In this document: positions 1-64,000 of the stretch, one piece after another
How the letters are laid out: the number at the start of each line of letters is the position of its first letter
Numbering within the stretch: the stretch's first letter is position 1
Assembly (NCBI GenBank): GCA_030531205.1
Contig: JAUNOC010000002.1
Coordinates: 124,001 to 188,000, forward strand
DNA from: Phascolarctobacterium sp.
Lineage (GTDB): Bacteria; Bacillota; Negativicutes; Acidaminococcales; Acidaminococcaceae
DNA: 64,000 nucleotides
Direction of reading: 5' to 3'
Made by a program: the position numbers and the translations under genes
The notes under the pieces: model-generated
Seen by the model: the letters and a program-made list of their open reading frames with translations, nothing else
Databases searched by the model: none
What the model was told of the DNA's origin: nothing

Positions 1-685
1 GCATAGCGTTCTTAATCATCTCTCCACGCATATCAAGATAATGTTTCTTTTGCAGGGCATCCTTTATAGTGCTTATAAACTTGTTGAAATCCTGACCTTT
101 GTATTTTTCGTAGAGCAGGTTCAAGAGTTCCTTGTTCAACCACTCCGGTACGGTGAACTGCATATTCTGTGTCAAAAAGCAAAGTGCCATCTCCGGGCTT
201 GGTTCAACCGTGTCACCATTATGCAAAAAGAGTTCCTGTGTTTCGTTACGCAAAAGATGCAGGGCATATTGTACCCTTGTTTTGGCATCAAGATTGGCGG
301 CGGTCATGGTGTTATGAAAATTATCCAGCATAAGTTTTTTGTCCGCCGGCACATCTTCATAGTTCCGTTCCAAAACCTCAACCTCTAAATCCTTTAACCT
401 TCTCCAGGCACGCTTTAAGTCCTTGTCCGTCCAACGGTAGGGGAGATTAAGTATCTGGTGCAGAATACCGTTAATGTGGATAATATCAATGCGTTGCAGT
501 TTCAGACCTTTGGTGGTTTGCATACGGCTGATAAACTTTGCCGCCGCATCTTTTAACTTGCGCCGTTTTTGAAAACGCCTTTGATGTTCCTTGTAGTATT
601 CTCTTTTTTCCTTTAATTTTCCATCAGTTTTATTTTGTTCGTCATTTTCCTGATTTGTTATTTTTTCGTTCATAATTTCATCCAT
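1..685 (-). CDS. orphan highly charged protein, copy 1 (3' end outside window)
   Basis: The minus-strand frame is open from an ATG at 685 to the left edge. A strong Shine-Dalgarno (complement of 692-698) precedes the ATG. I do not recognise the family. The protein is about 80 percent identical by eye to the complete copy at 44678-45364; aligned to that copy, only about the last eight codons and the stop are cut off. It has a variable acidic/Asn-rich N-terminus (about 25 residues), then a Lys/Arg-rich stretch (residues 30-45), then a mostly helical charged body containing the motif FHNTMTAANLDAKTR. There is no signal peptide, membrane segment or cysteine cluster. A nucleic-acid-binding role is conceivable from the basic stretch but unproven. 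The gene has its own promoter and an unusual palindromic leader. Confidence 0.8.
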   Translation of the reverse strand, partial: MDEIMNEKITNQENDEQNKTDGKLKEKREYYKEHQRRFQKRRKLKDAAAKFISRMQTTKGLKLQRIDIIHINGILHQILNLPYRWTDKDLKRAWRRLKDLEVEVLERNYEDVPADKKLMLDNFHNTMTAANLDAKTRVQYALHLLRNETQELFLHNGDTVEPSPEMALCFLTQNMQFTVPEWLNKELLNLLYEKYKGQDFNKFISTIKDALQKKHYLDMRGEMIKNAM

Positions 686-722
686 GATTTTTCCCTCCAA
701 TTTGCGTTGAAAAATATGACAA

Positions 723-794
723 GTTTTTATATAAAAATCGGAGTTTTTATATAAAAACCGCCCCTATTTTATAGAATTTTCTTTTTTAAGTCAA
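723..794 (-). promoter_or_regulatory. promoter and doubled palindrome upstream of orphan gene copy 1
   Basis: Read on the minus strand, TTGACT (789-794) and TAAAAT (766-771) are separated by 17 bp, a good sigma-70-type promoter. The predicted transcription start falls near 759, exactly where two copies of the self-complementary word TTTTTATATAAAAA begin (744-757 and 724-737, 6 bp apart). About 45 bp upstream of the -35 box are nearly identical to the same position before copy 2 at 45364. The doubled palindrome could be an operator or a 5' mRNA structure. Confidence 0.6.
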
Positions 795-884
795 GAGTTT
801 CAATGAATACAGATAATTTTTTTATGGATAAAATTATAGGTTCAGATTTAAGGTTACGGGGGAATGAGTAATTAGTAAATGCGC

Positions 885-1198
885 TAGAAAGTTTCTGTGA
901 TTAGAATTATGAATTAAGAATGCAAAATTAAGAATGATGGTAAATAGTTCCTGTGATTATAGCAGGGAGGTTTGAGGTTATGCGAAAGTCACATCCCCTT
1001 GATAGAGAATGTGGATTGCTGATAGGAACATAAGTGTGCAAGACGGATGAGTAGAAAAGTAGAGAGTTATGCTTGGTTATGTTTAGTAGCAGTTTCGGGT
1101 TTCCTACTAACCCCTGCTCATCCTGAGCAAGGAGAGGGTTAGTTCGCATTAAACGAACTTTTTGCTGACATCTGATACCTCAAACATGACACCTGTAA
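885..1198. repeat. composite heptad/core element, locus A (upstream of purE)
   Basis: This fills most of the gap between the orphan gene and purE. Two cores occur in tandem: GTTTCTGTGATTA at 891-903 and GTTCCTGTGATTA at 947-959. Between them is an array of 7-bp words of the GAATTAA type (about 905-939). The centre (960-1140) is hairpin-rich and contains TGGATTGCTGATAGGAACAT, closely matched at locus K (44449-44460). The right edge (1164-1197) is another 7-bp array; on the minus strand it reads as CAGGTGT-type words, as at 24469. I see no protein-coding content; a 73-codon minus-strand frame at 928-1149 is only a translation of the repeat. Confidence 0.7.
1141..1163 (+). terminator. terminator-like hairpin inside locus A
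   Basis: AGTTCG and CGAACT pair around a 7-nt loop and are followed by a run of T. The same arrangement, a GTTCGC stem followed by T, recurs at 25770 and 44568 inside other copies of the element, so it belongs to the repeat and is probably not a pur-specific signal. Confidence 0.45.
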
Positions 1199-1252
1199 TT
1201 CGTACTGATACGAAGATTTTTAGAAAATTGGTAAAATATATTCGTTTTCTTG

Positions 1253-1281
1253 TTGAGTTATGCCTTTTTTTTTAGTAAAAT
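1253..1281 (+). promoter_or_regulatory. putative promoter of the purine cluster
   Basis: TTGAGT (1253-1258) and TAAAAT (1276-1281) with 17-bp spacing lie 57 bp before the purE start. A short inverted repeat, TTCGTA-4-TACGAA (1199-1214), lies just upstream and could be a regulator site. I saw no purine riboswitch. Confidence 0.5.
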
Positions 1282-1338
1282 AAACATATAAGATAATTGG
1301 CTGTGGCTTTTGTTCATGGTCTTTTAGGGGAGGGTTTG

Positions 1339-1830
1339 ATGAAGGTTGCTATCATTATGGGCAGTAATTCCGATTGGCCGATTTTAGAGCCGGCGGAAAA
1401 GACCTTAAAAAGTTTTGGAGTTGAAGTGGAAGTTGTGGTTGCCAGCGCCCACCGTACTCCTGATTTGGTTCAAAAATTTGCTTCCACCGCCCGTGAACGG
1501 GGTGTGGAAGTTATTATTGCGGCGGCTGGTGCGGCGGCTCATTTGGGCGGTGTGGTAGCGGCTTATACTACTTTGCCAGTAATTGGTATTCCTATTAATG
1601 CAACTCCTTTGGCGGGTATGGATGCCTTGTTGAGTTTTGTGCAGATGCCATCCGGCGTGCCTGTGGCTACCATGGCGATTAACGGTGCCAAAAATGCGTC
1701 TTTGTTCGCTTTGCAGATTTTGGCTACGGGTCATAAAGAACTGGTTGAGAAACTTGCTTTGGACAGAGTTAAAATGCGTGAAGAGGTTGCGGCTAAGGCG
1801 GCCAAGTTAAAGGAAGTGCGTGGGGAATAA
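1339..1830 (+). CDS. purE: 5-(carboxyamino)imidazole ribonucleotide mutase PurE
   Basis: PurE makes 4-carboxy-AIR in de novo purine synthesis, in the cytosol. The N-terminal MGSNSDWP loop and the SAHRTPD motif typical of PurE are present, as is the conserved GIPINATPLAGMDALLS stretch. The 163-residue length is normal for a stand-alone bacterial PurE. An in-frame upstream start at 1297 exists, but the GGGAGGG ribosome site places initiation at the ATG at 1339. No purK or purC is in the window, so carboxylation and SAICAR synthesis must be encoded elsewhere. The stop overlaps the purF start by one base (TAATG), suggesting translational coupling. Confidence 0.95.
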   Translation: MKVAIIMGSNSDWPILEPAEKTLKSFGVEVEVVVASAHRTPDLVQKFASTARERGVEVIIAAAGAAAHLGGVVAAYTTLPVIGIPINATPLAGMDALLSFVQMPSGVPVATMAINGAKNASLFALQILATGHKELVEKLALDRVKMREEVAAKAAKLKEVRGE

Positions 1831-3242
1831 TGAAAGACGAGTGTGGTGTTTTTGGTATTTTTAATCCTAAAGTGAATGTTGCCCAATATACTTACTGGGG
1901 GCTTTTCAGTTTGCAGCATCGGGGTCAGCAGTCCGCCGGTATTTGCGTTGCGGACGGGAAAAAGATGCGTAGCAAAAAGGGCAAAGGTCTGGTGTCTGAG
2001 GTTTTTCACCAGGGATTTGATGATATGAGCGGACATTTGGCTGTGGGTCATGTCCTGTACAGTAACGAGGGTTTGGATCAGGAAATTAATATCCAGCCCC
2101 TTCGTGTTTTTTATGATGACGGTGATTTGGCTTTGGCCTGCAATGGTACGATTAATAATGCGGGTGAGTTGCGTCACAAATTGCAGAAGCAGGGGGTAAT
2201 TTTTAATACAACGGTTGACTGTGAAGTAATTATGCAGTTGATTGCCAAGAGCAAGAAGCGGACTTTGGAAGGCAGGGTTGCGGATGCTTTGATGCAGTTA
2301 AAGGGTGCTTTTGCGATTGTTTTGATTACGGATAATAAGTTGATTGCGGCACGCGACAGGTACGGGTTCCGTCCTCTTTGTTTGGGCAAGATGGCAAGCG
2401 GCTGGTGTGTTGCCAGCGAGAGTTGTGCTTTTGATTTGATTGGGGCGGAACTGGATACGGATGTGCAGCCCGGTGAAATGGTGGTCATTAACAGTTTGGA
2501 TGAGGGGCTAAAGAAAAAGTTGTGGTGTACGGCTATGCCAAAGAAATGTGCCCATTGTGTATTTGAATATGTGTATATCGCACGGAATGATTCTTTGCTT
2601 GACCATCAGCCGGTGTATGAGGCAAGGATGAATTTGGGCAGGCAACTTGCCCGAGAAACGAAGGGAAAATTTAAGGCGGATGTGGTAATTTCTGTGCCGG
2701 ACTCCGGTACTCCTGCGGCACATGGTTTTGCGATTGAGAGTGGTTTGCCTTTTATGGAGGGGCTGACGAAGAATCGTTATGTGGGTCGGACTTTTATTCA
2801 GCCAACTCAGGCACAGCGGTTGAACTCTGTGCGGTTGAAACTTAATCCTGTGCGGAGCGTGGTGAAGGGTAAATCTTTGGTTGTTGTTGATGATTCCATT
2901 GTGCGAGGTACAACCAGTGCCAAATTGATAAAATTGTTAAAGGCGGCGGGAGCGAAAGAGGTACACATGGTGATTACTTCTCCGCCGGTTATGGATTGTT
3001 GCTATTACGGCGTTGATACAAGGGACAAAAACACTTTGATTTCCACAAGGTATAATGTGGACGAGATTTGCAGGGAGATTGGGGCAGATACTTTGGATTA
3101 TATTTCTTTGCAGGGAATGAAGGAAGCGTGCAATGAGCAGAAAACCGGCGGTTTCTGCTGTGCTTGTTTTGATTCTAAATACCCGGACGGCAGTGACAAG
3201 GTTGCTGCGGCGGATCCGGTACCGTCTTGGTTGGAGGATTAA
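1830..3242 (+). CDS. purF: amidophosphoribosyltransferase PurF
   Basis: PurF carries out the first committed step of purine synthesis, making phosphoribosylamine from PRPP and glutamine. The sequence opens MKDECGVFG, so a four-residue propeptide probably precedes the nucleophilic Cys5 of the N-terminal glutaminase domain (about 5-230). The PRTase domain follows, with the PRPP loop VVVDDSIVRGTTS near residues 350-363. Cysteines in KKCAHC, MDCCYYG and GFCCACF match the [4Fe-4S]-binding, oxygen-sensitive Bacillus-type enzyme, in keeping with an anaerobe. At 470 residues it has the usual length. It starts on the last base of the purE stop. Confidence 0.97.
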   Translation: MKDECGVFGIFNPKVNVAQYTYWGLFSLQHRGQQSAGICVADGKKMRSKKGKGLVSEVFHQGFDDMSGHLAVGHVLYSNEGLDQEINIQPLRVFYDDGDLALACNGTINNAGELRHKLQKQGVIFNTTVDCEVIMQLIAKSKKRTLEGRVADALMQLKGAFAIVLITDNKLIAARDRYGFRPLCLGKMASGWCVASESCAFDLIGAELDTDVQPGEMVVINSLDEGLKKKLWCTAMPKKCAHCVFEYVYIARNDSLLDHQPVYEARMNLGRQLARETKGKFKADVVISVPDSGTPAAHGFAIESGLPFMEGLTKNRYVGRTFIQPTQAQRLNSVRLKLNPVRSVVKGKSLVVVDDSIVRGTTSAKLIKLLKAAGAKEVHMVITSPPVMDCCYYGVDTRDKNTLISTRYNVDEICREIGADTLDYISLQGMKEACNEQKTGGFCCACFDSKYPDGSDKVAAADPVPSWLED

Positions 3243-3244
3243 TT

Positions 3245-4303
3245 ATGGCTGATGAGAAGATTTTGACTTATGCGGATGCTGGTGTGGATATTGATGCCGG
3301 CAATAAGGCAGTGGAACTGATGAAGGATAGTGTGAAGTCCACTTACCGTCCTGAGGTTATTGGTGATTTGGGCGGTTTTGGGGGACTGTTTGCTCTTGAC
3401 CTTGCCAAGATTAAGGATCCGGTTTTGGTTTCCGGCACTGATGGTGTGGGGACAAAACTGAAACTGGCTTTTATGATGGACAAGCACGATACCATCGGTC
3501 AGGATGCGGTGGCTATGTGTGTGAACGATATTCTGGTGCAGGGGGCGGAACCCTTGTTTTTCCTTGATTATATTGCTGTTGACAAGGTGGACAGTCAAAA
3601 GGTGGCAGATATTGTTGCCGGTGTTGCCCGGGCCTGTAAGGAAAGCGGTTGTGCATTGATTGGTGGCGAAACAGCAGAAATGCGTGGTTTCTATGCTAAA
3701 GATGAATATGACATTGCTGGCTTCTGCGTGGGGGTGGTTGACAGGAGCAAGTTGATTACAGGTGCCAAAGTGCAGGCGGGTGATGAACTGATTGGTCTGC
3801 CTTCCAGCGGTGTGCACAGCAACGGTTTTTCTTTGGTTCGGAAGATTGTTTTTGACAAGATGGGCTATAATCTGAAATCTTATATTGCAGAGTTTGGCAA
3901 AAGTTTAGGTGAGGAGTTGCTGACTCCTACACGGCTTTATCCCAAGACCATTCTGCCCATGTTAAAACGGTTTAACATTCATGGGATGGTACATATTACG
4001 GGTGGCGGCTTCTATGATAATGTGCCGAGAGTGCTGCCGCCGGACTGCGATGCGGTGATTGATGCGGGTGCTTGGGAGATTCCTGTTGTATTCAAGAAAT
4101 TAAAGGAATGGGGAAATGTGCGGTGGGAAGAAATGTACCGTACCTTCAATATGGGTATTGGTATGATTATTGTGGCTGATGCTGATGAGGCACCATACGT
4201 AAGAAAATATCTGCAAAGTGCCGGTGAGGTATATTATGATTTGGGTAAGGTTGTACCAGGCAATAAGATGGCAGTTTTGAAAGGCGGGGTATTCGGTGAC
4301 TAA
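3245..4303 (+). CDS. purM: phosphoribosylformylglycinamidine cyclo-ligase PurM
   Basis: AIR synthetase (PurM) closes the imidazole ring of FGAM with ATP. Recognisable features are the N-terminal YADAGVDIDAGN motif, GTDGVGTKLKLA, and GGGFYDNVPRVLP in the C-terminal half. From the ATG at 3245, which has GGAGG just upstream, it is 352 residues, the normal length. A non-ATG frame extension to 3227 lies inside the purF end and is unlikely. It sits 2 bp after purF and overlaps purN by 8 bp, so purE-F-M-N looks like one translationally coupled unit. Confidence 0.97.
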   Translation: MADEKILTYADAGVDIDAGNKAVELMKDSVKSTYRPEVIGDLGGFGGLFALDLAKIKDPVLVSGTDGVGTKLKLAFMMDKHDTIGQDAVAMCVNDILVQGAEPLFFLDYIAVDKVDSQKVADIVAGVARACKESGCALIGGETAEMRGFYAKDEYDIAGFCVGVVDRSKLITGAKVQAGDELIGLPSSGVHSNGFSLVRKIVFDKMGYNLKSYIAEFGKSLGEELLTPTRLYPKTILPMLKRFNIHGMVHITGGGFYDNVPRVLPPDCDAVIDAGAWEIPVVFKKLKEWGNVRWEEMYRTFNMGIGMIIVADADEAPYVRKYLQSAGEVYYDLGKVVPGNKMAVLKGGVFGD

Positions 4304-4895
4304 GAAAGTCGGTGTGCTGGTCAGCGGCAGGGGCAGTAATTTGCAAGCCATTATTGATAAGATTGCAGAGGGAACTTTGCCTTTGAGCATTAGTGTTGTG
4401 ATTACAGATGTTCCCGGCGCTTTTGGTTTGGAGCGTGCCACTAAAGCGGGGATTAGAACCGTAACGGTGAACCGCAAAGAGTTTCAGGACAGGGCTGCTT
4501 TTGAGGAGCAGATTAATGCTGCACTTGGAGATGTGGACGGGGTTGTGCTTGCTGGGTTTATGCGGATTTTGAGTGCTGACTTTATCAATAGATGGTATCA
4601 TAAAATTATAAATATCCATCCTGCTCTGTTGCCCAGTTTCACCGGGTTACATGCGCAAAGGCAGGCGGTGGAATATGGTACGAAGCTGGCAGGTTGCACG
4701 GTGCATTTTGTAGATGCGGGAACTGATACGGGACCCATTATTTTGCAAAAGGTTGTGCCTGCGTATTTTGAGGATGACGAGGACTCTTTAGCTGCAAGAA
4801 TTTTGGAACAGGAGCATATTGCTTTGCCGGAAGCCTTGCAACTTTGGGCAGAGGACAGGTTAGAGATTGTGGGACGGAGAGTTAAAATTAATTAG
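4296..4895 (+). CDS. purN: phosphoribosylglycinamide formyltransferase PurN
   Basis: PurN transfers a formyl group from 10-formyl-THF to GAR. The catalytic triad is visible: Asn and His in INIHPALLPSF and Asp in VDAGTDTGPII. The start is GTG at 4296 inside the purM end (8-bp overlap), giving MTKKVGVLVSGRGSNLQAI, the expected N-terminus. At 199 residues it is normal. The TAG stop at 4893-4895 lies within the first word of a 7-bp repeat array (locus B), so the last residues (KIN) may have been set by the repeat. Confidence 0.96.
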   Translation: MTKKVGVLVSGRGSNLQAIIDKIAEGTLPLSISVVITDVPGAFGLERATKAGIRTVTVNRKEFQDRAAFEEQINAALGDVDGVVLAGFMRILSADFINRWYHKIINIHPALLPSFTGLHAQRQAVEYGTKLAGCTVHFVDAGTDTGPIILQKVVPAYFEDDEDSLAARILEQEHIALPEALQLWAEDRLEIVGRRVKIN

Positions 4896-5075
4896 CAATT
4901 AGTAATGAGTAATGTGTAATTATGGTGAAATGTTCCTGTGATTATATCAGGGAAGTCAGGATAGAGTGAACTTTTTCCGCCCCAGGCGTGGGGCGGGGGA
5001 CCAGTGACAGTTTTTCGGTGGCTGGTGGTGGGGTCGCTCTCTGCAATAAGAATAAATTCAAAAGAGCAAATTTGA
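4890..5075. repeat. composite heptad/core element, locus B (purN-purH gap)
   Basis: Five 7-bp units beginning with AAT (4890-4924; first two AATTAGC and AATTAGT) begin at the purN stop. The core GTTCCTGTGATTA follows at 4932-4944. The centre carries CCCCAGGCGTGGGG-type hairpins (4980-5000) and GGTGGTGGGG, a word shared with loci C and G. No clear right-hand core is visible; purH follows with its own ribosome site. Confidence 0.7.
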
Positions 5076-5113
5076 TAAATTGCTAATTGAATTAAAGGGG
5101 GGGAGAAAAAATT

Positions 5114-5695
5114 ATGAAAATTAAACGTGCATTGGTGTCCGTATCGGATAAGACCGGTGTTGTGGAACTGGCAAAGTTCTTGCATGAAAATGGAGTGGAA
5201 ATTGTTTCCACAGGCGGTACTATGAAAGCCATTAAGGATGCTGGGATTCCTGTAACTTATGTGAGTGATGTGACAGGTTTTCCGGAGATTATGGATGGCA
5301 GGGTAAAGACATTGAATCCTAAAATCCATGGTGCAATTTTAGCAGTTCGTGATAATCCTGAACACATGGCTGCTTTAAAAAAGCATAATATTACTCCTAT
5401 TGATTTGGTAGTAGTAAATCTTTATCCTTTCAAAGAAACTGTGGCAAAACCCGGTGTAACTGAAGCGGAATGTATTGAGAATATTGATATTGGCGGCCCT
5501 GCAATGGTGCGTGCTTCCGCCAAGAATTTCAAGGATGTAATCATTGTAACTTATCCAAGCCGTTATGCAGGACTGATGAAAATGTTGGCAGAAAAGGGCG
5601 ATGTGGATTATGCCACCCGCAGGGAATTGGCTTACGAGGCATTTGCACACACCCATGAGTATGATGGGATGATTGCGGAATACTTGAGAAAATAA
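5114..5695 (+). CDS. purH: IMP cyclohydrolase domain of PurH only (AICAR transformylase domain absent)
   Basis: The 193 residues match only the N-terminal IMP cyclohydrolase (MGS-like) half of bifunctional PurH. They include ALVSVSDKTGVVELAKFL, STGGT, GRVKTLNPKIHGAIL, VVNLYPF and ENIDIGGPAMVRASAKN. Standard PurH is about 510-530 residues; the AICAR formyltransferase part is missing. The next 240 bp hold a repeat element and no remnant of that domain. The frame ends cleanly with TAA at 5693-5695, which is also the start of the repeat array. Either the transformylase is a separate gene elsewhere, as in some Firmicutes, or the 3' part was lost. The ribosome site is a strong GGGGGG stretch. Confidence 0.93.
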   Translation: MKIKRALVSVSDKTGVVELAKFLHENGVEIVSTGGTMKAIKDAGIPVTYVSDVTGFPEIMDGRVKTLNPKIHGAILAVRDNPEHMAALKKHNITPIDLVVVNLYPFKETVAKPGVTEAECIENIDIGGPAMVRASAKNFKDVIIVTYPSRYAGLMKMLAEKGDVDYATRRELAYEAFAHTHEYDGMIAEYLRK

Positions 5696-5925
5696 TGCGA
5701 AATGCGTAATTCGCAATGCGTAATTACGGTAAGATGTTCCTGCGATTATATTGGGGTTTCGGGTGTGCGGGGTTATGCGAACTCTCGTCCGCCCATAAAG
5801 GGGCGGGGGACCGTCTAAAGGAACATAGAAGGATGGTGGTGGGGTGAGCAATTAGGTTGATATAATCAATGGAGCATATTTCCGCAATTTTTAATTTTTC
5901 GTTTTTCATTTTTAATTTCACTTGA
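5693..5925. repeat. composite heptad/core element, locus C (purH-purD gap)
   Basis: This copy shows both ends. The left array, TAATGCG and variants (5693-5725), begins with the purH stop codon. The left core is GTTCCTGCGATTA (5736-5748). The inverted right core, TAATCAATGGAGC, is at 5863-5875. The right array, TTAATTT/TTCATTT-type words (about 5880-5918), ends just before the purD ribosome site. The centre includes CCCATAAAGGGG, AAGGAACATAGAAGG and GGTGGGGTGAGCAATTAGG, also seen at locus G2. Confidence 0.8.
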
Positions 5926-5938
5926 GGAGTATAGGGTA

Positions 5939-7216
5939 ATGAAAGTTTTACTTATCGGCAGCGGTGGCCGTGAACATGCGCTGGCTTGGAAACTGAGTCA
6001 GGATACCACAGTGGAGCATATTTATTGTCTTCCCGGTAATCCCGGTATGAGTTCCGTGTCTAAATGTGAAAATGTACCTTTTGACATCAGCGACTTAAAT
6101 GGTCTGGCAGATTTTGCTGAACAGCATAAGGTGGATTTGACTGTTGTTGGTCCAGAGGCACCACTGGTAGCCGGTATTGCTGATGTATTTGTGGAAAGAA
6201 AATTAGCAGTTTTTGGCCCCAGCAAATTGGCGGCTCAGTTGGAAGGAAGCAAATCTTTCAGCAAGGAATTGATGGCAAAATATAATGTTCCTACCGCTTT
6301 TTTCAAAATCTGTAACACTTCTGCGGAAGCCAAGGCCTTCATCCGTACCAAGGGTGCTCCCATTGTAATTAAGGCGGACGGTTTGGCGGCAGGCAAGGGT
6401 GTAGTGGTTGCCATGACATTGGAGGAGGCCTTTGCTGCAGTGGATATGATGATGGGGGACAGGAAGTTTGGTGAGGCAGGAGCAAGAGTTGTAGTGGAAG
6501 AGTTTATGCCCGGTGAAGAGGCAAGTTTGCTGGCTTTCACAGATGGTAAAACTGTTGTGCCTATGATTGCCGCCCAAGACCATAAGCGGATTTATGATAA
6601 TGACAGAGGTCCGAATACAGGCGGTATGGGGGCTTATGCTCCGGCGCCGGTTGTGACGGAAGAGATAAAGCAAAAGGCAGTTGAAAAAATTTTGAAACCT
6701 GTTGTAGCTGCCATGCGGAATGAGGGGATGCCATATGTGGGATGCCTGTACGCAGGGCTGATGATTGCCAATGGTGAACCAAAGGTGGTGGAGTTTAACT
6801 GCCGTTTTGGTGACCCGGAAACCCAGGCGGTGTTACCTTTATTGGATGGTAATTTGGCAGAGATTATGCTTGCCTGTGCCGAGGGGACGCTGAAACCGGA
6901 AATGGTAAAATGGCATGATGGGGCGGCAGTTTGTGTGGTTATGGCATCCGGCGGGTATCCTGATGTTTTTGAAAAAGGCAAGAAAATTAAAGGGTTGAGG
7001 GATGTCAAAAAAGTGATGTCTGCCGAGGTTTTCCATGCAGGGACCAAGCAAAATGGTGAAGATGTAGTTTCCAATGGTGGCAGAGTTTTAGGTGTAACTG
7101 CTATGGGAAAAACCATCCGGGAGGCAAAAGATTCTGCTTATGAGGCAGTTGCATTAATTGACTTTGAGAAAAAATATTTTAGAAAAGATATTGCGTGGCG
7201 TGCATTAAAAGAGTAA
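5939..7216 (+). CDS. purD: phosphoribosylamine-glycine ligase PurD
   Basis: GAR synthetase (PurD) is an ATP-grasp enzyme joining glycine to phosphoribosylamine. The N-terminal VLLIGSGGREHALAWKL motif, the ATP-grasp section KADGLAAGKGVVVA (about residues 145-158) and the signature RGPNTGGMGAYAP are all present. Length is 425 residues, as expected. The ribosome site AGGAG (5926-5930) sits directly after the right-hand repeat array of locus C, so the element fills the gap without removing translation signals. Confidence 0.97.
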   Translation: MKVLLIGSGGREHALAWKLSQDTTVEHIYCLPGNPGMSSVSKCENVPFDISDLNGLADFAEQHKVDLTVVGPEAPLVAGIADVFVERKLAVFGPSKLAAQLEGSKSFSKELMAKYNVPTAFFKICNTSAEAKAFIRTKGAPIVIKADGLAAGKGVVVAMTLEEAFAAVDMMMGDRKFGEAGARVVVEEFMPGEEASLLAFTDGKTVVPMIAAQDHKRIYDNDRGPNTGGMGAYAPAPVVTEEIKQKAVEKILKPVVAAMRNEGMPYVGCLYAGLMIANGEPKVVEFNCRFGDPETQAVLPLLDGNLAEIMLACAEGTLKPEMVKWHDGAAVCVVMASGGYPDVFEKGKKIKGLRDVKKVMSAEVFHAGTKQNGEDVVSNGGRVLGVTAMGKTIREAKDSAYEAVALIDFEKKYFRKDIAWRALKE

Positions 7217-7253
7217 AATAGATGAAATATTTTTATTTGTAAGGAGATAAGAA

Positions 7254-8771
7254 ATGGCTTTTTATTACGATGAACCGGCCCGTACTTTTAATGAGTATCT
7301 TTTGGTGCCCGGTTACAGCAGTGAACAATGTATTCCTACCAATGTATCTTTGACAACATCATTGGTGAAATTCAAAAAGGGTGAGAAATGCCCTATTACA
7401 TTAAATATTCCTATGGTGTCTGCGATTATGCAGTCCGTCAGTGGTGAAAAATTGGCAGTGGCTCTCAGTAAAGAAGGTGGTATTTCCTTTATTTATGGAA
7501 GCCAGTCCATTGAGGATGAAGCCGCAATGGTGGCAAGGGTGAAGGCCCACAAAGCAGGTTTTGTACCTTCCGATTCCAATATTAGTCCTGAGGCAACTTT
7601 GGGCGATTTGTTGGACTTGAAGGCGAGAACAGGTCACAGCACTACTGCGGTTACTGTGGACGGAACTGCTCACAGTAAGTTGGTTGGTCTGGTTACCAGC
7701 CGTGATTATCGTCCCAGCCGTATGAGCCGTGATTTGAAAGTTAAGGAGTTTATGACTCCTGCGTCCAAATTGATTTATGCCAATAAGGATATTACTTTGC
7801 AACAGGCCAATGATATGCTTTTTGAGAAGAAGTTAAACACTTTGCCTGTGTTGGATGATGATGGCAGATTGTTGTATTTTGTATTCCGTAAGGATTACGC
7901 AACTCACAAGGAATATCCTTTGGAACTTTTGGATGCCAAAAAGCGTCATTTAGTTGGTGCCGGCATCAATACCCGTGACTATGCAGAGCGTGTTCCTGCT
8001 TTGGTTGAAGCAGGTGTGGATGTGCTTTGCATTGACAGCAGCGAGGGTTACAGCACATGGCAGGCTCAGACCTTGAAATGGATTCGTGACAAATATGGGG
8101 ACAGTGTTAAGGTTGGTGCAGGCAATGTGGTTGACGGAGAAGGGTTCCGTTTCCTGGCTGAAGCAGGGGCTGACTTCGTAAAGATTGGTATTGGCGGCGG
8201 TTCTATTTGTATTACCCGTGAGCAAAAGGGTATTGGACGTGGTCAGGCCACAGCGATAATTGATGTGGCAAGGGCACGGGATGAATACTACAAAGAAACA
8301 GGCATTTATGTTCCTATTTGCAGTGACGGCGGCATTGTATATGATTATCACATGACTTTGGCTTTGGCAATGGGGGCAGATTTCCTGATGCTGGGACGTT
8401 ATTTTGCCCGTTTTGATGAAAGCCCGACAAACAAAGTTATTATCAATGGTTCTTATATGAAGGAATATTGGGGCGAGGGCAGTGCCAGGGCAAGAAACTG
8501 GCAACGCTATGATTTAGGCGGAGCACAAAAACTGAGCTTTGAAGAGGGTGTAGACTCCTATGTTCCCTACGCCGGCAGTTTGAAGGACAATGTGAACATG
8601 ACTTTGAGCAAGATTCGCAGTACTATGTGCAACTGCGGTGCCCTGACTATTCCAGAGTTGCAACAGAAAGCAAAACTTACTTTGGTTTCTGCTACCAGTA
8701 TTGTGGAGGGCGGAGCTCACGATGTGGTGCTGAAAGACAGTGTGGCAACAACTGACAGATTTCCGAAATAA
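7254..8771 (+). CDS. guaB: IMP dehydrogenase
   Basis: It oxidises IMP to XMP with NAD, the entry to guanine nucleotides. The barrel carries the catalytic loop [13 protein letters not shown] (Cys is the nucleophile) and the mobile-flap region GAGSAR. A CBS-domain pair is inserted at about residues 110-215. At 505 residues and with [10 protein letters not shown] in place of the common GPGSICTTR, it belongs to a divergent IMPDH subgroup; close family members also fit this size. It is the last gene of the purine run and is followed by a strong hairpin terminator. Confidence 0.93.
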
Positions 8772-8776
8772 AGTAT

Positions 8777-8807
8777 AAAAAACCTCGGCTTTGCCGAGGT
8801 TTTTTTA
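8777..8807. terminator. bidirectional terminator between guaB and the antiporter gene
   Basis: AACCTCGGC-TTT-GCCGAGGTT is flanked by A and T runs on both sides. It sits between the convergent ends of guaB (8771) and the minus-strand antiporter (8813), so it can serve both. Confidence 0.9.
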
Positions 8808-8812
8808 TGTCA

Positions 8813-11110
8813 TTATAACATTTCTTGTTTGACTAAGATTCTTATCATATCCTTTTTGCCCATGAGCCAAATCAAATCGTTCTTTTGAAATTCCAAATCT
8901 GGGTTAATGTCCACTATGGTATAACTGCCACGAATGACACCGATTACGGTTCCTTTCAAATTATTACGGAAAAGCTGGCTCCGCATGGTTTTGCCAATTA
9001 GACCTGTGTTTTCATCAACTAAAATACTGTAAGGATAGAGCCGGTGTTCTTCAGGCATTGTATCCATAGTTTTGGTAAATTCTGCAAGAGTAATATTGCT
9101 TTTTTCTTCTTCCAAACCGACTAAGTTATTTTCAATAGCAACTTTTAAAATACGGAACTGTTCATTAGTTCCGACCAGGAGTAAAGTATCATTCATTTGA
9201 AAAATATACTTGGCATCGGGCAAATCAATTGTCTTGTCTTTATTTTTAATTTGCAAAATATTGCAACCATAAGCAAGACGGAATTTGGATTCAATCAAGG
9301 TTTTGCTGGCAAGATTGGAATTTTCTGTAAGGCGATAATAACCTAATTTTAATTCATTTCCAAAATATGAACTGTTGGAAATCCCATTTGCCAGGCGGTA
9401 TTCCTCAATATGTTTGGCATTTAAATTAATAAGAAAATGTGATTTAATGTTGAGATATTGGCTCAATAACCAATTAGATTTGGAAATATAATAAATTACA
9501 ACAAATGTCAAAGGTATAACAATGTAGAGATTAATTTTGGCTATCTTTACCAAAGTAATACCAATAGCGGCAAGGGCAATTACAAACTTCAACCCTGCTA
9601 AAAAAGTTAGGGGAATTTTGTTGGCTTTATTTTTTAGCCATAACACAGTGAACAGCGAGTCGTTGTTGGCGTGCAGTGTTAAGACTCTGAGGATGGGGGA
9701 CATAATGAGAATTGTCAGCAGTGCCGCCATATAGAAATGATATGGTGTTTTAATAAATGAGGCGGTGAAATCAATCAAATAGAAATGACCTGCCACAATG
9801 ATTGCCACTAAAAGTGTAACAGAAATTATCATTCTGATAATCAGGTTAAGCAGATAATTCTGCCAGTCGGAGCCGTTATGGATAACTTTTTCCGTATTGG
9901 CATTTTTATCTAAGAAACTGATTATTTTCTTTGGCAATATTTTTCGTAAAACAGTATAACCGTATTCTGCGCTGTTTATGAAATAGGGTGTGGTAAATGT
10001 TGTTAAGACGGAAACGGCAACAATTATAGGATAGAGAAACTCACTGGTTACTCCCAAACTTGTACCGAGACCAGCAATGATGAAAGAAAATTCTCCGATT
10101 TGCGCCAAACTGAAACCCGCATGGACAGAGTTTTGCAAACTTTGTCCGCCCAAAAGTACGCCGCTTGTGGAGAAAATCAATTTGCCGATAATGGTTACTA
10201 AAATAATAATGATTATGGGAAACCAGTATTCTATTAAAAGCACAGGATTAACCAACATTCCTACGGATACGAAGAACACTGCTCCAAACAAATCCTTAAC
10301 AGGTTTAACAAGATGTTCAATGGTGTGCAAATTGGGTGCTTCCGCAATAAGGGAACCCATAATAAAGGCTCCGAGAGCAGAGGAAAATCCCATATGGGTT
10401 GCAAGTACAGCCATTCCCAAGCATAAGCCAATAGAAACAACCACCAACATTTCTTCATTCATAAGATTTTTAGTTTTCTTGTAAAACGAGGGAATCAGGT
10501 ACATTCCGCAAACAAACCAAAGCACTAAAAAGAAAATTAATCTGGCAACACTCATGGCAAGTTCCGCAGAGGAAATACCGCTGGAAGCGGTGGCAATTGT
10601 GGAAAGCATAACCATCATTACAATGCCCGCAATGTCTTCAACAATGAGCATGCCAAAAACTATTTCTGTAAAGCTTTTGCCCCGCATACCTAAATCTTCA
10701 AAGGCCTTAATAATAATGGTGGTGGAACTCATACTTAGCATACCGCCCAAAAATACGGAATCCATATCGTTCCAGCCAAGACATTTGCCTGCCACATAGC
10801 CCATAAAGAGCATACCAAAAATTTCGCAGGTTGTACCGATAAAGGCAGTACTGCCAACAGATTTTAATTTGTAAAAACTGAATTCCAGTCCTAAAGCAAA
10901 CAATAAAAATATAACACCTATTTCTGACCAGGTGGAAATGTTGACAGAGTCCGCAACCGTTGGAAAGTACTGAAAATTAGACCCTGTAATGAAACCCGCA
11001 ATAATATATCCCAGCACTAAGGGCTGATTAATTTTTTTGAAAAGAATGGTAGTGATTCCTGCAACCAGCAGAATCATTGCCAAGTCACTGATGATGGCAG
11101 GTAAGTGCAT
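8813..11110 (-). CDS. CPA2-family monovalent cation:proton antiporter with C-terminal TrkA-C domains
   Basis: An inner-membrane protein of 765 residues. The first 380 or so residues form the Na+/H+ exchanger domain, with many hydrophobic segments and the KINQPLVLGYIIAGF N-terminal signature of KefB/CPA2 carriers. A second hydrophobic block spans about 415-545. The C-terminal 200 residues are soluble and resemble two TrkA-C-type regulatory lobes (around FGNELKLGYYRL and ILVDENTGLIGKT). The ion (K+ or Na+) cannot be told from sequence. The ribosome site is an AGGAGG-like stretch before the ATG at 11110. It is divergent from the class IV aminotransferase-like gene. Confidence 0.88.
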   Translation of the reverse strand: MHLPAIISDLAMILLVAGITTILFKKINQPLVLGYIIAGFITGSNFQYFPTVADSVNISTWSEIGVIFLLFALGLEFSFYKLKSVGSTAFIGTTCEIFGMLFMGYVAGKCLGWNDMDSVFLGGMLSMSSTTIIIKAFEDLGMRGKSFTEIVFGMLIVEDIAGIVMMVMLSTIATASSGISSAELAMSVARLIFFLVLWFVCGMYLIPSFYKKTKNLMNEEMLVVVSIGLCLGMAVLATHMGFSSALGAFIMGSLIAEAPNLHTIEHLVKPVKDLFGAVFFVSVGMLVNPVLLIEYWFPIIIIILVTIIGKLIFSTSGVLLGGQSLQNSVHAGFSLAQIGEFSFIIAGLGTSLGVTSEFLYPIIVAVSVLTTFTTPYFINSAEYGYTVLRKILPKKIISFLDKNANTEKVIHNGSDWQNYLLNLIIRMIISVTLLVAIIVAGHFYLIDFTASFIKTPYHFYMAALLTILIMSPILRVLTLHANNDSLFTVLWLKNKANKIPLTFLAGLKFVIALAAIGITLVKIAKINLYIVIPLTFVVIYYISKSNWLLSQYLNIKSHFLINLNAKHIEEYRLANGISNSSYFGNELKLGYYRLTENSNLASKTLIESKFRLAYGCNILQIKNKDKTIDLPDAKYIFQMNDTLLLVGTNEQFRILKVAIENNLVGLEEEKSNITLAEFTKTMDTMPEEHRLYPYSILVDENTGLIGKTMRSQLFRNNLKGTVIGVIRGSYTIVDINPDLEFQKNDLIWLMGKKDMIRILVKQEML

Positions 11111-11242
11111 TTTTTAACCTCCTGAAAGATTTTTGAATATACCATAAATATATTGTATTATTTTCATATTTGTTATAAAATATAGTATACTTGTCTTGGA
11201 AGGATTTGTAAATATTTTTAATTATATATTTTGGAGGGAAGT

Positions 11243-12112
11243 ATGGAGCAAAATTTAATTTTAATCAACGGTGAGATTATGCCCTTAGAGGAGGCAAAAT
11301 TAGATTATTTGGACAGGGGGCATATTTTTGGTGATGGGGTGTTTGAAATTGTGCCCGTATATAACGGACGTTGTTTTGCTTTGGTACCGCATATGGAAAA
11401 TTTATTTGACTATACTATTAAGACCAAGATTCCCGGTATCTATACAGTGGGTGAACTGATTGAGTTTCACGAAGCATTATTGGAAGCTACCGGCTTAACA
11501 AGTTGTGAGATTTATACCCAAATTTCCCGTGGCAGTGCACCCTATGGTTTGGGATTTCCTACCCAGTCCATTCCTGAATTGATTATGTTTGCCTTGCCGG
11601 TAGACAGGAAGACAGCAAGGGAAAAGGTTACCAATGGTGTAAACGTAATTACAGTGGAGGATGAACGTTGGGCAAGTTGCGATATAAATACTTTGAACAG
11701 GATGCCGGAAGTAATGGCAAAGGAAAAGGCCATTGTGGGCAGGGCTTATGATGCTCTTTTTGTGCGTGACGGCAAAATAACGGAAGGAACAGAAGCAAGT
11801 TTCTTTGTCTATAAGGATGGTATTTTGTGGACACATCCTGACGGAAAATATATTCACAGAAATATTACCAAGCGCCTGCTGAAGGAACGGCTTTCCGGCG
11901 GTTTGGATTTGCAGATTATGGAACGTCCCTTCACAAAGGATTTTGCTTTGGAGTCCGATGGCGCATTTCTTTGTGGACCCCGTTGTGAGTTTGTGCCGGT
12001 TACAAAAATTGACCGCAGTTTAGTGAACGAGGGAAAAGTTAATCCTGTTGTAGATAAGATTCGGGACGCTTTCTTTGATTTTGTTTTAACAGAATGCCCA
12101 GATAAGGCATAG
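11243..12112 (+). CDS. class IV aminotransferase-fold protein lacking the PLP lysine
   Basis: The 289 residues follow the D-amino-acid/branched-chain aminotransferase fold: YLDRGHIFGDGVFE (22-35), a TEGTEASFF block and the LLKERL region. But the Schiff-base lysine expected in D-I-K-x-L-N is Asn149 (codon AAT, 11687-11689). The arginine that binds the cofactor phosphate in H-x-x-R-L is Asn53 (11399-11401). The glycine of the GIT(R/K) cofactor-phosphate motif is also Asn (RNITK). PLP chemistry therefore looks lost or altered; function unknown. The ATG at 11243 follows GGAGGG; an upstream TTG at 11231 lies within that site. The TAG stop lies in the first 7-bp word of locus D. Confidence 0.85.
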   Translation: MEQNLILINGEIMPLEEAKLDYLDRGHIFGDGVFEIVPVYNGRCFALVPHMENLFDYTIKTKIPGIYTVGELIEFHEALLEATGLTSCEIYTQISRGSAPYGLGFPTQSIPELIMFALPVDRKTAREKVTNGVNVITVEDERWASCDINTLNRMPEVMAKEKAIVGRAYDALFVRDGKITEGTEASFFVYKDGILWTHPDGKYIHRNITKRLLKERLSGGLDLQIMERPFTKDFALESDGAFLCGPRCEFVPVTKIDRSLVNEGKVNPVVDKIRDAFFDFVLTECPDKA

Positions 12113-12148
12113 AATATAGGGCATAGAGCATAGGGCATAGGACAGGGA
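12107..12148 (+). repeat. heptad array, locus D
   Basis: Six consecutive 7-bp words (GCATAGA, ATATAGG and close variants) start within the final codons and stop of the class IV gene and end just before the next ribosome site. No core or hairpin is present, so this is an array-only locus. Confidence 0.75.
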
Positions 12149-12163
12149 TGAAGGTGGAGCGTT

Positions 12164-13045
12164 TTGTTAAATTTTCAACTGGTAAGGTTAGAGGATAAAG
12201 ATTTTTTTCATAAATATTTGTGGCAACAGGGGATGTATGGTTGTGATAATTCCTTCGCCAATTATTTCATTTGGCAGGAGGCCTATCATACGGAATGGAC
12301 TTGTTACCGGGATGCGTTGCTGGTGAAAAGCGAACATTGGGGTAAGAATTATTTTATGGTTCCTTTGGGAATGAAGCCGGAGGATTATCGGCCGGTAGCA
12401 GATGCACTTCTGGAATATAATGGCGGCACTTTGAATTTTGACGGTGTTTATGAAAATCATTTACCTGTAATCAAAGCCATGTTTCCTGATGCAGTTATTA
12501 CAGACGATTTGGATAATACGGACTATATTTATTTGCAGAAGGAACTGGCAAGTTTCGCCGGACGGAAATTTCACGGACAGAAAAATCATTTAAATGCTTT
12601 TTACCGTGCCCATCCAGATGCAAGTTATGAACCCATCACCAAGAGCAATGCGGCAGAATGTTTGGATTTTGCATTGAACTGGTGTGATGTGCAAAGTGCC
12701 AAGGATATAACCATTTTGGATGAAAAACTGGCTTTACAAAAGGCCTTTCAATATTTTAATGAATTGGAATTTCGGGGTGGTGCCATCCGTTTTAATGGCA
12801 AGATTCAAGCCATGAGTTTGGGTGAAAAGTATTTGGATGATATTGCGGATTTGCATTTTGAAAAGGCGGACCGCAATGTACGTGGACTGTATGTGGCCAT
12901 GTGTCAGGCCTTTGCCGCTAATGCCTGGAATGATGTGATTTATTTGAACAGGGAAGAAGATATGGGGATTGAGGGCTTGCGTACTGCCAAGCAAAATCTT
13001 CATCCTGTTATGTTATGGAAACGCTATAGTGCGGTAATCAAATGA
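12164..13045 (+). CDS. DUF2156 protein (phosphatidylglycerol lysyltransferase C-terminal-like, double GNAT fold)
   Basis: A cytosolic protein of 293 residues resembling the soluble DUF2156/LPG_synthase_C domain, a GNAT-like fold that in related proteins transfers aminoacyl or acyl groups. Recognisable stretches are GCDNSFANYFIWQ near the N-terminus and YLNREEDMGIEGLRTAKQNLHPVMLWKRY at the C-terminus (a typical end for the family; quoted in parts). No membrane domain is attached. The likely start is TTG at 12164 with GGAG 5-6 bp upstream. It overlaps the following acetyltransferase gene by 4 bp, and the two probably act together; the substrate is unknown. Confidence 0.8.
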   Translation: MLNFQLVRLEDKDFFHKYLWQQGMYGCDNSFANYFIWQEAYHTEWTCYRDALLVKSEHWGKNYFMVPLGMKPEDYRPVADALLEYNGGTLNFDGVYENHLPVIKAMFPDAVITDDLDNTDYIYLQKELASFAGRKFHGQKNHLNAFYRAHPDASYEPITKSNAAECLDFALNWCDVQSAKDITILDEKLALQKAFQYFNELEFRGGAIRFNGKIQAMSLGEKYLDDIADLHFEKADRNVRGLYVAMCQAFAANAWNDVIYLNREEDMGIEGLRTAKQNLHPVMLWKRYSAVIK

Positions 13046-14076
13046 TTTTTAGAATAGTGAACGAAAAACGCTTGCCGAAGGTAAAAGAACTTTGGGCACA
13101 ATGCTTTGAAAAAGATGGTGATCCCTTCTTTGAATATTATTTCAGCGAGTATTGTCTGAAGAACAATACGGTGTTGGGTGGCTTTGATGAGCAGGATAAT
13201 CTGCTTACCATGTTGCATCTTAACCCTTATATGTTGCGTTTGCGTGGAGCAGAAATACTTACGCCTTATATAGTTGGTGTTGCTACAGCGGAGAAGGCAA
13301 GGGGAAAGCATTTGATGGGGGAACTTTTGCAGATGGCTTTTCAAATTCTCCGTTCTCAAGATTTTCCGTTTGTATTTTTAATGCCCATAACCAAAGAAAT
13401 TTACGAACCTTACGGATTTGCATTTGTGGATTTCCGTCAGGAATATGATTTAGCAAAGATACATTGGAATCCCCAGTATCAGTTTGAGAAAATAGAACCG
13501 TCTCAAAAGGTTTTAGCGCCTTTGTATGATGTTTTTACCAAAGATTGTAATTCCGTTTTACGTACGGATTTCCAATGGAACAAATTGCTCAGTGTGGCTA
13601 AGGCGGAAAATACACAATGTGAGTTGATAAAAGACAACGGAAAAGATATTGGCTATCTTTTCATTGAGAAGGATAACAAGGTCACAGAGTATATCAATTT
13701 GCACAATGAAGCAACTGGCGATGTTAAGCCCTTTATGATGGCAAGGTGCATAGATGTACGGGCGGCTTTTACAAAAATGAATGTGACCAAATGCCCCGAT
13801 TGCAGTTTCATTATTTTAGTTGGGGATGACTTTATAGAGGAAAACAATCATTTGTTAGAGGTTACAGTGCAGGATGGAAAATTAAGTTATGCCAGCACTG
13901 ATGGGGAAGAAGATTTTGCTATGGATATTGATGTTTTCACCCAGTTATATTTTGGTGTGAAAGATGTTCTGGACTTTGTAGAGCAGGGCGAAATTTTAGT
14001 AAAGAATTCTTTGAAACTGGCGGCCTTGAGCCGACTATTCCCAAAGAGTAAAACATATATTAATGAATATTTTTAG
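13042..14076 (+). CDS. Eis-like GNAT N-acetyltransferase
   Basis: 344 residues. The N-terminal GNAT domain has the acetyl-CoA loop VGVATAEKARGKHLMGELL (about 75-93), then FLMPITKEIYEPYGF, typical of Eis-family enzymes. A second domain and a sterol-carrier-like C-terminal region (from about 235) follow. The start overlaps the DUF2156 gene by 4 bp (ATGA), so they are translated in tandem. The acceptor (an amine, lysine or aminoglycoside) cannot be predicted. Confidence 0.82.
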   Translation: MIFRIVNEKRLPKVKELWAQCFEKDGDPFFEYYFSEYCLKNNTVLGGFDEQDNLLTMLHLNPYMLRLRGAEILTPYIVGVATAEKARGKHLMGELLQMAFQILRSQDFPFVFLMPITKEIYEPYGFAFVDFRQEYDLAKIHWNPQYQFEKIEPSQKVLAPLYDVFTKDCNSVLRTDFQWNKLLSVAKAENTQCELIKDNGKDIGYLFIEKDNKVTEYINLHNEATGDVKPFMMARCIDVRAAFTKMNVTKCPDCSFIILVGDDFIEENNHLLEVTVQDGKLSYASTDGEEDFAMDIDVFTQLYFGVKDVLDFVEQGEILVKNSLKLAALSRLFPKSKTYINEYF

Positions 14077-14087
14077 TGGGGGTTTTT

Positions 14088-17000
14088 ATGGGGACTATTA
14101 AAAGAATTTTTGTTGAGAAAAAAGATAATTTTGCGGTGGAGGCAAAGGGGCTTTGTAGTGATTTGCGGAATAATTTGGGTATGCAGGGCATTACAGGGAT
14201 TCGTATTTGTAACCGTTACGATGTTATGGGTTTGAGTGAAGATGAATTTGCTATGGCAAAAAAACTTGTTCTTTCCGAACCGCCTGTTGATGCAGTTTAT
14301 GACGAGCAATTACCTGTGCCTGAGGGTGCACGAGTTTTTGCTGTAGAATTATTGCCGGGTCAGTATGACCAAAGGGAAGATTTTGCCGAACAATGTATTC
14401 AACTCATTACTCAAAAAGAACGCCCTATTGTGGCATCTGCCAAAGTGTATATTATCAGCGGTAAATTAACTGACAATGAGTTTACACGCCTGAAAGCATA
14501 TTGCATTAATCCTGTGGAAGCACGGGAAGCAAGTTTGGAAAAACCATTCACTCTAATTGCGGAGAGTGAACAACCTGCCAAGGTTAAGCGTTTGGATGGT
14601 TTTATGCAAATGTCTAAAGAACAAATTGCTGACTTGCGACAGGAAATGGGTTTGGCAATGAGTGTGGAAGATTTGCTTTGGTGTCAAAAATATTTTTGTG
14701 AAGAAGAAAAGCGGGAGCCATCTGTTACGGAAATTAAAGTTCTTGACACTTATTGGTCTGACCATTGCCGTCATACAACTTTTATGACCGCTATTGATAA
14801 TATTGAGATTGAGCAATCACTTTACAATAAACCGGTGCAGGATGCACTGACAAAATATTTGGCAGCCCGTCAGGAAGTTTATGGCAAGGATACGGACAGA
14901 CCAATTACTTTGATGGATTTGGCATGTATTGAGACCAAAAAATTGAAGAAAGAGGGAAAACTGCCGGATTTAGACCAGTCCGAAGAAATCAATGCCTGCT
15001 CCATTGTTGTTCCTATTGAAGTGGATAGCAAAAAAGAAGATTGGCTGATTATGTTCAAGAATGAAACGCATAATCATCCAACGGAGATTGAACCCTTTGG
15101 CGGTGCGGCTACATGTTTGGGCGGTGCAATCCGTGACCCGCTTTCCGGTCGCAGTTATGTTTATCAGGCAATGCGTATTACCGGTGCGGCAGACCCAAGG
15201 GCAAGTGTTGAAGAAACATTATCCGGCAAACTACCACAACGCAAAATTACAGTGGGGGCTGCTGCCGGCTACAGTTCCTATGGCAATCAAATTGGCTTGG
15301 CGACTGGTTATGTGCATGAATATTATCATCCCCGTTTTGTGGCAAAAAGAATGGAAATTGGTGCGGTTATGGGGGCAGTACCAAAAGATGCAGTCCGCAG
15401 GGAAAGCCCTGAAGCAGGGGATATTGTTGTTCTTTTAGGTGGTAGGACAGGTCGTGATGGGTGTGGCGGTGCTACGGGTGCTTCCAAAGAACATACAACT
15501 GAATCCTTGTCAACTTGCGGAGCAGAAGTACAAAAGGGTAACGCTCCTACGGAACGGAAATTGCAACGACTTTTCCGCAACAAAGAAGTTACATCAATGA
15601 TTAAACGTTGCAATGATTTTGGTGCCGGTGGCGTTTCTGTCGCTATTGGTGAATTGACGGAAGGTTTGGAAATTAATTTGGATTTGGTGCCGAAAAAATA
15701 TGAAGGTTTGGACGGAACAGAACTGGCTATTTCTGAATCCCAGGAGAGAATGGCAGTTGTTATTGAGGCTAAGAACAGAGAAAAATTTATTCAGTATGCA
15801 GACAAAGAAAATTTGGAAGCAACTGTGGTGGCGGAGGTAACAGATAAAGGTCGTTTGGTAATGACCTGGCAGGGTGATAAGATTGTGGACTTGTCCCGTG
15901 CCTTCCTTGATACCAATGGTGTGCAACAGCATACTAAAGTCGTTGTCAGTGAAAACAACACTAAATCTGTTTTTGCAACGGTTTCTGAAGAAGTAGCAGG
16001 TGCTAAAGATTTACAAACAAAATGGTTAAATAATCTTTCTCGTCTTAATGTTTGCAGTCAAAAGGGTTTGTGTGAACGTTTTGACAGTACCATTGGCAGG
16101 GGTACAGTACAAATGCCTTTTGGTGGCAAGACCCAGTTGACACCAACTGAAGGTATGGTAGCAAAGGTGCCTGTACTGGGCAAGAAGACGGATGCGGCAA
16201 GTATTATGGCTTGTGGTTATAATCCTGATGTGGCATGTTGGAGTCCTTTTCATGGAGCGATGTACGCAACGGCGGAGGCAATTACGAGGGCAGTTGCCTG
16301 TGGCGCCAATCCGTCAAAAATTCGTTTGACTTTGCAGGAATATTTTGCCAAACTGCATAATGAGAAAAGTTGGGGTGAGCCATTTAGTGCTTTGCTGGGC
16401 GCTTTTGCTGTTACGGACGCTTTAGGACTTCCGCCAATCGGCGGCAAGGATTCTATGAGCGGTACTTTTATGGACAAGGAAGTGCCGCCTACATTGGTGG
16501 CCTTTGCGGTTGATGTTACGGAAGGTAAATATACACTTAGTCCTGAGTTTAAGAAAGCGGGCAGTAAAGTTGTATTTTTGCCCTGCCCGCGTAATGAGGC
16601 AGAGGTTTTTGATTTTGCTGTTTTACAAAAGAATTTGCAGGCAGTTCATCAGGCGGTTTTACAAGGAAAAATTTTGTCCGCAGGAGTAGTGAAGGACGGA
16701 GGCATTGCTGCCCTAATTACCACCATGTGCTTTGGCAACAGTTACGGTTTTGCATTTGCGGATAAATTAACAGATGAAGCACTTTTCGCTTTGCAACCAT
16801 GCGGTATGGTTTTGGAATTGGCGGATGCTGAGGCAGAAAAATTATTTGCAGGACTTAAATATACTGAACTGGGCAAAGTCATTGATCAGCCGGAAATTGA
16901 AGTTAATGGTTCTGTCATTGCCTTGAAAGATGCTTTGGCTGCTTATACTAACACTTTACAAGGTGTTTTCCCGGATAAATTAGCACAAGTTGCAGAGCCA

Positions 17001-17861
17001 CAAGACATTCAGCAACCTGTGTACAAAAATAAATTACCTTTGACTGCACCGGTGAATATTGCCAAACCTCGTGTGTTTATTCCCGTATTCCCTGGCATTA
17101 ACTGTGAATATGACAGTGCAGCGGCCTTTGAAAATGCAGGTGCGGCAACAGATATTTTTGTGGTACGTAATCTGACCGCCAATGCCATTGAGGATTCTGT
17201 TAAGGCAATGGTGCAGTACATTGACAATTCACAAATCATAATGATTCCCGGCGGTTTCAGTGCAGGGGATGAGCCGGATGGCAGCGGAAAATTTATTGCC
17301 ACCATGTTGCGCAATCCCAGAATTAAGGATGCTATTACCCGTCTTTTGAATGAGCGGGACGGACTGATGCTGGGTATCTGCAACGGATTCCAGGCTTTGA
17401 TTAAATTGGGTTTGGTGCCGTATGGTGAAATTCGGGATATGGAAGAAATTTCCCCGACTTTGACCTTTAATGATATTGGGCGTCATGTTTCCCAAATTGT
17501 TACAACTAAAGTTGTTTCCAATAAATCCCCCTGGCTGGCGCTTTGTGAACCGGGAGAAACACATAGCATAGCCGTATCTCACGGCGAGGGCAGATTTGTT
17601 GCGCCTGAAGCCACAATTAAAGAACTCTTTGCAAGAGGTCAGGTGGCAACTCAGTATGTCAATCTGGAAGGTCAGCCCACCATGAATACACCTTTTAATC
17701 CTAACGGAAGTATGTATGCTATTGAGGGCATTACTTCCGAAGACGGCAGGGTACTTGGGAAAATGGGTCATAGCGAAAGATTTACGGACGGCTTATTCCG
17801 TAATATTGCTGGCAATAAGGACCAGAAGATATTCTTGTCAGGTGTGAACTATTTTAAATGA
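14088..17861 (+). CDS. purL: phosphoribosylformylglycinamidine synthase, single-chain PurL
   Basis: It converts FGAR to FGAM using glutamine and ATP. At 1257 residues it is the fused form, but of the shorter clostridial type. The synthase domains include HNHPTEIEPFGGAATCLGG and GGKDSM. The C-terminal glutaminase has the nucleophile loop GICNGFQALIK and HGEGRF for the catalytic His/Glu. The start is taken as ATG 14088 after GGGGG; a GTG at 14076 is in frame but sits on the previous stop. It is separated from the other pur genes by about 5 kb of unrelated genes. No purQ or purS is needed. The stop begins the array of locus E. Confidence 0.96.
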   Translation: MGTIKRIFVEKKDNFAVEAKGLCSDLRNNLGMQGITGIRICNRYDVMGLSEDEFAMAKKLVLSEPPVDAVYDEQLPVPEGARVFAVELLPGQYDQREDFAEQCIQLITQKERPIVASAKVYIISGKLTDNEFTRLKAYCINPVEAREASLEKPFTLIAESEQPAKVKRLDGFMQMSKEQIADLRQEMGLAMSVEDLLWCQKYFCEEEKREPSVTEIKVLDTYWSDHCRHTTFMTAIDNIEIEQSLYNKPVQDALTKYLAARQEVYGKDTDRPITLMDLACIETKKLKKEGKLPDLDQSEEINACSIVVPIEVDSKKEDWLIMFKNETHNHPTEIEPFGGAATCLGGAIRDPLSGRSYVYQAMRITGAADPRASVEETLSGKLPQRKITVGAAAGYSSYGNQIGLATGYVHEYYHPRFVAKRMEIGAVMGAVPKDAVRRESPEAGDIVVLLGGRTGRDGCGGATGASKEHTTESLSTCGAEVQKGNAPTERKLQRLFRNKEVTSMIKRCNDFGAGGVSVAIGELTEGLEINLDLVPKKYEGLDGTELAISESQERMAVVIEAKNREKFIQYADKENLEATVVAEVTDKGRLVMTWQGDKIVDLSRAFLDTNGVQQHTKVVVSENNTKSVFATVSEEVAGAKDLQTKWLNNLSRLNVCSQKGLCERFDSTIGRGTVQMPFGGKTQLTPTEGMVAKVPVLGKKTDAASIMACGYNPDVACWSPFHGAMYATAEAITRAVACGANPSKIRLTLQEYFAKLHNEKSWGEPFSALLGAFAVTDALGLPPIGGKDSMSGTFMDKEVPPTLVAFAVDVTEGKYTLSPEFKKAGSKVVFLPCPRNEAEVFDFAVLQKNLQAVHQAVLQGKILSAGVVKDGGIAALITTMCFGNSYGFAFADKLTDEALFALQPCGMVLELADAEAEKLFAGLKYTELGKVIDQPEIEVNGSVIALKDALAAYTNTLQGVFPDKLAQVAEPQDIQQPVYKNKLPLTAPVNIAKPRVFIPVFPGINCEYDSAAAFENAGAATDIFVVRNLTANAIEDSVKAMVQYIDNSQIIMIPGGFSAGDEPDGSGKFIATMLRNPRIKDAITRLLNERDGLMLGICNGFQALIKLGLVPYGEIRDMEEISPTLTFNDIGRHVSQIVTTKVVSNKSPWLALCEPGETHSIAVSHGEGRFVAPEATIKELFARGQVATQYVNLEGQPTMNTPFNPNGSMYAIEGITSEDGRVLGKMGHSERFTDGLFRNIAGNKDQKIFLSGVNYFK

Positions 17862-17990
17862 GTAACGAGTAATGAATAATTAGTAATTGTGGATAATTTT
17901 CGCCAAAGGCGAAAATTCCCGAATATAATCAACGGAACATTTTACATTAATTACTCATTACTAATTTCTAATTACTAATTACCAAATAAA
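17859..17990. repeat. composite heptad/core element, locus E (purL-dapB gap)
   Basis: Words TGAGTAA, CGAGTAA and variants (17859-17886) start with the purL TGA stop. The centre is a short hairpin, TTTTCGCC-aaa-GGCGAAAA (17897-17915). The inverted core TAATCAACGGAAC is at 17926-17938, followed by a right array of TTACTCA/TTACTAA words to about 17984. Left and right arrays are inverted copies of the same word class. No left core is left. Confidence 0.8.
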
Positions 17991-18004
17991 AAAAGGAGCA
18001 TGTT

Positions 18005-18763
18005 ATGCGAGTACTTGTTAATGGTGCCTTAGGGCAGATGGGTATGGAAACTGTAAAAGCCATACTAAATGAAAAAGATTTGGAACTGGTCGCTACGGTG
18101 GATGTGGCAGATGGTTCTGTGGGCGGTATGAAAGTTGAGCAGGATTTAGTTACAGCGATTAAAACTGCCAAGCCGGATGTAATGGTTGATTTCACTAAAC
18201 CCGCCGCAGTTATGGATAATTTACGCAAGGCATTAGCGTTGGGTATACATTGCGTTGTGGGGACAACGGGTTTTTCCCAACAGGATTTGCATGAAGTTGA
18301 TAAATTGGCAAGGGAAAATAACACTTCCGTTTTAATTGCACCGAATTTTGCTTTAGGTGCAGTTGTTATGATGAAGTTAGCAGTTGAGGCGGCTAAGTAT
18401 TTTTCTAATGTGGAGATTATTGAAAAACACCACGATAAAAAATTAGATGCTCCCAGCGGTACGGCAATTATGACAGCCAAGAAGATTGCCGAAGTGCGGA
18501 AGAAAGTGCAACAGGGACATCCTGAGGAAAAAGAAACTATGGCAGGGTGCAGGGGTGCAGATTATGAAGGGATGAAAATCCATAGTTTGCGTTTGCCCGG
18601 GTATGTGGCATCTCAGGAAGTTATATTTGGAGGACAGGGGGAAACTTTGCGAATTTCCACAGAACCTATTAGCAGGGAATGTTATATGCCGGGAGTGATT
18701 ATGGCTTGCCGGAAAATAAAAAATTATCAGGGATTAGTTTATGGGTTGGAAAATATTTTATAG
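18005..18763 (+). CDS. dapB: 4-hydroxy-tetrahydrodipicolinate reductase DapB
   Basis: DapB carries out the second dedicated step of the diaminopimelate/lysine pathway, using NAD(P)H. The dinucleotide loop GALGQMG near the N-terminus, GTTGFSQQ and the catalytic EKHHDKKLDAPSGTA block are all present. 252 residues, normal. The ribosome site AAAGGAG lies just after the locus E array. It is followed by asd, lysC and dapA on the same strand; meso-DAP feeds both lysine and peptidoglycan. The TAG stop starts the array of locus F. Confidence 0.97.
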   Translation: MRVLVNGALGQMGMETVKAILNEKDLELVATVDVADGSVGGMKVEQDLVTAIKTAKPDVMVDFTKPAAVMDNLRKALALGIHCVVGTTGFSQQDLHEVDKLARENNTSVLIAPNFALGAVVMMKLAVEAAKYFSNVEIIEKHHDKKLDAPSGTAIMTAKKIAEVRKKVQQGHPEEKETMAGCRGADYEGMKIHSLRLPGYVASQEVIFGGQGETLRISTEPISRECYMPGVIMACRKIKNYQGLVYGLENIL

Positions 18764-18955
18764 TGCGTAATGCGGAATTCGTAATGCGTAACTAATTAAG
18801 AATTATGAATGCAGGATGTTCCGATGATTAAATTTTAGTTTGTCAATTTATCAAAGACCAAAGACCAAATATGGTAAAAAGTTCCTGTGATTATAATCGG
18901 GAATTTTCGGCAAAGCCGAAAATTGTCCTTAATTGGTCTTTGACCTTTGTTCAAT
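18761..18955. repeat. two composite elements in tandem, locus F (dapB-asd gap)
   Basis: An array of TAGTGCG/TAATGCG words starts at the dapB stop and passes into AAGAATT-type words. A core, GTTCCGATGATTA, follows at 18818-18830. A second unit begins with CAAAGAC words (18851-18870), a core GTTCCTGTGATTA (18881-18893), a hairpin AATTTTCGGC-aaa-GCCGAAAATT (18902-18924) and an inverted array of GGTCTTT words (about 18933-18949) that mirrors its own left array. Confidence 0.78.
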
Positions 18956-18973
18956 TATTTATGGAGGTTATCT

Positions 18974-20005
18974 ATGAAAAAGTACAATGTTGCGATTTTA
19001 GGTGCTACGGGTGCGGTTGGTACGGAATTTTTGAAACTGATTGAGGAAAGAAATTTTCCTTTTAACAAGTTACGTCTTTTAGCGTCCAAGCGGAGCGCCG
19101 GCAAAGTGCTGAAGGTTTGTGGCAAGGATTATACAGTTGAGGAAGCAACCAAAGATTCTTTCAAAGGCATTGATATTGCCCTGTTTGCAGGCGGCAGCAT
19201 TTCCAAAGAATTTGCTCCCTATGCAGTTCAGGCAGGGGCAGTGGTAATTGACAACAGCAGTGCTTTCCGGATGGACCCGGATGTTCCCCTGATTGTGCCG
19301 GAGGTTAATCCTGAGGCAATTTTAGGGCATAAGGGCATAATTGCAAATCCTAATTGCTCAACAATCATTATGTGTATGGCATTGAAACCACTTTATGATT
19401 TAGCAAAAATTAAACGGGTGGTGGTCAGCACTTATCAGGCAGTTTCCGGGGCAGGTAAAGAAGGTATTGAAGAACTGGAGCGGCAAGTGGGTGAATATGT
19501 GGCCGGAAAACCTATGACGGCGGAACTTTTACCTACGGGCAGTATGCCAAAACATTATCCCATTGCCTTTAACCTCATACCTCAAATTGATATTTTCCTT
19601 GAGGACTTGTACACTAAAGAGGAATTGAAAATGGTGAACGAAACCCAAAAGATTTTCAACGATAAAAACTTTAAGGTTTCTGCTACCTGTGTCAGGGTGC
19701 CGGTGTACCGCAGTCACAGCGAAAGTGTGAATATTGAATTTGAACATGATTTGGATTTGGCAGAAATGCGTAAGGCCTTGGCGGCTTTCCCCGGTGTGCA
19801 GGTTTTGGATGATACAGTTAAACAGGAATACCCAATGCCCTTGTACACCAGCGAAAAGAATGACTGTTTCGTTGGCCGTTTGCGGCGGGACGATACCCGT
19901 CCAAATACTTTTAATCTTTGGGTTGTGGGTGACCAAATCCGTAAGGGCGCTGCGTTGAATACTCTGCAAATTGCAGAAGTTATGATAAAAAATCAATGGA
20001 TTTAA
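18974..20005 (+). CDS. asd: aspartate-semialdehyde dehydrogenase
   Basis: It reduces aspartyl phosphate to aspartate semialdehyde, the branch point to lysine/DAP and to homoserine. The NADP loop AILGATGAVGTEFLKL, the catalytic Cys in IANPNCSTIIM, the substrate-binding QAVSGAG and HSESVN are present. Start at ATG 18974 after TGGAGG, giving 343 residues; the frame opens 27 bp earlier without a usable ribosome site. It lies 9 bp before lysC. Confidence 0.97.
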   Translation: MKKYNVAILGATGAVGTEFLKLIEERNFPFNKLRLLASKRSAGKVLKVCGKDYTVEEATKDSFKGIDIALFAGGSISKEFAPYAVQAGAVVIDNSSAFRMDPDVPLIVPEVNPEAILGHKGIIANPNCSTIIMCMALKPLYDLAKIKRVVVSTYQAVSGAGKEGIEELERQVGEYVAGKPMTAELLPTGSMPKHYPIAFNLIPQIDIFLEDLYTKEELKMVNETQKIFNDKNFKVSATCVRVPVYRSHSESVNIEFEHDLDLAEMRKALAAFPGVQVLDDTVKQEYPMPLYTSEKNDCFVGRLRRDDTRPNTFNLWVVGDQIRKGAALNTLQIAEVMIKNQWI

Positions 20006-20014
20006 TGGGGTGAA

Positions 20015-21238
20015 ATGATGAAAATTATTGTTCAAAAATTTGGTGGTACCAGTGTTTCCACTTTGGAAAACAGAAAAGCAGTACTGCACAAAGTGCAACA
20101 GGCAATACAAAATGGTTACAGTCCTGTAGTTGTTGTTTCCGCTATGGGTCGCAAGGGTGATGCCTATGCTACAGACACACTTATTGACACACTAAAAGCA
20201 GAAAATCCCTCTGTAAGCAACAGGGAAATGGATATGCTGATGTGTTGCGGTGAATTGATTTCTTCTTGTATTATGACTGCCCATTTGCAACAAAATGGTA
20301 TTAAGGCAATGGCATTGACCGGGGGGCAGGCAGGCATTATTACGGATAGTGAATATGGGGCGGCCAGGATAAAAAATATCAAAACATCTAATTTGTTCCG
20401 GCTTTTGGAAGATGGTTTTGTACCTGTGGTTTGCGGTTTCCAAGGTGTTACTGAAAACAATGGTAATTTCACAACTTTAGGCAGGGGTGGCAGTGATACT
20501 ACTGCTGCGGCTTTAGGTGCTGCCCTCCATGCGGAATGTGTGGAAATATATACGGATGTGAACGGCATTATGACTGCTGACCCAAGAATTGTGAAGAATG
20601 CCAGCACTTTAGAAAATGTTTCCTATCAGGATGTGCAACAAATGGCAATTAATGGTGCCAAAGTAATTCATCCGAGGGCTGTGGAAATTGCTATGAGCAG
20701 TAATATTCCTTTAATTGTGAAGTCCACATTTACGGATGAGGCAGGAACTGTAATTAGCAATGACAGGTCTAACGGTAATATTGGTTCTGATGTGGAAATG
20801 AGTAACAAGATTGCCAGTGGCATTGCCAATATGGGTAATCTTGTGCAGTTTAGGGTTACGCTTAATGCCAAAGACGGGGCCGCAGGGCAGAAGGTCTTTC
20901 AGGATATTGCCAATGCCGGCATTTCTGTCAGCTTTTTGAATTTGTCTGAAAAAGAAGCCATGTTTGCTACTTTCAATGATGATGCGGATAAGACCTGTAA
21001 AGTGTTGGATACCAGTGGTTTTGAATATGTATGCAATAGAAACTGCGGTAAGGTTACAGTTATTTTAGCGGCACGCAGAGGAATGTACGGACTTATGGCA
21101 AGTTTTGTTACTGCCTTAAGTTCTGAAGGGATTGCTATTTTGCAGACCGTTGACAGTGATAATACAATCAGTGCAATTATCAAAGAGGATAATATTGAAA
21201 AGGCAGTAAGGGCGTTACATAAAGAATTTAAATTGTAA
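20015..21238 (+). CDS. lysC: aspartate kinase
   Basis: It phosphorylates aspartate, the first step of the aspartate family pathway. The N-terminal KFGGTSVSTLENR motif and GRGGSDTTAAAL are the kinase signatures. Two ACT domains occupy the C-terminal third (from about residue 265), so feedback control by lysine or threonine is expected. About 407 residues. Two adjacent ATG codons (20015, 20018) make the exact start uncertain by one residue. Downstream hom carries its own ACT domain. Confidence 0.95.
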   Translation: MMKIIVQKFGGTSVSTLENRKAVLHKVQQAIQNGYSPVVVVSAMGRKGDAYATDTLIDTLKAENPSVSNREMDMLMCCGELISSCIMTAHLQQNGIKAMALTGGQAGIITDSEYGAARIKNIKTSNLFRLLEDGFVPVVCGFQGVTENNGNFTTLGRGGSDTTAAALGAALHAECVEIYTDVNGIMTADPRIVKNASTLENVSYQDVQQMAINGAKVIHPRAVEIAMSSNIPLIVKSTFTDEAGTVISNDRSNGNIGSDVEMSNKIASGIANMGNLVQFRVTLNAKDGAAGQKVFQDIANAGISVSFLNLSEKEAMFATFNDDADKTCKVLDTSGFEYVCNRNCGKVTVILAARRGMYGLMASFVTALSSEGIAILQTVDSDNTISAIIKEDNIEKAVRALHKEFKL

Positions 21239-21246
21239 GGAGGGGA

Positions 21247-22140
21247 ATGATGCGAAATCCTTATTTTGGTCGTCTTTTAACGGCTATGGTTACTCCATTT
21301 TATGAAGATGGTGTAAATTTGGCTGCTGCAGGTGAATTGGCAGAATGGTTGCTGGCACATGGCAGTGATGGTTTGGTGGTTGAAGGCAGTACGGGCGAAG
21401 CGGCCGCCTTAACTAAAGAAGAAAAAGTTGCTATCTTGAAAGAAGTTGTAAATAAGGTTAGAGGCAGGGCAAAAGTTGTTGTGGGAGCAGGTACCAATGT
21501 TACTGCAGAAACCATTTATTTAGTAAAAACACTTGAACCTTACAGACCTGACGGTTTTCTGATTGTTGGACCTTATTACAATAAACCTACACAGGAAGGG
21601 TATTATCAGCATTTTGCCGCAGTGGCACAATCCACAAAACTTCCAATCATTGTTTATAATGTTCCTGGCCGTACAGGTTCCAATATTCTGCCCGCTACGG
21701 TGGCACGGCTGGCAAAGGATTTTAAGAACATAGTGGCCATTAAGGAAGCCGCAGGAAATGTGGCACAGGTGGCGGAATTGTATCAACTTTTACCCCGTGA
21801 TTTCACTATTTATAGCGGTGATGACGGGTTAATTCTTCCTTTTATGAGTGTGGGGGCAACCGGCTTGATTTCCGTATTGGGAAATATTAACGGTAAGATT
21901 TTACAAAATCTGATGCAGGCGTACGAAAACGGTAAAGTTGAGGATGCAAGAGAACTTAATGCTAAAATGCAACCTCTTGCCAAAGCCATGTTTATGGAAT
22001 CTAATCCTATTCCAATAAAATATGCAGTTACCAAAGTTACAGGTATTGATGTGGGAAAACCCCGTTTGCCATTGACACCCTTGAGCAAAGAGTTTTGTAA
22101 AAAAATGGATGATATTTTAAGAGAATATAAAATGATTTGA
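21247..22140 (+). CDS. dapA: 4-hydroxy-tetrahydrodipicolinate synthase DapA
   Basis: DapA condenses pyruvate with aspartate semialdehyde. The Schiff-base lysine is in VAIKEAAGN, the catalytic tyrosine in VYNVPGRTGSN, and the substrate loop is GSTGEAAAL. 297 residues, normal. AGGAGGGG precedes tandem ATG codons at 21247 and 21250. It forms the lysC-dapA part of an uninterrupted run asd-lysC-dapA-pepA. Confidence 0.97.
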   Translation: MMRNPYFGRLLTAMVTPFYEDGVNLAAAGELAEWLLAHGSDGLVVEGSTGEAAALTKEEKVAILKEVVNKVRGRAKVVVGAGTNVTAETIYLVKTLEPYRPDGFLIVGPYYNKPTQEGYYQHFAAVAQSTKLPIIVYNVPGRTGSNILPATVARLAKDFKNIVAIKEAAGNVAQVAELYQLLPRDFTIYSGDDGLILPFMSVGATGLISVLGNINGKILQNLMQAYENGKVEDARELNAKMQPLAKAMFMESNPIPIKYAVTKVTGIDVGKPRLPLTPLSKEFCKKMDDILREYKMI

Positions 22141-22162
22141 TGTAGCAAAAGGAGAAAGATTT

Positions 22163-23632
22163 ATGTTAAACAATTTAGAAATTAAATTAAAAAAAGGTAA
22201 AATTAATTTTGATGGAATTTTGTTATTCTTATGTAAGGAATGTGAAGCCCATTTGCAGATGGATGTTCTGCCAAAGCAGGCGGCTGCAACTTTACAGGCC
22301 TATTTGACAAAGAATAGGGAGTTCTTTAAAGTTGGTAAAATTGCCAACCTTACCTATGTTGAAGGTAAAAATTTGCAACAGATATTTGTGGTTGGTTGTG
22401 GGGAAGGCAAGGAATGTACTTCCCAAAATTTCCGTAAAAATGCCGGTGAAGTGGCAAGATTTATACAAAAACAAGGTGTAAAAAATATATTGCTCTATGC
22501 CCCCATTTTGAATAATCCTGTTCGTGGCAAGCATTTGCAAGCCATTGTGGAAGGAATGTATTTGGGCGTCTATGATTTTTCTGAATTTAAGACCGCTCTC
22601 AAGAAGAAAGATGTAATTACTTTCAATATTCAAACTACAATTAAGGATGCTGCAGATATTATTAAGAAAGCAACAATTATTGCAGAATCCGTATGTTTTG
22701 CCCGTAATTTGATTAACAGACCGGGCAATGTAGTTTATCCAGAAATTATGGCAAATTTTGCAAAGCAAGTTGCCAAAGAAAATAAATTGAAAATTGAGAT
22801 TTTAGATGAGAAAAAATTGCTTGCCAAAAAGATGAATGCTATTTGTGCTGTGGGTCAGGGCAGTGTTCACAAACCCCGCATGATTGTGCTTAAATATAAT
22901 GGTAATGGCAAAGCACCCTATACGGCTTATGTTGGCAAGGGTATTACTTTTGACAGCGGTGGCATTTCCATTAAACCTACTGATGGTATGGGGGAAATGA
23001 AAGATGACATGAGCGGTGCTGCAGATGTATTGGCAACCATTCGGGCAGTTGCACAATTAAAATTAAAAGTAAATTTGCTGGTAGTATTGGCTTGTGCGGA
23101 AAATATGCCCGGTGGCAATGCCCAAAGACCCGGTGATATTGTGAAAGCCGCCAATGGCAAGACCATTGAAGTAATCACAACGGATGCCGAAGGCAGAATG
23201 GTGCTTGCGGATGCAGTGTGGTATGCTTGTGAATTGGGTGCAACAAAAGTGGTGGATATTGCCACTTTGACTGGTGCGGCTATTATTGCCCTTGGTAGGG
23301 AAACCGCTGCTATTGTAGCAAACAATGACGAATTGGCTCAAAAGGTTATTGATGCAGGTAAAGCGGTTGGCGAATCTTACTGGCAATTACCAACTTTTGA
23401 AGAATATCATGAACTTATCAAGAGTCCGGTAGCAGATTTGAAAAATAGTGGTGGACGTAGCGGAGGAACTATTACCGGCGGACTGTTTATCGGTGAATTT
23501 ATCAAAAAAGGTGTGCAATGGGTTCATTTGGATATTGGCGGTACCAGTTTTGTTGATAGAACGCATGGATTTAAGCCACAGGGTGGCAGTGCTTTCGGGG
23601 TTATGACTTTGATTAAACTGGGAGAAAATTAA
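22163..23632 (+). CDS. pepA: leucyl aminopeptidase (M17 family)
   Basis: A cytosolic metallo-aminopeptidase of 489 residues. The C-terminal catalytic domain holds the metal and active-site blocks GKGITFDSGGISIKP (lysine and aspartate ligands), KDDMSGAAD and TTDAEGRMVLAD (the family usually has NTDAEGR). The N-terminal domain (1-170) is less conserved. An AAAGGAG ribosome site precedes the start. The stop overlaps the next gene's ATG by one base. Confidence 0.95.
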   Translation: MLNNLEIKLKKGKINFDGILLFLCKECEAHLQMDVLPKQAAATLQAYLTKNREFFKVGKIANLTYVEGKNLQQIFVVGCGEGKECTSQNFRKNAGEVARFIQKQGVKNILLYAPILNNPVRGKHLQAIVEGMYLGVYDFSEFKTALKKKDVITFNIQTTIKDAADIIKKATIIAESVCFARNLINRPGNVVYPEIMANFAKQVAKENKLKIEILDEKKLLAKKMNAICAVGQGSVHKPRMIVLKYNGNGKAPYTAYVGKGITFDSGGISIKPTDGMGEMKDDMSGAADVLATIRAVAQLKLKVNLLVVLACAENMPGGNAQRPGDIVKAANGKTIEVITTDAEGRMVLADAVWYACELGATKVVDIATLTGAAIIALGRETAAIVANNDELAQKVIDAGKAVGESYWQLPTFEEYHELIKSPVADLKNSGGRSGGTITGGLFIGEFIKKGVQWVHLDIGGTSFVDRTHGFKPQGGSAFGVMTLIKLGEN

Positions 23633-24468
23633 TGTCATTGGAAATAGTTGCTTTCGTAGGACCAAGCGGTACGGGTAAAAGCCATCGTGCCATCAGTGTT
23701 GCTTATCAAAACAAATGTGATGGTATTATTGATGACGGACTTTTGATTAAAGGTACTAAGATTTTAGCAGGATTCTCCGCAAAAAACGAGGATAACAAAA
23801 TACAGGCCGTTAAACGGGCAATTTTTGTTGATGATGCTCATGCCAATGAGGTGCGTTTTGCTTTGCAAAATAGTGGTATTAGCCGGCTTTTGGTTATTGC
23901 CACCAGTGACCACATGATTGAGAGAATCCGTGAAAAATTGTCTTTGCCTGTCCCTGTTAAAACAGTTTATATTAACGAAATAGCGACTAAATCAGAGATA
24001 AAACATGCCAAATATTCTCGGATGCAGGAAGGGAAGCATATTGTTCCTGTTCCTTCTGTGGAACTAAAACCCCATTTTACTGGTTATTTTGCAGATTTGC
24101 CGTATAATATCTTTTCTGGTGATAAAAAAGAAGGGCATTTGGATGCCAACTGTTCCATAGTAAGACCAAACTTCAGTTTCTATGGTAAATTACTTATTGC
24201 TGATACGGTGCTACAGGATATTGTGAACATTGTTTTTGAAGATAACCCAGAGATTAAGAAAGTTACGGATATACGTATCCGCCGCCGTAGTGATGGCAAT
24301 AAGGGAATTACAATATTAGTGGAAGTAATCATTTATTATGGTAGCAAGATTAGGGAGGTCATCCGAGATTTTCAAAACAAAATTAAGACCTATGCTGAAT
24401 TCATGACCGGCTTACAAGTTTTGAATGTGAATGTATCGGTAAGAAATTTGGCAATGAGGGAAAATTAG
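23632..24468 (+). CDS. P-loop NTPase fused to an Asp23/Gls24-like domain
   Basis: 278 residues. The N-terminus is a P-loop domain with Walker A GPSGTGKS (residues 10-17) and a likely Walker B at RAIFVDDAH (about 63-71). From about residue 180 to the end the sequence reads as an Asp23/Gls24 domain: GKLLIADTVLQDIV, VEVIIYYG, then MTGLQVLNVNVSVRNL. Asp23 proteins in Gram-positives associate with the membrane or envelope stress. The function of the fusion is unknown; coupling of nucleotide binding to envelope sensing is speculation. The start overlaps the pepA stop (TAATG). The TAG stop lies in the first 7-bp word of locus G. Confidence 0.75.
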   Translation: MSLEIVAFVGPSGTGKSHRAISVAYQNKCDGIIDDGLLIKGTKILAGFSAKNEDNKIQAVKRAIFVDDAHANEVRFALQNSGISRLLVIATSDHMIERIREKLSLPVPVKTVYINEIATKSEIKHAKYSRMQEGKHIVPVPSVELKPHFTGYFADLPYNIFSGDKKEGHLDANCSIVRPNFSFYGKLLIADTVLQDIVNIVFEDNPEIKKVTDIRIRRRSDGNKGITILVEVIIYYGSKIREVIRDFQNKIKTYAEFMTGLQVLNVNVSVRNLAMREN

Positions 24469-24660
24469 GTTTCAGGTGTGAGGTGTCAGGTTAGAGGAAA
24501 AGTTAGCATAAAGCGAACCCCTGCGTCCCCTTGCGAGGGGAAGAGAGCCACGAAGTGGCGAAGGGGTAGTTTGCGTAGCAAGTTGGTATGGTGGGGAATG
24601 AGTAGAAAAGTAGGTTTTGAAAAAATATTTTTTTCGTAACCTACTTTTTGCTTTTTTTTG
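24465..24660. repeat. heptad array plus hairpin-rich payload, locus G1
   Basis: Words ATTAGGT, TTCAGGT and variants (24465-24499) start at the stop of the P-loop/Asp23 gene. The following DNA contains small hairpins, CCCCTTGCGAGGGG (24529-24542) and GCCACGAAGTGGC (24547-24559), and the word GAGTAGAAAAGTAG, also present at locus A. It ends in a terminator. No core is visible. Confidence 0.6.
24609..24660 (+). terminator. probable rho-independent terminator after the dapA-pepA run
   Basis: AGTAGGTT (24609-24616) pairs with AACCTACT (24638-24645); an inner A-rich/T-rich stretch also pairs. A T-rich tail follows. It lies 140 nt after the last gene of the run. Confidence 0.65.
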
Positions 24661-24688
24661 GACTCCTTTTATATATAGAGGGAAAATA

Positions 24689-24963
24689 TAATGCGTAATG
24701 CGTAATTCGCAATGCGTAATTATGGTAGGGATGTTCCTGTGATTAGAATTAGGTTTCAGGTGTGCGGGGTTATGCGAACCCTCGTCCTCCCATAAAGGGG
24801 CAAAAGTAAATGAAAAGTTAAAAATTAAAAATGAAAAATTACGGTAATATGTTCCGTTGATTATAATTGGGAATTTTCGGCTTTGCCGAAAATTGACCAT
24901 AATTTACAACTTTTAATTTATAATTTTTAATTTTGTTATGGGTGGTGGGGTGAGCAATTAGGA
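24689..24963. repeat. composite element with a second element nested inside it, locus G2
   Basis: The outer element has a TAATGCG array (24689-24723), core GTTCCTGTGATTA (24733-24745), and payload ending in CCCATAAAGGGG (24789-24800). The payload resumes at 24935 with GGTGGGGTGAGCAATTAGG, as in uninterrupted locus C. Between lies a complete second unit (about 24805-24934): AAATTAA-type array, core GTTCCGTTGATTA (24851-24863), hairpin AATTTTCGGC-ttt-GCCGAAAATT, and an inverted TTTTAAT-type array. Confidence 0.8.
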
Positions 24964-24974
24964 TGTCGCTAATG

Positions 24975-25272
24975 AAAAGATAAAAACTTAAAACTTAAAG
25001 TTATGGTAAGTTGTTCCTGTGATTAGAATTAGGTTTCAGGAAAGTTGGCATTGAGTGTACCTCCCTCTTTTGAGGGAGGGGGACCGACTCAGTTTTTAAG
25101 TAGTCGGTGGAGGGAGTGATTAGGCGGTGACAATGTTTCTGCGTAATCCGCACCCCCAGTCGCCTTTCCTTGTTCCTTTAGGCGCCAGCCCCCGCAAGGG
25201 CGGGGGCTATTGTACAGTTAGAAGTTGTAAGTTAGAAGTTATAAATTAAAGGTAAATAGTTCCTGTGATTAA
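24975..25272. repeat. further element copies, locus G3/G4
   Basis: AACTTAA words (24986-25003) precede core GTTCCTGTGATTA (25013-25025). The centre carries CCCTCTTTTGAGGG (25064-25077) and a GC-rich hairpin AGCCCCCGC-AAG-GCGGGGGCT (about 25187-25208). A new array of GTTAGAA/GTTATAA words (25217-25249) and a core (25259-25271) follow. Confidence 0.72.
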
Positions 25273-25290
25273 TCTTCATTCCTTTGTCGC

Positions 25291-25430
25291 AGGCAGGGAA
25301 ATACCTGAATTTTCTGAGGGAAATTCAGGTATTTCCCCAGTTTAGAATTTTACCGGACTTTTTCTCTTTGTTGTTGCAAGTCGGGAAATTGGGTAATTAT
25401 CCAAGGGAAATTACCCAATTTCCCTGTTTT
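25291..25430 (+). repeat. tandem pair of perfect hairpins with different stems
   Basis: Hairpin 1: arms 25296-25312 and 25321-25337, 17 bp perfect, 8-nt loop. Hairpin 2: arms 25383-25398 and 25409-25424, 16 bp perfect, 10-nt loop, followed by a T-rich tail. Both stems start GGGAAAT and end ATTTCCC. Both loops lead into AGGGAAATT, and both are preceded by similar TGT(C/T)GCA(G/A)G sequence, yet their inner arms differ with both sides changed together. They look like duplicated structures kept by selection. There is no convincing reading frame. Confidence 0.75.
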
Positions 25431-25486
25431 TATTTTTGCTTCGCTTTTAACTCATCGTTGAAAAGTATTTAGAACAGCAAAATCTC

Positions 25487-25535
25487 AATTTCAAAATGGC
25501 GACATTTTGATATAAAATGTCGCCATTTTGAAATT
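25487..25535. repeat. perfect 22-bp inverted repeat
   Basis: Arms 25487-25508 and 25514-25535 are exact reverse complements around the 5-nt spacer GATAT. The stem includes TGGCGACATTTT. No T run follows directly, so it is not an ordinary terminator. It is in gene-free DNA between the dap/pepA run and the minus-strand hydF group. Confidence 0.85.
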
Positions 25536-25589
25536 AACTTTTCACGATTTTTTCAGTTTTGAATGAGAGAATTTTTTTTGAAATGATTT

Positions 25590-25845
25590 GATAAGTTAAA
25601 AGCGAAAAACTTAAAACTTAAAGTTTGGGAATGCTTCGCATAATGCAAAAACACCCGTCTGCCCCTGTGTTCCTGTGGGCAGCCACCCTCTTTAGAAAGA
25701 GGGAAAAAAGTTCGCATAGTGTGGAGTTTTCCCCACACCCTTTTATTCCCTCTCCCCAAGGATAGGGTCAGTTCGCATTATGCGGACTTTTTTATTTTAA
25801 TCAATGGAACATATTACCATCATTTCTAATTTCTAATTACTTCAA
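25590..25845. repeat. composite element, locus H
   Basis: AACTTAA words (about 25603-25625) form the left edge. The centre has CCCTCTTTAGAAAGAGGG (25688-25705) and a terminator-like GTTCGCAT-TATGCGGAC hairpin with T run (25770-25795). The inverted core TAATCAATGGAAC is at 25798-25810. The right array, TTTCTAA-type (25822-25839), reaches the stop codon of the minus-strand gene at 25837. Confidence 0.7.
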
Positions 25846-26196
25846 CGGTGTATTTAAAGAATCTGCCTGCTCGAAGATGAAAGCAGGGGATGGATAGACG
25901 AAAAGGCAATACTGAAAATCCGTGGTTTCTGTGGCAAAACGTTTGCGCAAGCAGAAATCTGTCTTTTCTTCAAAATCAATTAAATTGTCTTTATTAATGT
26001 CCGCATCCCTTACAAGAACCAAGAGATAAGGTTTTGCTTCCGGGGCATCTTCCGGCAGTTGGTTTCTGTCCGTTGGGAGCACGGGCATAATTTGTAAATC
26101 GCCAATGGGCTGGTCGTTTTCATTCAATAGACGAGCCCGATAAACATTATCGTATAATGTTCTTGCTAATTTAACGGAATACGCTTGTTTACTCAT
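25837..26196 (-). CDS. small hypothetical protein with an EF-hand-like loop
   Basis: 119 residues, family not recognised. The stretch RDADINKDNLIDFEEKTDF (about 64-82) fits an EF-hand loop with ligand positions D-x-N-x-D-N-x-I-D-x-x-E, so calcium binding is possible. Only one such loop is seen. There is no signal peptide or membrane segment, so a cytosolic protein is likely. GAGGTG lies 7 bp before the ATG at 26196. The TAA stop (25837-25839) is inside the terminal 7-bp array of locus H. It follows hydF on the same strand. Confidence 0.7.
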   Translation of the reverse strand: MSKQAYSVKLARTLYDNVYRARLLNENDQPIGDLQIMPVLPTDRNQLPEDAPEAKPYLLVLVRDADINKDNLIDFEEKTDFCLRKRFATETTDFQYCLFVYPSPAFIFEQADSLNTPLK

Positions 26197-26261
26197 TTTT
26201 TCACCTCATAAAATATTTTTATTTATTTTAGCATAAAGAAATGTATTTATCAATAAAATTT

Positions 26262-26410
26262 AGTTTCAGGTGTCAGGTTCAGGGTAAAGGAATTAGGGAA
26301 ATAAAAGGCGTAAAGCGTAGGGCGTAAGGCATAGGGATGGCAATATGTTCCTGTGATTAAAACATAATCAACGGAACATCATACCACAATTACTCATTAC
26401 TAATTACTCA
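26262..26410. repeat. minimal composite element, locus I (hydF downstream gap)
   Basis: The clearest small copy. Core GTTCCTGTGATTA (26347-26359) and inverted core TAATCAACGGAAC (26365-26377) are only 5 bp apart. On the left are arrays of GGTGTCA-type (26268-26288) and GGCGTAA-type (26308-26336) words. On the right a TTACTCA/TTACTAA array reaches the hydF stop codon (26404-26406). Confidence 0.82.
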
Positions 26411-27585
26411 TTCAAAAAAATTTCCGTTGCTCTTTTTAATATGCCTTTCATTTTGGCAATTACAATGCCGTAGTTTGTGAAAGCTATGTCACAATTCTTT
26501 GTTTTGTTAAGGCGGTTTTGCATCTCTTTTTCCGTCAGCATACAACCGCCACAATGAATTATTAGTTTATATTTTGATAAATCTTCTGGGAAGTCGTTGC
26601 CGGCGGTAAAGGTAAATTTAGGATTTGCCTTTGTGTATTTTTTAATCCAGTTAGGAATTTTTTCCGTGCCAATGTCCCCACATTGGCGATGGTGGGTACA
26701 ACCTTCGCCGATTAAGATTTCTTCATTGTCTTGAATACTATCCAAAACATTTACCCCAGCAATGGCACCATCCAAGTTGCCTTTGTAGCGGGCAAAGAGA
26801 ATGGAAAAACTGGTTAAAGGTATTTTGGGGGGTAAAATTGTATTGACTTCTTCAAATACTTGGCTGTCTGTAATTACCAGTCGGGGAGAAGATTTAAGGT
26901 TAGAAAGGGTATCTGCCAATTCTTCGGGCTGTGTTACTATAGCAATGCCCTTGTAATCAAGAATATCCCGCAAAACCTGTTGTTGTGGCAAAATCAACCG
27001 GCCTTTGGGGGCGGATAAGTCAATGGGAGTTACTAAAATAATGATATCTTTAGGATTGAATAAGTCATGTACTAAGGGGTTGATATTTTTTTTCGGTTTT
27101 AATTTTCCCAAGAGGTTTTTCAGTTCTTCAATATTTTCCATAGTTTTACAAGAAACAGAAATAGTTGGGAAATCAAAAGCGGGAATAGAGCGGTTGCCCT
27201 TATCTGATTTATTAAATATAACCACACAAGTAATACCTTGTTGTTTGATTTTTTTTAAGAGTTCTGCTTCTGCACTGCTCCAACCCTGAGCAGCATCCAC
27301 AACAATAAGAGCAATATCAGTTGTAGTTAAAACATCATACGCCCGCTTAATTCTTTCTTTTCCAAGTTCTCCCATATCATCAAGACCGGGTGTATCAGTC
27401 AGCATAATGGGGCCCAAAGGAAAAAGTTCCATTGCTTTTTTTACCGGGTCCGTAGTGGTCCCCGCAATAGAACTTGTAATAGCCAAATTTTGTCCTGTAA
27501 GAGCGTTGATTAAACTTGATTTTCCAGTATTAGTTTTGCCAAAAATGCCGATTTGAATTCTTTCGGCATTGGGGGTGCTTTGCAT
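26404..27585 (-). CDS. hydF: [FeFe]-hydrogenase maturation GTPase HydF
   Basis: HydF is the scaffold/GTPase that assembles the H-cluster with HydE and HydG. N-terminal GTPase: GKTNTGKSS (P-loop), TTTDP, DTPGLDD and NKSD. The C-terminal Fe-S binding region has the conserved CTHHRQ and, about 50 residues later, HCGGC, matching the CxH...HCxxC signature. 393 residues, normal. No hydE, hydG or hydrogenase genes are in the window. The ATG follows directly on nicotinate phosphoribosyltransferase (1-bp overlap). The last codons and TAA stop fall in a 7-bp repeat array. Confidence 0.95.
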   Translation of the reverse strand: MQSTPNAERIQIGIFGKTNTGKSSLINALTGQNLAITSSIAGTTTDPVKKAMELFPLGPIMLTDTPGLDDMGELGKERIKRAYDVLTTTDIALIVVDAAQGWSSAEAELLKKIKQQGITCVVIFNKSDKGNRSIPAFDFPTISVSCKTMENIEELKNLLGKLKPKKNINPLVHDLFNPKDIIILVTPIDLSAPKGRLILPQQQVLRDILDYKGIAIVTQPEELADTLSNLKSSPRLVITDSQVFEEVNTILPPKIPLTSFSILFARYKGNLDGAIAGVNVLDSIQDNEEILIGEGCTHHRQCGDIGTEKIPNWIKKYTKANPKFTFTAGNDFPEDLSKYKLIIHCGGCMLTEKEMQNRLNKTKNCDIAFTNYGIVIAKMKGILKRATEIFLNE

Positions 27586-28637
27586 TAGTCCACATCCTCC
27601 AGACGAGGATTGGGCATATATTTGCGCCCGACTTTAGCACAGGGGTTGCCGTCCACCATAACTACATCTGCAGTAAAATTAATATTTCCGTCAAAGAAGA
27701 AGGAGCCAACAGCATAGGTATCTACGGGTACATGTTCTGCCTCAAAGGCACGGATGCGTTCCGGATTGAAACCACTGGAAACAATGATTTTTACATAATC
27801 AAATCCTTCCTTATCAAGGGCTTTTCGCACATTCCAAACCAATTCCTTGCAAACACCGGTAGGGGAGAACATCCCGTTGGGATTTTGCACAGATTTATCC
27901 ACCATATTGGCGCTGGTGTCAAGGCGTACACCGGCTAATTTTTTACCTAATTTCCGGGCAACTGCCAAAGAAGTATTAACACAGTCATTGTCAAAATCTA
28001 CCAAAGCAATCCGGGCAATATTGGGGTCAATATATTTGTCAAAGGCGCAGGTGGCTGCCACCGTATCCCCATTATAAGTACAAATCAAAGCGTGGGGGAT
28101 GGTGCCCAGTCCTTTGCCGCCGCTGGCTTGGGCATTGGCATCCGTGCTAAAGCCCTTTAAACCGCCAATCAGGGCAGCATAGCCATCACTTTCCTGTGTC
28201 TGCCACAAATCATAACGGGCAGGGAAGAACAGGACATTTTTGCCGTTTGCTGCCTCAATGGCATTGCGTACATTGGTGGCAATGCGGCTCTGACGGGCCA
28301 AAATGCCTAAATAAATAGTTTCCAAATGGGCGAAATCTGCCAAATCGCCCTCAATGGTCATAAGGGTTTCCCAAGGTTCTATCTTATCGCCATCGTGTAA
28401 AGCACGAATTTTTATTTTTTCAGGGTTATGGGAACAGGTTTTCAGGAGAGCGATTACTTCATCAATGCCACAGACAATCATTGGTTCACGAGTAAAGATT
28501 TGCATCAATACTTGGGGATGGTTGTTGTCCTGATTTAAGATTTCTGCTGTACGCATAAAATAGGCATCAGTATAGTAGCCCATTTTTATTTTTTCCACAG
28601 GGAAATGGAAATTATCAATAGGTAATCGTGTTCTCAT
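27585..28637 (-). CDS. nicotinate phosphoribosyltransferase
   Basis: It makes nicotinate mononucleotide from nicotinate and PRPP in NAD salvage. 350 residues of the shorter NAPRT type, with GGLKGFSTDANAQASGGKGLGT (in parts), the IPHALI motif with its catalytic-region histidine, ALVDFDNDC and VRLDTSAN for phosphate/ribose binding. A GTG at 28655 extends the frame, but GGAGGT lies inside that extension and points to ATG 28637. It is divergent from dprA. The stop overlaps the hydF start. Confidence 0.9.
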   Translation of the reverse strand: MRTRLPIDNFHFPVEKIKMGYYTDAYFMRTAEILNQDNNHPQVLMQIFTREPMIVCGIDEVIALLKTCSHNPEKIKIRALHDGDKIEPWETLMTIEGDLADFAHLETIYLGILARQSRIATNVRNAIEAANGKNVLFFPARYDLWQTQESDGYAALIGGLKGFSTDANAQASGGKGLGTIPHALICTYNGDTVAATCAFDKYIDPNIARIALVDFDNDCVNTSLAVARKLGKKLAGVRLDTSANMVDKSVQNPNGMFSPTGVCKELVWNVRKALDKEGFDYVKIIVSSGFNPERIRAFEAEHVPVDTYAVGSFFFDGNINFTADVVMVDGNPCAKVGRKYMPNPRLEDVD

Positions 28638-28695
28638 AAGTACCTCCAATTTCACTAAATTATAACATATTTTTTGGTATATTTCTATAAAATTG

Positions 28696-28723
28696 TTGAC
28701 ATTATAAAAATTATATATATAAT
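28696..28723 (+). promoter_or_regulatory. promoter of the dprA-topA operon
   Basis: TTGACA (28696-28701) and TATAAT (28718-28723) are both consensus hexamers, 16 bp apart, 37 bp before the dprA start. On the other strand a TATAAT (28659-28664) could serve the divergent NAPRT gene. Confidence 0.75.
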
Positions 28724-28760
28724 GTAAATATATTTATTACAATATATGTGAGGATGTTTT

Positions 28761-29900
28761 TTGGAAAATGTTTATTTAGCTGCCTTGGCAGAAGTTGTTC
28801 CCGGATTAGGGCGTTCCCATATTTTAGAAACAGTCAGACAACTTGGTGGGGCGGAAGCAACTTTCAAAGCTACAGGAGAACAGTTGGCAGCATTGGGAGT
28901 TTACAATGAAAAGAAAATTGAGAATTTTCTTTTGAACCGTAAAAACATTGACCCTCTTCAGTTGGCGGAAGTTTGTCGGCAAAAAAGCATTAAAATAGTT
29001 TCTTATTTTGATGATGAGTATCCCAAGTCATTGAAGGAAATTCATGACCCGCCTTTGGCTCTCTATGTATTGGGTAATTTGCCACAAGATGCGTATAGTA
29101 TCGGTATTGTTGGTTCACGTTTGGCAACTGCCTATGGAATTAAGACCGCCCGGTATTATGCCAAAGCAATGGTGGCAGGAGATATTCCGGTTATTAGTGG
29201 TGGAGCTGTTGGGATTGATTCGGCGGCACACGCAGCGGTGGTGGAGGAAGATGGGGTTACAATTGCGGTGCTTGGCTGTGGTGTGGATATAGTTTATCCT
29301 GCGACTAATGCCCAACTTTTTAAGGGTATATTAAAACGTGGTGCCATAGTCAGTGAGTATCCGCCGGGTACACAACCCCAGGCAAGATTCTTTCCGGCAA
29401 GAAATCGTATTATTGTTGGCTTGAGCCGAGGGGTTATAGTTTGTGAGGCGGCTGTTAAAAGCGGAGCTTTGATAACTGCCCATTGTGCGGCGGACGAGCA
29501 AAGAGAAGTATATGCAGTGCCAGGGAACATTTTTGAGCCAACCAGTATAGGATGTCATACATTAATTCAACAGGGTGCCCATCTTATAGCTGATGCGAGA
29601 GAGATTTTTTTGGACAGGGAAGCGTTTTACCAGAAACTCAATCGTGGTGGAACTGTGCAAAACTTGTCCAAGAATAAAGAAAAGATTCCACCGCCAAAGG
29701 AAATCAATAATCCTGATTTAAGCAGTATGAGTTCCGATGGCAAAAAAATATATCATTTGTTGGGGCAGGGAGCCCTTTCAATGGACGATTTAATAGAACA
29801 ATCCGGTTTGGATTTCACGCAAATCAGTATAGAGTTACTTGATTTGCAAGTAATGGGATTGGTGGATACAGACCAATCCCAAAAATATTTTAGAAAATAG
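28761..29900 (+). CDS. dprA: DNA processing protein DprA
   Basis: DprA loads RecA on incoming single-stranded DNA in transformation. Residues about 110-310 form the Rossmann DprA domain (GSRLATAYG, SGGAVGIDSAAHAA, VLGCGVDIVYP, SEYPPG). An N-terminal SAM/HhH-like region precedes it and a winged-helix domain ends it (about 320-379). The best start is TTG 28761 with AGGATG upstream; no in-frame ATG has a better site. It is followed by topA 9 bp later, a common Firmicute order. Confidence 0.93.
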   Translation: MENVYLAALAEVVPGLGRSHILETVRQLGGAEATFKATGEQLAALGVYNEKKIENFLLNRKNIDPLQLAEVCRQKSIKIVSYFDDEYPKSLKEIHDPPLALYVLGNLPQDAYSIGIVGSRLATAYGIKTARYYAKAMVAGDIPVISGGAVGIDSAAHAAVVEEDGVTIAVLGCGVDIVYPATNAQLFKGILKRGAIVSEYPPGTQPQARFFPARNRIIVGLSRGVIVCEAAVKSGALITAHCAADEQREVYAVPGNIFEPTSIGCHTLIQQGAHLIADAREIFLDREAFYQKLNRGGTVQNLSKNKEKIPPPKEINNPDLSSMSSDGKKIYHLLGQGALSMDDLIEQSGLDFTQISIELLDLQVMGLVDTDQSQKYFRK

Positions 29901-29909
29901 GAGATGTAA

Positions 29910-32009
29910 ATGGCTAGTTTAGTAATCGTGGAATCACCCACAAAAGCAAAGACAATTAAACAAATTTTAGGAAAGGATTTTGAGGTAACTGCTTCTATGG
30001 GGCACCTTCGTGATTTGCCTCGCAGTACTTTTGGTATTGATATTGAGAAGGGTTTTTTACCGCACTATATCAATATTATTGGCAAGGCAGATTTGATTAA
30101 AAAATTGAGGGAGGCCGCCCGTAAAGCCGATAAAATTTATCTGGCAACGGACCCTGACCGTGAGGGGGAAGCAATCAGTTGGCATTTGGCTAATTTGTTA
30201 GAACTTGATCCTTTAACAGCACAACGGATTGAAGTACACGAAATCACTCCAACTGCTATTAGAGAAGCGATTAAACATCCCCGTTCTATTGATCTTGATA
30301 AATTTAAGGCACAAGAAGCACGCCGTATTATAGACAGAATTGTGGGTTATGAATTGAGCCCCTTGTTATGGCATAAGATTATGCGCGGCTTAAGTGCTGG
30401 CAGAGTTCAATCTGTTGCAGTAAAGATTATTGCTGACAGGGAAAAACAGATTGATGCCTTTGTTCCACAGGAATATTGGTCTATGGCGGTGGAATTGACG
30501 GAAAAAGGACAAAATCATAAATTCACTGCCAAATTAAGTAAAATTGCTGGAGTAAAAGCAGAACTGAATAACGAAAATACTGCCAAATCCATTGAAAATG
30601 AATTAAAAACTTTGAATTATATGGTGAAAGAATCAAGTGTTAAGCCCAGAAAGCGTCATGCCTTGCCTCCTTTTACAACTTCTACTTTGCAACAGGAAGC
30701 AAATAAACAGTTGAATTTCAATTCCAAACGGACTATGAGTGTTGCCCAACAACTTTTTGAAGGTATTGCTATGGGGGCAAATACTTTGGGTTTGATTACT
30801 TATATGCGTACGGATTCTGTGCGTATTGCTGGGGAGGCATTGGAGGAGATTCGTCAGTTCATTGATAAAAATTATGGCGGTAATTATTTGCCTGAGAAAC
30901 CTAATTTTTACGCAACTAAGAAAAATGCTCAAGATGCTCACGAAGCCATTCGTCCTACAAGCATTTTCAACACACCGAAGTCCGTTGCCCAATTCTTGAA
31001 TAAGGAACAATTAGAACTTTACACATTGATTTGGAATAGGGCAGTTGCCAGTCAAATGAAGGATGCGGTTTATGAACAAACTTTGATGGACATTACCGCA
31101 GGGAAATATGAATTTACTGCAAGTGGCAGTGTACTTACTTTTGACGGTTACCGCAAAGTGAATAATGTGGACACCGAGGAAGATGCAACAGAGAATATCC
31201 CTTATATAAAAGAAGGTACAGCATTGGATTTGGTGGGAGAACCAAAGGGGGAACAACATTTCACCGAGCCGCCGCCACATTATACTGAAGCAAGTTTGAT
31301 AAATAAGTTAGAGTCAGAGGGAATTGGTCGTCCCAGTACCTATGCACCGACTATTCAAACCATTGTTTCCCGTAATTATGTAAGCCGTTCCGGAAAGAAG
31401 CTGATGATTACTGAATTAGGAAATAGGGTTAATGATTTGCTGACTGCTCATTTCCCCGGCTTGATTGACTTGTCATTTAGTGCGGAAATGGAAGAAGATT
31501 TAGATAATATTGCGGAAGGAAAAATGGAAAAGAACAAGGTTATTGAACACTTCTATGTTCCTTTCAAAAAGAGTATGACTTTAGCGAAAGATGTTATTGA
31601 GAAGACGCCGCCACCTGTTGAGGTCAGTGATGTAAAATGTGAAGTTTGTGGCCGGATGATGGTAGTTAAATCGGGCAAATTCGGTAAGTTCTTGGCTTGT
31701 CCTGGATATCCCGATTGCAAGAATACAAAACCGATTTTGATAAAAATTGGTGTTCCGTGTCCTAAATGCGGTGCTGAAGTTTTGGAGAGAAAAACAAAAA
31801 ACGGCAAGACCTTCTATGGGTGCGAAATGTATCCAAAATGTGATTTCAGCACTTGGGATAAACCGGTTAACGAAAAATGCTCTCTTTGCGGCAACATCAT
31901 GGTGGAACGTCATGATAAGGGCAAAAAGATTATCCACAAATGCAGTAATCCGGATTGTGAAAACGGTGTAAAACGCCGCATTATTAATCGTAAGAAGAAA
32001 AGTGAATAA
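29910..32009 (+). CDS. topA: DNA topoisomerase I
   Basis: A type IA enzyme that relaxes negative supercoils. TOPRIM domain at the N-terminus ([24 protein letters not shown]), active-site tyrosine in [11 protein letters not shown] (about residue 298). Three C-terminal zinc ribbons, each with four cysteines (CEVC...CPGYPDC, CPKC...CEMYPKC, CSLC...CSNPDC). 699 residues, normal. It overlaps trmFO by 8 bp. Confidence 0.97.
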
Positions 32010-33306
32010 TGTTCATATTATCGGTGCCGGGTTAGCGGGGGCAGAAACGGCATGGCAGTTGATAAGGCGGAGCATTCCTGTTGTTATTCACGAAATGCGT
32101 CCTGCTAAATTTACCCCTGCGCATAAAAGTTCTTTTTTTGCTGAATTAGTATGCAGTAATTCCTTGAGAGCCGCAAATGTGGAAAATGCTGTGGGACTTT
32201 TGAAAGAGGAAATGCGGCTTTTAGATTCTCTCATTATGCAGTCGGCGGACAAGCATCAGGTACCTGCCGGAGGCGCTTTAGCAGTTGACAGGGAAGGTTT
32301 TTCCAAGTATATTACGAAAATTTTATCCACTCATCCATTAGTAGAAATTTGCACTGAAGAAATAACCGATTTAGAAAAATTAGAGGGAATTGTAATTGTC
32401 GCTTCAGGACCTTTGACCAGTGAGGCATTGAGCAATAATATTCAAAGTTTAATTCAGGAAAATTATTTACATTTTTTTGATGCTGCGGCTCCCATTGTTA
32501 CGGCGGAGTCCATTAATTATAGCAAGGTTTTCCGTGCCAGCCGTTATGACAAAGGGGAGGCGGACTATCTTAACTGTCCTTTTGAAACCAAGGAAGAATA
32601 TGTGGCCTTTCGGGATGCTTTGGTGAATTCTGAAAAGGCAGAATTACACGATTTTGATAAAAAGACCTTCTTTGAGGCCTGTATGCCCATTGAGGAAATG
32701 GCGGCACGTGGCGAAGATACTATGCGGTTTGGCCCTTTGAAACCTGTGGGACTGGTTAATCCGGCAACCGGAAAAGAGGCCTATGCGGTGGTGCAATTAC
32801 GGCAGGATAATGCAACGGCATCTTTGTATAATATTGTGGGATTCCAGACCCATCTGAAATGGCCGGAGCAAAAGCGTGTTTTTGGCATGATTCCCGGATT
32901 GGAGAAAGCAGAATTTGTCCGTTACGGAGTAATGCACAGAAATACTTATTTGAATTCTCCCCAACTTTTAGACTATCGTTTTAATCTAAAGAAAAATGGC
33001 AGATTTTATTTTGCAGGTCAAATGACAGGGGTGGAAGGATATGTGGAAAGCGCTGCGTCCGGACTGATGGTTGGCCGTCATGTGGCGGCAAGGGTGTTGG
33101 GTGAGCCGGAATTAGAGTTTTCAGCGGTAACTTCTCACGGAGCATTAGCTCATTACATCAGTAATCCGTCCGTAGAAAATTTTCAGCCCATGAATGTTAA
33201 TTTCGGTCTGTTTCCGCCGTTGGAAAAACGCATCAGAAACAAAAAAGAAAAAAATACGGCTCTGGCGCAAAGGGCCTTAGAAAAAATAAAAGAATTGCAA
33301 AATTAG
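32002..33306 (+). CDS. trmFO: methylenetetrahydrofolate-tRNA-(uracil-5-)-methyltransferase TrmFO
   Basis: A folate/FAD-dependent enzyme making m5U54 in the tRNA T-loop. The FAD-binding [16 protein letters not shown] at the N-terminus, the SNSLR region and [17 protein letters not shown] near residue 335 mark the family. 434 residues. The start is GTG 32002 inside the topA end. Gene order dprA-topA-trmFO is typical of Firmicutes; xerC/hslVU/codY do not follow here. Confidence 0.95.
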
Positions 33307-33315
33307 GAGGAAATT

Positions 33316-34092
33316 ATGGAAGAAGCAGTATTGTATCAGGTAAAAAATCACATCGCTACTATCACGTTGAACCGTCCCAGCAGTTTGAACTCTATGAATG
33401 ACGGTTTGATTGACGGAATTCATGCTGCCCTGGACAAGGTAGAATGTGATGCAGATGTCCGTTGTGTAGTGCTGACCGGTAACGGCAAGGCCTTCTGTGC
33501 GGGCGGGGATTTACCCTTTTTAAACGGTATTGCCACTAATGCAGAAAAACGTGCTTTCATTGCTAAAGTCGGCAATGTGGCAAAGCGGATTACAACTATT
33601 GAGAAGCCCTTTATTTGTATGATTAATGGTGTAACCGCCGGTGCCGGTGTTAATCTGATGTTGGCCTGCGATTTGGTTTATGCTACAAACAAAGCAAGAT
33701 TTGCCCAAAGCTTTTCTAAAGTTGGTTTGATTCCTGACTGTGGCGGCTTGTATTTCTTGCCTAAGGCAACAGGTGTATTACGGGCGAAGGAACTGATGTT
33801 TACCGCTGATTTAATTGATGCAGCAACAGCCGAAAAATATAATATGGTTAATCATCTTTGTGAAGAAGATAAACTTGTGGAAACAACCTATGCTATGGCA
33901 GAACGGCTCGCTAACAGTGCACCCTTGTCAATTGGCTTGATAAAAAAATATTTGAACAATACCGCTCTGACCCTTGATGAAGTGCTGGCATTTGAAGAAA
34001 GCACCCAGGCACTTTTAATGGGAACGGAAGATTGCAAAGAGGGTATTGCTGCTTTCAAAGAGAAAAGGAACCCGGTATTCACCGGTAAATAA
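33316..34092 (+). CDS. enoyl-CoA hydratase/isomerase family protein
   Basis: A crotonase-fold enzyme of 258 residues acting on an acyl-CoA. Oxyanion-hole segments FCAGGDLPF (about 60-68) and GVTAGAGVNLML are clear. The block GLIPDCGGLYFLP resembles the PaaG isomerase pattern more than the fatty-acid beta-oxidation hydratase pattern, so the reaction and substrate are open. AGGAGG precedes the ATG. No other beta-oxidation genes are adjacent; its place between trmFO and a DUF512 gene does not reveal a pathway. Confidence 0.85.
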   Translation: MEEAVLYQVKNHIATITLNRPSSLNSMNDGLIDGIHAALDKVECDADVRCVVLTGNGKAFCAGGDLPFLNGIATNAEKRAFIAKVGNVAKRITTIEKPFICMINGVTAGAGVNLMLACDLVYATNKARFAQSFSKVGLIPDCGGLYFLPKATGVLRAKELMFTADLIDAATAEKYNMVNHLCEEDKLVETTYAMAERLANSAPLSIGLIKKYLNNTALTLDEVLAFEESTQALLMGTEDCKEGIAAFKEKRNPVFTGK

Positions 34093-35363
34093 TGTCCGGT
34101 TTAATCAGTGGCATTAAACCTCATAGTTTGGCCGGGGAACTGGATATTCGTCCGGGGGATGAACTTATTGGCGTGAATGGTATGGCGGTTCAGGATATAA
34201 TTGAGTTCAGTTATCTGACTGCCTGTCCGTCTTTTGAAATGCAAATTTGCCGCAAGGGGCAGGTACATACATTGAATATTGAGAAAGACCCGGACGAAGA
34301 TTTGGGACTGGAGTTTGAGAGTGCTGTTTTTGATAAAGTCCGTCTTTGCCATAATCATTGTATTTTTTGTTTTGTGGACCAAATGATACCTGGCATGCGA
34401 AAAGGACTTTATGTACGGGATGATGACTTCCGTTTAAGTTTTTTGTACGGAAATTTCATTACTTTGTCCAATCTCACTCAGGCAGATTTTCAACGCATTA
34501 TTCAGACGCATATGTCACCAATGTATGTTTCTGTACATTCTACTAATCCGGAACTTCGTTGTTCCATGATGGGGAATAAGAAGGCAGAGGATATTTTAGA
34601 AAAATTACAATATTTGATTGATACGGGTATTGAAATTCACACGCAAATTGTTTGTTGTCCTGACTACAACGATGGTAAGGAATTGTTAAAAACTGTTAAT
34701 GATTTGCGTGCCTTGATACCGGGGATTGCCAGTATTGCTATTGTTCCGGTTGGGTTAACCAAAAATAGGGAACATTTGACTAAATTGAGGACTTTTACTT
34801 CGGCAGAAGCTAAAAGTATTTGTGAAAATATTGTCAAAATTCAAAAGGAATGCCATAAAGATTTTGGCAAAACAATGGTTTATTTGGCGGATGAGTTTTA
34901 TCTTTTAGCTGGTGTTAAAATACCTGCCGTAGAGGATTATGACGATTTTCCCCAAATTGAAAATGGGATTGGTCTGACCAGGGCATTTTTAGAAGATTGG
35001 GATAAGCAATTTACCTTGCCTAAAACTGAAATTCACGATAATGCAGTGGTGGTTGTGGGTGAGGGGGCGGCGCCAGTACTCACACCACTGATAAATCAGT
35101 TCAATAAAAAATATGGCACCAAACACAAAGTGCTTGGGGTAAAAAATAAGTTTTTCGGCGGTGCGGTAAATGTGACGGGGCTTTTGAGCGGTGGGGACAT
35201 TTTGAATGACGCTATGGATGCACGGCGTGTTATTTTACCCGCTGTGGTGTTGAATAAAGATAATCTGTTTTTGGATGATATGAATCTGGAAAGTTTCAAG
35301 CGACAGTGTTCTGGCAAGGTGGAAATTGCCCGTAATGCTTCTGATTTAATTCATTTGTTGTAA
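34092..35363 (+). CDS. DUF512 / PDZ and radical-SAM-like iron-sulfur protein
   Basis: 423 residues. An N-terminal PDZ-like domain (residues 1-65; GELDIRPGDELIGVNG) is followed by a radical-SAM-like cluster motif CHNHCIFC (about 87-94) and then the DUF512 domain to the C-terminus. The family is widespread in Firmicutes and often lies next to der, as here (two genes on), but its biochemical function is not established. The start codon overlaps the crotonase stop by one base (TAATG). Confidence 0.85.
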   Translation: MSGLISGIKPHSLAGELDIRPGDELIGVNGMAVQDIIEFSYLTACPSFEMQICRKGQVHTLNIEKDPDEDLGLEFESAVFDKVRLCHNHCIFCFVDQMIPGMRKGLYVRDDDFRLSFLYGNFITLSNLTQADFQRIIQTHMSPMYVSVHSTNPELRCSMMGNKKAEDILEKLQYLIDTGIEIHTQIVCCPDYNDGKELLKTVNDLRALIPGIASIAIVPVGLTKNREHLTKLRTFTSAEAKSICENIVKIQKECHKDFGKTMVYLADEFYLLAGVKIPAVEDYDDFPQIENGIGLTRAFLEDWDKQFTLPKTEIHDNAVVVVGEGAAPVLTPLINQFNKKYGTKHKVLGVKNKFFGGAVNVTGLLSGGDILNDAMDARRVILPAVVLNKDNLFLDDMNLESFKRQCSGKVEIARNASDLIHLL

Positions 35364-35364
35364 A

Positions 35365-35874
35365 ATGTTGCAAGTATATACAGGCACGGGCAAAGGAAAA
35401 ACTACGGCCGCTTTAGGTGCGGCTTTGCGGGCCGGCGGTTATGGAATGAAAACTATTGTTTTTTCTTTCCTAAAAGATGATCCGGAATATGGCGAAGTCC
35501 GTGCTGCTAAAAATTTAAATTTTATAGAAATCCGTCAGGTGGGACGCGACTGTTTTGTAAATTTCCGTAACCCTGACAAAATTGATTTGGATTTAGCCCG
35601 GCAAGGATGGGAAGAGGCGAAAAAAGCCATTCTCAATAAGGTGGCGGATGTAATTATTTTGGATGAAATCAATCTTGTCCTGGCAACAAAAATGTTACCC
35701 GTTGAGGAAGTTGTAAAATTTTTAAGTCAGGCAAAGAATGACATAGAAATTATTACTACGGGGCGTGGGGCTCCGCAAGAATTAACAGATATTGCTGATT
35801 TGGTGACGGATATGCAGGAAGTAAAACATTATCTGTCTCAAGGAATTACCAGCCGTAACGGCTTTGATCACTGA
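35365..35874 (+). CDS. cobO: cob(I)yrinic acid a,c-diamide adenosyltransferase
   Basis: It attaches the adenosyl group to the cobalt of corrinoids in B12 synthesis or salvage. The 169-residue BtuR/CobO-type protein has the P-loop GTGKGKTTAALG at residues 7-18, DVIILDEIN and a TGRGAPQEL motif. No other cobalamin genes are near. It is packed between DUF512 (1 bp upstream) and der (12 bp downstream). Confidence 0.93.
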   Translation: MLQVYTGTGKGKTTAALGAALRAGGYGMKTIVFSFLKDDPEYGEVRAAKNLNFIEIRQVGRDCFVNFRNPDKIDLDLARQGWEEAKKAILNKVADVIILDEINLVLATKMLPVEEVVKFLSQAKNDIEIITTGRGAPQELTDIADLVTDMQEVKHYLSQGITSRNGFDH

Positions 35875-35886
35875 TTAGGAGGGTTT

Positions 35887-37215
35887 ATGCCTAAACCGAT
35901 AGTTGCCATTGTTGGTCGCCCTAATGTGGGAAAATCAACATTGTTTAATATTTTTGCCAACAGCCGTATTTCCATTGTGGAAGATACTCCCGGTGTTACA
36001 CGTGACCGTATTTATGCCAGCGGTGAATGGCAGAATAATGAATTCATGATGGTGGATACGGGCGGTATTGAAATAATGAATACGGATTCCATTGCAGTTT
36101 CCATTCGGACACAGGCACAGATTGCCATCCGTGAGGCGGATGTTATTCTTTTTCTTTGTGATGCCCGTACGGGAATTACGGATGAGGATGCACAGGTGGC
36201 AAAACTTTTACGCCAATCTAAAAAGCCCATTGTTTTGGCAGTGAACAAGGCGGATTCTCCCAAACAGGAATTGAATGTTTATGAATTTTATAATCTTGGT
36301 ATTGGTGACCCCATGCCCATTTCTGCTACCAACCATTTAGGGTTAGGCGATTTGTTGGATGCGGTGGTGGGTAAATTTAAGGAACTTAATTTGGATTTTG
36401 ATGATGAGGAAGAAGATATAATTAAAGTTGCCCTAATTGGCCGTCCTAATGTTGGTAAAAGTTCTATTTTCAATCTTTTAGTAGGACAGGAACGCAGTAT
36501 TGTCAGCAATGTTCCGGGAACTACAAGGGATGCCATTGACACGGAAGTAGTCAAAGAGGGGCAACATTTTCTGTTTATTGATACCGCCGGCATGCGTAGA
36601 AAATCCCAGGTGGAAGAAAATATAGAACGTTACAGCGTTATGCGTGCCTTGCGTGCAGTCGACCGTTCCGATGTGGTTTTGATGGTTATTGATGCGGTTG
36701 ACGGAGTTACTGAGCAAGACAAGAAGATTGCCGGCTATGCCCATGAAGCGGGAAAAGGTGTTGTTCTGGTGGTGAACAAGTGGGATTTATATGAAAAAGA
36801 AAATGATTCCACCATCCGTTATACTGAAGAATTGAGAAAAGAACTAATCTTTTTGCAATATGCTCCTGTTGTTTATGTCAGTGCCTTAACCAAGCAACGT
36901 ATTAACCGTTTACCGGAACTGATTAAGTTTGTAGCTGAACAGTGTGCAATGCGTATTGCCACGAATGTTCTTAATCAATTAATTGAGGATGCAGTGGCAC
37001 TTAACCCAACCCCGTCTGACAAAGGTGTGCGTTTGCGTATTCTTTACGCCACACAAGTAAAAATAAAACCGCCCACATTTGTTATTTTTGTGAATAATCC
37101 TGAAATTATGCATTTTTCTTATCAGCGTTATATAGAAAACAAATTACGTGAATCCTTTGGTTTTGAAGGAACACCTATTAAATTGATTATTCGTGGGAGA
37201 GAGGAAGATAAATAA
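35887..37215 (+). CDS. der: ribosome-associated GTPase Der (EngA)
   Basis: An essential 50S assembly factor with two tandem GTPase domains (GRPNVGKSTLFN at about 9-20 and GRPNVGKSSIFN at about 183-194) and a KH-like C-terminal domain. 442 residues, normal. TAGGAGG precedes the ATG. The stop shares a base with the plsY start. Confidence 0.97.
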   Translation: MPKPIVAIVGRPNVGKSTLFNIFANSRISIVEDTPGVTRDRIYASGEWQNNEFMMVDTGGIEIMNTDSIAVSIRTQAQIAIREADVILFLCDARTGITDEDAQVAKLLRQSKKPIVLAVNKADSPKQELNVYEFYNLGIGDPMPISATNHLGLGDLLDAVVGKFKELNLDFDDEEEDIIKVALIGRPNVGKSSIFNLLVGQERSIVSNVPGTTRDAIDTEVVKEGQHFLFIDTAGMRRKSQVEENIERYSVMRALRAVDRSDVVLMVIDAVDGVTEQDKKIAGYAHEAGKGVVLVVNKWDLYEKENDSTIRYTEELRKELIFLQYAPVVYVSALTKQRINRLPELIKFVAEQCAMRIATNVLNQLIEDAVALNPTPSDKGVRLRILYATQVKIKPPTFVIFVNNPEIMHFSYQRYIENKLRESFGFEGTPIKLIIRGREEDK

Positions 37216-37886
37216 TGAATCTGCCACCAGTTCCGGATTTGCTGGAATTAGAATTACTTATAAATGTTTTTGAACTTTTGTCTTTACCAATAGTTTATTG
37301 TCTGTTCATTGGCTATATTTTTGGTTCCATTCCCAGCGGACTTTGGATTGTTAAATCTTGGTATAATATTGACATCCGTGAATATGGCAGCCATAACATT
37401 GGTGCCACCAATGTCTTTCGTACAGTTGGTATTCCTGCTGCCGTTGTAGTGCTTATCAGTGATATGGCAAAAGGAATGGCCGCTTGCTGTATTGCCAGCT
37501 GGATTTATCACATGAATTTCCTGACGGTTATTGCTGCCATTGGTACCATTATCGGACACAACTATTCCTTGTTCCTTGGACTTAAAGGCGGTAAAGGAGT
37601 AGCCACCGGATTAGGACTTTTGGTTTATCTTATGCCGGAGGTCAGTTTGATTGGTTTTGGCGTATGGTTTCTAATTGTGCTTTTGACAAAATATGTTTCT
37701 TTAGGTTCCATTGTAGCAGCCAGTTTGGTTCCTGTATTGGCCTGGGCATTTGGCTATTCCCGTTCATTTATCGCTTTGGCAATTGTTTGCGGGTTGTTTA
37801 TTATCATTCGTCATAAAGAAAATATTATCCGTTTAGTCAACGGAACAGAAAATAAAATTAAAGTGGGGAATGTAAAAAAATTATGA
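37215..37886 (+). CDS. plsY: glycerol-3-phosphate acyltransferase PlsY
   Basis: An inner-membrane enzyme that makes lysophosphatidate from acyl-phosphate and glycerol-3-phosphate. Family motifs GYIFGSIPSGLWIVK, GSHNIGATNVFRTVG and LGLKGGKGVATGLG are present, with about five membrane segments. At 223 residues it carries an extra N-terminal stretch of about 25 residues before the usual start. The der-plsY pair is conserved in Firmicutes. It overlaps the following ACT-domain gene by 4 bp. Confidence 0.94.
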   Translation: MNLPPVPDLLELELLINVFELLSLPIVYCLFIGYIFGSIPSGLWIVKSWYNIDIREYGSHNIGATNVFRTVGIPAAVVVLISDMAKGMAACCIASWIYHMNFLTVIAAIGTIIGHNYSLFLGLKGGKGVATGLGLLVYLMPEVSLIGFGVWFLIVLLTKYVSLGSIVAASLVPVLAWAFGYSRSFIALAIVCGLFIIIRHKENIIRLVNGTENKIKVGNVKKL

Positions 37887-38326
37887 ATAAACATCAAAAA
37901 TTTTATCTCGTTGAAGAGGAAATTTTACCTGAAGCCATCCGTAAAACAATTAAAACAAAGGAATTATTGAGGCTGAATGATGATTTAACCATCAATGATG
38001 CTGTAAAACAGTTGGGGTTGAGCCGGAGCGCCTTTTATAAATACAGGGATTCCATCTTTCCCTTTTATGAGGCGACAAAAAACAAAATTATCAGTTTGTC
38101 CATCCTGGTGGAGGATAAGCCCGGCGCTTTGAGCCGTCTGCTTAATTCCATTGCGGAGGATGGAGGCAGTATTATTACCATTAATCAAGGTATTCCTTTG
38201 CAGGGCATTGCCCATATTACTCTTTCCATTGATACCAAAATTATGAATGTGGATTTGGAAGCGATGTTGGATAAATTGCGTATGTTGCAGGGCACTAAAC
38301 GGATTGAAGTATTAGGTCAAAGTTAA
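37883..38326 (+). CDS. ACT domain protein (PheB/YjgA-like)
   Basis: 147 residues: an N-terminal helical region with an HTH-like segment (VKQLGLSRSAFYKYRDSIFPF, in part) and a C-terminal ACT domain (SILVEDKPGALSRLLNSIAE). This is the PheB-type family often found directly upstream of hom and thrB, as here. It is probably an amino-acid-sensing regulator of threonine synthesis, by context only. Confidence 0.88.
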   Translation: MNKHQKFYLVEEEILPEAIRKTIKTKELLRLNDDLTINDAVKQLGLSRSAFYKYRDSIFPFYEATKNKIISLSILVEDKPGALSRLLNSIAEDGGSIITINQGIPLQGIAHITLSIDTKIMNVDLEAMLDKLRMLQGTKRIEVLGQS

Positions 38327-38346
38327 AATAAAAAAGGAGAAATAAA

Positions 38347-39651
38347 ATGAATGTGATTAAAATTGCTCTTTTAGGAGCGGGCACTGTAGGTGGCGGTGTA
38401 ATTAAGGTTTTGGAAAAAAATTCTGCGGATATTTGCAAAAAAACTGGGGAGCAAATTCAGCTTGTCAAAATCTTCGGGCAAACCAAAGATATGGAACACT
38501 ACAAAAAAGAGTATGGTTCCAACTACACTTACACCGATAAAATTGAGGATATTTTAGAGGATGAAGAAATTAAAATTGTGGTGGAATTGATTGGCAGGGA
38601 ACATCCGGCAAAAGAATTTATTGAGGATGCCTTGCGCCATGGCAAATCCGTTGTTACTGCCAATAAGGATGTGGTGGCAAAATATGGTAAGGAACTTTTC
38701 CATATTGCGGAAGAAAACGGCTGCGATTTACTTTTTGAGGCCAGTGTAGCCGGCGGTATTCCTATTATTACCCCTTTGAAAACCAGTTTGGCTGCTAACG
38801 AAATTCAAACTGTTATGGGTATTGTGAATGGCACAACTAACTATATGCTTACCAAGATGACACGGGAAGGCATGGATTATAACGATGTTTTAAAAGAAGC
38901 ACAGGCGAAGGGTTATGCAGAAAGTGACCCCACAGCTGATGTGGGAGGTCTTGATGCTGCCCGCAAAATTGTTATTCTTGGTTCCATTGCCTTTAATACC
39001 CGTCTTACTCTTGACGATGTAGTTGTGGAGGGCATTGAAAAAATTTCTATTAAAGATATCCAGTTTGCACAGGAATTAGGTTATGTGATTAAACTTTTGG
39101 CGGTTGCCAAACGGGATGCGGAACACGGCATTAGCGTTGCTGTGCATCCCACCATGTTGCCTCAATATCATCCCCTTGCTAATGTAAACGATGTTTATAA
39201 TGCAATTTTTGTGGTTGGAGATGCAGTTGGCGATACAATGTTTATGGGTATGGGGGCAGGCCGTTTCCCGACAGCCAGTGCGGTATGCAGCGATATTATG
39301 GAAGCCGCAAGGAATATGAAGAACAAGGATAGCGGGCGTATCAGTTGCACTTGTTTCAATGAGAAAAAACTTTGTCCTAAAGAACATATGTTTGCCCCCT
39401 GTTATATCCGTATGCAAGTTACGGATGAACCGGGTGCTTTGAGTGCCATTGCTGCCGCTTTTGCTTCGCAAAATGTATCTTTGCGTAATGTGGTGCAAAA
39501 GGATTTGCCCGGACAGAGTGCAGAAATTGTGGTTATTACCCACAGGGTATCAGAAATGAATCTGGAAATGGCTCTTAACTTATTAAAAGTTCTGCCCGTT
39601 GTCGCTGAAATCAATAGCGTTATTCGGGTGGAAGACAAGGAAATGGATTGA
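38347..39651 (+). CDS. hom: homoserine dehydrogenase
   Basis: It reduces aspartate semialdehyde to homoserine. NAD-binding ALLGAGTVGGGV, NGTTNYMLTKM and the GLDAARKIVIL substrate region are clear. A C-terminal ACT domain (from about 355) suggests threonine feedback. 434 residues. An AAAAGGAG ribosome site lies before the ATG. The stop overlaps the thrB start. Confidence 0.97.
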   Translation: MNVIKIALLGAGTVGGGVIKVLEKNSADICKKTGEQIQLVKIFGQTKDMEHYKKEYGSNYTYTDKIEDILEDEEIKIVVELIGREHPAKEFIEDALRHGKSVVTANKDVVAKYGKELFHIAEENGCDLLFEASVAGGIPIITPLKTSLAANEIQTVMGIVNGTTNYMLTKMTREGMDYNDVLKEAQAKGYAESDPTADVGGLDAARKIVILGSIAFNTRLTLDDVVVEGIEKISIKDIQFAQELGYVIKLLAVAKRDAEHGISVAVHPTMLPQYHPLANVNDVYNAIFVVGDAVGDTMFMGMGAGRFPTASAVCSDIMEAARNMKNKDSGRISCTCFNEKKLCPKEHMFAPCYIRMQVTDEPGALSAIAAAFASQNVSLRNVVQKDLPGQSAEIVVITHRVSEMNLEMALNLLKVLPVVAEINSVIRVEDKEMD

Positions 39652-40574
39652 TGAAAAAAGTTACTCTGCAAATCCCGGCCACCAGTGCTAATTGTGGGCC
39701 TGGATTTGATTCCTTGGGTTTGGCACTTAATTTTTATAACGAAGTAACCTATGAAATTCTTGACCACAATGGTATGGAACTGACAGTTCAAGGCGAAGGT
39801 GCAGATTATCTGAAACCCTTTGGGGGCAATCTTGCTTTTCGTTCGTTTTATACTGTGTGGAACGAATTGACGATGGGTGAACACATCGGTCTGAAGGTTA
39901 GTATGGTCAACCGTATTCCTTTAAGCAGAGGACTGGGGAGTAGCAGTGCCTGTATCGTTGGCGGGGTTATGGCTGCCAGCATTTTGAGCGGGGCAAATTT
40001 ATCACAGGAGCAACTGCTTCATTATGCCAATACTTTGGAAGGGCATCCGGACAATGTGGCACCCGCAATTTTTGGTAATTTCACTATCAGTTATCTGGAC
40101 GGTCAAAACAATCCCCATTCTTTAGTCATTAAACCGGCAAAACCTTTGAAATTTATTGCTCTTGTGCCGCAATTACAATTATCTACAGAAGTGGCACGTC
40201 AGGCCATTCCTGCCTCTGTGCCTCACAAGGATGCGGTCTTTAATACCAGTCGCAGTGCCTTGCTGGTGGGGGCGATTTTAAGCGGAAATTATGATTATCT
40301 TGCTGCAGCGCTGGAAGACAAATTACATCAACCGTACAGGGCACATTTAATACCCGGACTGAAAGAAATCTTTGCTGCCGCACGTCAGGCAGGGGCATAT
40401 AACGCTATTATCAGCGGGGCAGGTTCTACAGTTATGGCATACGCTTCGCCGGAGGCAGATTGCGAAAAAATAGGCAAAGCCATGCAAGCAATCTTTACTA
40501 AAAATAACATCAAGTCAAACTACCATATCTTTGATTTGGATAAAATTGGAGCAAAAGTGCTTGACAAGACGTAA
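39651..40574 (+). CDS. thrB: homoserine kinase
   Basis: A GHMP kinase, 307 residues. The ATP loop PLSRGLGSSSACIVGG (about 91-106) and N-terminal PATSANCGPGFDSLGLAL are diagnostic. The frame can extend 3 bp to a TTG, but ATG 39651 is preferred. Together with hom and the ACT gene it forms the homoserine branch; thrC is not in the window. Confidence 0.96.
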   Translation: MKKVTLQIPATSANCGPGFDSLGLALNFYNEVTYEILDHNGMELTVQGEGADYLKPFGGNLAFRSFYTVWNELTMGEHIGLKVSMVNRIPLSRGLGSSSACIVGGVMAASILSGANLSQEQLLHYANTLEGHPDNVAPAIFGNFTISYLDGQNNPHSLVIKPAKPLKFIALVPQLQLSTEVARQAIPASVPHKDAVFNTSRSALLVGAILSGNYDYLAAALEDKLHQPYRAHLIPGLKEIFAAARQAGAYNAIISGAGSTVMAYASPEADCEKIGKAMQAIFTKNNIKSNYHIFDLDKIGAKVLDKT

Positions 40575-40603
40575 TAATACTCATATAATACAATATTGTG
40601 ATT

Positions 40604-40680
40604 CGGGGCGTGGCTCAGTTTGGTAGAGCGCTTCCTTGGGGTGGAAGAGGCCGTGGGTTCGAATCCCGCCGCTCCGACCA
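40604..40680 (+). tRNA. tRNA-Pro (anticodon GGG)
   Basis: A 77-nt cloverleaf with encoded CCA. Acceptor arms CGGGGCG/CGCTCCG, D-arm with GGCTCAG and GGTAGAG, anticodon stem CTTCC/GGAAG with loop TTGGGGT (anticodon GGG, reads CCC and CCU), T-arm GTGGGTTCGAATCCCGC. It lies 29 bp after thrB and may be co-transcribed or use its own promoter (TATAAT near 40585). Confidence 0.97.
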
Positions 40681-40693
40681 AGTCGCAAATAGG

Positions 40694-40724
40694 CCTTTAC
40701 GGTATCCCCGTAAAGGTCTTTTTT
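40694..40724 (+). terminator. terminator after tRNA-Pro
   Basis: CCTTTACGG (40694-40702) pairs with CCGTAAAGG (40708-40716), followed by TCTTTTTT. Confidence 0.9.
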
Positions 40725-40746
40725 ATATCAAAAATTAGGAGGGAAT

Positions 40747-41334
40747 ATGATTCGGGAACTGATTTTCAAATGCAGTGAATGTGGTAAGAAGTTTCAGCCC
40801 AAAGGCAAACTCTTTTACCGTGACGAATATTTAACCACCAATATTCAGGACACTAAACTCATTTGTGACAAATGCATAGAGGCCTGGCAGGAAAAATGGC
40901 AGATTAAGTCCGCCACCTTCCACGAACAGGATTGTGTTATGGCTGTGGATTTAGTTTTGCAGGACGGCACCAAAATTATGGCTTTGGACTGTACCCCTCT
41001 GGAAGAAAATCAGACCGTAGTTGTGGGTGAGGACATTCCCTTGACGGCACAAAAGAAATTATTTAAGTTTTATGAAAAATGGGACAAAAAACGCAAAAAA
41101 GATGTTTTGCAAAAATGCACTTTTGAAGAAGCATTTATGCGTACCACCGTCAGCTGTGAAACCTATGGTGGTGAAAAATATGAAAAAATTGCTTTTCGTA
41201 TTAACCGGCGTGGGGAACTGGAAACAGAAAGTACGATGCCGGACTATATTAAAGAGCAAGTATTAGAGCAATATGCCATTTATGAAACTAAAATGGCAGC
41301 AGCAGAAATGAATGAGGGAAAGACAGATGACTGA
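40747..41334 (+). CDS. zinc-ribbon hypothetical protein
   Basis: 195 residues, unknown family. The N-terminus has CSECGK (about 9-14) and, 30 residues on, CDKC, which together form a probable zinc ribbon. The rest is charged and soluble, with KWDKKRKKDVLQKCTFEEAF. AGGAGG precedes the ATG. It overlaps prfC by 8 bp, suggesting co-translation, but no functional link is known. Confidence 0.75.
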   Translation: MIRELIFKCSECGKKFQPKGKLFYRDEYLTTNIQDTKLICDKCIEAWQEKWQIKSATFHEQDCVMAVDLVLQDGTKIMALDCTPLEENQTVVVGEDIPLTAQKKLFKFYEKWDKKRKKDVLQKCTFEEAFMRTTVSCETYGGEKYEKIAFRINRRGELETESTMPDYIKEQVLEQYAIYETKMAAAEMNEGKTDD

Positions 41335-42937
41335 ATTACAGGAAAAAATTGCCAAACGCCGCACCTTTGCCATTATCAGCCATCCTGATGCGGGCAAAAC
41401 AACTTTGACGGAAAAACTTTTGCTCTATGGCGGAGCCATCCATTTGGCAGGTTCTGTTAAAGCACGCAAAGCCAATAAACACGCTGTTTCCGATTGGATG
41501 GAAATTGAAAAACAGCGTGGTATTTCGGTTACCAGTTCTGTTCTGCAGTTTGATTATGACGGTTATCGAGTGAACATTCTTGATACCCCCGGACATCAGG
41601 ATTTCAGCGAGGACACTTATCGTACCCTTATGGCAGCGGATAGTGCAGTAATGCTTATTGATGCGGCAAAAGGTGTGGAACCGCAGACCAAAAAACTCTT
41701 TTGGGTCGCTCACCGCCGTCATTTGCCAATTTTTACTTTCGTGAACAAATTGGACCGTTACGGACGGAACCCCTTTGATTTGATGGATGAAATTGAAAAA
41801 CTTTTGAATATCCGTGCCTTTCCCATTGACTGGCCCATCGGCATTGACGGACATTATCAGGGCGTATATAACCGTCTGGCAAAAACCATTGAACTTTTTG
41901 AAGAAGACGGAAGTCACGGCTCTAAAAAATTGCAATCAACTACCGGCACTTTGGATGACCCGAAAATCAAGGAAATGTTGGGGGAAGAACTTTACCAAAA
42001 CCTTTGCAATGATATAGAACTCTTGGACATGGCAGGGGATGAATTCAATATGGACTTGGTTACTAAAGGGGAACTTACCCCAATGTTCTTCGGCAGTGCT
42101 ATGACAAATTTCGGCGTTGAAGGTTTCTTGAAAAAATTTTTGGAATTAAGCCCCGAACCCCAACCGAGAGAACTTTTGGACGGTAATATTATTGAGCCGG
42201 AAAATGAGAGTTTCAGTGCCTTTGTTTTCAAAATACAAGCCAATATGAATCCTGCCCATAGGGACAGAATCAGTTTTATGCGGATTTGCAGTGGTATTTT
42301 TGATAAAGGTATGACAGTGTATCACACCCAAAGCGGTAAGCCAGTAAAACTGGCACAGCCGCAACAATTTATGGCACAGGAGCGTACCATTGTGGAAAGG
42401 GCATATCCGGGGGATATTATCGGTGTATTTGACCCGGGCATTTTTGGTATTGGTGATTCCTTGAGCAATGAAAAACTGAAAGTGCAGTTTGAGGAATTTC
42501 CCGTTTTCCCGCCGGAAATATTTGCCAGAGTGCAACCTAAAGACAGTTTAAAACGCAAACAATTTGAAAAGGGCATCTTGCAACTCTCACAAGAGGGGGC
42601 AATTCAAGTTTTCCACCAGGAAGGAATGGGCATGGAGTCCTTTATTGTTGGTGTGGTGGGAGAATTGCAGTTAGAAGTATTGGAATATCGTTTGGAAAAT
42701 GAATATAATGCCCAATTAGTTATGACCAGGTTGCCTTATGGAGTGGCACGCTGGGTATATACCGATAAACTGGAAACCTTAGATCATCTTAAAGGTATGG
42801 ACAATGCAATGTTAGTTTTGGATAAAAAAGAACGCCCTGTTATTTTGGTTAATAATGAATGGGCGCTGAACTGGGTTGTGGAGCGTAATCCCGGCATTGA
42901 ACTGACAATCGTTCCCAATGACGTGGCGAGAGTTTAA
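41327..42937 (+). CDS. prfC: peptide chain release factor 3
   Basis: A translational GTPase that recycles RF1/RF2. GTPase motifs SHPDAGKTTLTEK, DTPGHQDFSEDT and NKLDR are present, and the RF3-specific VKARKANKHAVSDWMEIEKQRG region (in parts) is clear. 536 residues, normal. The start is taken as ATG 41327, with GGGAAAG upstream; an ATG at 41312 is in frame but poorly placed. A 7-bp repeat array begins 2 nt after the TAA stop. Confidence 0.96.
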   Translation: MTELQEKIAKRRTFAIISHPDAGKTTLTEKLLLYGGAIHLAGSVKARKANKHAVSDWMEIEKQRGISVTSSVLQFDYDGYRVNILDTPGHQDFSEDTYRTLMAADSAVMLIDAAKGVEPQTKKLFWVAHRRHLPIFTFVNKLDRYGRNPFDLMDEIEKLLNIRAFPIDWPIGIDGHYQGVYNRLAKTIELFEEDGSHGSKKLQSTTGTLDDPKIKEMLGEELYQNLCNDIELLDMAGDEFNMDLVTKGELTPMFFGSAMTNFGVEGFLKKFLELSPEPQPRELLDGNIIEPENESFSAFVFKIQANMNPAHRDRISFMRICSGIFDKGMTVYHTQSGKPVKLAQPQQFMAQERTIVERAYPGDIIGVFDPGIFGIGDSLSNEKLKVQFEEFPVFPPEIFARVQPKDSLKRKQFEKGILQLSQEGAIQVFHQEGMGMESFIVGVVGELQLEVLEYRLENEYNAQLVMTRLPYGVARWVYTDKLETLDHLKGMDNAMLVLDKKERPVILVNNEWALNWVVERNPGIELTIVPNDVARV

Positions 42938-43127
42938 GATAATGCGTAATGCGTAATTCGCAATGCGGAATCTAATTAAGAATTATGAATGCAGAATTAA
43001 GAATGAAGGTAGGTTTTTCCTGTGATTATATTTCAGGTTTTAGATATCAGGGGTCAGGTTACAGGAAAGTTGGCAGAAAAATATGGATTTTTTTTCATTT
43101 TTAATTTTTAACTTTTAATTTCTAAAG
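42938..43127. repeat. composite element filling the whole prfC-tagA gap, locus J
   Basis: TAATGCG words from 42940 pass into GAATTAA-type words (about 42974-43007), then a core, TTTCCTGTGATTA (43015-43027). A stretch of CAGGTTT/TCAGGGG-type words follows (43032-43060). A right array of TTTTTAA/CTTTTAA words (43089-43122) ends 5 nt before the tagA ATG. The element therefore fills the gap from stop to start. Confidence 0.75.
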
Positions 43128-43844
43128 ATGGTAAATATTCTTAATGTTCCTGTAAGTTCTTTATCCATGCAGGAAACGGTCAATTTTATACAAGAACGAC
43201 TGCAAAAGCAGGAACAGACATTTGCAGTTACCGCCAATGCCGAAATCATTATGATGGCACAAAATGACTCTGCCTATCTTGAACTTTTAAAGCGGACGGA
43301 TATTATTACACCGGACGGGGCAGGGGTTGTGTGGGCAGCAAAACATTTAGGCAGTCCTGTACCTGAACGGGTGGCCGGTTATGACCTGTTTCATCAACTT
43401 TTGCAATTAGCGGCAAAGACACAGAAAAAAGTTTATTTCTTTGGCGGCAAACCGGGCATTGCAGAACAGGCAAAAGCAAAGGCCCTTGAACTTTATCCGG
43501 GTTTGAAAATTGCAGGTTGCCGTAACGGTTATTTTCAGACAGAGGAAAATGAAACTATTATTAATGACATAAATAACAGTGGAGCAGAAATGCTTTTTGC
43601 CGCATTGGGAGCACCTAAACAGGAATTTTGGTTGGATGAGAACAAAGCAAAATTACATACAAATTTATTAATGGGAATAGGCGGCAGTTTTGATGTTTTA
43701 AGCGGCAAAACCACAAGGGCACCGCTTTGGGTGCAAAAAGCAGGACTGGAATGGCTGTACCGCCTTATGAAAGAACCTTACCGCTTTAGGCGGATGGCAA
43801 GCACATTGCCACAGTTTGTATTGAAGATTTTGTTTGGTAGATAA
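43128..43844 (+). CDS. WecG/TagA/CpsF family glycosyltransferase
   Basis: A GT26-type enzyme, 238 residues, that adds a UDP-ManNAc-type sugar to a lipid-linked carrier in surface polysaccharide synthesis. The N-terminal VNILNVPVSSLSMQETVNF is typical of the family. TANAEIIMMAQND, TPDGAGVVWAAKHLG, FFGGKPGIAEQA and GAPKQEFWL follow. The ATG at 43128 has no good ribosome site because a 7-bp repeat array lies directly upstream (CTAAAG is the best match). Which glycan it serves is unknown. Confidence 0.9.
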   Translation: MVNILNVPVSSLSMQETVNFIQERLQKQEQTFAVTANAEIIMMAQNDSAYLELLKRTDIITPDGAGVVWAAKHLGSPVPERVAGYDLFHQLLQLAAKTQKKVYFFGGKPGIAEQAKAKALELYPGLKIAGCRNGYFQTEENETIINDINNSGAEMLFAALGAPKQEFWLDENKAKLHTNLLMGIGGSFDVLSGKTTRAPLWVQKAGLEWLYRLMKEPYRFRRMASTLPQFVLKILFGR

Positions 43845-43845
43845 A

Positions 43846-44322
43846 ATGCCGAAAAAGACAAATGCTGCCCGAATTTTAGATGATTTGGGGATTGAATACA
43901 AACTAATTGAATATGCAGTTGATGAAGAACATTTAGACGGAGTTCATGTGGCACAGGAGGTTGGACTGCCGGCGGAGCAGGTTTTCAAAACCTTGTGTGT
44001 TCACGGTGATAAAAACAGCGTACTTTTTGCGGTTATACCAGCCAATGGGGAAGTGGACTTAAAGAAATTGGCAAGAGCAAGTGGCAATAAGCGTTGTGAA
44101 CTGGTCGCCTTGAAAGAGTTATTGCCCTTGACGGGATATATTAGGGGCGGTTGCAGCCCTTTGGGAGCGAAAAAAGCATATCCCGTATATTTGGACGAAA
44201 CCTGTATTCTTTTTGAACAGATTGCCATTAGTGCAGGACAAAGGGGGTTACAATTCTTAATCAAACCCGATGACTTGATTAAGGCAACCAAGGCGACAGT
44301 GGAGGAAATTTGTAATTCGTAA
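43846..44322 (+). CDS. ybaK: YbaK/EbsC family Cys-tRNA(Pro) deacylase
   Basis: It hydrolyses Cys-tRNA(Pro) mischarged by prolyl-tRNA synthetase. The 158-residue single domain carries the conserved lysine in QVFKTLCVHGDK, GGCSPLGAKKAYPVY and ISAGQRGLQFLI. The start is ATG 43846; an in-frame TTG lies 12 bp earlier inside tagA. The C-terminal residues NS and the TAA stop (44320-44322) are encoded by the first words of a repeat array, so the natural C-terminus may have been altered. Confidence 0.9.
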   Translation: MPKKTNAARILDDLGIEYKLIEYAVDEEHLDGVHVAQEVGLPAEQVFKTLCVHGDKNSVLFAVIPANGEVDLKKLARASGNKRCELVALKELLPLTGYIRGGCSPLGAKKAYPVYLDETCILFEQIAISAGQRGLQFLIKPDDLIKATKATVEEICNS

Positions 44323-44648
44323 TGCGGAATTTAATTAAGCATTATGAATGCAGAATTAAGAATGAAGGTAAGAAGTTCCTGTGATTAGATTTTGTGAAGT
44401 TAGCAGAGTGAGAACTCTTGCCCTCTTGGTGAAGAGGGTGGATTGCCTGAAGGAACATAGAAGGGCAAGACGGGTGATTGCACACTTCGCATAGCAGATA
44501 AGTTATCAATCCTCAGTCAGCCGCCTATGTTCCTATCGCTGACAGCCCCTTCACCAAGGGGCCTTCAAGTTCGCGCTATGCGGACTTTTTATTTTAATCT
44601 CAGGAACATCCCACCACAATTATTCATTACTCATTACTAATTATTCAT
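44311..44648. repeat. composite heptad/core element, locus K (full length)
   Basis: Words TGTAATT, CGTAATG and then GAATTAA-type run from 44311 to 44367. The left core GTTCCTGTGATTA is at 44375-44387, the inverted core TAATCTCAGGAAC at 44595-44607, and the right array (TTACTCA words) at about 44621-44648. The 207-bp centre contains CCCTCTTGGTGAAGAGGG (44422-44439), CCCCTTCACCAAGGGG (44547-44562) and a terminator-like GTTCGCGCTATGCGGAC hairpin with T run (44569-44590). With both cores inverted it resembles a non-autonomous mobile element, but it has no gene. Confidence 0.78.
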
Positions 44649-44679
44649 AAAAAAAAATCCGCCGCAAGGCGGATTTTTT
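44649..44679 (-). terminator. terminator of orphan gene copy 2
   Basis: AAATCCGCC-GCAA-GGCGGATTT with A/T runs on both sides. Its right arm runs into the stop codon (44678-44680) of the minus-strand gene. It can also stop plus-strand readthrough from ybaK. Confidence 0.9.
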
Positions 44680-45364
44680 AGTCCTCTTCTTCCAATTCTT
44701 CCTGCATAGCATTCTTTATCATTTCTCCCCGTATTTCAAGATAATGTTTCTTTTGCAGGGAGTTTTTTATTGTGGTTATGAATTTGTTAAAATCAGCACC
44801 TTTATATTTTTCGTAGAGCAGTTTCAAAAGTTCTTCGTTAAACCACTCCGGCACAGTGAATTGCATATTCTGTGTCAAAAAACAGAGTGCCATTTGTGGG
44901 CTTGGCTCCACCGTGTCGCCGTTGTGCAAAAAGAGTTCCTGGGTTTCGTTACGCAAAAGCTCAAGGACGTACTGCACCCTTGTTTTGGCATCAAGATTGG
45001 CGGCGGTCATAGTGTTATGGAAATTATCCAGCATAAGTTTTTCATCCGCCGGCACATCTTCATAATTCCGTTCTAAAACTTCAATTTCCAATTCTTTTAA
45101 CTTTCTCCAGGCACGCTTTAAGTCCTTATCCGTCCAACGGTAACGGAGATTCAGGATTTGGTGGAGAATACCGTTGATATGGATAATGTCAATGCGTTGC
45201 AGTTTCAGACCTTTAGTGGTCTGCATACGGCTGATAAACTTTGCCACCGCATCCTTTAATTTTCGGCGTTTGCGGAAACGCTTGTGGTGTTCCTTGTCAT
45301 ATTCTCTTTTCTTGGCTAATTCTTCTTCTTCTTTATTTTTTTTTACTTCTGAATTATCTTGCAT
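44678..45364 (-). CDS. orphan highly charged protein, copy 2 (complete)
   Basis: 228 residues, a complete paralogue of the partial gene at the left edge and in the same orientation. The family is not recognised. The variable N-terminus is rich in Glu/Lys; residues 25-40 are strongly basic (HHKRFRKRRKLKD). The centre has LDNFHNTMTAANLDAKTR and the end is acidic (EELEEED). The predicted structure is mostly helical, without signal or membrane segments. Two near-identical single-gene units with their own promoter and terminator suggest a multi-copy accessory family. Confidence 0.85.
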   Translation of the reverse strand: MQDNSEVKKNKEEEELAKKREYDKEHHKRFRKRRKLKDAVAKFISRMQTTKGLKLQRIDIIHINGILHQILNLRYRWTDKDLKRAWRKLKELEIEVLERNYEDVPADEKLMLDNFHNTMTAANLDAKTRVQYVLELLRNETQELFLHNGDTVEPSPQMALCFLTQNMQFTVPEWFNEELLKLLYEKYKGADFNKFITTIKNSLQKKHYLEIRGEMIKNAMQEELEEED

Positions 45365-45395
45365 TGTTTTTTCCTCCGCAGTTTAATTTTATATT

Positions 45396-45471
45396 GTGTT
45401 TTTGACGTCATATTTGAAATTATGACGTCAAAAACACCATTTATTTTATAGAATTTTTGTTTTGAAGTCAA
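45396..45471 (-). promoter_or_regulatory. promoter and 17-bp palindrome upstream of orphan gene copy 2
   Basis: On the minus strand TTGACT (45466-45471) and TAAAAT (45443-45448) are 17 bp apart. The expected start, near 45436, coincides with the edge of a perfect inverted repeat with arms 45396-45412 and 45421-45437 and an 8-nt centre, containing TGACGTCA in each arm. The promoter matches that of copy 1, but the palindrome does not. Confidence 0.7.
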
Positions 45472-45479
45472 GGATTTCA

Positions 45480-45804
45480 ATGAATACAGATAATTTTTTA
45501 GGAGGTAAAATTAAGGGATGTTAAAAAAATTACACGGAAAAATAAGGTAGTTTCTTAAAGATTTTAATTTTGAGGAAAATTTTTGTGAAAATTTTCTGAT
45601 GTACATATTTTTGCATATAAAGAGATGTGTAATATATGCATTTGGAAGAAAATGGGGAAGTGTTAGTAAAATCTTCTTTGAAATATAGACGCTTTAGGAA
45701 CACTTCGTCAAACCCATATTAATGCTTTTGAAATAATTTTATAATAGTGCCGAAAAGCGTGTAAAAAATAACACCCTCGCTCTAATTGGGGAGGATGTTG
45801 TTTT
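45480..45804. other. gene-free stretch downstream of the radical SAM gene
   Basis: AT-rich, no reading frame worth calling. The first 25 bp (up to about 45505) are conserved with the region upstream of copy 1 at 1-685. An imperfect hairpin with T run on the minus strand (about 45760-45803) is the likely terminator for the radical SAM gene. Nothing else is recognised. Confidence 0.5.
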
Positions 45805-46704
45805 TCATTTGTAGAAATTATACACATCATAATTTTTCAGTTTTTTAAGTTCTGCTTCTGCAAGTTTAATCTCTTTTATCAGCCGTTCTTTGTCATCAGG
45901 TAATGTACCTTTGAAATTAACATAATTGCTGTAATGATTGGAGCGGAACAATGTTCCGTAACCTTTCGGCAGTTCCAAGTTTTCCATCATAATACCCAGT
46001 TCGTGCATCAGTCCATAAGGTGGCAGGGGATGAAACTCGCCCCGCTCAAACTGTTCTTTTAGTTCTGACCCACGGTAGAGCATCAGGCATAAGGCACTGA
46101 GCATATTGGGCTTGATGATATTCAATGCTTTGGCTGTTGCCAAAGCATTTCTTTCGCTGTTTTCCGTGCCCGCAATTCCAAGAATAATCATTACGGAAAG
46201 GGTTATTCCGGCTTCCACAGTCCGCCGTCCCGCCTCAATGGTTTCCTCTGCATCAACACCTTTTTTAATCGCCTTTAAAGTGGCATCGTCACCGGTTTCC
46301 ATGCCATAATAAAAAAGTTTTAACCCTGCTTCTTTAAGTGCCTTTAATTCCTCAACACTCTTGCGGAGCATATCCTTTGGGGCAGCATAAGTGGAAACAC
46401 GCTCTAAATTGGGGAAAGTGTCATACAATATATTGAGTATTTTCAAAAGTTTCTCGGTTTGTAAAACTAATGCATCACCGTCTGCCAAAAAGATACGGCG
46501 GATTTGATTTTTATAAGCGGTTGCTAAAGCAATTTGCCTTGATATTTCTTCGTCTTGCAACATAGCAAACTGTACGCCCCGATACATATTGCAATAGGTA
46601 CATTGATTGTGGGCGCAACCCCTTGTAACCCGCAGAATAAAACTGTCCGCTTCTGAGGGCGGGCGAAAGCAGGGGATGGTTTCGTCATCAAAAAATAAGT
46701 TCAT
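45805..46704 (-). CDS. radical SAM protein
   Basis: 299 residues. The cluster motif near the N-terminus reads TRGCAHNQCTYCNMY, with Cx4CxxC spacing as in a group of uncharacterised radical SAM proteins. FLADGDALVL, YYGMETGDD and VMIILGIAGTENS follow as the usual SAM-binding strands of a TIM barrel. The substrate is unknown. GGAGGT precedes the ATG at 46704. It is divergent from upp. Confidence 0.88.
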   Translation of the reverse strand: MNLFFDDETIPCFRPPSEADSFILRVTRGCAHNQCTYCNMYRGVQFAMLQDEEISRQIALATAYKNQIRRIFLADGDALVLQTEKLLKILNILYDTFPNLERVSTYAAPKDMLRKSVEELKALKEAGLKLFYYGMETGDDATLKAIKKGVDAEETIEAGRRTVEAGITLSVMIILGIAGTENSERNALATAKALNIIKPNMLSALCLMLYRGSELKEQFERGEFHPLPPYGLMHELGIMMENLELPKGYGTLFRSNHYSNYVNFKGTLPDDKERLIKEIKLAEAELKKLKNYDVYNFYK

Positions 46705-46827
46705 TTTTACCTCCGTTTTGTTTAGTTTTATGATAGATAATTTTTATTTTGCTGTCAATATGAAATTCTTTGTGTATTTTTTCCTCTCAAGTGCTATAAT
46801 ATAGAAAAAATTTAGGAGGGCGGTAAG

Positions 46828-47448
46828 ATGCAAGTTACTGTTTGTGATCATCCTTTGATAAAGACCAAATTAACTCATTTACGCAATGAGAAGACGGGAA
46901 CAACTAATTTTCGCAGGATTATCAATGAGGTGGGGGCGTTGATGACTTATGAGGTTTTGAAGGATTTGCCCGTACGGAAAATCAAGATTCGTACTCCCTT
47001 GGAGGAATGTGAGGGCTACGAAGAAGATAAAACTATTGTGGTAGTGCCGATTCTGCGTGCCGGTTTGGGTTTTATGGAAGGTGTGCTGATGGTGGCTCCC
47101 CAGGCCCATGTAGGGCATATCGGGATGAGCCGCAATGAGGAAACTTTGCAACCGGAAGAATATTATTACAAAATGCCGAAGGATAAGGAAGCGTACTATG
47201 TAATTGTTGACCCTATGTTGGCAACGGGCGGCAGTGCAGTGGCGGCAATAGATAATTTGAAAAAGCGGGGCATTAAAAATATTCGTTTTATGTGTCTTGT
47301 TGCGGTGCCGGAAGGTATTGAAGTAGTGAATAAAGCCCATCCTGATGTTAAGGTTTATACCTGCGCCATTGACAGGGGCTTGAACGACAAAGGATATATT
47401 CTTCCCGGTCTTGGGGATGCAGGGGACAGAATTTTTGGAACTGTATAA
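46828..47448 (+). CDS. upp: uracil phosphoribosyltransferase
   Basis: It salvages uracil to UMP with PRPP. The PRPP loop is DPMLATGGSAVAAI (about 130-143), and the C-terminal GLGDAGDRIFGT is typical. 206 residues. TTAGGAGG precedes the ATG, and TATAAT at 46795-46800 is a likely -10. It faces uraA across a shared terminator, so uptake and salvage of uracil lie together on opposite strands. Confidence 0.96.
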   Translation: MQVTVCDHPLIKTKLTHLRNEKTGTTNFRRIINEVGALMTYEVLKDLPVRKIKIRTPLEECEGYEEDKTIVVVPILRAGLGFMEGVLMVAPQAHVGHIGMSRNEETLQPEEYYYKMPKDKEAYYVIVDPMLATGGSAVAAIDNLKKRGIKNIRFMCLVAVPEGIEVVNKAHPDVKVYTCAIDRGLNDKGYILPGLGDAGDRIFGTV

Positions 47449-47480
47449 AAAAAGCGTTGGCTTTCAGCCAACGCTTTTTT
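47447..47480. terminator. bidirectional terminator between upp and uraA
   Basis: AAGCGTTGGCT-TTC-AGCCAACGCTT with flanking A and T runs lies exactly between the convergent upp and uraA stops. Confidence 0.92.
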
Positions 47481-48711
47481 AATCCCTTATTCTGAATATT
47501 CTGAACATCAAACACATTATTATTGCCACCAAGGTTGCTAACACCATACCCTGTACGGAGAAGGCACCGAAGGCAATTTTTGCACCACTCAGACCCACTG
47601 TCATTATTACAGCAGTCATAATCAAATTGCTGGATTTGGAATAGTCAACATGGCTGTCAACCAAGATTCTGAAACCGCTGGCGGCGATAACACCGAACAG
47701 CAGAATACAGATACCGCCCATAACCGGTACGGGAATGGAACGGATGAGGGCGGCCAGTTTGCCCACAAAACTCAAGAGAATGGCAAAGCAGGCTGCACCG
47801 CCGATGACCCAGGTGCTATATACTTTGGTGATTGCCATAACACCTATGTTTTCACCATAGGTTGTGTTAGGTGTAGCACCTGCAAAGCCGGAAATTACAT
47901 TACTTAAACCGTCAGCAAAAAGGGAACGAGCCAGTCCCGGTTCTTTCAGTAAATCCCTGTCCACAATGTTGCCTGTAACAGCCAGATGACCGATATGTTC
48001 TGCCAAAACCACTAAAGCGGCAGGGGCAATAATCATAATGGCATTGAAATTAAAGTCAGGAGCATAGAAGTGGGGCAGTTGGAACCAGGGGGCAGCTGCC
48101 ACGCTGGCAAAATCTACAATGCCTAAGCAAGCGGCAAAAATATAACCGCAGATAACTCCTACCAAAATGGGGATGATGCTTAAAAATCCCTTGAACGCAA
48201 CGGAACCGATAATGCTGACAATAAGGGTGAATATGGAAACCATAACATTATTGAGGTTAAATTCCCCGGTCAAACCTGCCATATTTGCCGCCACAGGTGC
48301 CAGTTCCAAACCGATAATTGCCACAATGGCGCCCATTGCCGCCGGCGGGAAAATGACATCAATCCATTTTGTACCAACATAATGAATAATTATGCTGAAG
48401 AGCATAAAAAGCAGACCGAAAACAATAAAGCCGGACTGGGCTGCACCATAGCCGTATTTGTCCATAACAATCAGTACGGGACTGATGAAGGCAAAGGATG
48501 AACCAAGATAAGAGGGGATTTTGCCTTTCGTCAAAAAGATATACAGCAAAGTACCGATACCATTCATAAAAAGACAAATGGTTGGGTCAACTTTAAAAAG
48601 GAAGGGTACCAAAACCGTACTGCCGAACATGGCAAACAAGTGTTGCAAACTTAAAGGAATGTTCAGCAAGAGGGGAGGACGTTCTTCCACCTGAATAATT
48701 CTGCGTTCCAT
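47479..48711 (-). CDS. uraA: uracil/xanthine permease (NCS2 family)
   Basis: An inner-membrane symporter of 410 residues with about 12-14 hydrophobic segments. N-terminal PLLLNIPLSLQHLFAMFGSTVLVP (in part) and the NCS2 region VISGFAGATPNTTYGENIGVMA mark it as UraA-like. The neighbouring upp supports uracil as substrate. AGAAGG is the ribosome site before ATG 48711. Confidence 0.93.
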   Translation of the reverse strand: MERRIIQVEERPPLLLNIPLSLQHLFAMFGSTVLVPFLFKVDPTICLFMNGIGTLLYIFLTKGKIPSYLGSSFAFISPVLIVMDKYGYGAAQSGFIVFGLLFMLFSIIIHYVGTKWIDVIFPPAAMGAIVAIIGLELAPVAANMAGLTGEFNLNNVMVSIFTLIVSIIGSVAFKGFLSIIPILVGVICGYIFAACLGIVDFASVAAAPWFQLPHFYAPDFNFNAIMIIAPAALVVLAEHIGHLAVTGNIVDRDLLKEPGLARSLFADGLSNVISGFAGATPNTTYGENIGVMAITKVYSTWVIGGAACFAILLSFVGKLAALIRSIPVPVMGGICILLFGVIAASGFRILVDSHVDYSKSSNLIMTAVIMTVGLSGAKIAFGAFSVQGMVLATLVAIIMCLMFRIFRIRD

Positions 48712-48869
48712 AATTAACCTTCTTTCGTGATTTTTTTTCTATTATACAACATTACCACTTTAATTTGTGAGATATTTTTATTATTGCAAAATTTTTTAAA
48801 AATAAAATGACACAAATTTGACACAATTTACTATTAAGCTATAAGAAATCTTTTATATATAATAATATC

Positions 48870-48897
48870 TTGTAATTTGGCCCGGCTGTGCTATAAT
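48870..48897 (+). promoter_or_regulatory. promoter upstream of the class I aminotransferase
   Basis: TTGTAA (48870-48875) and TATAAT (48892-48897) with 16-bp spacing lie 39 bp before the aminotransferase start. It is probably the main promoter of the following co-directional genes. Confidence 0.55.
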
Positions 48898-48936
48898 AGT
48901 GTAGTATTTTATAAGTGTACAAGGAGGAACAAAATT

Positions 48937-50181
48937 ATGACTATGATTTGTGCAAGACATGCTGAAGGGAAGAAAATCTTTGATAAGATTTTTGAGGCAA
49001 GTGCTGCCTGCCAGGCCGCTATTGCCAAGTTCGGTAAGGATAAGGTGGTAAATGCCACTTTGGGAGCGATTTATGATGAAAACGAAAATTTAGTTTGCCT
49101 GCCCACTGTGGAGAAGGTGTTTAAGTCCATTGCCATGAAGGATGTTACGGCTTATGCACCCATTGCCGGCTTGCCTGAATATTTGAGTTTGGCTCAGGAA
49201 GCAGCTTTTGGTAATTTCCGGCCCAATCTGTTCACTGCTGCAGTACAAACACCCGGCGGCACCGGCGCTTTGCATCATGTGGCTTGGAACTATATGGATG
49301 AGAACGATACTGCGCTTTGCGGTGACTGGTTCTGGGGAACTTATAAAAATATTTGTGTTGATTTGAAACGCAAATTTACGACCTATAAGATGTTTGACGA
49401 AAATCTGCAATTCAATTTTGCTGAACTGGAAAAGAAGATTGCAGAGATTCTGCCTAAACAGCAAAGATTAGTTGTTTTCCTGAACACTCCCGGTCACAAT
49501 CCCACCGGTTTCAGTGTGAACGAAACTGACTTTGGCAAGATTTTGGATATTCTGCAAAAACAGAGTAAAGCCAATAACAAACCTATTATTTTAGTGTTGG
49601 ATGTGGCTTATATTGATTATGCAGGCGATAAGGATGAAGTAAGGAAAATTTTCAAGCAACTGGAAACTTTGCCAAAGAATATCTTTACCATTGTCTGCTA
49701 TTCCATGTCCAAGGGTTTCACCCTTTATGGCCAGCGTTGCGGTGCTATGATTGGCTGTTCCTGTGACAAGGAAATTGTGGATGAGTTCTTTGAAATTAAT
49801 AAATTCTCCTGCCGTACCACCTGGTCCAACGGCAGCAGGGCCGCTATGCAGACCTTGATTACCATTCAAAAGGATCCTGCATTGTTGGCAGCAGTTCAGG
49901 CAGAACGGAAACAGAATTTTGATATGATTCGTGCCCGTGCTGATATTTTCACAGCGGAAGCGAAGGAATGTGGCTTGAAGATGGTGCCCTATGTGGCCGG
50001 TTTCTTTATGTCCATTCCGGCTAAGGATTCCGATAAGGTTTGCGAACTTTTAAAGAAGGAAAATATTTTCTGTGTACCTTTGGCTGCCGGTGTCCGTGTG
50101 GCTGTATGCGGCGTACCGCTGCCTAAGGTTAAAGGTATGGCAAAGAAGATTAAAGCGGCTATGGATGCAGCCGGTGAATAA
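48937..50181 (+). CDS. class I/II aminotransferase (aspartate/aromatic type)
   Basis: A PLP enzyme, 414 residues. The lysine that binds PLP is in CYSMSKGFTLYGQRCG, the Asn/Pro stretch is NTPGHNPTGFS and the Asp is in LDVAYIDYAG. C-terminal RVAVCGVP includes the carboxylate-binding Arg. Close to the aromatic/aspartate group, but substrate uncertain. The frame is open 60 bp further upstream across the promoter; AAGGAGG places the start at ATG 48937. It is followed 3 bp later by the nucleoside kinase gene. Confidence 0.9.
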   Translation: MTMICARHAEGKKIFDKIFEASAACQAAIAKFGKDKVVNATLGAIYDENENLVCLPTVEKVFKSIAMKDVTAYAPIAGLPEYLSLAQEAAFGNFRPNLFTAAVQTPGGTGALHHVAWNYMDENDTALCGDWFWGTYKNICVDLKRKFTTYKMFDENLQFNFAELEKKIAEILPKQQRLVVFLNTPGHNPTGFSVNETDFGKILDILQKQSKANNKPIILVLDVAYIDYAGDKDEVRKIFKQLETLPKNIFTIVCYSMSKGFTLYGQRCGAMIGCSCDKEIVDEFFEINKFSCRTTWSNGSRAAMQTLITIQKDPALLAAVQAERKQNFDMIRARADIFTAEAKECGLKMVPYVAGFFMSIPAKDSDKVCELLKKENIFCVPLAAGVRVAVCGVPLPKVKGMAKKIKAAMDAAGE

Positions 50182-50184
50182 GGA

Positions 50185-51201
50185 ATGATTAAGGGTTTTG
50201 ATTATTCCCCGGTAGTTGAAGATATCTTTCAAGAGCAGGAAATTTGGGCTCAAAGAATTAAATGTACCAATATTCAGGAACTGAATGAGGCGGTAAAAAA
50301 AGGTTATGCTTCCGGCTATATATTGATTAGTGAGGCATTGCAGGAACGGAAGATTGCTAGTATTGCAGACAGGGTAGCGCAACATCCTGATATTAAAATT
50401 ATTTTGATTGCGGGCCCTTCTTCCAGCGGCAAGACCAGTTTTACCCAACGGCTCAGAGTACAACTTGGAGTGGATGCCATCGGTTCTGAGTTCCTTTCTA
50501 TGGATAACTATTTTGTGGAACGGGAACATAATCCTAAAAATGCTGACGGCAGTTACAATTTTGATACTCCTGATTCTGTTGACAGGGAACTTTTCAATCA
50601 GCAGTTGCAACAGTTGGTAAATTTGGAAAAGGTTCAAATTCCACGTTTTGATTTTCTTACAGGACACAAGGAATATACGGGGCAGACCATTCAACTTGAT
50701 GAACATAAGGTTTTGATTGTGGAAGGTATTCATGCCCTTAATCCTGAAATGACCGACAAAATTCCTGCCAAAAATAAATTGTGTATTTATATAACTGCGC
50801 TTAATCCTTTGGATTTGCCGGACGGGACTAATGTGAATCCTGCGGATGTGCGGCTTATCCGGCGCATTGTGCGGGACAATCAGTATAGAGGTTTTACCGC
50901 AAGACAAACTCTTGATTTGTGGCAGGCAGTCCGTGAAGGAGAAATGAGATACATTTATCCTAATGCCTATAATGCGGATGTGGTTGTAAATACGTCCTTG
51001 ATTTATGAATTAAGCGTGCTTAAACCCTATGTAGTACCCTTGTTAGAACCAATAATAGAAGAACGTACTTATATGGGAGATAAAGCCCGTCTTCTGCTAA
51101 AAATGTTGGATGAGATATTTGAAATTCCCATTGATGATATTCCCCTGACCTCCATTATGCGTGAATTTGTTGGAGGAAGTACTTTTAAAAAGCATTTGTA
51201 A
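50185..51201 (+). CDS. uridine kinase-like nucleoside kinase, short form
   Basis: 338 residues. The kinase domain has the P-loop AGPSSSGKTSF (about 75-85), LSMDNYF, DTPDSVD and VEGIHALNP. In many Firmicutes this family is about 550 residues, with an N-terminal TGS domain and a threonyl-tRNA-synthetase-like SAD region. Here only the last part of that N-terminal region remains (residues 1-65), and TGS is absent. Nucleoside specificity is unknown. Translation starts 3 bp after the aminotransferase stop. Confidence 0.85.
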   Translation: MIKGFDYSPVVEDIFQEQEIWAQRIKCTNIQELNEAVKKGYASGYILISEALQERKIASIADRVAQHPDIKIILIAGPSSSGKTSFTQRLRVQLGVDAIGSEFLSMDNYFVEREHNPKNADGSYNFDTPDSVDRELFNQQLQQLVNLEKVQIPRFDFLTGHKEYTGQTIQLDEHKVLIVEGIHALNPEMTDKIPAKNKLCIYITALNPLDLPDGTNVNPADVRLIRRIVRDNQYRGFTARQTLDLWQAVREGEMRYIYPNAYNADVVVNTSLIYELSVLKPYVVPLLEPIIEERTYMGDKARLLLKMLDEIFEIPIDDIPLTSIMREFVGGSTFKKHL

Positions 51202-51213
51202 AAGAGGAAGATT

Positions 51214-52353
51214 ATGTTTATTCAAAACAGGAAGTTAAGAATTTTAGGAATAATTTGTCTGGTATTGCTGGTTATTATGGGCTGGCGTATTATTTCCAAT
51301 ATGATTAAGGCCAGGGAAAGAGCCGCCATGATTTCCCTTAACCGGCCTATTGTTGTGCCACTTGGTCATCCTGTGCGTGCTAGCGTTGTTCCTACTATTA
51401 AGTTTAGCGGTACCTTAGAGCCGGACTGGCAGGCACAGGTAGCCGCCAAGATTGATGCCCGTCTGGAAAAGGTCTTTGTACGAGAAGGGGACTATGTAAA
51501 GAAAGGGCAAGTGCTTTGCCGTTTTGAAAAAGTGGATTCCGATGCGGATTTAATGAATGCCCGTGGGGCTTATCAGGATGCTAAGGCAAATTATGAAAAG
51601 GCCCAACTGGATTTTGACCGCTACAAAAAACTTTTTGAACAGGGGGCTATTTCTGAACAAAGTTTGGACAATTACCGGTTTGCTCTCAGTAATGCGGAAG
51701 GTAAATTTAAGTCCGCACGGGGAACATTGCAAGGCATGCAGTCCCGTTTCAACGAAACTGAATTGACTGCTCCGGCAGACGGTATCGTATATAAGCGTTA
51801 TTATCAGGAAGGGTATTATGCTAAGGCAGCAACTCCTGTTTTTGCTATTGCTGATATTTCCAAATTAAAAATAACCATTCACATTCCTGAAGGAAATATC
51901 CGGGATGTGGCAGTGGGGAATAAGGCGAAAATTAAAATTGATGCTTACCCTGATAAACAAATTGACGGATATATTACCCGCATTGCGCCTGTGGCAGATT
52001 TGCCCAGCCATACTTTTATGGCAGAGGTTGGTGTTCCTAATTTGGAAAATCTTAAAGCGGGAGTTTATGCTACGGTTTATCTTACCGGCGTACCCCGTGA
52101 AAATGTTTTGACTATTCCGCCTCATGCTTTGGTTATGCGTGATGACCAGCGAACTGTTTATATGGTTGATGAAAGTGCTGTTGTAACTTCTAAAGTTATT
52201 GATATCGGTTATGTTGATGACCAGTATATTGAGGTTGTGAACGGCTTGACGGAAGCAGATGTTATTGTTACCGGAGGACAGAATAAAATCCGTGAGGGTA
52301 ACAAGGTTGTTTTGGATAATGACGAAAATCAGAAAAACGGGGATAAAAAATGA
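51214..52353 (+). CDS. RND efflux membrane fusion protein
   Basis: The periplasmic adaptor of a tripartite pump, 379 residues. An N-terminal membrane anchor (about 8-28) lacks a lipobox. The biotinyl-lipoyl halves (VFVREGDYVKKGQVL and ELTAPADGIVYKRYY) flank a coiled coil (about 110-175). Beta-barrel and membrane-proximal domains follow. It overlaps the pump gene by 4 bp (ATGA). No TolC-like channel is in the window. Confidence 0.93.
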   Translation: MFIQNRKLRILGIICLVLLVIMGWRIISNMIKARERAAMISLNRPIVVPLGHPVRASVVPTIKFSGTLEPDWQAQVAAKIDARLEKVFVREGDYVKKGQVLCRFEKVDSDADLMNARGAYQDAKANYEKAQLDFDRYKKLFEQGAISEQSLDNYRFALSNAEGKFKSARGTLQGMQSRFNETELTAPADGIVYKRYYQEGYYAKAATPVFAIADISKLKITIHIPEGNIRDVAVGNKAKIKIDAYPDKQIDGYITRIAPVADLPSHTFMAEVGVPNLENLKAGVYATVYLTGVPRENVLTIPPHALVMRDDQRTVYMVDESAVVTSKVIDIGYVDDQYIEVVNGLTEADVIVTGGQNKIREGNKVVLDNDENQKNGDKK

Positions 52354-55300
52354 TTCGTAATATGATTCATACCTTCATAACCCGTCCTGTATTTACCACC
52401 ATGTTCGTTTTGGTCCTGGTGGTTTTTGGCATACGCTGTTACCCAGAGTTAGGGCTTGATTTAAACCCTGATGTTGATATTCCCATTGTAACAGTGCGTG
52501 TTACTTATGAAGGTGCCAGCCCTGAAGAAATGGAGACCTTGATTACCAAACCCATTGAAAACCGTGTCAGTCAGGTCAGCGGTGTGGTAACTTTGAAGTC
52601 CACAGTTCTTGAGGGATTTAGTGAAACATCTTTGGAATTTCCGCAAGGTATTGACCCTCAGGAGAAAGCGGCAGAGGTGCGGGAAAAGGTTTCCACCGTA
52701 CGTAAGCGTCTGCCGGATGATATTGACGAGCCCACGACTCAAACGGTTGACTTGTCCTCCCGACCGATTATGGGTATCTCTTTCTTTTCAGAGGTAAGAC
52801 CAAGAGCTGAAATTCGTCGCTTTGTGGAAGACCATTTGAATGATGAATTGCAGATGGTGGAAGGCGTAGCGGAGGTTAACGTAATCGGTGCTTCCAAACG
52901 TGTTATCCGTGTTGTCATGAAGCCGGAAAAGATGGCTCAGTACAATGTTACTTTCCAACACATTTACAATTTGGTCAATGCAGAAAACTACAATACCCCC
53001 GGTGGCAAAGTCCGTACCCCCAGTATGGAAATTACAGTCCGTACTATGGGTAAGTTTAATTCTATAGATGATGTGCGTTCCCTTGTGGTTGCAAATGATA
53101 ATGGCAGACCTGTATATTTAACACAGGTTTGTGATGTTATTGACGGTTGGGAGGATGAGGATACTTATTCCGAGATAAACAGGGAAGGTGCCGTACTGGT
53201 TTTAGTCCGCAAGCAATCACGTACTAATACGGTTGCGGTCAGGGATGCTGTGGTTGATAAAATGGGAGAACTGCGGCAACGGATTATTCCACAGGATATT
53301 AAGACAGAGATTGTCTTTGACCAAAGTCCTTTTATTCGTGATAATGTGGCAGATGTGTGGAACACCATTATCTTTGGCGGTTTCTTGGCATTGTTCATTA
53401 CTTATATGTTCTTAGGTAATTTGCGCGCCACCATTGTAGGCGGTCTTTGTATTCCCACATCAGTTATTTCTACCTTTTTCCTGATGCGGGTCATGAATTT
53501 CACATTGAATAATATGAGTTTGATGGCTCTTTCTCTGGCAGTCGGTATGCTGATAGACGATGCCATCGTGCTTATTGAAAATGTCTTCCGGCACATGGAA
53601 AAAGGGGAGAAACCTAAGGAAGCATCCGAGAATGCCACCGTGGAATTGGCACTGGCTATTATGGCAACATCTTTGGTGTTATTGGCGGTGTTTGTACCTA
53701 TCGGTTCAATGGGCGAAATGGTGGGTGAATATTTTAAACAATTTGGTTTGACTGTTGCTTTTGCAGTTATGTTCTCAACCATGACAGCATACACCTTAAC
53801 TCCTATGGTGGCTGCTTATTGGTTGGATGAAAACAGTGCTAATCCTTCCCAAGGACGCAATAAATATTTGGAACTGGCATTGCAAAAGTTTAATGCTGGT
53901 TTTGAACATATCAGGGTTTTCTATGATGAAATGATTGTTCTAGCTTTGAATAATCCTGTAAAAGTTATAGTTGTCGGTGTAATTGCACTTGTAATTAATT
54001 TTGGTCTGACTCCTTTTATTGGGGTTGAAAACCAGCCGACTTATGATTCAGGCCAATTTTCTATTGACTATAAATCTCCCATTGGCACAAGTTTGGAAAA
54101 AACAGTGGAACTGGCAAGGGAAATTGAAGATAAGGTTTTAGCACATCCTGAGGTGGATATTGCATCTTTGTATATTGGCGGTACCCGTAATCCTGTAAAT
54201 TCCGGTTCCATGTTTGTCAAACTGCATCCTGTAAACAAGCGTAGTAAATCCATGCAGACCTTAATGGATGAGTTGCGGGCAGAGTTCCGTAATATTGAAG
54301 GGTTACAGGTCAGCGTGCTTTCCAATCAGGGTTTACGCCGTGGCCGTCCTGTGCAATGCGGTATTCGTGGCAGTGATTATAAATTGTTACGGGAATATGC
54401 TTTGCAGTTGGCGGACTTAGTCCGTACAATTCCCGGTGCAACGGACGTGGATATTTCTGACTCTGACCAGGAGCCGGAAATTAAAATTAAAATTGACCAT
54501 TATCGTACAGCGGCTATGGGACTTAATGCCAGCGATATTGGCACCCAAATTGAAATTGGCTTTATGGGTAAGGATACCTCCAATTCCTATACTATCGGAG
54601 ATAATGACTATGATGTGGTTTTGCAAATGAATCCTCAGGAGCGGATGAATATTGAGGATGTTAAGAATTTCCGTATTTCTTCTGCAAATGGTGATTTTAT
54701 ACGGTTGGGAGATGTGGCAGAGGTTTATCTGGATTCCGGCCCTACACGCATTGAGCGTGAGGATAAGCAACGTCAGATAGTGGTTTATGCCAACACGGTT
54801 GGTATTTCTCCCGGTGATTTGATTCAGATTATTGAACGGGATTTGATTAAGCAGTTGAATATGCCTACGGGCTATTCCTATAAAATGATAGGTGAGGCAC
54901 AGGATATGGCAAAGATGTTCCGGGAAGTTGCCAAGGCCTTAATTTTAGCGGTTGTAGTTGTATATATGGTTTTGGCGGCAGAGTTTGAAAGTTATATCCA
55001 GCCGCTCATTATCATGGTTTCTTTGCCGTTCTCAATCATTGGCGGTGTAGTCGGTCTGTTGTTGGCAGGTCAGACCGCCAACATGATGAGTATGATTGGT
55101 CTTACTATGCTTTTAGGTTTGGCATCTAAAAATGCTATTTTGTTAATTGATTATGCCAATCAGCGCAGGGAGCAGGGATTGTCTATTCGTGAGGCAATTT
55201 TAGAGGCCTGCAGTACCCGTCTGCGTCCAATTTTTATGACGACTTTTTCCACAATTTTAGCTATGTTGCCAATTGCCTTTGGCTTGGGCGAAGGTGCAGA

Positions 55301-55427
55301 ATTACGTCAGTCCATGGGTGTGGTTATTGTAGGCGGTCTGTTCAGTTCCACTATGTTGACTTTGTTAGTTATTCCAGTTCTTTATTTGTTGGTGGAAACA
55401 TGGCAGGAAAGGCGTAAAGCGAAATAA
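52350..55427 (+). CDS. RND-family multidrug efflux transporter
   Basis: An inner-membrane pump of the AcrB/HAE1 class, 1025 residues, with 12 predicted helices and two large periplasmic loops. Proton-relay residues are visible: the Asp pair in AVGMLIDDAIVLIEN (TM4) and Lys in LGLASKNAILLIDYAN (TM10). N-terminal FITRPVFTTMFVLVLVVFG is typical. Such pumps need an outer membrane to be useful, which supports a diderm host. Substrates unknown. Confidence 0.95.
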   Translation: MIRNMIHTFITRPVFTTMFVLVLVVFGIRCYPELGLDLNPDVDIPIVTVRVTYEGASPEEMETLITKPIENRVSQVSGVVTLKSTVLEGFSETSLEFPQGIDPQEKAAEVREKVSTVRKRLPDDIDEPTTQTVDLSSRPIMGISFFSEVRPRAEIRRFVEDHLNDELQMVEGVAEVNVIGASKRVIRVVMKPEKMAQYNVTFQHIYNLVNAENYNTPGGKVRTPSMEITVRTMGKFNSIDDVRSLVVANDNGRPVYLTQVCDVIDGWEDEDTYSEINREGAVLVLVRKQSRTNTVAVRDAVVDKMGELRQRIIPQDIKTEIVFDQSPFIRDNVADVWNTIIFGGFLALFITYMFLGNLRATIVGGLCIPTSVISTFFLMRVMNFTLNNMSLMALSLAVGMLIDDAIVLIENVFRHMEKGEKPKEASENATVELALAIMATSLVLLAVFVPIGSMGEMVGEYFKQFGLTVAFAVMFSTMTAYTLTPMVAAYWLDENSANPSQGRNKYLELALQKFNAGFEHIRVFYDEMIVLALNNPVKVIVVGVIALVINFGLTPFIGVENQPTYDSGQFSIDYKSPIGTSLEKTVELAREIEDKVLAHPEVDIASLYIGGTRNPVNSGSMFVKLHPVNKRSKSMQTLMDELRAEFRNIEGLQVSVLSNQGLRRGRPVQCGIRGSDYKLLREYALQLADLVRTIPGATDVDISDSDQEPEIKIKIDHYRTAAMGLNASDIGTQIEIGFMGKDTSNSYTIGDNDYDVVLQMNPQERMNIEDVKNFRISSANGDFIRLGDVAEVYLDSGPTRIEREDKQRQIVVYANTVGISPGDLIQIIERDLIKQLNMPTGYSYKMIGEAQDMAKMFREVAKALILAVVVVYMVLAAEFESYIQPLIIMVSLPFSIIGGVVGLLLAGQTANMMSMIGLTMLLGLASKNAILLIDYANQRREQGLSIREAILEACSTRLRPIFMTTFSTILAMLPIAFGLGEGAELRQSMGVVIVGGLFSSTMLTLLVIPVLYLLVETWQERRKAK

Positions 55428-55432
55428 TTGCA

Positions 55433-56098
55433 ATGAATACCCTTGATTTAGGATTTGCCAAAATAGATATGGAACGGGAAAAAAGACAGGGGTTTCCTGA
55501 AGTTATTTATTGTGCAGGAAAAACTCCGGAGCAGAGTGCAGAAATTTTTTTGAAACTCAGCGAACACAGTCCCAATGTTTTAGCAACAAGAGTTGATGAG
55601 GCAACGAAGGATGCGCTTTTAGCGAAGGTGCCTGATGCTAAATATTACGAGAAGGCGAGAATTGTTGCCTTGGAACGGGAGCCGCAACCAAAAGATAAAG
55701 ACAGAGTTATAACCATTCTTACAGCAGGAACAAGTGATATTCCTGTGGCGGAAGAGGCCGCAGTAACTGCCAGTATTATGGGAAACGAAGTGGAAGTAGT
55801 TTATGATGTGGGTGTTGCGGGGATTCACCGTCTTTTTGAACAAATGCCTGTTATTAAGAAAGCCAATGTTCTGATTGTCATTGCAGGTATGGAAGGTGCG
55901 CTTGCCAGTGTGGTGGGCGGTCTGGTCTCTAAACCGGTTATTGCTGTTCCTACAAGTGTCGGTTATGGGGCAAGTTTTGATGGTTTGGCAGCACTGCTTG
56001 GCATGATGAATTCCTGTGCAGCAGGTGTAGCCGTAGTAAATATTGATAATGGTTTTGGAGCCGGACGTCTTGCCAGCATCATTAACCATATGAGGTAA
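55433..56098 (+). CDS. larB: nickel pincer cofactor biosynthesis protein LarB
   Basis: LarB carboxylates and hydrolyses nicotinic acid adenine dinucleotide to begin the nickel-pincer nucleotide of lactate racemase-type enzymes. 221 residues. The C-terminal part is PurE-like (LTAGTSDIPVAEEAAVTA, GVAGIHRL, GMEGALASVVGGLVSKPVIAVPTSVGYG in parts). It lies 5 bp after the pump gene and 3 bp before larC. larE and larA are not in the window. Confidence 0.93.
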   Translation: MNTLDLGFAKIDMEREKRQGFPEVIYCAGKTPEQSAEIFLKLSEHSPNVLATRVDEATKDALLAKVPDAKYYEKARIVALEREPQPKDKDRVITILTAGTSDIPVAEEAAVTASIMGNEVEVVYDVGVAGIHRLFEQMPVIKKANVLIVIAGMEGALASVVGGLVSKPVIAVPTSVGYGASFDGLAALLGMMNSCAAGVAVVNIDNGFGAGRLASIINHMR

Positions 56099-56101
56099 AG
56101 G

Positions 56102-57262
56102 ATGAAAGCAATTTATCTTGACTGTTTTAGTGGTATAAGCGGTAATATGTTCTTGGGAGCCCTGCTGCAGATGGGGTTCAGTTTTGATGCTTTACGAAAA
56201 GAAATTGCCAAACTGAATTTAGGGAAATATGAACTGACTTACGAAGATGTAACAAAATGTAGCATATCTGCCAAGTATTTTGATGTTAAAATTCTTGAAA
56301 ATCATCCTCATGAAAGGCATTTAAGTCAAATTGAAGATATTATTAAAAAATCCACTTTGCAAGAAGCTGTTAAAACAAAAGCAATTTCTATTTTTCGTGA
56401 ACTGGCAAAAGCAGAATCTGAAGTACATGGAATTAGTATGGAAGAAGTGCATTTTCACGAAGTGGGTGCCATAGATACAATTATTGATATTGTAGGTGTA
56501 CTTTTGGCTTTGGATTACTTAGAAATCAAAAAAGTTTACTTTGGTAATGTGAAAACCGGCTATGGTTTTGTTGAATGTGCTCATGGAACTTTGCCCATAC
56601 CTGCTCCCGCCACTGCTTCTTTGTTAAAAGGTATTCCGTGTGAACCAGGAAAAGTAGAGGGGGAATTACTTACTCCCACAGGGGCTGTACTTTTAAAATG
56701 TTTAGGAGAGTATTGTGAGCAACCTTTTGTAGCTGACAAAATCGCTTATGGTGCTGGTAGTAAGGAGTTGAGTATTCCTAATGTTATACGGCTTTATATG
56801 GGTGAATGCGATAATTTAGAAAGTGACACAATTATAGAGAGCAGTTGTAATTTGGATGACGAAACCGGGGAAGTGATTGCTTATACAGTAAATCGCTTGC
56901 TTGAAAAAGGTGCATTGGATGTTTGGACAGAACCTGTCTTTATGAAAAAGGGGAGGGTTGGCACTAAACTTTCTTTCTTGGCAACAAGTGATACCCACAA
57001 AAAATTATGTGAAATAGTTTTGCAGGAAACAAGTGCTTTAGGTTTGCGTTTTGTTAAAAAAGAACGCTATATTTTGCAACGGAAGATTATAGAAAAAGAC
57101 ACACCTTTTGGCAAAATCAAAGTTAAAATTGCAGTCCGTCCTGATGGTAAAGAAAAACTTGCCCCAGAATATGAGGACTGTCATAAGTTAGCAGAGAAAT
57201 TTCATGTTTCTTTGAGAGAAATTTATAATTTATTTAGATTTGAAAGTGGGGGATTTAAGTGA
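56102..57262 (+). CDS. larC: nickel pincer cofactor cyclometallase LarC, single frame
   Basis: A CTP-dependent enzyme that inserts nickel into the pincer cofactor. 386 residues, with MKAIYLDCFSGISGNMFLGAL, HFHEVGAIDTIIDIVG and LTPTGAVLLK, and a C-terminal domain with CNLDDETGEVIAYTVNRLLE (in parts). In lactobacilli larC is read through a programmed frameshift; here both halves are in one uninterrupted frame. The stop overlaps the next start (GTGA). Confidence 0.93.
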   Translation: MKAIYLDCFSGISGNMFLGALLQMGFSFDALRKEIAKLNLGKYELTYEDVTKCSISAKYFDVKILENHPHERHLSQIEDIIKKSTLQEAVKTKAISIFRELAKAESEVHGISMEEVHFHEVGAIDTIIDIVGVLLALDYLEIKKVYFGNVKTGYGFVECAHGTLPIPAPATASLLKGIPCEPGKVEGELLTPTGAVLLKCLGEYCEQPFVADKIAYGAGSKELSIPNVIRLYMGECDNLESDTIIESSCNLDDETGEVIAYTVNRLLEKGALDVWTEPVFMKKGRVGTKLSFLATSDTHKKLCEIVLQETSALGLRFVKKERYILQRKIIEKDTPFGKIKVKIAVRPDGKEKLAPEYEDCHKLAEKFHVSLREIYNLFRFESGGFK

Positions 57263-57645
57263 AAAAATTTTTTCTAGGTTTTTTGTCTGGTATTTTAATT
57301 AGTGCGGCATCAATTATGTCATTCGGTTTTTTCTATGCTAATGATTCAAAAAGACCGCCAGAGGAAATGATTGGATTTACAAAAATAGAAAATGGAGAAA
57401 GTATTGCGTGTAAACAGATAAAGATTTTCCAAGTTTTAAAGTCAAATGCTGCATTAGCGTATCTTCATAAAAGTTCAGAACTCTATGACTATAATGTTGT
57501 TCTTCTTATAGGTTGTGATGGGGATAATTTTTATGATGAGCAAAAAATTACTGTAACTAATGGTAAAACCGTCAGAAGAATAGGAACTTATACATATCAC
57601 ACAAAGGAAATGCAAAAAACTGTTCCTGCAGTAAAAATATACTAG
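57259..57645 (+). CDS. small exported or membrane-anchored hypothetical protein
   Basis: 128 residues. An N-terminal KK followed by about 20 hydrophobic residues (FFLGFLSGILISAASIMSFG) is a signal peptide or anchor; no lipobox. The remainder is a small soluble domain with YLHKSSELYDYNVVLLIGCDGD (in parts). Family not recognised. It starts at GTG overlapping the larC stop, so translational coupling to larC is likely, but a role in the Lar system is only guesswork. Confidence 0.65.
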   Translation: MKKFFLGFLSGILISAASIMSFGFFYANDSKRPPEEMIGFTKIENGESIACKQIKIFQVLKSNAALAYLHKSSELYDYNVVLLIGCDGDNFYDEQKITVTNGKTVRRIGTYTYHTKEMQKTVPAVKIY

Positions 57646-57660
57646 TTTAACATTTGTAAA

Positions 57661-58542
57661 ATGATTATTTTCAAAGAATTTGTTGATGATTTACGCATTA
57701 AATTTCAGAAGATTGCTACCGTAACTGCTGAAAAAGAAATTTCCTACGGACATCAGCTGACCTGTGAACGTGATGGGGAACGTGCTTTGGTGTCTGTTTA
57801 TTACAATAAAAAAAATCAGTTTCGCATTGTTTGGCCGACAAATAAAAATCAACTCTGTTTGGATTTAATGGCTGAAGTAGGTGTATTGGCTAATCGGGAC
57901 GAGGATTTTAATAACATTTGGGCAGGTAGTGATGAGTCAGGGAAAGGGGATTTCTTTGGCCCTTTAGTTGTTGCAGCGGTAGTATTAAATAAGGAAATTG
58001 CAACAGAACTATTGCTTGCAGGTGTTAAGGACTGCAAAGAAATGACGGATAAAAAAGTATTAGAATTAGAACCATTTGTTATTGAAAAAGCATTAGCGTT
58101 TTCGGTTTTGGAACTTACGCCAAAACAATATAACTATCGCTATACACAACTGAAAAACTTGAATACATTGAATGCCAGTGGTCATTTCCATGCACTTAAA
58201 GATGTTTTGGAACAAGTGCCGGAAGCAGAGGGAGCGTTGATTGACCAGTTTCTCAATACTGATATTATAATTCGGGAATTGCATAAAATTTTTCCTGAAA
58301 AAAAATTTCTTCAAAGACCAAAAGCAGAAGAAAACACAGCAGTAGCTGCGGCATCACTTTTGGCAAGAGCAAGATTCTTACATAGTATGGATTTACTTGC
58401 CAAAAAGGCAGGATTGAACTCATTACCAAAAGGCAGCGGGCCTGTGCAGGCAGGAGTGGCAAGGAAAATAAGTAATAAATTTGGTAAAGATATTTTAGTA
58501 AAATTTGTAAAAACACATTTTTCAACCTACAAAGATATTTAA
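57661..58542 (+). CDS. rnhC: ribonuclease HIII
   Basis: It cleaves RNA in RNA-DNA hybrids. An N-terminal TBP-like substrate-binding domain (about 1-80) precedes the catalytic domain that opens AGSDESGKGDFFGPLVVAA with the first two acidic residues; LIDQF and the AVAAASLLARARFL helix follow. 293 residues, typical of Firmicute RNase HIII. Confidence 0.94.
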   Translation: MIIFKEFVDDLRIKFQKIATVTAEKEISYGHQLTCERDGERALVSVYYNKKNQFRIVWPTNKNQLCLDLMAEVGVLANRDEDFNNIWAGSDESGKGDFFGPLVVAAVVLNKEIATELLLAGVKDCKEMTDKKVLELEPFVIEKALAFSVLELTPKQYNYRYTQLKNLNTLNASGHFHALKDVLEQVPEAEGALIDQFLNTDIIIRELHKIFPEKKFLQRPKAEENTAVAAASLLARARFLHSMDLLAKKAGLNSLPKGSGPVQAGVARKISNKFGKDILVKFVKTHFSTYKDI

Positions 58543-58552
58543 TAGGGGGATT

Positions 58553-59557
58553 ATGAAAAAATCTTTGGCGTTGCGACTGGGATTGGTTTTTCTTTTGGTG
58601 ATTGCCATTTCTGCCGCAGCAATTTATTTCACATTTGATATAAAGGCACTTACCTACATCCACATGTTTAAAGTGGATTGTTTGCTTTTGGCATTTGGTT
58701 CCTTGTTTATCGGTCTAATCTTTGATGGCATCCGCCTGAAGACATTGACAAGTATAACGGGGGAGGTATTGCCTTTACGCCAAGTTGCCAATGTGGTATT
58801 AAGTAATTATTTCCTGGCTTTAGTTACCCCGGGGGCATCCGGCGGTGCTATTGCTCAAATAATGTTTATGAAAAAAGCAGGCATACCCGTTGCCAAAGCC
58901 AGTGTAGTTGTCTTAGTACGGACTATTTTCAGTATTATCTTTTTAATGTTGTTAGTTCCCTTTGTTTTGCATTTGGACCCGGATATTGCCTCCTGGATGA
59001 GTCCTGCATTGATTACCTTTGTTTCTATGATTTTTACGGCTTTACCGATTGTGGCAATTATTTTAATGAACACTGTTTATCCTGAAAAATGGATTATTGC
59101 CTGCACTCGTCGTTTTTCTCAAAAAACACAATACAGAAGTTTGCTCTGGTATCATGAATTTAAAAAGGCCTGCTTCGTTATTGGCAAAAGTCCATGGAAG
59201 GTACTTCGTGCGTTTTTTGAATCAGGTCTCAGTTTACTGTTCATTTACGGTTGTGTGCCCGCATACTTTAGCGGCATTGATTTTGACTTTAATTTTGTGC
59301 AAGTTATGGGGCGAATGGTGCTTTTAAATTTAGTACTTTATTTTTCGCCAACTCCGGGTGGCAGCGGTATTGCTGAGGCAGGTTTCGTTGTTCTGTTCAG
59401 TAAAATCCTGCCGGATGGTTTGGCCGGAATTATGGCGGTTATGTGGCGTTTTACCGCTGAATACGTGCCGTTTTTAATTGGCGGTGCATTCTGTATTAAG
59501 GCGTTTGGTGCAGATGTTTTGAATTTATTAAGTAAGAAGGAAGAGCCGCAAGAATGA
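58553..59557 (+). CDS. lysylphosphatidylglycerol synthase TM region / UPF0104 flippase-like protein
   Basis: An inner-membrane protein, 334 residues, about eight helices. TPGASGGAIAQIMFMKKAGIPVAKASVVV (in parts) and TPGGSGIAEAGFVVLFSK are hallmarks of the UPF0104/LPG_synthase_TM family, which includes MprF flippase domains and proteins linked to polyprenyl-linked glycan export. Substrate unknown. It overlaps the next gene by 4 bp; pairing with a GT-C protein suggests lipid-linked sugar handling. Confidence 0.88.
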   Translation: MKKSLALRLGLVFLLVIAISAAAIYFTFDIKALTYIHMFKVDCLLLAFGSLFIGLIFDGIRLKTLTSITGEVLPLRQVANVVLSNYFLALVTPGASGGAIAQIMFMKKAGIPVAKASVVVLVRTIFSIIFLMLLVPFVLHLDPDIASWMSPALITFVSMIFTALPIVAIILMNTVYPEKWIIACTRRFSQKTQYRSLLWYHEFKKACFVIGKSPWKVLRAFFESGLSLLFIYGCVPAYFSGIDFDFNFVQVMGRMVLLNLVLYFSPTPGGSGIAEAGFVVLFSKILPDGLAGIMAVMWRFTAEYVPFLIGGAFCIKAFGADVLNLLSKKEEPQE

Positions 59558-60816
59558 GAGAATTTGATAAACACACTTTTTTTATATTATTGTTTCTTTC
59601 ATTTGGATTATGTTTTTTTGCCATCAATACTTCGCCATTATGGGAACCTTTGGAATCTGTTTATAAAGGAACTGTTTGTGATTATTTTCCACCATTATAT
59701 TATGGGCTTCTTACTCTAATCCAAAAAACAGAAATGCTCCCAGATATAACTCTGAGAGCACCTTCTGCTATTGCTGTTGCTTTGACTGCCTTTTCTCTAT
59801 ATTTGTTTTGTACAAAAATTTTTGATCAACAGGTAGGGTGGTGGTCTTGCATTATTTTATTAACAACCGCTATAGGAATTTTTGTTGCAAAAATGACTTT
59901 CACATTGCCGGTCTATGTTCTTTTTTTGACAATTACCGTCTTTTGTTATTTACGTAAGCAATATTGGCTTATGTATTTTTTTATATTTTGGGGAGTAATA
60001 ACAGTAGGAATTTTTGGACTAATATTCCCGTTGGCATTGATCATTATACATTGTATTCTTATAAACAGAATTGAAAAATTTGAAAGTATGCATTTGATAC
60101 TAGGAACATTACTTGTTTTAGCATGTGCATCACCTTGGTTTTTCATTAAATATTCCCTGTATGGAAGTATTTTTCTAAATGAAGTTTTTTCCTGTCAGCA
60201 CCTGGCACCTTTATACAATGTTGTAGCGAGAAATCACAGTTATTACTATTATCTTATTCCTTTGTTTATAGCAATTTTTCCTTGGACAGGAACTCTTCCC
60301 GATGCTTTTTTTGCTTCTTTTAGCGATAGCCGCAATGATGATTTTGAAAATCTTAGCATAATGCATATTTGGTGGATAAGTGCTTTTATTTTTCTTATGG
60401 TTTATCCTTTGAAATTTTTCACTATGCTATGGCTGATTGTTCCACCGTTAAGTGTGATTCTTGGGTGGAATTTTTATCGCCTTGAGAAAATTGTTAATGA
60501 GTATAACATTTTTCAACAAATAAAAACTTATGTATGGGGAAGTTTAATTACTTTTCTTGCTATGGCGTTTTTCTGGTTTGTTTTGGGAAAGTTAAATACG
60601 GAACTGGAATTTTCGGGAATTGTGATTGTGTTGGTTACATTAATAATTTATGCCATATCTGTCATCTGTCTTTTTCAGTTTAAAGACATCCATTTTTATT
60701 TGATGTTGCATGCCGGAGCAGGGGTAATGAATTTGGTATTTTTTTATATTTTCTTTTTCCCTGTTATTGTAGAGCAATTAAATCTGAAAAACTATTTGAG
60801 CAAGATTATAGGTTAA
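59554..60816 (+). CDS. GT-C type membrane glycosyltransferase (ArnT/PMT-like)
   Basis: 420 residues, about 10-11 membrane segments. The first periplasmic loop reads LWEPLESVYKGTVCDYFPPLYYGLL; the FPPLYY pattern and acidic residue resemble ArnT/PMT-family enzymes that use polyprenyl-phosphate sugars. It is shorter than ArnT (about 550) and lacks a large C-terminal periplasmic domain. It could modify lipid A or another surface glycan; substrate unproven. It is convergent with tetR, with only 3 bp between stops. Confidence 0.72.
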   Translation: MREFDKHTFFILLFLSFGLCFFAINTSPLWEPLESVYKGTVCDYFPPLYYGLLTLIQKTEMLPDITLRAPSAIAVALTAFSLYLFCTKIFDQQVGWWSCIILLTTAIGIFVAKMTFTLPVYVLFLTITVFCYLRKQYWLMYFFIFWGVITVGIFGLIFPLALIIIHCILINRIEKFESMHLILGTLLVLACASPWFFIKYSLYGSIFLNEVFSCQHLAPLYNVVARNHSYYYYLIPLFIAIFPWTGTLPDAFFASFSDSRNDDFENLSIMHIWWISAFIFLMVYPLKFFTMLWLIVPPLSVILGWNFYRLEKIVNEYNIFQQIKTYVWGSLITFLAMAFFWFVLGKLNTELEFSGIVIVLVTLIIYAISVICLFQFKDIHFYLMLHAGAGVMNLVFFYIFFFPVIVEQLNLKNYLSKIIG

Positions 60817-60819
60817 ACA

Positions 60820-61422
60820 TTATTTCAGACTTGCTAAATATGTTTTTAATGCTTCATCAAGAAATTGATATTCTTGTCCTGCTGGGATTTCACCTAATTC
60901 CCGCACCTCTTTATGCATTAGAGAATAGAAAAGAATGATGCCTTCTACAGTGAATGCCACATGAGTTGGGGCAATATTGGTGGAAAGTTCACCTGCTTCC
61001 TTCGCTTTGGCAATCAAATCTTTCATAAAAACATGCAATATATACAATTTTGTTCTAACAAAATTTTCAAACATAGGTTGGGGACTTAAGATTTCCCGAT
61101 AAATTAATTGAACATGATTAGGATTATCTTCCTGGAATTTTGCCAAGGCATTTACATAAGTCAATAATTTTTCCAACGGACTGATTTCTTTGGCCTGTAT
61201 AGTTTGAATTAATTCTTTGAAAACCTCCATTTGAGTGTTGAGAACATTCAAATAGAGATTTTTTTTGCCATTATAGTAATAAGATATCAATGCAGAATTA
61301 ACACCACCAAAATTAGCAATTTGCTTGATAGAGACATTGTCATAACCATACATGGCAAAAAGTCGTGTAGCCGCCTGCAAAATTTTACCGGCTGTGTCTA
61401 ATTCATACTCATCTTTTTTCAT
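60820..61422 (-). CDS. TetR/AcrR family transcriptional regulator
   Basis: 200 residues. An N-terminal HTH (ILQAATRLFAMYGYDNVSIKQIANFGGVNSALISYYYNGK, in parts) is followed by an all-helical ligand domain. The frame is open a further 61 codons upstream, but AAGGAGG immediately before ATG 61422 fixes the start. It is divergent from alaS and 3 bp from the glycosyltransferase end. Target unknown; a 16-bp palindrome in the intergenic region is a candidate site. Confidence 0.9.
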   Translation of the reverse strand: MKKDEYELDTAGKILQAATRLFAMYGYDNVSIKQIANFGGVNSALISYYYNGKKNLYLNVLNTQMEVFKELIQTIQAKEISPLEKLLTYVNALAKFQEDNPNHVQLIYREILSPQPMFENFVRTKLYILHVFMKDLIAKAKEAGELSTNIAPTHVAFTVEGIILFYSLMHKEVRELGEIPAGQEYQFLDEALKTYLASLK

Positions 61423-61462
61423 AAATACCTCCTTGATTAAGCAGTTAATTAAGATAAAAAAT

Positions 61463-61514
61463 ATTATATATCTCTTGCAGAGATTTTTCAATAGTAATAT
61501 AATGTATACATTAT
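61463..61514. promoter_or_regulatory. divergent tetR/alaS promoters with a 16-bp palindrome
   Basis: alaS: TTGCAG (61475-61480), 17 bp, TATAAT (61498-61503). tetR (minus): TTGAAA (61486-61491), 17 bp, TATAAT (61463-61468). The exact palindrome ATAATGTATACATTAT (61499-61514) overlaps the alaS -10 box and lies just upstream of the tetR -35. Confidence 0.6.
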
Positions 61515-61539
61515 TTCTGTTTTTAGGGAGGAATATTTT

Positions 61540-64000
61540 ATGAAAAAAATGACTGGTAATGAGATCAGAAAAAGTTTTCTGGATTTCTTTCAAAAGAAAG
61601 AGCATTTGCTTTTACCAAGTGCCAGTTTGATACCGCAAGATGACCCAAGTTTACTTATCATTGGGGCAGGCATGGCTCCTTTTAAACCATTCTTTACAGG
61701 AAAGGCAACACCTCCTTCTGTGCGTATTACTACTTGTCAAAAGTGTGTGCGTACTGGAGATATTGAAAATGTAGGGCGCACTGCAAGACATCATACATAT
61801 TTTGAAATGTTAGGTAACTTTTCCTTTGGTGATTATTTTAAAAAAGAAGTCATTCCCTGGGCTTGGGAATGGCTGACGGAGGAACTGGAATTACCGAAAG
61901 ATAAATTGTGGGTAACTATTCATACAAAAGATGATGAAGCATTTGATATTTGGACCAAGGATGTAGGATTTCCTGCAGAGCGTATTGTCCGTCTGGAAGA
62001 CAATTTCTGGGATATTGGCGGCGGTCCCTGTGGTCCTGACAGTGAAATTCATATTGATTTAGGACCTGAACGTGGCTGTGGCAAGCCAACCTGTGGACCG
62101 GGTTGTGACTGTGACCGTTTCCTGGAGATTTGGAATTTGGTGTTCACCCAATTTGACCACAGGCCGGATGGCAGTTATCCGCAACTGAAAAATAAAAATA
62201 TTGATACGGGTGCCGGTTTGGAACGTATTGCAAGTGTATTGCAGGGCTGTCCCTCTAATTTCGAAACTGACTTAATGTTTCCCATAATTGAATACGCATC
62301 CGCTCAAAGCAATAAGGAATATGGTAAAGACAAAAAGACAGATATTTCCTTAAAAGTTATTGCGGACCATGCCCGTTCCATGACCTTTATGATCGGCGAT
62401 GGCATATTGCCTTCCAACGAAGGACGTGGCTATGTATTACGTCGCATTTTACGCCGTGCTGTTCGTCACGGCCGTCTGCTGGGAATTGATAAGATGTTCC
62501 TTGCTGGTGCAGTTGATGTAGTGATTAAAATGTTTGGTGAAGTATATCCTGACCTGAAAGAAAAACGGGACTATATTCAAAAAGTTATTGAAATGGAAGA
62601 AACCAGTTTCTTACGCACTTTAAAACAAGGCACTGAGCTTTTGAATGAAGAGATTGCCAAACTGCAGAAAGAAAAAAAGACAGTCCTTGATGGTGGTGCT
62701 GCTTTCCGTTTGAATGATACATTTGGTTTTCCTTGGGAACTTACTTTAGAAATCTTGGAAGAAAACGGAATGACTATGGACAAAGATGGCTTTGATAAAG
62801 CATTGGAAAAACAAAGAAAAATGGCCAGAGATGCCCGTGATGATAAAGCCGGCAGGCCTGTGATTTATAATACACGTGGATTGACAGGGTTAAAGGTTGA
62901 TGAAACTGCTAAGGGTGGCAAAATCATACAACTTTTCCCGGTACGTGATGCCCAACCAATTGAGATGGCAGAAGATGGTAAGGATGTGGCTGTGGTAACT
63001 GATGTAACTGCTTTTCATGCGGAAGGTGGCGGACAGTTAGGTGATTTGGGAACCATTGTTTGTCCTACAGGTAAAATTGTTGTAAATACAACCAAGAAAT
63101 TGGCTGATGGCGTGGTAATTATGCTGGGTACTGTCAGCGAAGGTACAGTTAAAGTTGGTGACAAAGTTACCTTTGATATTAATTATTCCCGTAAAAATGA
63201 TATTGCCCGCAATCACACAGCAACACATTTGATGCATGCTGCCCTTAAGAAAGTGCTTGGCAGTCATGTCAATCAAGCAGGTTCTTATGTAGGTCCGGAC
63301 AGATTGCGTTTTGATTTTAGCCATTTTAGTTCCGTAACTACAGAGGAATTGGCAGAAGTGGAACGGTTAGTGAATGAAGAAATATTGGCAGCAAAGAATG
63401 TTGAAATTGAAGAACTACCCATTGAAGAAGCCAAGAAAAAAGGGGCAACCGCACTTTTTGGTGAAAAGTATGGAAAGATTGTACGGGTAGTAACGGTTCC
63501 TGAATTCAGTATGGAATTTTGTGGCGGAACCCATGTAGCCAATACTTCCCATATCGGTATGTTTAAAATTCTTTCCGAAAGCAGTAGTGGAGCAGGGGTT
63601 CGGCGTATTGAAGCAGTTACAGGTCATGGTGCGGTAGAGTATGTCAAAAATATGGAAAATATGTTGAACATTATGGCAAACGATTTGAAATGTCGTTTGG
63701 ATGATGTACCGACACGCTTGAATGTGTTGCAGGACGAATTAAAAGCGGCACATAAAAAGGCCGAAGAATTGGCAGGGGAAATTGCCAAATCACAAATTGA
63801 TGATGTGCTTGATAAAGTTCAAGATTTTGGCGGTGTAAAAACTCTTGTGCAAAAGGTACAGGCAGACAATATAGATGCCCTCAGAAATTTGGGCGACCAA
63901 CTCCGTGACAAAGTTAATGGTGCGGTTGTACTTGCCGCAGAAATGGATGGCAAAGCTGTGATATTGGCTATGGCTACCAAAGAAGCGGTGGTAAAAGGCA
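61540..64000 (+). CDS. alaS: alanyl-tRNA synthetase (3' end outside window)
   Basis: A class II aaRS, open from ATG 61540 (GGGAGGA upstream) to the right edge, 820 codons of a usual 870-880. The catalytic core includes RTARHHTYFEMLGNFSFGDYFK and NIDTGAGLERIASVLQG. The editing domain has HTATHLMHAAL and, later, EFCGGTHV as zinc-type ligands; the region before reads AFHAEGGGQLGD. The C-terminal C-Ala domain is cut by the window edge. No T-box leader fits in the 117-bp gap to tetR. Confidence 0.96.
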   Translation, partial: MKKMTGNEIRKSFLDFFQKKEHLLLPSASLIPQDDPSLLIIGAGMAPFKPFFTGKATPPSVRITTCQKCVRTGDIENVGRTARHHTYFEMLGNFSFGDYFKKEVIPWAWEWLTEELELPKDKLWVTIHTKDDEAFDIWTKDVGFPAERIVRLEDNFWDIGGGPCGPDSEIHIDLGPERGCGKPTCGPGCDCDRFLEIWNLVFTQFDHRPDGSYPQLKNKNIDTGAGLERIASVLQGCPSNFETDLMFPIIEYASAQSNKEYGKDKKTDISLKVIADHARSMTFMIGDGILPSNEGRGYVLRRILRRAVRHGRLLGIDKMFLAGAVDVVIKMFGEVYPDLKEKRDYIQKVIEMEETSFLRTLKQGTELLNEEIAKLQKEKKTVLDGGAAFRLNDTFGFPWELTLEILEENGMTMDKDGFDKALEKQRKMARDARDDKAGRPVIYNTRGLTGLKVDETAKGGKIIQLFPVRDAQPIEMAEDGKDVAVVTDVTAFHAEGGGQLGDLGTIVCPTGKIVVNTTKKLADGVVIMLGTVSEGTVKVGDKVTFDINYSRKNDIARNHTATHLMHAALKKVLGSHVNQAGSYVGPDRLRFDFSHFSSVTTEELAEVERLVNEEILAAKNVEIEELPIEEAKKKGATALFGEKYGKIVRVVTVPEFSMEFCGGTHVANTSHIGMFKILSESSSGAGVRRIEAVTGHGAVEYVKNMENMLNIMANDLKCRLDDVPTRLNVLQDELKAAHKKAEELAGEIAKSQIDDVLDKVQDFGGVKTLVQKVQADNIDALRNLGDQLRDKVNGAVVLAAEMDGKAVILAMATKEAVVKG

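Follow-up and report, generated by a model that had tools for sequence, protein, structure and literature searches.

A repeat unit with its own core and hairpin in the hairpin slot of a second repeat in a Phascolarctobacterium genome

The window, that is, the whole stretch of 64,000 nucleotides that was analysed, corresponds to C10:124001-188000, on one contig of a draft genome of Phascolarctobacterium sp. that comprises 1.33 Mb in 15 contigs. Between positions 24689 and 24963 it carries a nest of two repeat units, in which a smaller unit with heptad arrays, a core and a hairpin of its own stands inside the payload of a larger one. The parts of the nest and an ordinary copy of the outer unit (locus C) are the following, in window coordinates.

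24689..24723, + strand: left array of the outer unit, five heptads (TAATGCG, TAATGCG, TAATTCG, CAATGCG, TAATTAT), letters read directly
24724..24745, + strand: core of the outer unit, with one extra base relative to GGTAAnnnGTTCCnGTGATTA
24746..24801, + strand: left payload part of the outer unit, ending in CCCATAAAGGGGC, delimited by the left side of the 23 outer copies of this genome
24802..24940, + strand: inner unit and junction bases, standing where 16 of the 21 other outer copies of this genome have 27-32 nt
24843..24863, + strand: core of the inner unit
24872..24894, + strand: central hairpin of the inner unit, AATTTTCGGC TTT GCCGAAAATT
24895..24940, + strand: right arm of the inner unit (an inverted heptad array) and the junction GTTATG
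24941..24963, + strand: right payload part of the outer unit, GGTGGTGGGGTGAGCAATTAGG
5693..5920, + strand: locus C, an outer unit with the ordinary small hairpin in its slot and an inverted core and array on the right

A preliminary description of this DNA had the outer sequence run to 24800 and resume at about 24937, matching the uninterrupted payload of locus C. The continuity is confirmed and both sides align, the exact limits being 24801, where the outer payload stops, and 24941, where it restarts, with 139 nt between them (as judged against locus C and a further 20 copies of this genome that are not nested). The match to locus C is nevertheless incomplete, as its payload contains approximately 30 nt (GGGGGACCGTCTAAAGGAACATAGAA...) that are missing from the nested copy. 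Counted as a slot, the nested position holds 140 nt, the first C being common with ordinary copies, against about 30 nt in an ordinary slot. The intervening sequence is indeed a complete smaller unit, with array, core, hairpin and inverted array. No target-site duplication, which had been suggested as a check, was seen at the aligned nest junctions, where the longest common direct string is GGGG. The junctions also hold a 7-nt inverted match (CCCATAA/TTATGGG) that gives weak support for a hairpin-guided event, because 921 of 20000 shuffles equal it. The outer core shows four mismatches in an ungapped scan owing to its extra base.

Two other features of the window were recorded in passing. An open frame of 142 aa runs through the repeats on the minus strand (24472-24900); it had no match in NCBIfam and Pfam at an E value of 0.01 and is probably spurious. 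Besides, positions 1-300 and 44704-45003 are 85% identical, and positions 753-836 and 45430-45513 are 82% identical, paired stretches whose similarity suggests a duplicated gene region.

The hairpin position of the outer unit differs in content from copy to copy, with pairing kept. Outer copies with both sides of this slot number 23 in the genome under study, to which six were added from 12 stretches of a sister genome (G001). The inner unit occupies the slot in two of the 23, and other contents occupy it in the remaining 21 and in all six scored G001 copies. Among the 21 non-nested copies, the slot measures 27-32 nt in 16, mostly as a small hairpin, and 77-81 nt in five, which have an extra module of about 50 nt; in G001 it ranges from 15 to 96 nt. 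An empty slot was seen in none of the 23 and six copies. The preliminary description had allowed for the inner hairpin turning out to be a regular part of the outer element when many copies were aligned, and the counts speak against it. A regular part lost by most copies would explain why the nest is found at two loci, but is barely credible given these other slot contents and a unit that is common outside the outer element.

The small hairpin opens with ACC and is closed by GGT in 25 of the 27 non-nested copies, the exceptions being C8:42529, which has CCAAAAAGC..GCTTTTTGG instead, and the degenerate C13:29317. The letters beside ACC and GGT vary between copies and pair within a copy, with a mean of 3.12 of 4 against 2.28 after permutation (reached by 0 of 5000); this test covers 25 of the 29 rows, the two nested ones included, four having been dropped with no usable stem under the ACC rule. 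With each of the 12 distinct stems counted once, the observed mean is 2.92 and the permuted one 1.95 (0 of 5000). A larger collection, defined by the loop TAAAGGAACATAGAA and comprising 54 matches, a few of them due to chance, shows the same pattern: pairing is 5.17 of 6 against 3.66, the top permutation mean being 4.26.

The inner unit, for its part, is an independent repeat that is found elsewhere without the outer unit. The stretches of the genome examined for it amount to 225,150 bases; they number 86, the window among them, and the majority were picked for element or core matches. With at most one mismatch, the inner central hairpin occurs at 15 places in these bases, 13 of them outside outer payloads and two nested, and a core is recognisable at 12 of the 15. 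The copy at C13:93071 directly adjoins the end of an outer payload without lying within it, and the one at C10:36669, which lies within a different payload, no longer has a core. In the sister species G002, a copy aligns over 126 columns (AAAAGTAAAT to AATTTT) at 87% identity; its flanks differ and the similarity ends on both sides, so that the inner unit spans at least 24802-24927, the last 13 bases before 24941 being assignable either to the unit or to the junction. A second G002 copy, truncated by a contig end, is 89% identical over 65 nt. The outer payload has 17 matches in G001 and none in G002. The limits of standalone inner units are blurred by their arrays. The two arrays of the nested copy had been described as inverted copies of one word class, which holds for that copy; over the 12 core-bearing hairpin units, both nested copies included, the match between arms is moderate (43 of 2000 permutations reach the value), and in 32 convergent core pairs it is absent (1932 of 2000).

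Both units of the nest belong to one modular family, whose core measures 21 bp. When 380 genomes of the class are compared, this core rises above background only in this genus. The pattern GGTAAnnnGTTCCnGTGATTA, with at most two mismatches, has 253 matches in the genome of 1.33 Mb, against none for a reversed-pattern control; the three genomes of the genus have 253, 25 and 9, and elsewhere in the class there are 0 to 4 (0 to 5 for the reversed control), any match at all being present in 82 of the 380 genomes. The exact core pattern had no match in viral contigs, nor did the 275-nt nest region in plasmids and phages. Searches of an open-access library yielded nothing on these elements, and a name for the family may exist beyond that scope.

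At up to four mismatches, the examined stretches contain 199 cores, against 10 for the control. The arrays upstream of the cores are heptameric: in the upstream 42-mers of 169 cores, identity is 59% at a shift of 7 and 56% at a shift of 14, compared with 34% and 32% once the letters are shuffled. Of the pairs of neighbouring cores that lie within 600 nt, 37 are ++, 32 are +-, 14 are -- and 4 are -+. Opposite neighbours thus mostly point inward (32 convergent against 4 divergent), as in the inverted doublets of REPINs, and the 51 same-direction neighbours represent another arrangement too. The core itself is no palindrome, since 2 and 4 of its 21 positions equal the reverse complement in the two common versions, and no fold is predicted for it. 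Module maps reveal the same parts in an order that varies from copy to copy, as in a mosaic. At window 26339-26385, two cores face each other across a 5-nt spacer (core-AAACA-core'), a pair that may represent the family's basic unit.

The nest is present a second time, at about 19.7 kb of contig C8, with two mismatches in 194 nt and none within the 139 nt. The sequence beside the common 194 nt differs between the two loci: on the left of the C8 nest, another heptad array takes the place of the outer array and core, and the right-hand tails belong to two classes, both of which are present in other copies. The existence of two near-identical nests argues that the composite was copied after it had formed. 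The order of events given in the preliminary description, with the outer unit first and the inner one entering it, fits the copies, and by sequence comparison the copying of the composite would follow as a third step.

A comparison with close strains had also been suggested. Searches gave two other genomes of the genus; one has the upstream flanking protein at 66% identity, and in the second this protein was not found. The best stand-in within the genome is the pair formed by the nested C8 locus (L002) and a non-nested locus at C2:60.6 kb (L004). To the left of the slot 223 of 251 aligned positions are identical, and to the right 344 of 391, gaps being uncounted on both sides. The two loci also differ beyond the slot, as the outer array and core are missing from L002 and there are further indels.

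Contig C7 ends and contig C12 begins inside outer copies, so the repeats probably limit the assembly. In a draft of 15 contigs with such breaks, the nest might itself be an artefact of joining repeats. However, apart from the second nest, matches in this genome to the inner unit of at least 100 nt are at most 85% identical, and identities of at least 93% belong to shorter pieces (40 of 200 candidates scored). As the long matches stay at or below 85%, another assembled copy does not seem to be the source of the nest; and the nest is carried by two loci whose sequence beside the shared 194 nt is different, which makes an artefact very improbable.

Paired changes like those of the slot are also seen downstream. 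Two hairpins of 42 nt lie 3' of the nest, at window 25296-25337 and 25383-25424. The latter exists in eight copies (seven distinct) and two stem classes, which are set apart by three pairs, both members of each being altered; one-sided intermediates between the classes are absent from the seven distinct versions. Of the cells of its helix 98.5% are paired and 11 carry a double change, a number that averages 4.5 in shuffles (0 of 500 reach it) and does not exceed one in slid structures. Two of the five covariation measures lie near the shuffled values: a double change is seen at 5 pairs (3.2 in shuffles, 18 of 500), and the number of pair types is 7 (6.7 in shuffles, 331 of 500). Both stem classes occur with both flank types in the six of eight copies that have a comparable left flank, and the window copy and the one at C10:97708 differ in 2 of 60 flank bases and belong to different stem classes.

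A palindrome follows at window 25487-25535 (AAAATGGCGACATTTT-GATAT-AAAATGTCGCCATTTT). In five copies with same-side flanks, its spacer reads GATAT in two and ATATC in three, and is therefore inverted. Inversion of a spacer is named as an outcome of template switching in the portion of PMC8604942 that deals with it, and template switching is described in part of PMC8794818 as a process that makes or mends hairpins, both stem arms being rewritten together. Jointly changed arms and an inverted spacer are perhaps a fit to such a process; the classes would also spread if copies with common flanks exchanged sequence.

The enzymes that could move these repeats were sought through four families, PF01797 (Y1 transposase, RAYT), PF00078 (reverse transcriptase), PF01609 and PF00665 (rve). 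Neither PF01797 nor PF00078 had a match in this genome or in G001, each having one in G002, and PF01609 had none in this genome. The PF00665 search pointed, below its cut-off, to a sole gene, an intact IS30 transposase of 341 aa (NF033563, 268.8 bits).

C10:74.3-75.3 kb (L149:1273-2298), minus strand: IS30 transposase gene

This gene appears to split a copy of the palindrome that is unsplit elsewhere, including at window 25487-25535. As a mover of the repeats it is not supported by its ends, which were chosen by eye: they score no higher than 7 with the core and with the ends of the inner unit, and 13 with each other.

These results bear on a clean transposition, by which a MITE-like unit would have jumped into the outer payload and the resident hairpin would have been deleted later. 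Such an event would account for unit ends that are shared with the sister-species copy, for an inner hairpin that lies outside outer payloads at 13 of its 15 places, and for opposite neighbouring cores that mostly face inward, like terminal inverted repeats. It is nonetheless unlikely, with about 30 nt gone at the site, no target duplication seen there, PF01797, PF00078 and PF01609 unmatched in the genome and the IS30 ends different. The mobility claimed in the preliminary description therefore survives in part: blocks have moved and the inner unit is independent, but a clean insertion is not supported, the unit standing in place of other slot contents, and the nest taken alone is no demonstration of transposition.

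The folding and orientation of the repeats concern another explanation, namely that they encode a structured RNA with selected hairpin positions, in which selection maintains the pairing and tolerates the inner unit as a long variant. None of 200 dinucleotide shuffles folds as well as the inner unit (z = -3.4 for RNA, -4.4 for DNA). The nested composite is less clear than the inner unit alone (z -2.8, with 2 of 200 as good), and the outer unit of locus C folds no better than shuffles (z -0.9, 34 shuffles as good). Single cores lie on the G-rich strand of the examined contig sequence in 107 of 122 cases, summed over contigs, a count that is confounded with gene direction, since of the 77 single cores flanked by co-directional genes 68 point the same way as those genes. 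Among 42 single cores whose flanking genes differ in direction, or for which one flanking gene is unknown, 36 nevertheless agree with the local GC skew, and core orientation is possibly tied to replication.

An RNA would be in keeping with the covariation of stems between copies and with the 68 co-directional cores, but not with the 36 that follow skew independently of gene direction, nor with the poor fold of the outer unit at locus C. Near-identical flanks with different stem classes and no one-sided intermediates seen are also at odds with it, as is Rfam, which at gathering score gave only a tRNA in the window. At E values up to 0.1, the region 24400-26450 had 17 Rfam matches, all under the gathering score, all touching 25388-25551 and none on the nest. 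A structured RNA is thus considered decidedly unlikely.

The preferred reading, held at a probability of roughly 0.57, is that the nest arose when an independent unit replaced the slot hairpin, the composite then being copied, within a modular family resembling REPINs and MITEs. The inner unit, with its heptad array, 21-bp core, hairpin and inverted array, would have taken over the hairpin slot of the outer unit and ousted a resident of about 30 nt, presumably the small hairpin of ordinary copies. This replacement would have happened a single time, and segmental duplication or gene conversion would have carried the composite to the second locus, a direction that is presumed like the single origin itself. 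The family as a whole may be a non-autonomous population of the REPIN/MITE type, whose modules a putative enzyme, supposedly a transposase, would originally have spread to intergenic sites. Recombination would then have reshuffled the modules, perhaps together with replication errors at hairpins (template switching), the stems staying paired. Against this replacement reading, the paired stem classes could reflect selection on RNA, or ordinary homologous exchange without template switching.

A broader proposition, which is rather unlikely, sees the hairpin positions as cassette slots in which both arms are exchanged between dispersed copies or replaced by a mobile unit, in a strand-oriented fashion tied to replication and without a known transposase. 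If this were true, the nest would be a mobile unit making use of such a slot. With more than 250 core matches, heptad arrays and co-varying hairpins, this small genome is a natural setting in which to test the rewriting of paired stems, and likewise the continued spread of intergenic repeats for which no transposase is evident. The nested pair orders events within the family.

Among known systems, REPINs and REP sequences with their RAYT resemble the present family in having hundreds of short intergenic copies, in forming inverted doublets that would fold into hairpins, as well as singlets and clusters, and in the confinement of some families to one species, according to the relevant parts of PMC3116915 and PMC3733652. 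Unlike those described there, the repeats studied here come without a Y1 transposase match in the genome and have a core that is not palindromic, heptad arrays outside the core, and inter-core payloads that can reach several hundred bases. The IS30 family (NF033563) is linked to the repeats through the gene of this genome that appears to lie within their associated palindrome, its ends being unlike the core or the inner unit.

The P6b region of the Nostoc trnL intron offers another parallel: in the sections of PMC4476775 concerned with it, its stem arms consist of degenerate 7-nt repeats of different classes, whole regions change class with the structure kept, and side stem-loops are inserted at one position. 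P6b is, however, a single locus in a cyanobacterial group I intron, whereas the present repeats are scattered between genes in hundreds of copies, share a conserved 21-bp core and belong to another lineage. The TAACTGA heptamer arrays of Beggiatoaceae are likewise abundant intergenic direct repeats of 7 nt whose mechanism of spread is not evident; they are made of a single word, and the portions of PMC4679880 that describe them mention no core or hairpin modules.

A parallel to the stems themselves is offered by template-switch mutations, in which both arms change in one step and a spacer between inverted repeats is inverted, as reported in parts of PMC8794818 and PMC8604942. The mutations treated there sit in genes, while in the present family the other stem class already exists in other copies, and for this reason exchange between copies may be enough.

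Follow-up and report, generated by a model that had tools for sequence, protein, structure and literature searches.

A genus-restricted protein family in Phascolarctobacterium with paired, copy-specific palindromes at its own leaders and in dispersed repeats

The window analysed here, a 64-kb stretch (64,000 nucleotides) of a Phascolarctobacterium contig, contains two genes that are akin in protein sequence, with an identity of 85-86% where an earlier note made from the letters alone had given about 80 percent. As that note had also stated, both genes are preceded by nearly the same minus-strand promoter (TTGACT-17-TAAAAT) and by conserved upstream DNA that aligns from about 45 bp above the -35 box as far as the -10 box, and the palindromes at the predicted +1 are different: copy 1 has a doubled TTTTTATATAAAAA, 20 bp centre to centre, and copy 2 has a perfect 17-bp stem. 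The features are as follows, with a centred dot marking the centre of each palindrome.

1..685, minus strand: family gene copy 1, truncated where the window starts; full gene at G000:C10:123975-124685, 236 aa (L002)
723..738, no strand: copy 1 operator site 1 (predicted), GTTTTTAT·ATAAAAAT, from the paired-palindrome scan
743..758, no strand: copy 1 operator site 2 (predicted), GTTTTTAT·ATAAAAAC, 20 bp from site 1
766..794, minus strand: copy 1 promoter TTGACT-17-TAAAAT, -35 to -10 read 794-766
44678..45364, minus strand: family gene copy 2, 228 aa by translation, member of a nine-copy family, with a predicted basic recognition helix at about residues 18-37
45399..45414, no strand: copy 2 operator site 1 (predicted), TTTTTGAC·GTCATATT, from the paired-palindrome scan
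45419..45434, no strand: copy 2 operator site 2 (predicted), ATTATGAC·GTCAAAAA, 20 bp from site 1
45443..45471, minus strand: copy 2 promoter TTGACT-17-TAAAAT, -35 to -10 read 45471-45443

The copy 2 stem (45396-45437, with an 8-nt loop) encloses both predicted operator sites and includes TGACGTCA twice. It lies about 6 bp below the -10 box and covers the predicted start point. The earlier note had described one palindrome per leader; its palindromic nature stands, but what is present is really a pair of self-palindromic sites, 20-21 bp apart. An unsupervised scan of the 64-kb window for pairs of self-palindromic 12-mers whose centres lie 18-24 bp from each other placed the copy 1 pair first (24/24 points) and the copy 2 pair joint second (22 points), both above simulated windows (n=20), which peak at 18-20 points. 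The copy 1 pair is unique among the three genomes of the genus. The pair that ties with copy 2, at about 25500, is situated in a 1.3-kb intergenic region of nested repeats (24470-25836) with GGGAAAT...ATTTCCC hairpins of changing middles; a second occurrence of this composite is at C10:97631 and a partial one at C2:60747. Its elements in the window are:

25296..25337, no strand: hairpin GGGAAATACC...GGTATTTCCC, same composite element as the pair at 25493..25529
25383..25424, no strand: hairpin GGGAAATTGGG...CCCAATTTCCC, same composite element
25493..25529, no strand: solo pair AAAATGGC·GACATTTT ... AAAATGTC·GCCATTTT, spacing 21; an interspersed element with no adjoining gene

Another intergenic repeat family, with hairpins of the GGTAA.ATGTTCCTGTGATTAGA and CCCTCTTCACCAAGAGGG types, is abundant throughout the genome and is found in the window at 44300-44680, 700-1200 and 26260-26400, among other places.

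A profile search revealed that the two window genes belong to a family of nine copies (175-235 aa) in G000, an Acidaminococcaceae genome of 1.33 Mb and 99% completeness whose genus-level group includes Candidatus Phascolarctobacterium caballi and a MAG from horse faeces. In the libraries searched the family is an orphan, as the earlier note had supposed, but not a two-copy gene. Members occur in all three genomes of this genus, as whole or contig-broken copies in the other two, G001 and G002. These two assemblies are fragmented, partly through contig breaks in the repeated family genes (within them at G001:C21, C219, C203 and C236, and at G002:C298, C312 and C94), as would be expected if several copies share identical bodies. 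By contig neighbourhood the copies stand alone, with no evident shared neighbours. No credible member was found by profile search in 56 other Acidaminococcaceae genomes or in a 300-genome sample of the class, and viral contigs, phages and plasmids gave no credible relative. One match to the family profile, an 830-aa frame in G018 (E 4e-4), was judged spurious. Pfam, PHROGs and PDB sequences were matched at chance level only; a match to the papillomavirus E2 C-terminus (E 0.08) consisted of a short basic string alone.

The family N-terminus typically reads [NHQ]-x-E-x-x-K-R-[FYSC]-R-x-K-K-K-L. AlphaFold2 models, built from 12 sequences as input and without partner or DNA, were all-helical and placed this basic motif in one confident N-terminal helix, both for L001 (residues 4-49, pLDDT about 90, pTM 0.47) and for L030 (residues 5-30, pTM 0.74). 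Foldseek searches of PDB and BFVD with the L001 model (pTM 0.47) returned nothing at E<=0.001, and its best VIA Z was 6.3, a value common for helical models. The family is probably undescribed, with no relative in the sequence libraries searched or, for the L001 model, in the fold libraries, and a literature search on Phascolarctobacterium palindromes gave nothing relevant.

An operator pair is present in all 10 readable expanded-type leaders (copies 1 and 2 of the window, L004, L005, L006, L007, L008, L021, L029 and L030). Each such leader holds two self-palindromic sites with centres 20-21 bp apart, and the type of site is specific to the copy:

TGAC·GTCA: copy 2, L007
TTAT·ATAA: copy 1
TAAC·GTTA: L004, L030
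TTAC·GTAA: L021
TTGC·GTAA: L008
TCGC·GAGA: L029
TGGC·GACA or TGTC·GCCA, flanks differ: L005, L006

Across leaders the sites obey the half-site rule T-N-N-C·G-N-N-A, with window copy 1 as the exception; the outer GTTTTT/AAAAAC ends pointed out in the earlier note are not general in the family, and this rule takes their place. That note had held that paralogues lacking palindromes would speak against its reading. Three members (L003, L031 and L017) indeed have no upstream pair, so that the rule is limited to the multiplied copies and does not extend to every member; among the 10 expanded-type leaders there is no such case. Immediately downstream of the L003 gene are a 24-bp palindrome and four ATCTTAC half-sites (L003:2060-2120; G000:C2:38.15-38.2 kb). 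In L031 a TTGC·GTAA pair follows the stop codon and none is found upstream, and in its G001 counterpart, L017, inspection of the leader found one lone GTAAAATATTTTAC and no pair. The AATCTTAC·GTAAGATT type seen at L003 recurs at C10:28541 and C5:81662.

How operator type and protein may be connected is most directly seen in the L005/L006 pair. The DNA of these two genes is 100% identical over most of the body, the terminators are identical or nearly so and the promoters are about 95% identical. Apart from a few single changes shortly after C-K-R-Y-R, the differences all fall within one block that takes in the operator, the DNA between it and the start codon, and about the first 9 codons, giving the N-termini MLDQKER- and MRISNSDY-, whose divergence ends at C-K-R-Y-R. 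Since about 450 bp of body carry no substitution, we infer that a block was exchanged rather than mutated base by base; judging from the alignment, operator and N-terminal segment must have been exchanged as a unit. The two window copies repeat this pattern at greater age.

The residues themselves give a less distinct picture. Arginine occupies position +2 in nine copies, all with a C·G centre, and copy 1 of the window has Q at +2 and a T·A centre. Spacing is 20 bp where F, S or C follows the invariant R (copies 1 and 2, L004, L007) and 21 bp where Y does, a post hoc association between residue +1 and spacing that holds in 4/4 and 6/6 cases (Fisher p = 0.005). The earlier note had asked whether palindrome type co-varies with particular residues. 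Both change together in L005/L006, but statistically the covariation is weak (p = 0.02 to 0.15): the Mantel test gave p = 0.15 with the first coding (n = 9), p = 0.023 after recoding with the L006 half-site as TGTC (n = 10) and p = 0.09 for the two middle residues alone, and tests per position, on positions picked after the bZIP comparison, were mostly not significant. A firm recognition code would require more than these ten operator-protein pairs.

Similar pairs are also found away from the family genes. In an unsupervised scan of G000 that covered 684 of 1331 kb plus single loci, about 30 distinct pairs in the 684 kb scored at least 20, against 0-3 in simulations. G002 has 8 pairs with scores of at least 21 in 209 kb, and 400 kb of sequence drawn from four genomes outside the genus yielded none at that level. 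Many of the solo pairs in G000 are situated in a frame of about 250 bp with two slots 154 bp apart. Frames that are 90-93% identical hold different slot types, as in one case where the frame is 93% and the slot 49% identical, whereas slots that share a type are on average 90% identical. The frame was found only in G000; G002 has its own multi-slot elements with another frame. When element slots were placed solely by the homology of their flanks (25 slots, many of them mutual copies, with 20 distinct sequences), the centre was C·G in 50/50 sites, with T at -4 in 49/50 and A at +4 in 50/50. That each arm is symmetric in itself suggests that a dimer binds double-stranded DNA.

Leader operators recur among these solo pairs. 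That of L007 has five more occurrences in G002 and that of L004 seven more in G000, where the sites are perfect, the spacing is fixed at 20 bp and the spacers differ; the L030 operator, too, recurs as perfect sites at a constant spacing with spacers that vary, and a reversed-pattern control gave 0 matches. For several solo types of G000 (TCAC, TTAC, TTCC, TGTC·GACA) no cognate protein was found. The solo pairs are mostly intergenic, hundreds of bp away from gene starts, past the ends of genes or within repeats, although one lies 17 bp before an ORF resembling ispG (C13:37417) and one 238 bp before a DUF1232-like gene (C13:70694). A perfect AACGTT operator pair lies, in frame, inside a folP-like (dihydropteroate synthase) coding region (G000:C13:80084-80111; L062:480-515). 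At G000:C14, about 37.3-38.05 kb (L080:17298-18158), there is a CRISPR-like array with the repeat ATTATACCATACCAAGAACCAACAGGGAATTACAAC, the last unit of which directly adjoins a TTCC·GTAA / TTAC·GGAA operator pair. Pairs of TGAT·ATCA with 22-bp spacing adjoin two-slot elements (L086:1361, L091:320) and may form a class of T·A-centred operators for which no protein is known.

We consider it probable that these genes encode a new family of dimeric, basic-helix DNA-binding autorepressors with private operators, the specificity of which changes as an operator-plus-recognition module. Each subunit would consist of an N-terminal basic helix on an all-helical body, and a dimer would read one 8-bp palindrome of the form T-N-N-C·G-N-N-A. 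Two dimers, 20-21 bp or two helical turns apart, would cover the transcription start of their own gene and repress it; a self-symmetric site that is doubled at two helical turns over the start of a gene for a basic protein is what one classically expects of an autorepressor. Residues just before K-R, together with +1 and +2, may choose the inner bases and the flanks. A new specificity would arise through joint replacement of the operator and the N-terminal recognition segment, with promoter and body kept, and copy-specific operator types would insulate the paralogues from one another. The same proteins presumably also bind the operator types in the interspersed, mostly intergenic two-slot elements. 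As these elements mostly avoid promoters, functions in titration, genome organisation or at transcript ends are likelier than a regulon, and the solo sites are most likely dispersed chromosomal or titration sites, not operators of neighbouring promoters. The copy-specific recognition by the basic protein that the earlier note had put forward is the reading that best fits the paired leaders, the L005/L006 exchange and the predicted basic helix. The family, the pairs, the half-site rule, the modular swap and the solo elements are documented at the level of sequence comparison.

Other explanations account for parts of this pattern. The palindromic elements could be non-autonomous mobile repeats of the REP/REPIN kind that the protein mobilises or processes, the leader pair being the parental copy. 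We regard this as unlikely: the elements are multi-copy, interspersed and intergenic, with a repeated frame, tandem or paired slots, ends such as CATTCAAAAC...GTTTTGAATG and a relation to the gene leaders, but copying of whole elements does not explain slot types that change in a constant frame, and the proteins match no transposase or nuclease in Pfam or PHROGs. An ordinary regulon, where each paralogue is a transcription factor that controls the neighbours of its solo sites, would agree with the perfect leader operators at other loci and with the pairs upstream of the ispG-like and DUF1232-like genes. Most solo pairs are nevertheless far from starts, behind gene ends or in repeats, and one is inside the folP-like coding region, which makes such a regulon quite improbable.

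The palindromes might also act as RNA hairpins (attenuator, stability element or terminator) with compensatory stem changes as the source of variation, and a basic protein may bind RNA. Each pair can form a stem-loop of 12-17 bp, and that of copy 2 is terminator-like when scored on the opposite strand. A stem, however, requires neither self-palindromic arms nor a C·G centre nor T/A at -4/+4, which nearly all sites have, nor a fixed 20-21 bp spacing with a variable loop, and no Rfam family matched; we therefore think a structured RNA very unlikely. Finally, template switching at hairpins perfects quasi-palindromes, and the palindromes here are often perfect. That neutral mutation of this kind produced them, with the proteins as unrelated bystanders, is highly improbable, as it yields no TNNC·GNNA rule, no fixed spacing, no distant recurrence of types and no link to a gene family.

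A palindromic-operator autorepressor by itself is an ordinary thing, and the novelty rests on the combination of a new family, a swappable operator-plus-recognition module and multi-slot repeats. If the autorepressor reading is true, the genome holds a natural series of protein-operator pairs with specificity swapped on a constant body, and a few proteins and oligonucleotides would suffice for a direct test of how DNA-recognition codes evolve. Basic-helix DNA reading, so far a eukaryotic hallmark, would then extend to bacteria, and the two-slot elements would represent a novel kind of interspersed repeat, variable in the part that serves as a binding site.

Several known systems share part of this arrangement. 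Like REP/REPIN sequences and their RAYTs, the family has palindromes at its own gene loci and many solo palindromes between genes (PMC3116915, PMC2817692), and the palindrome pattern of a REPtron, leader pairs beside genes plus dispersed intergenic solo pairs, is present. It differs in its paired double-dyad sites, its two swappable slots per repeat and its many operator types per genome, and no HUH/Y1 (tyrosine) transposase domain was matched in Pfam or PHROGs. The stoperators of cluster A mycobacteriophages are likewise numerous, dispersed and type-specific, with diversifying specificities (PMC6550527, PMC9283540), but each is one asymmetric site to which a monomer binds (PMC9283540). The sites described here are chromosomal, palindromic and paired, with many paralogues per cell and no phage context, and searches of viral contigs, phages, plasmids and PHROGs for phage-repressor homology gave no credible match. 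In type I restriction, the specificity of hsdS is altered by exchange of recognition modules on a constant body. The family resembles hsdS in this respect and differs from it in that the operator before the gene changes within the same block; restriction genes were not noticed beside the family copies.

The closest parallel to how DNA may be read here is the bZIP basic region (CREB, GCN4, C/EBP, Pap1). The recognition segment, N/H/Q-x-E-x-x-K-R-[S/C/F/Y]-R-x-K-K, aligns with the bZIP consensus in a register that we take to hold position by position, and +2 (R; Q in copy 1) is presumably the position of the arginine that reads the central bases in bZIP proteins. The 8-bp palindromes include several that are identical to bZIP sites (TGACGTCA, TTACGTAA), and the Q for R at +2 in copy 1 accompanies the changed site centre. 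The N-x7-R of the bZIP basic region is found in L006, L030 and L021, with N..K in L003; in the remaining members the place of the N is taken by H, Q, D, Y, W or G. Unlike bZIP proteins, the family lacks a leucine zipper: the predicted helix has stopped by residue ~30-49, where the helical body takes over, and there are two heptad-spaced hydrophobics at most (L18/L25 in L030; L36/F43 in L001). Neither full proteins nor N-terminal segments alone gave a bZIP match in Pfam or among PDB sequences. The family is also bacterial and restricted to one genus, whereas bZIP is eukaryotic, and the bacterial bZIPs reported in the one paper found come from marine sponge isolates and are closely homologous to animal proteins (PMC6213907). 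That we are dealing with an independently evolved bacterial bZIP-like system, in which operator and short swappable N-terminal helix are replaced as a module and two-slot repeats, with their varying combinations of operator types, serve as exchangeable protein-specific marks, is a tentative suggestion and on balance doubtful. Given the lack of a zipper and of a profile match, the family is better said to work like a bZIP than to be one, and its resemblance to bZIP proteins more likely reflects convergence than homology.
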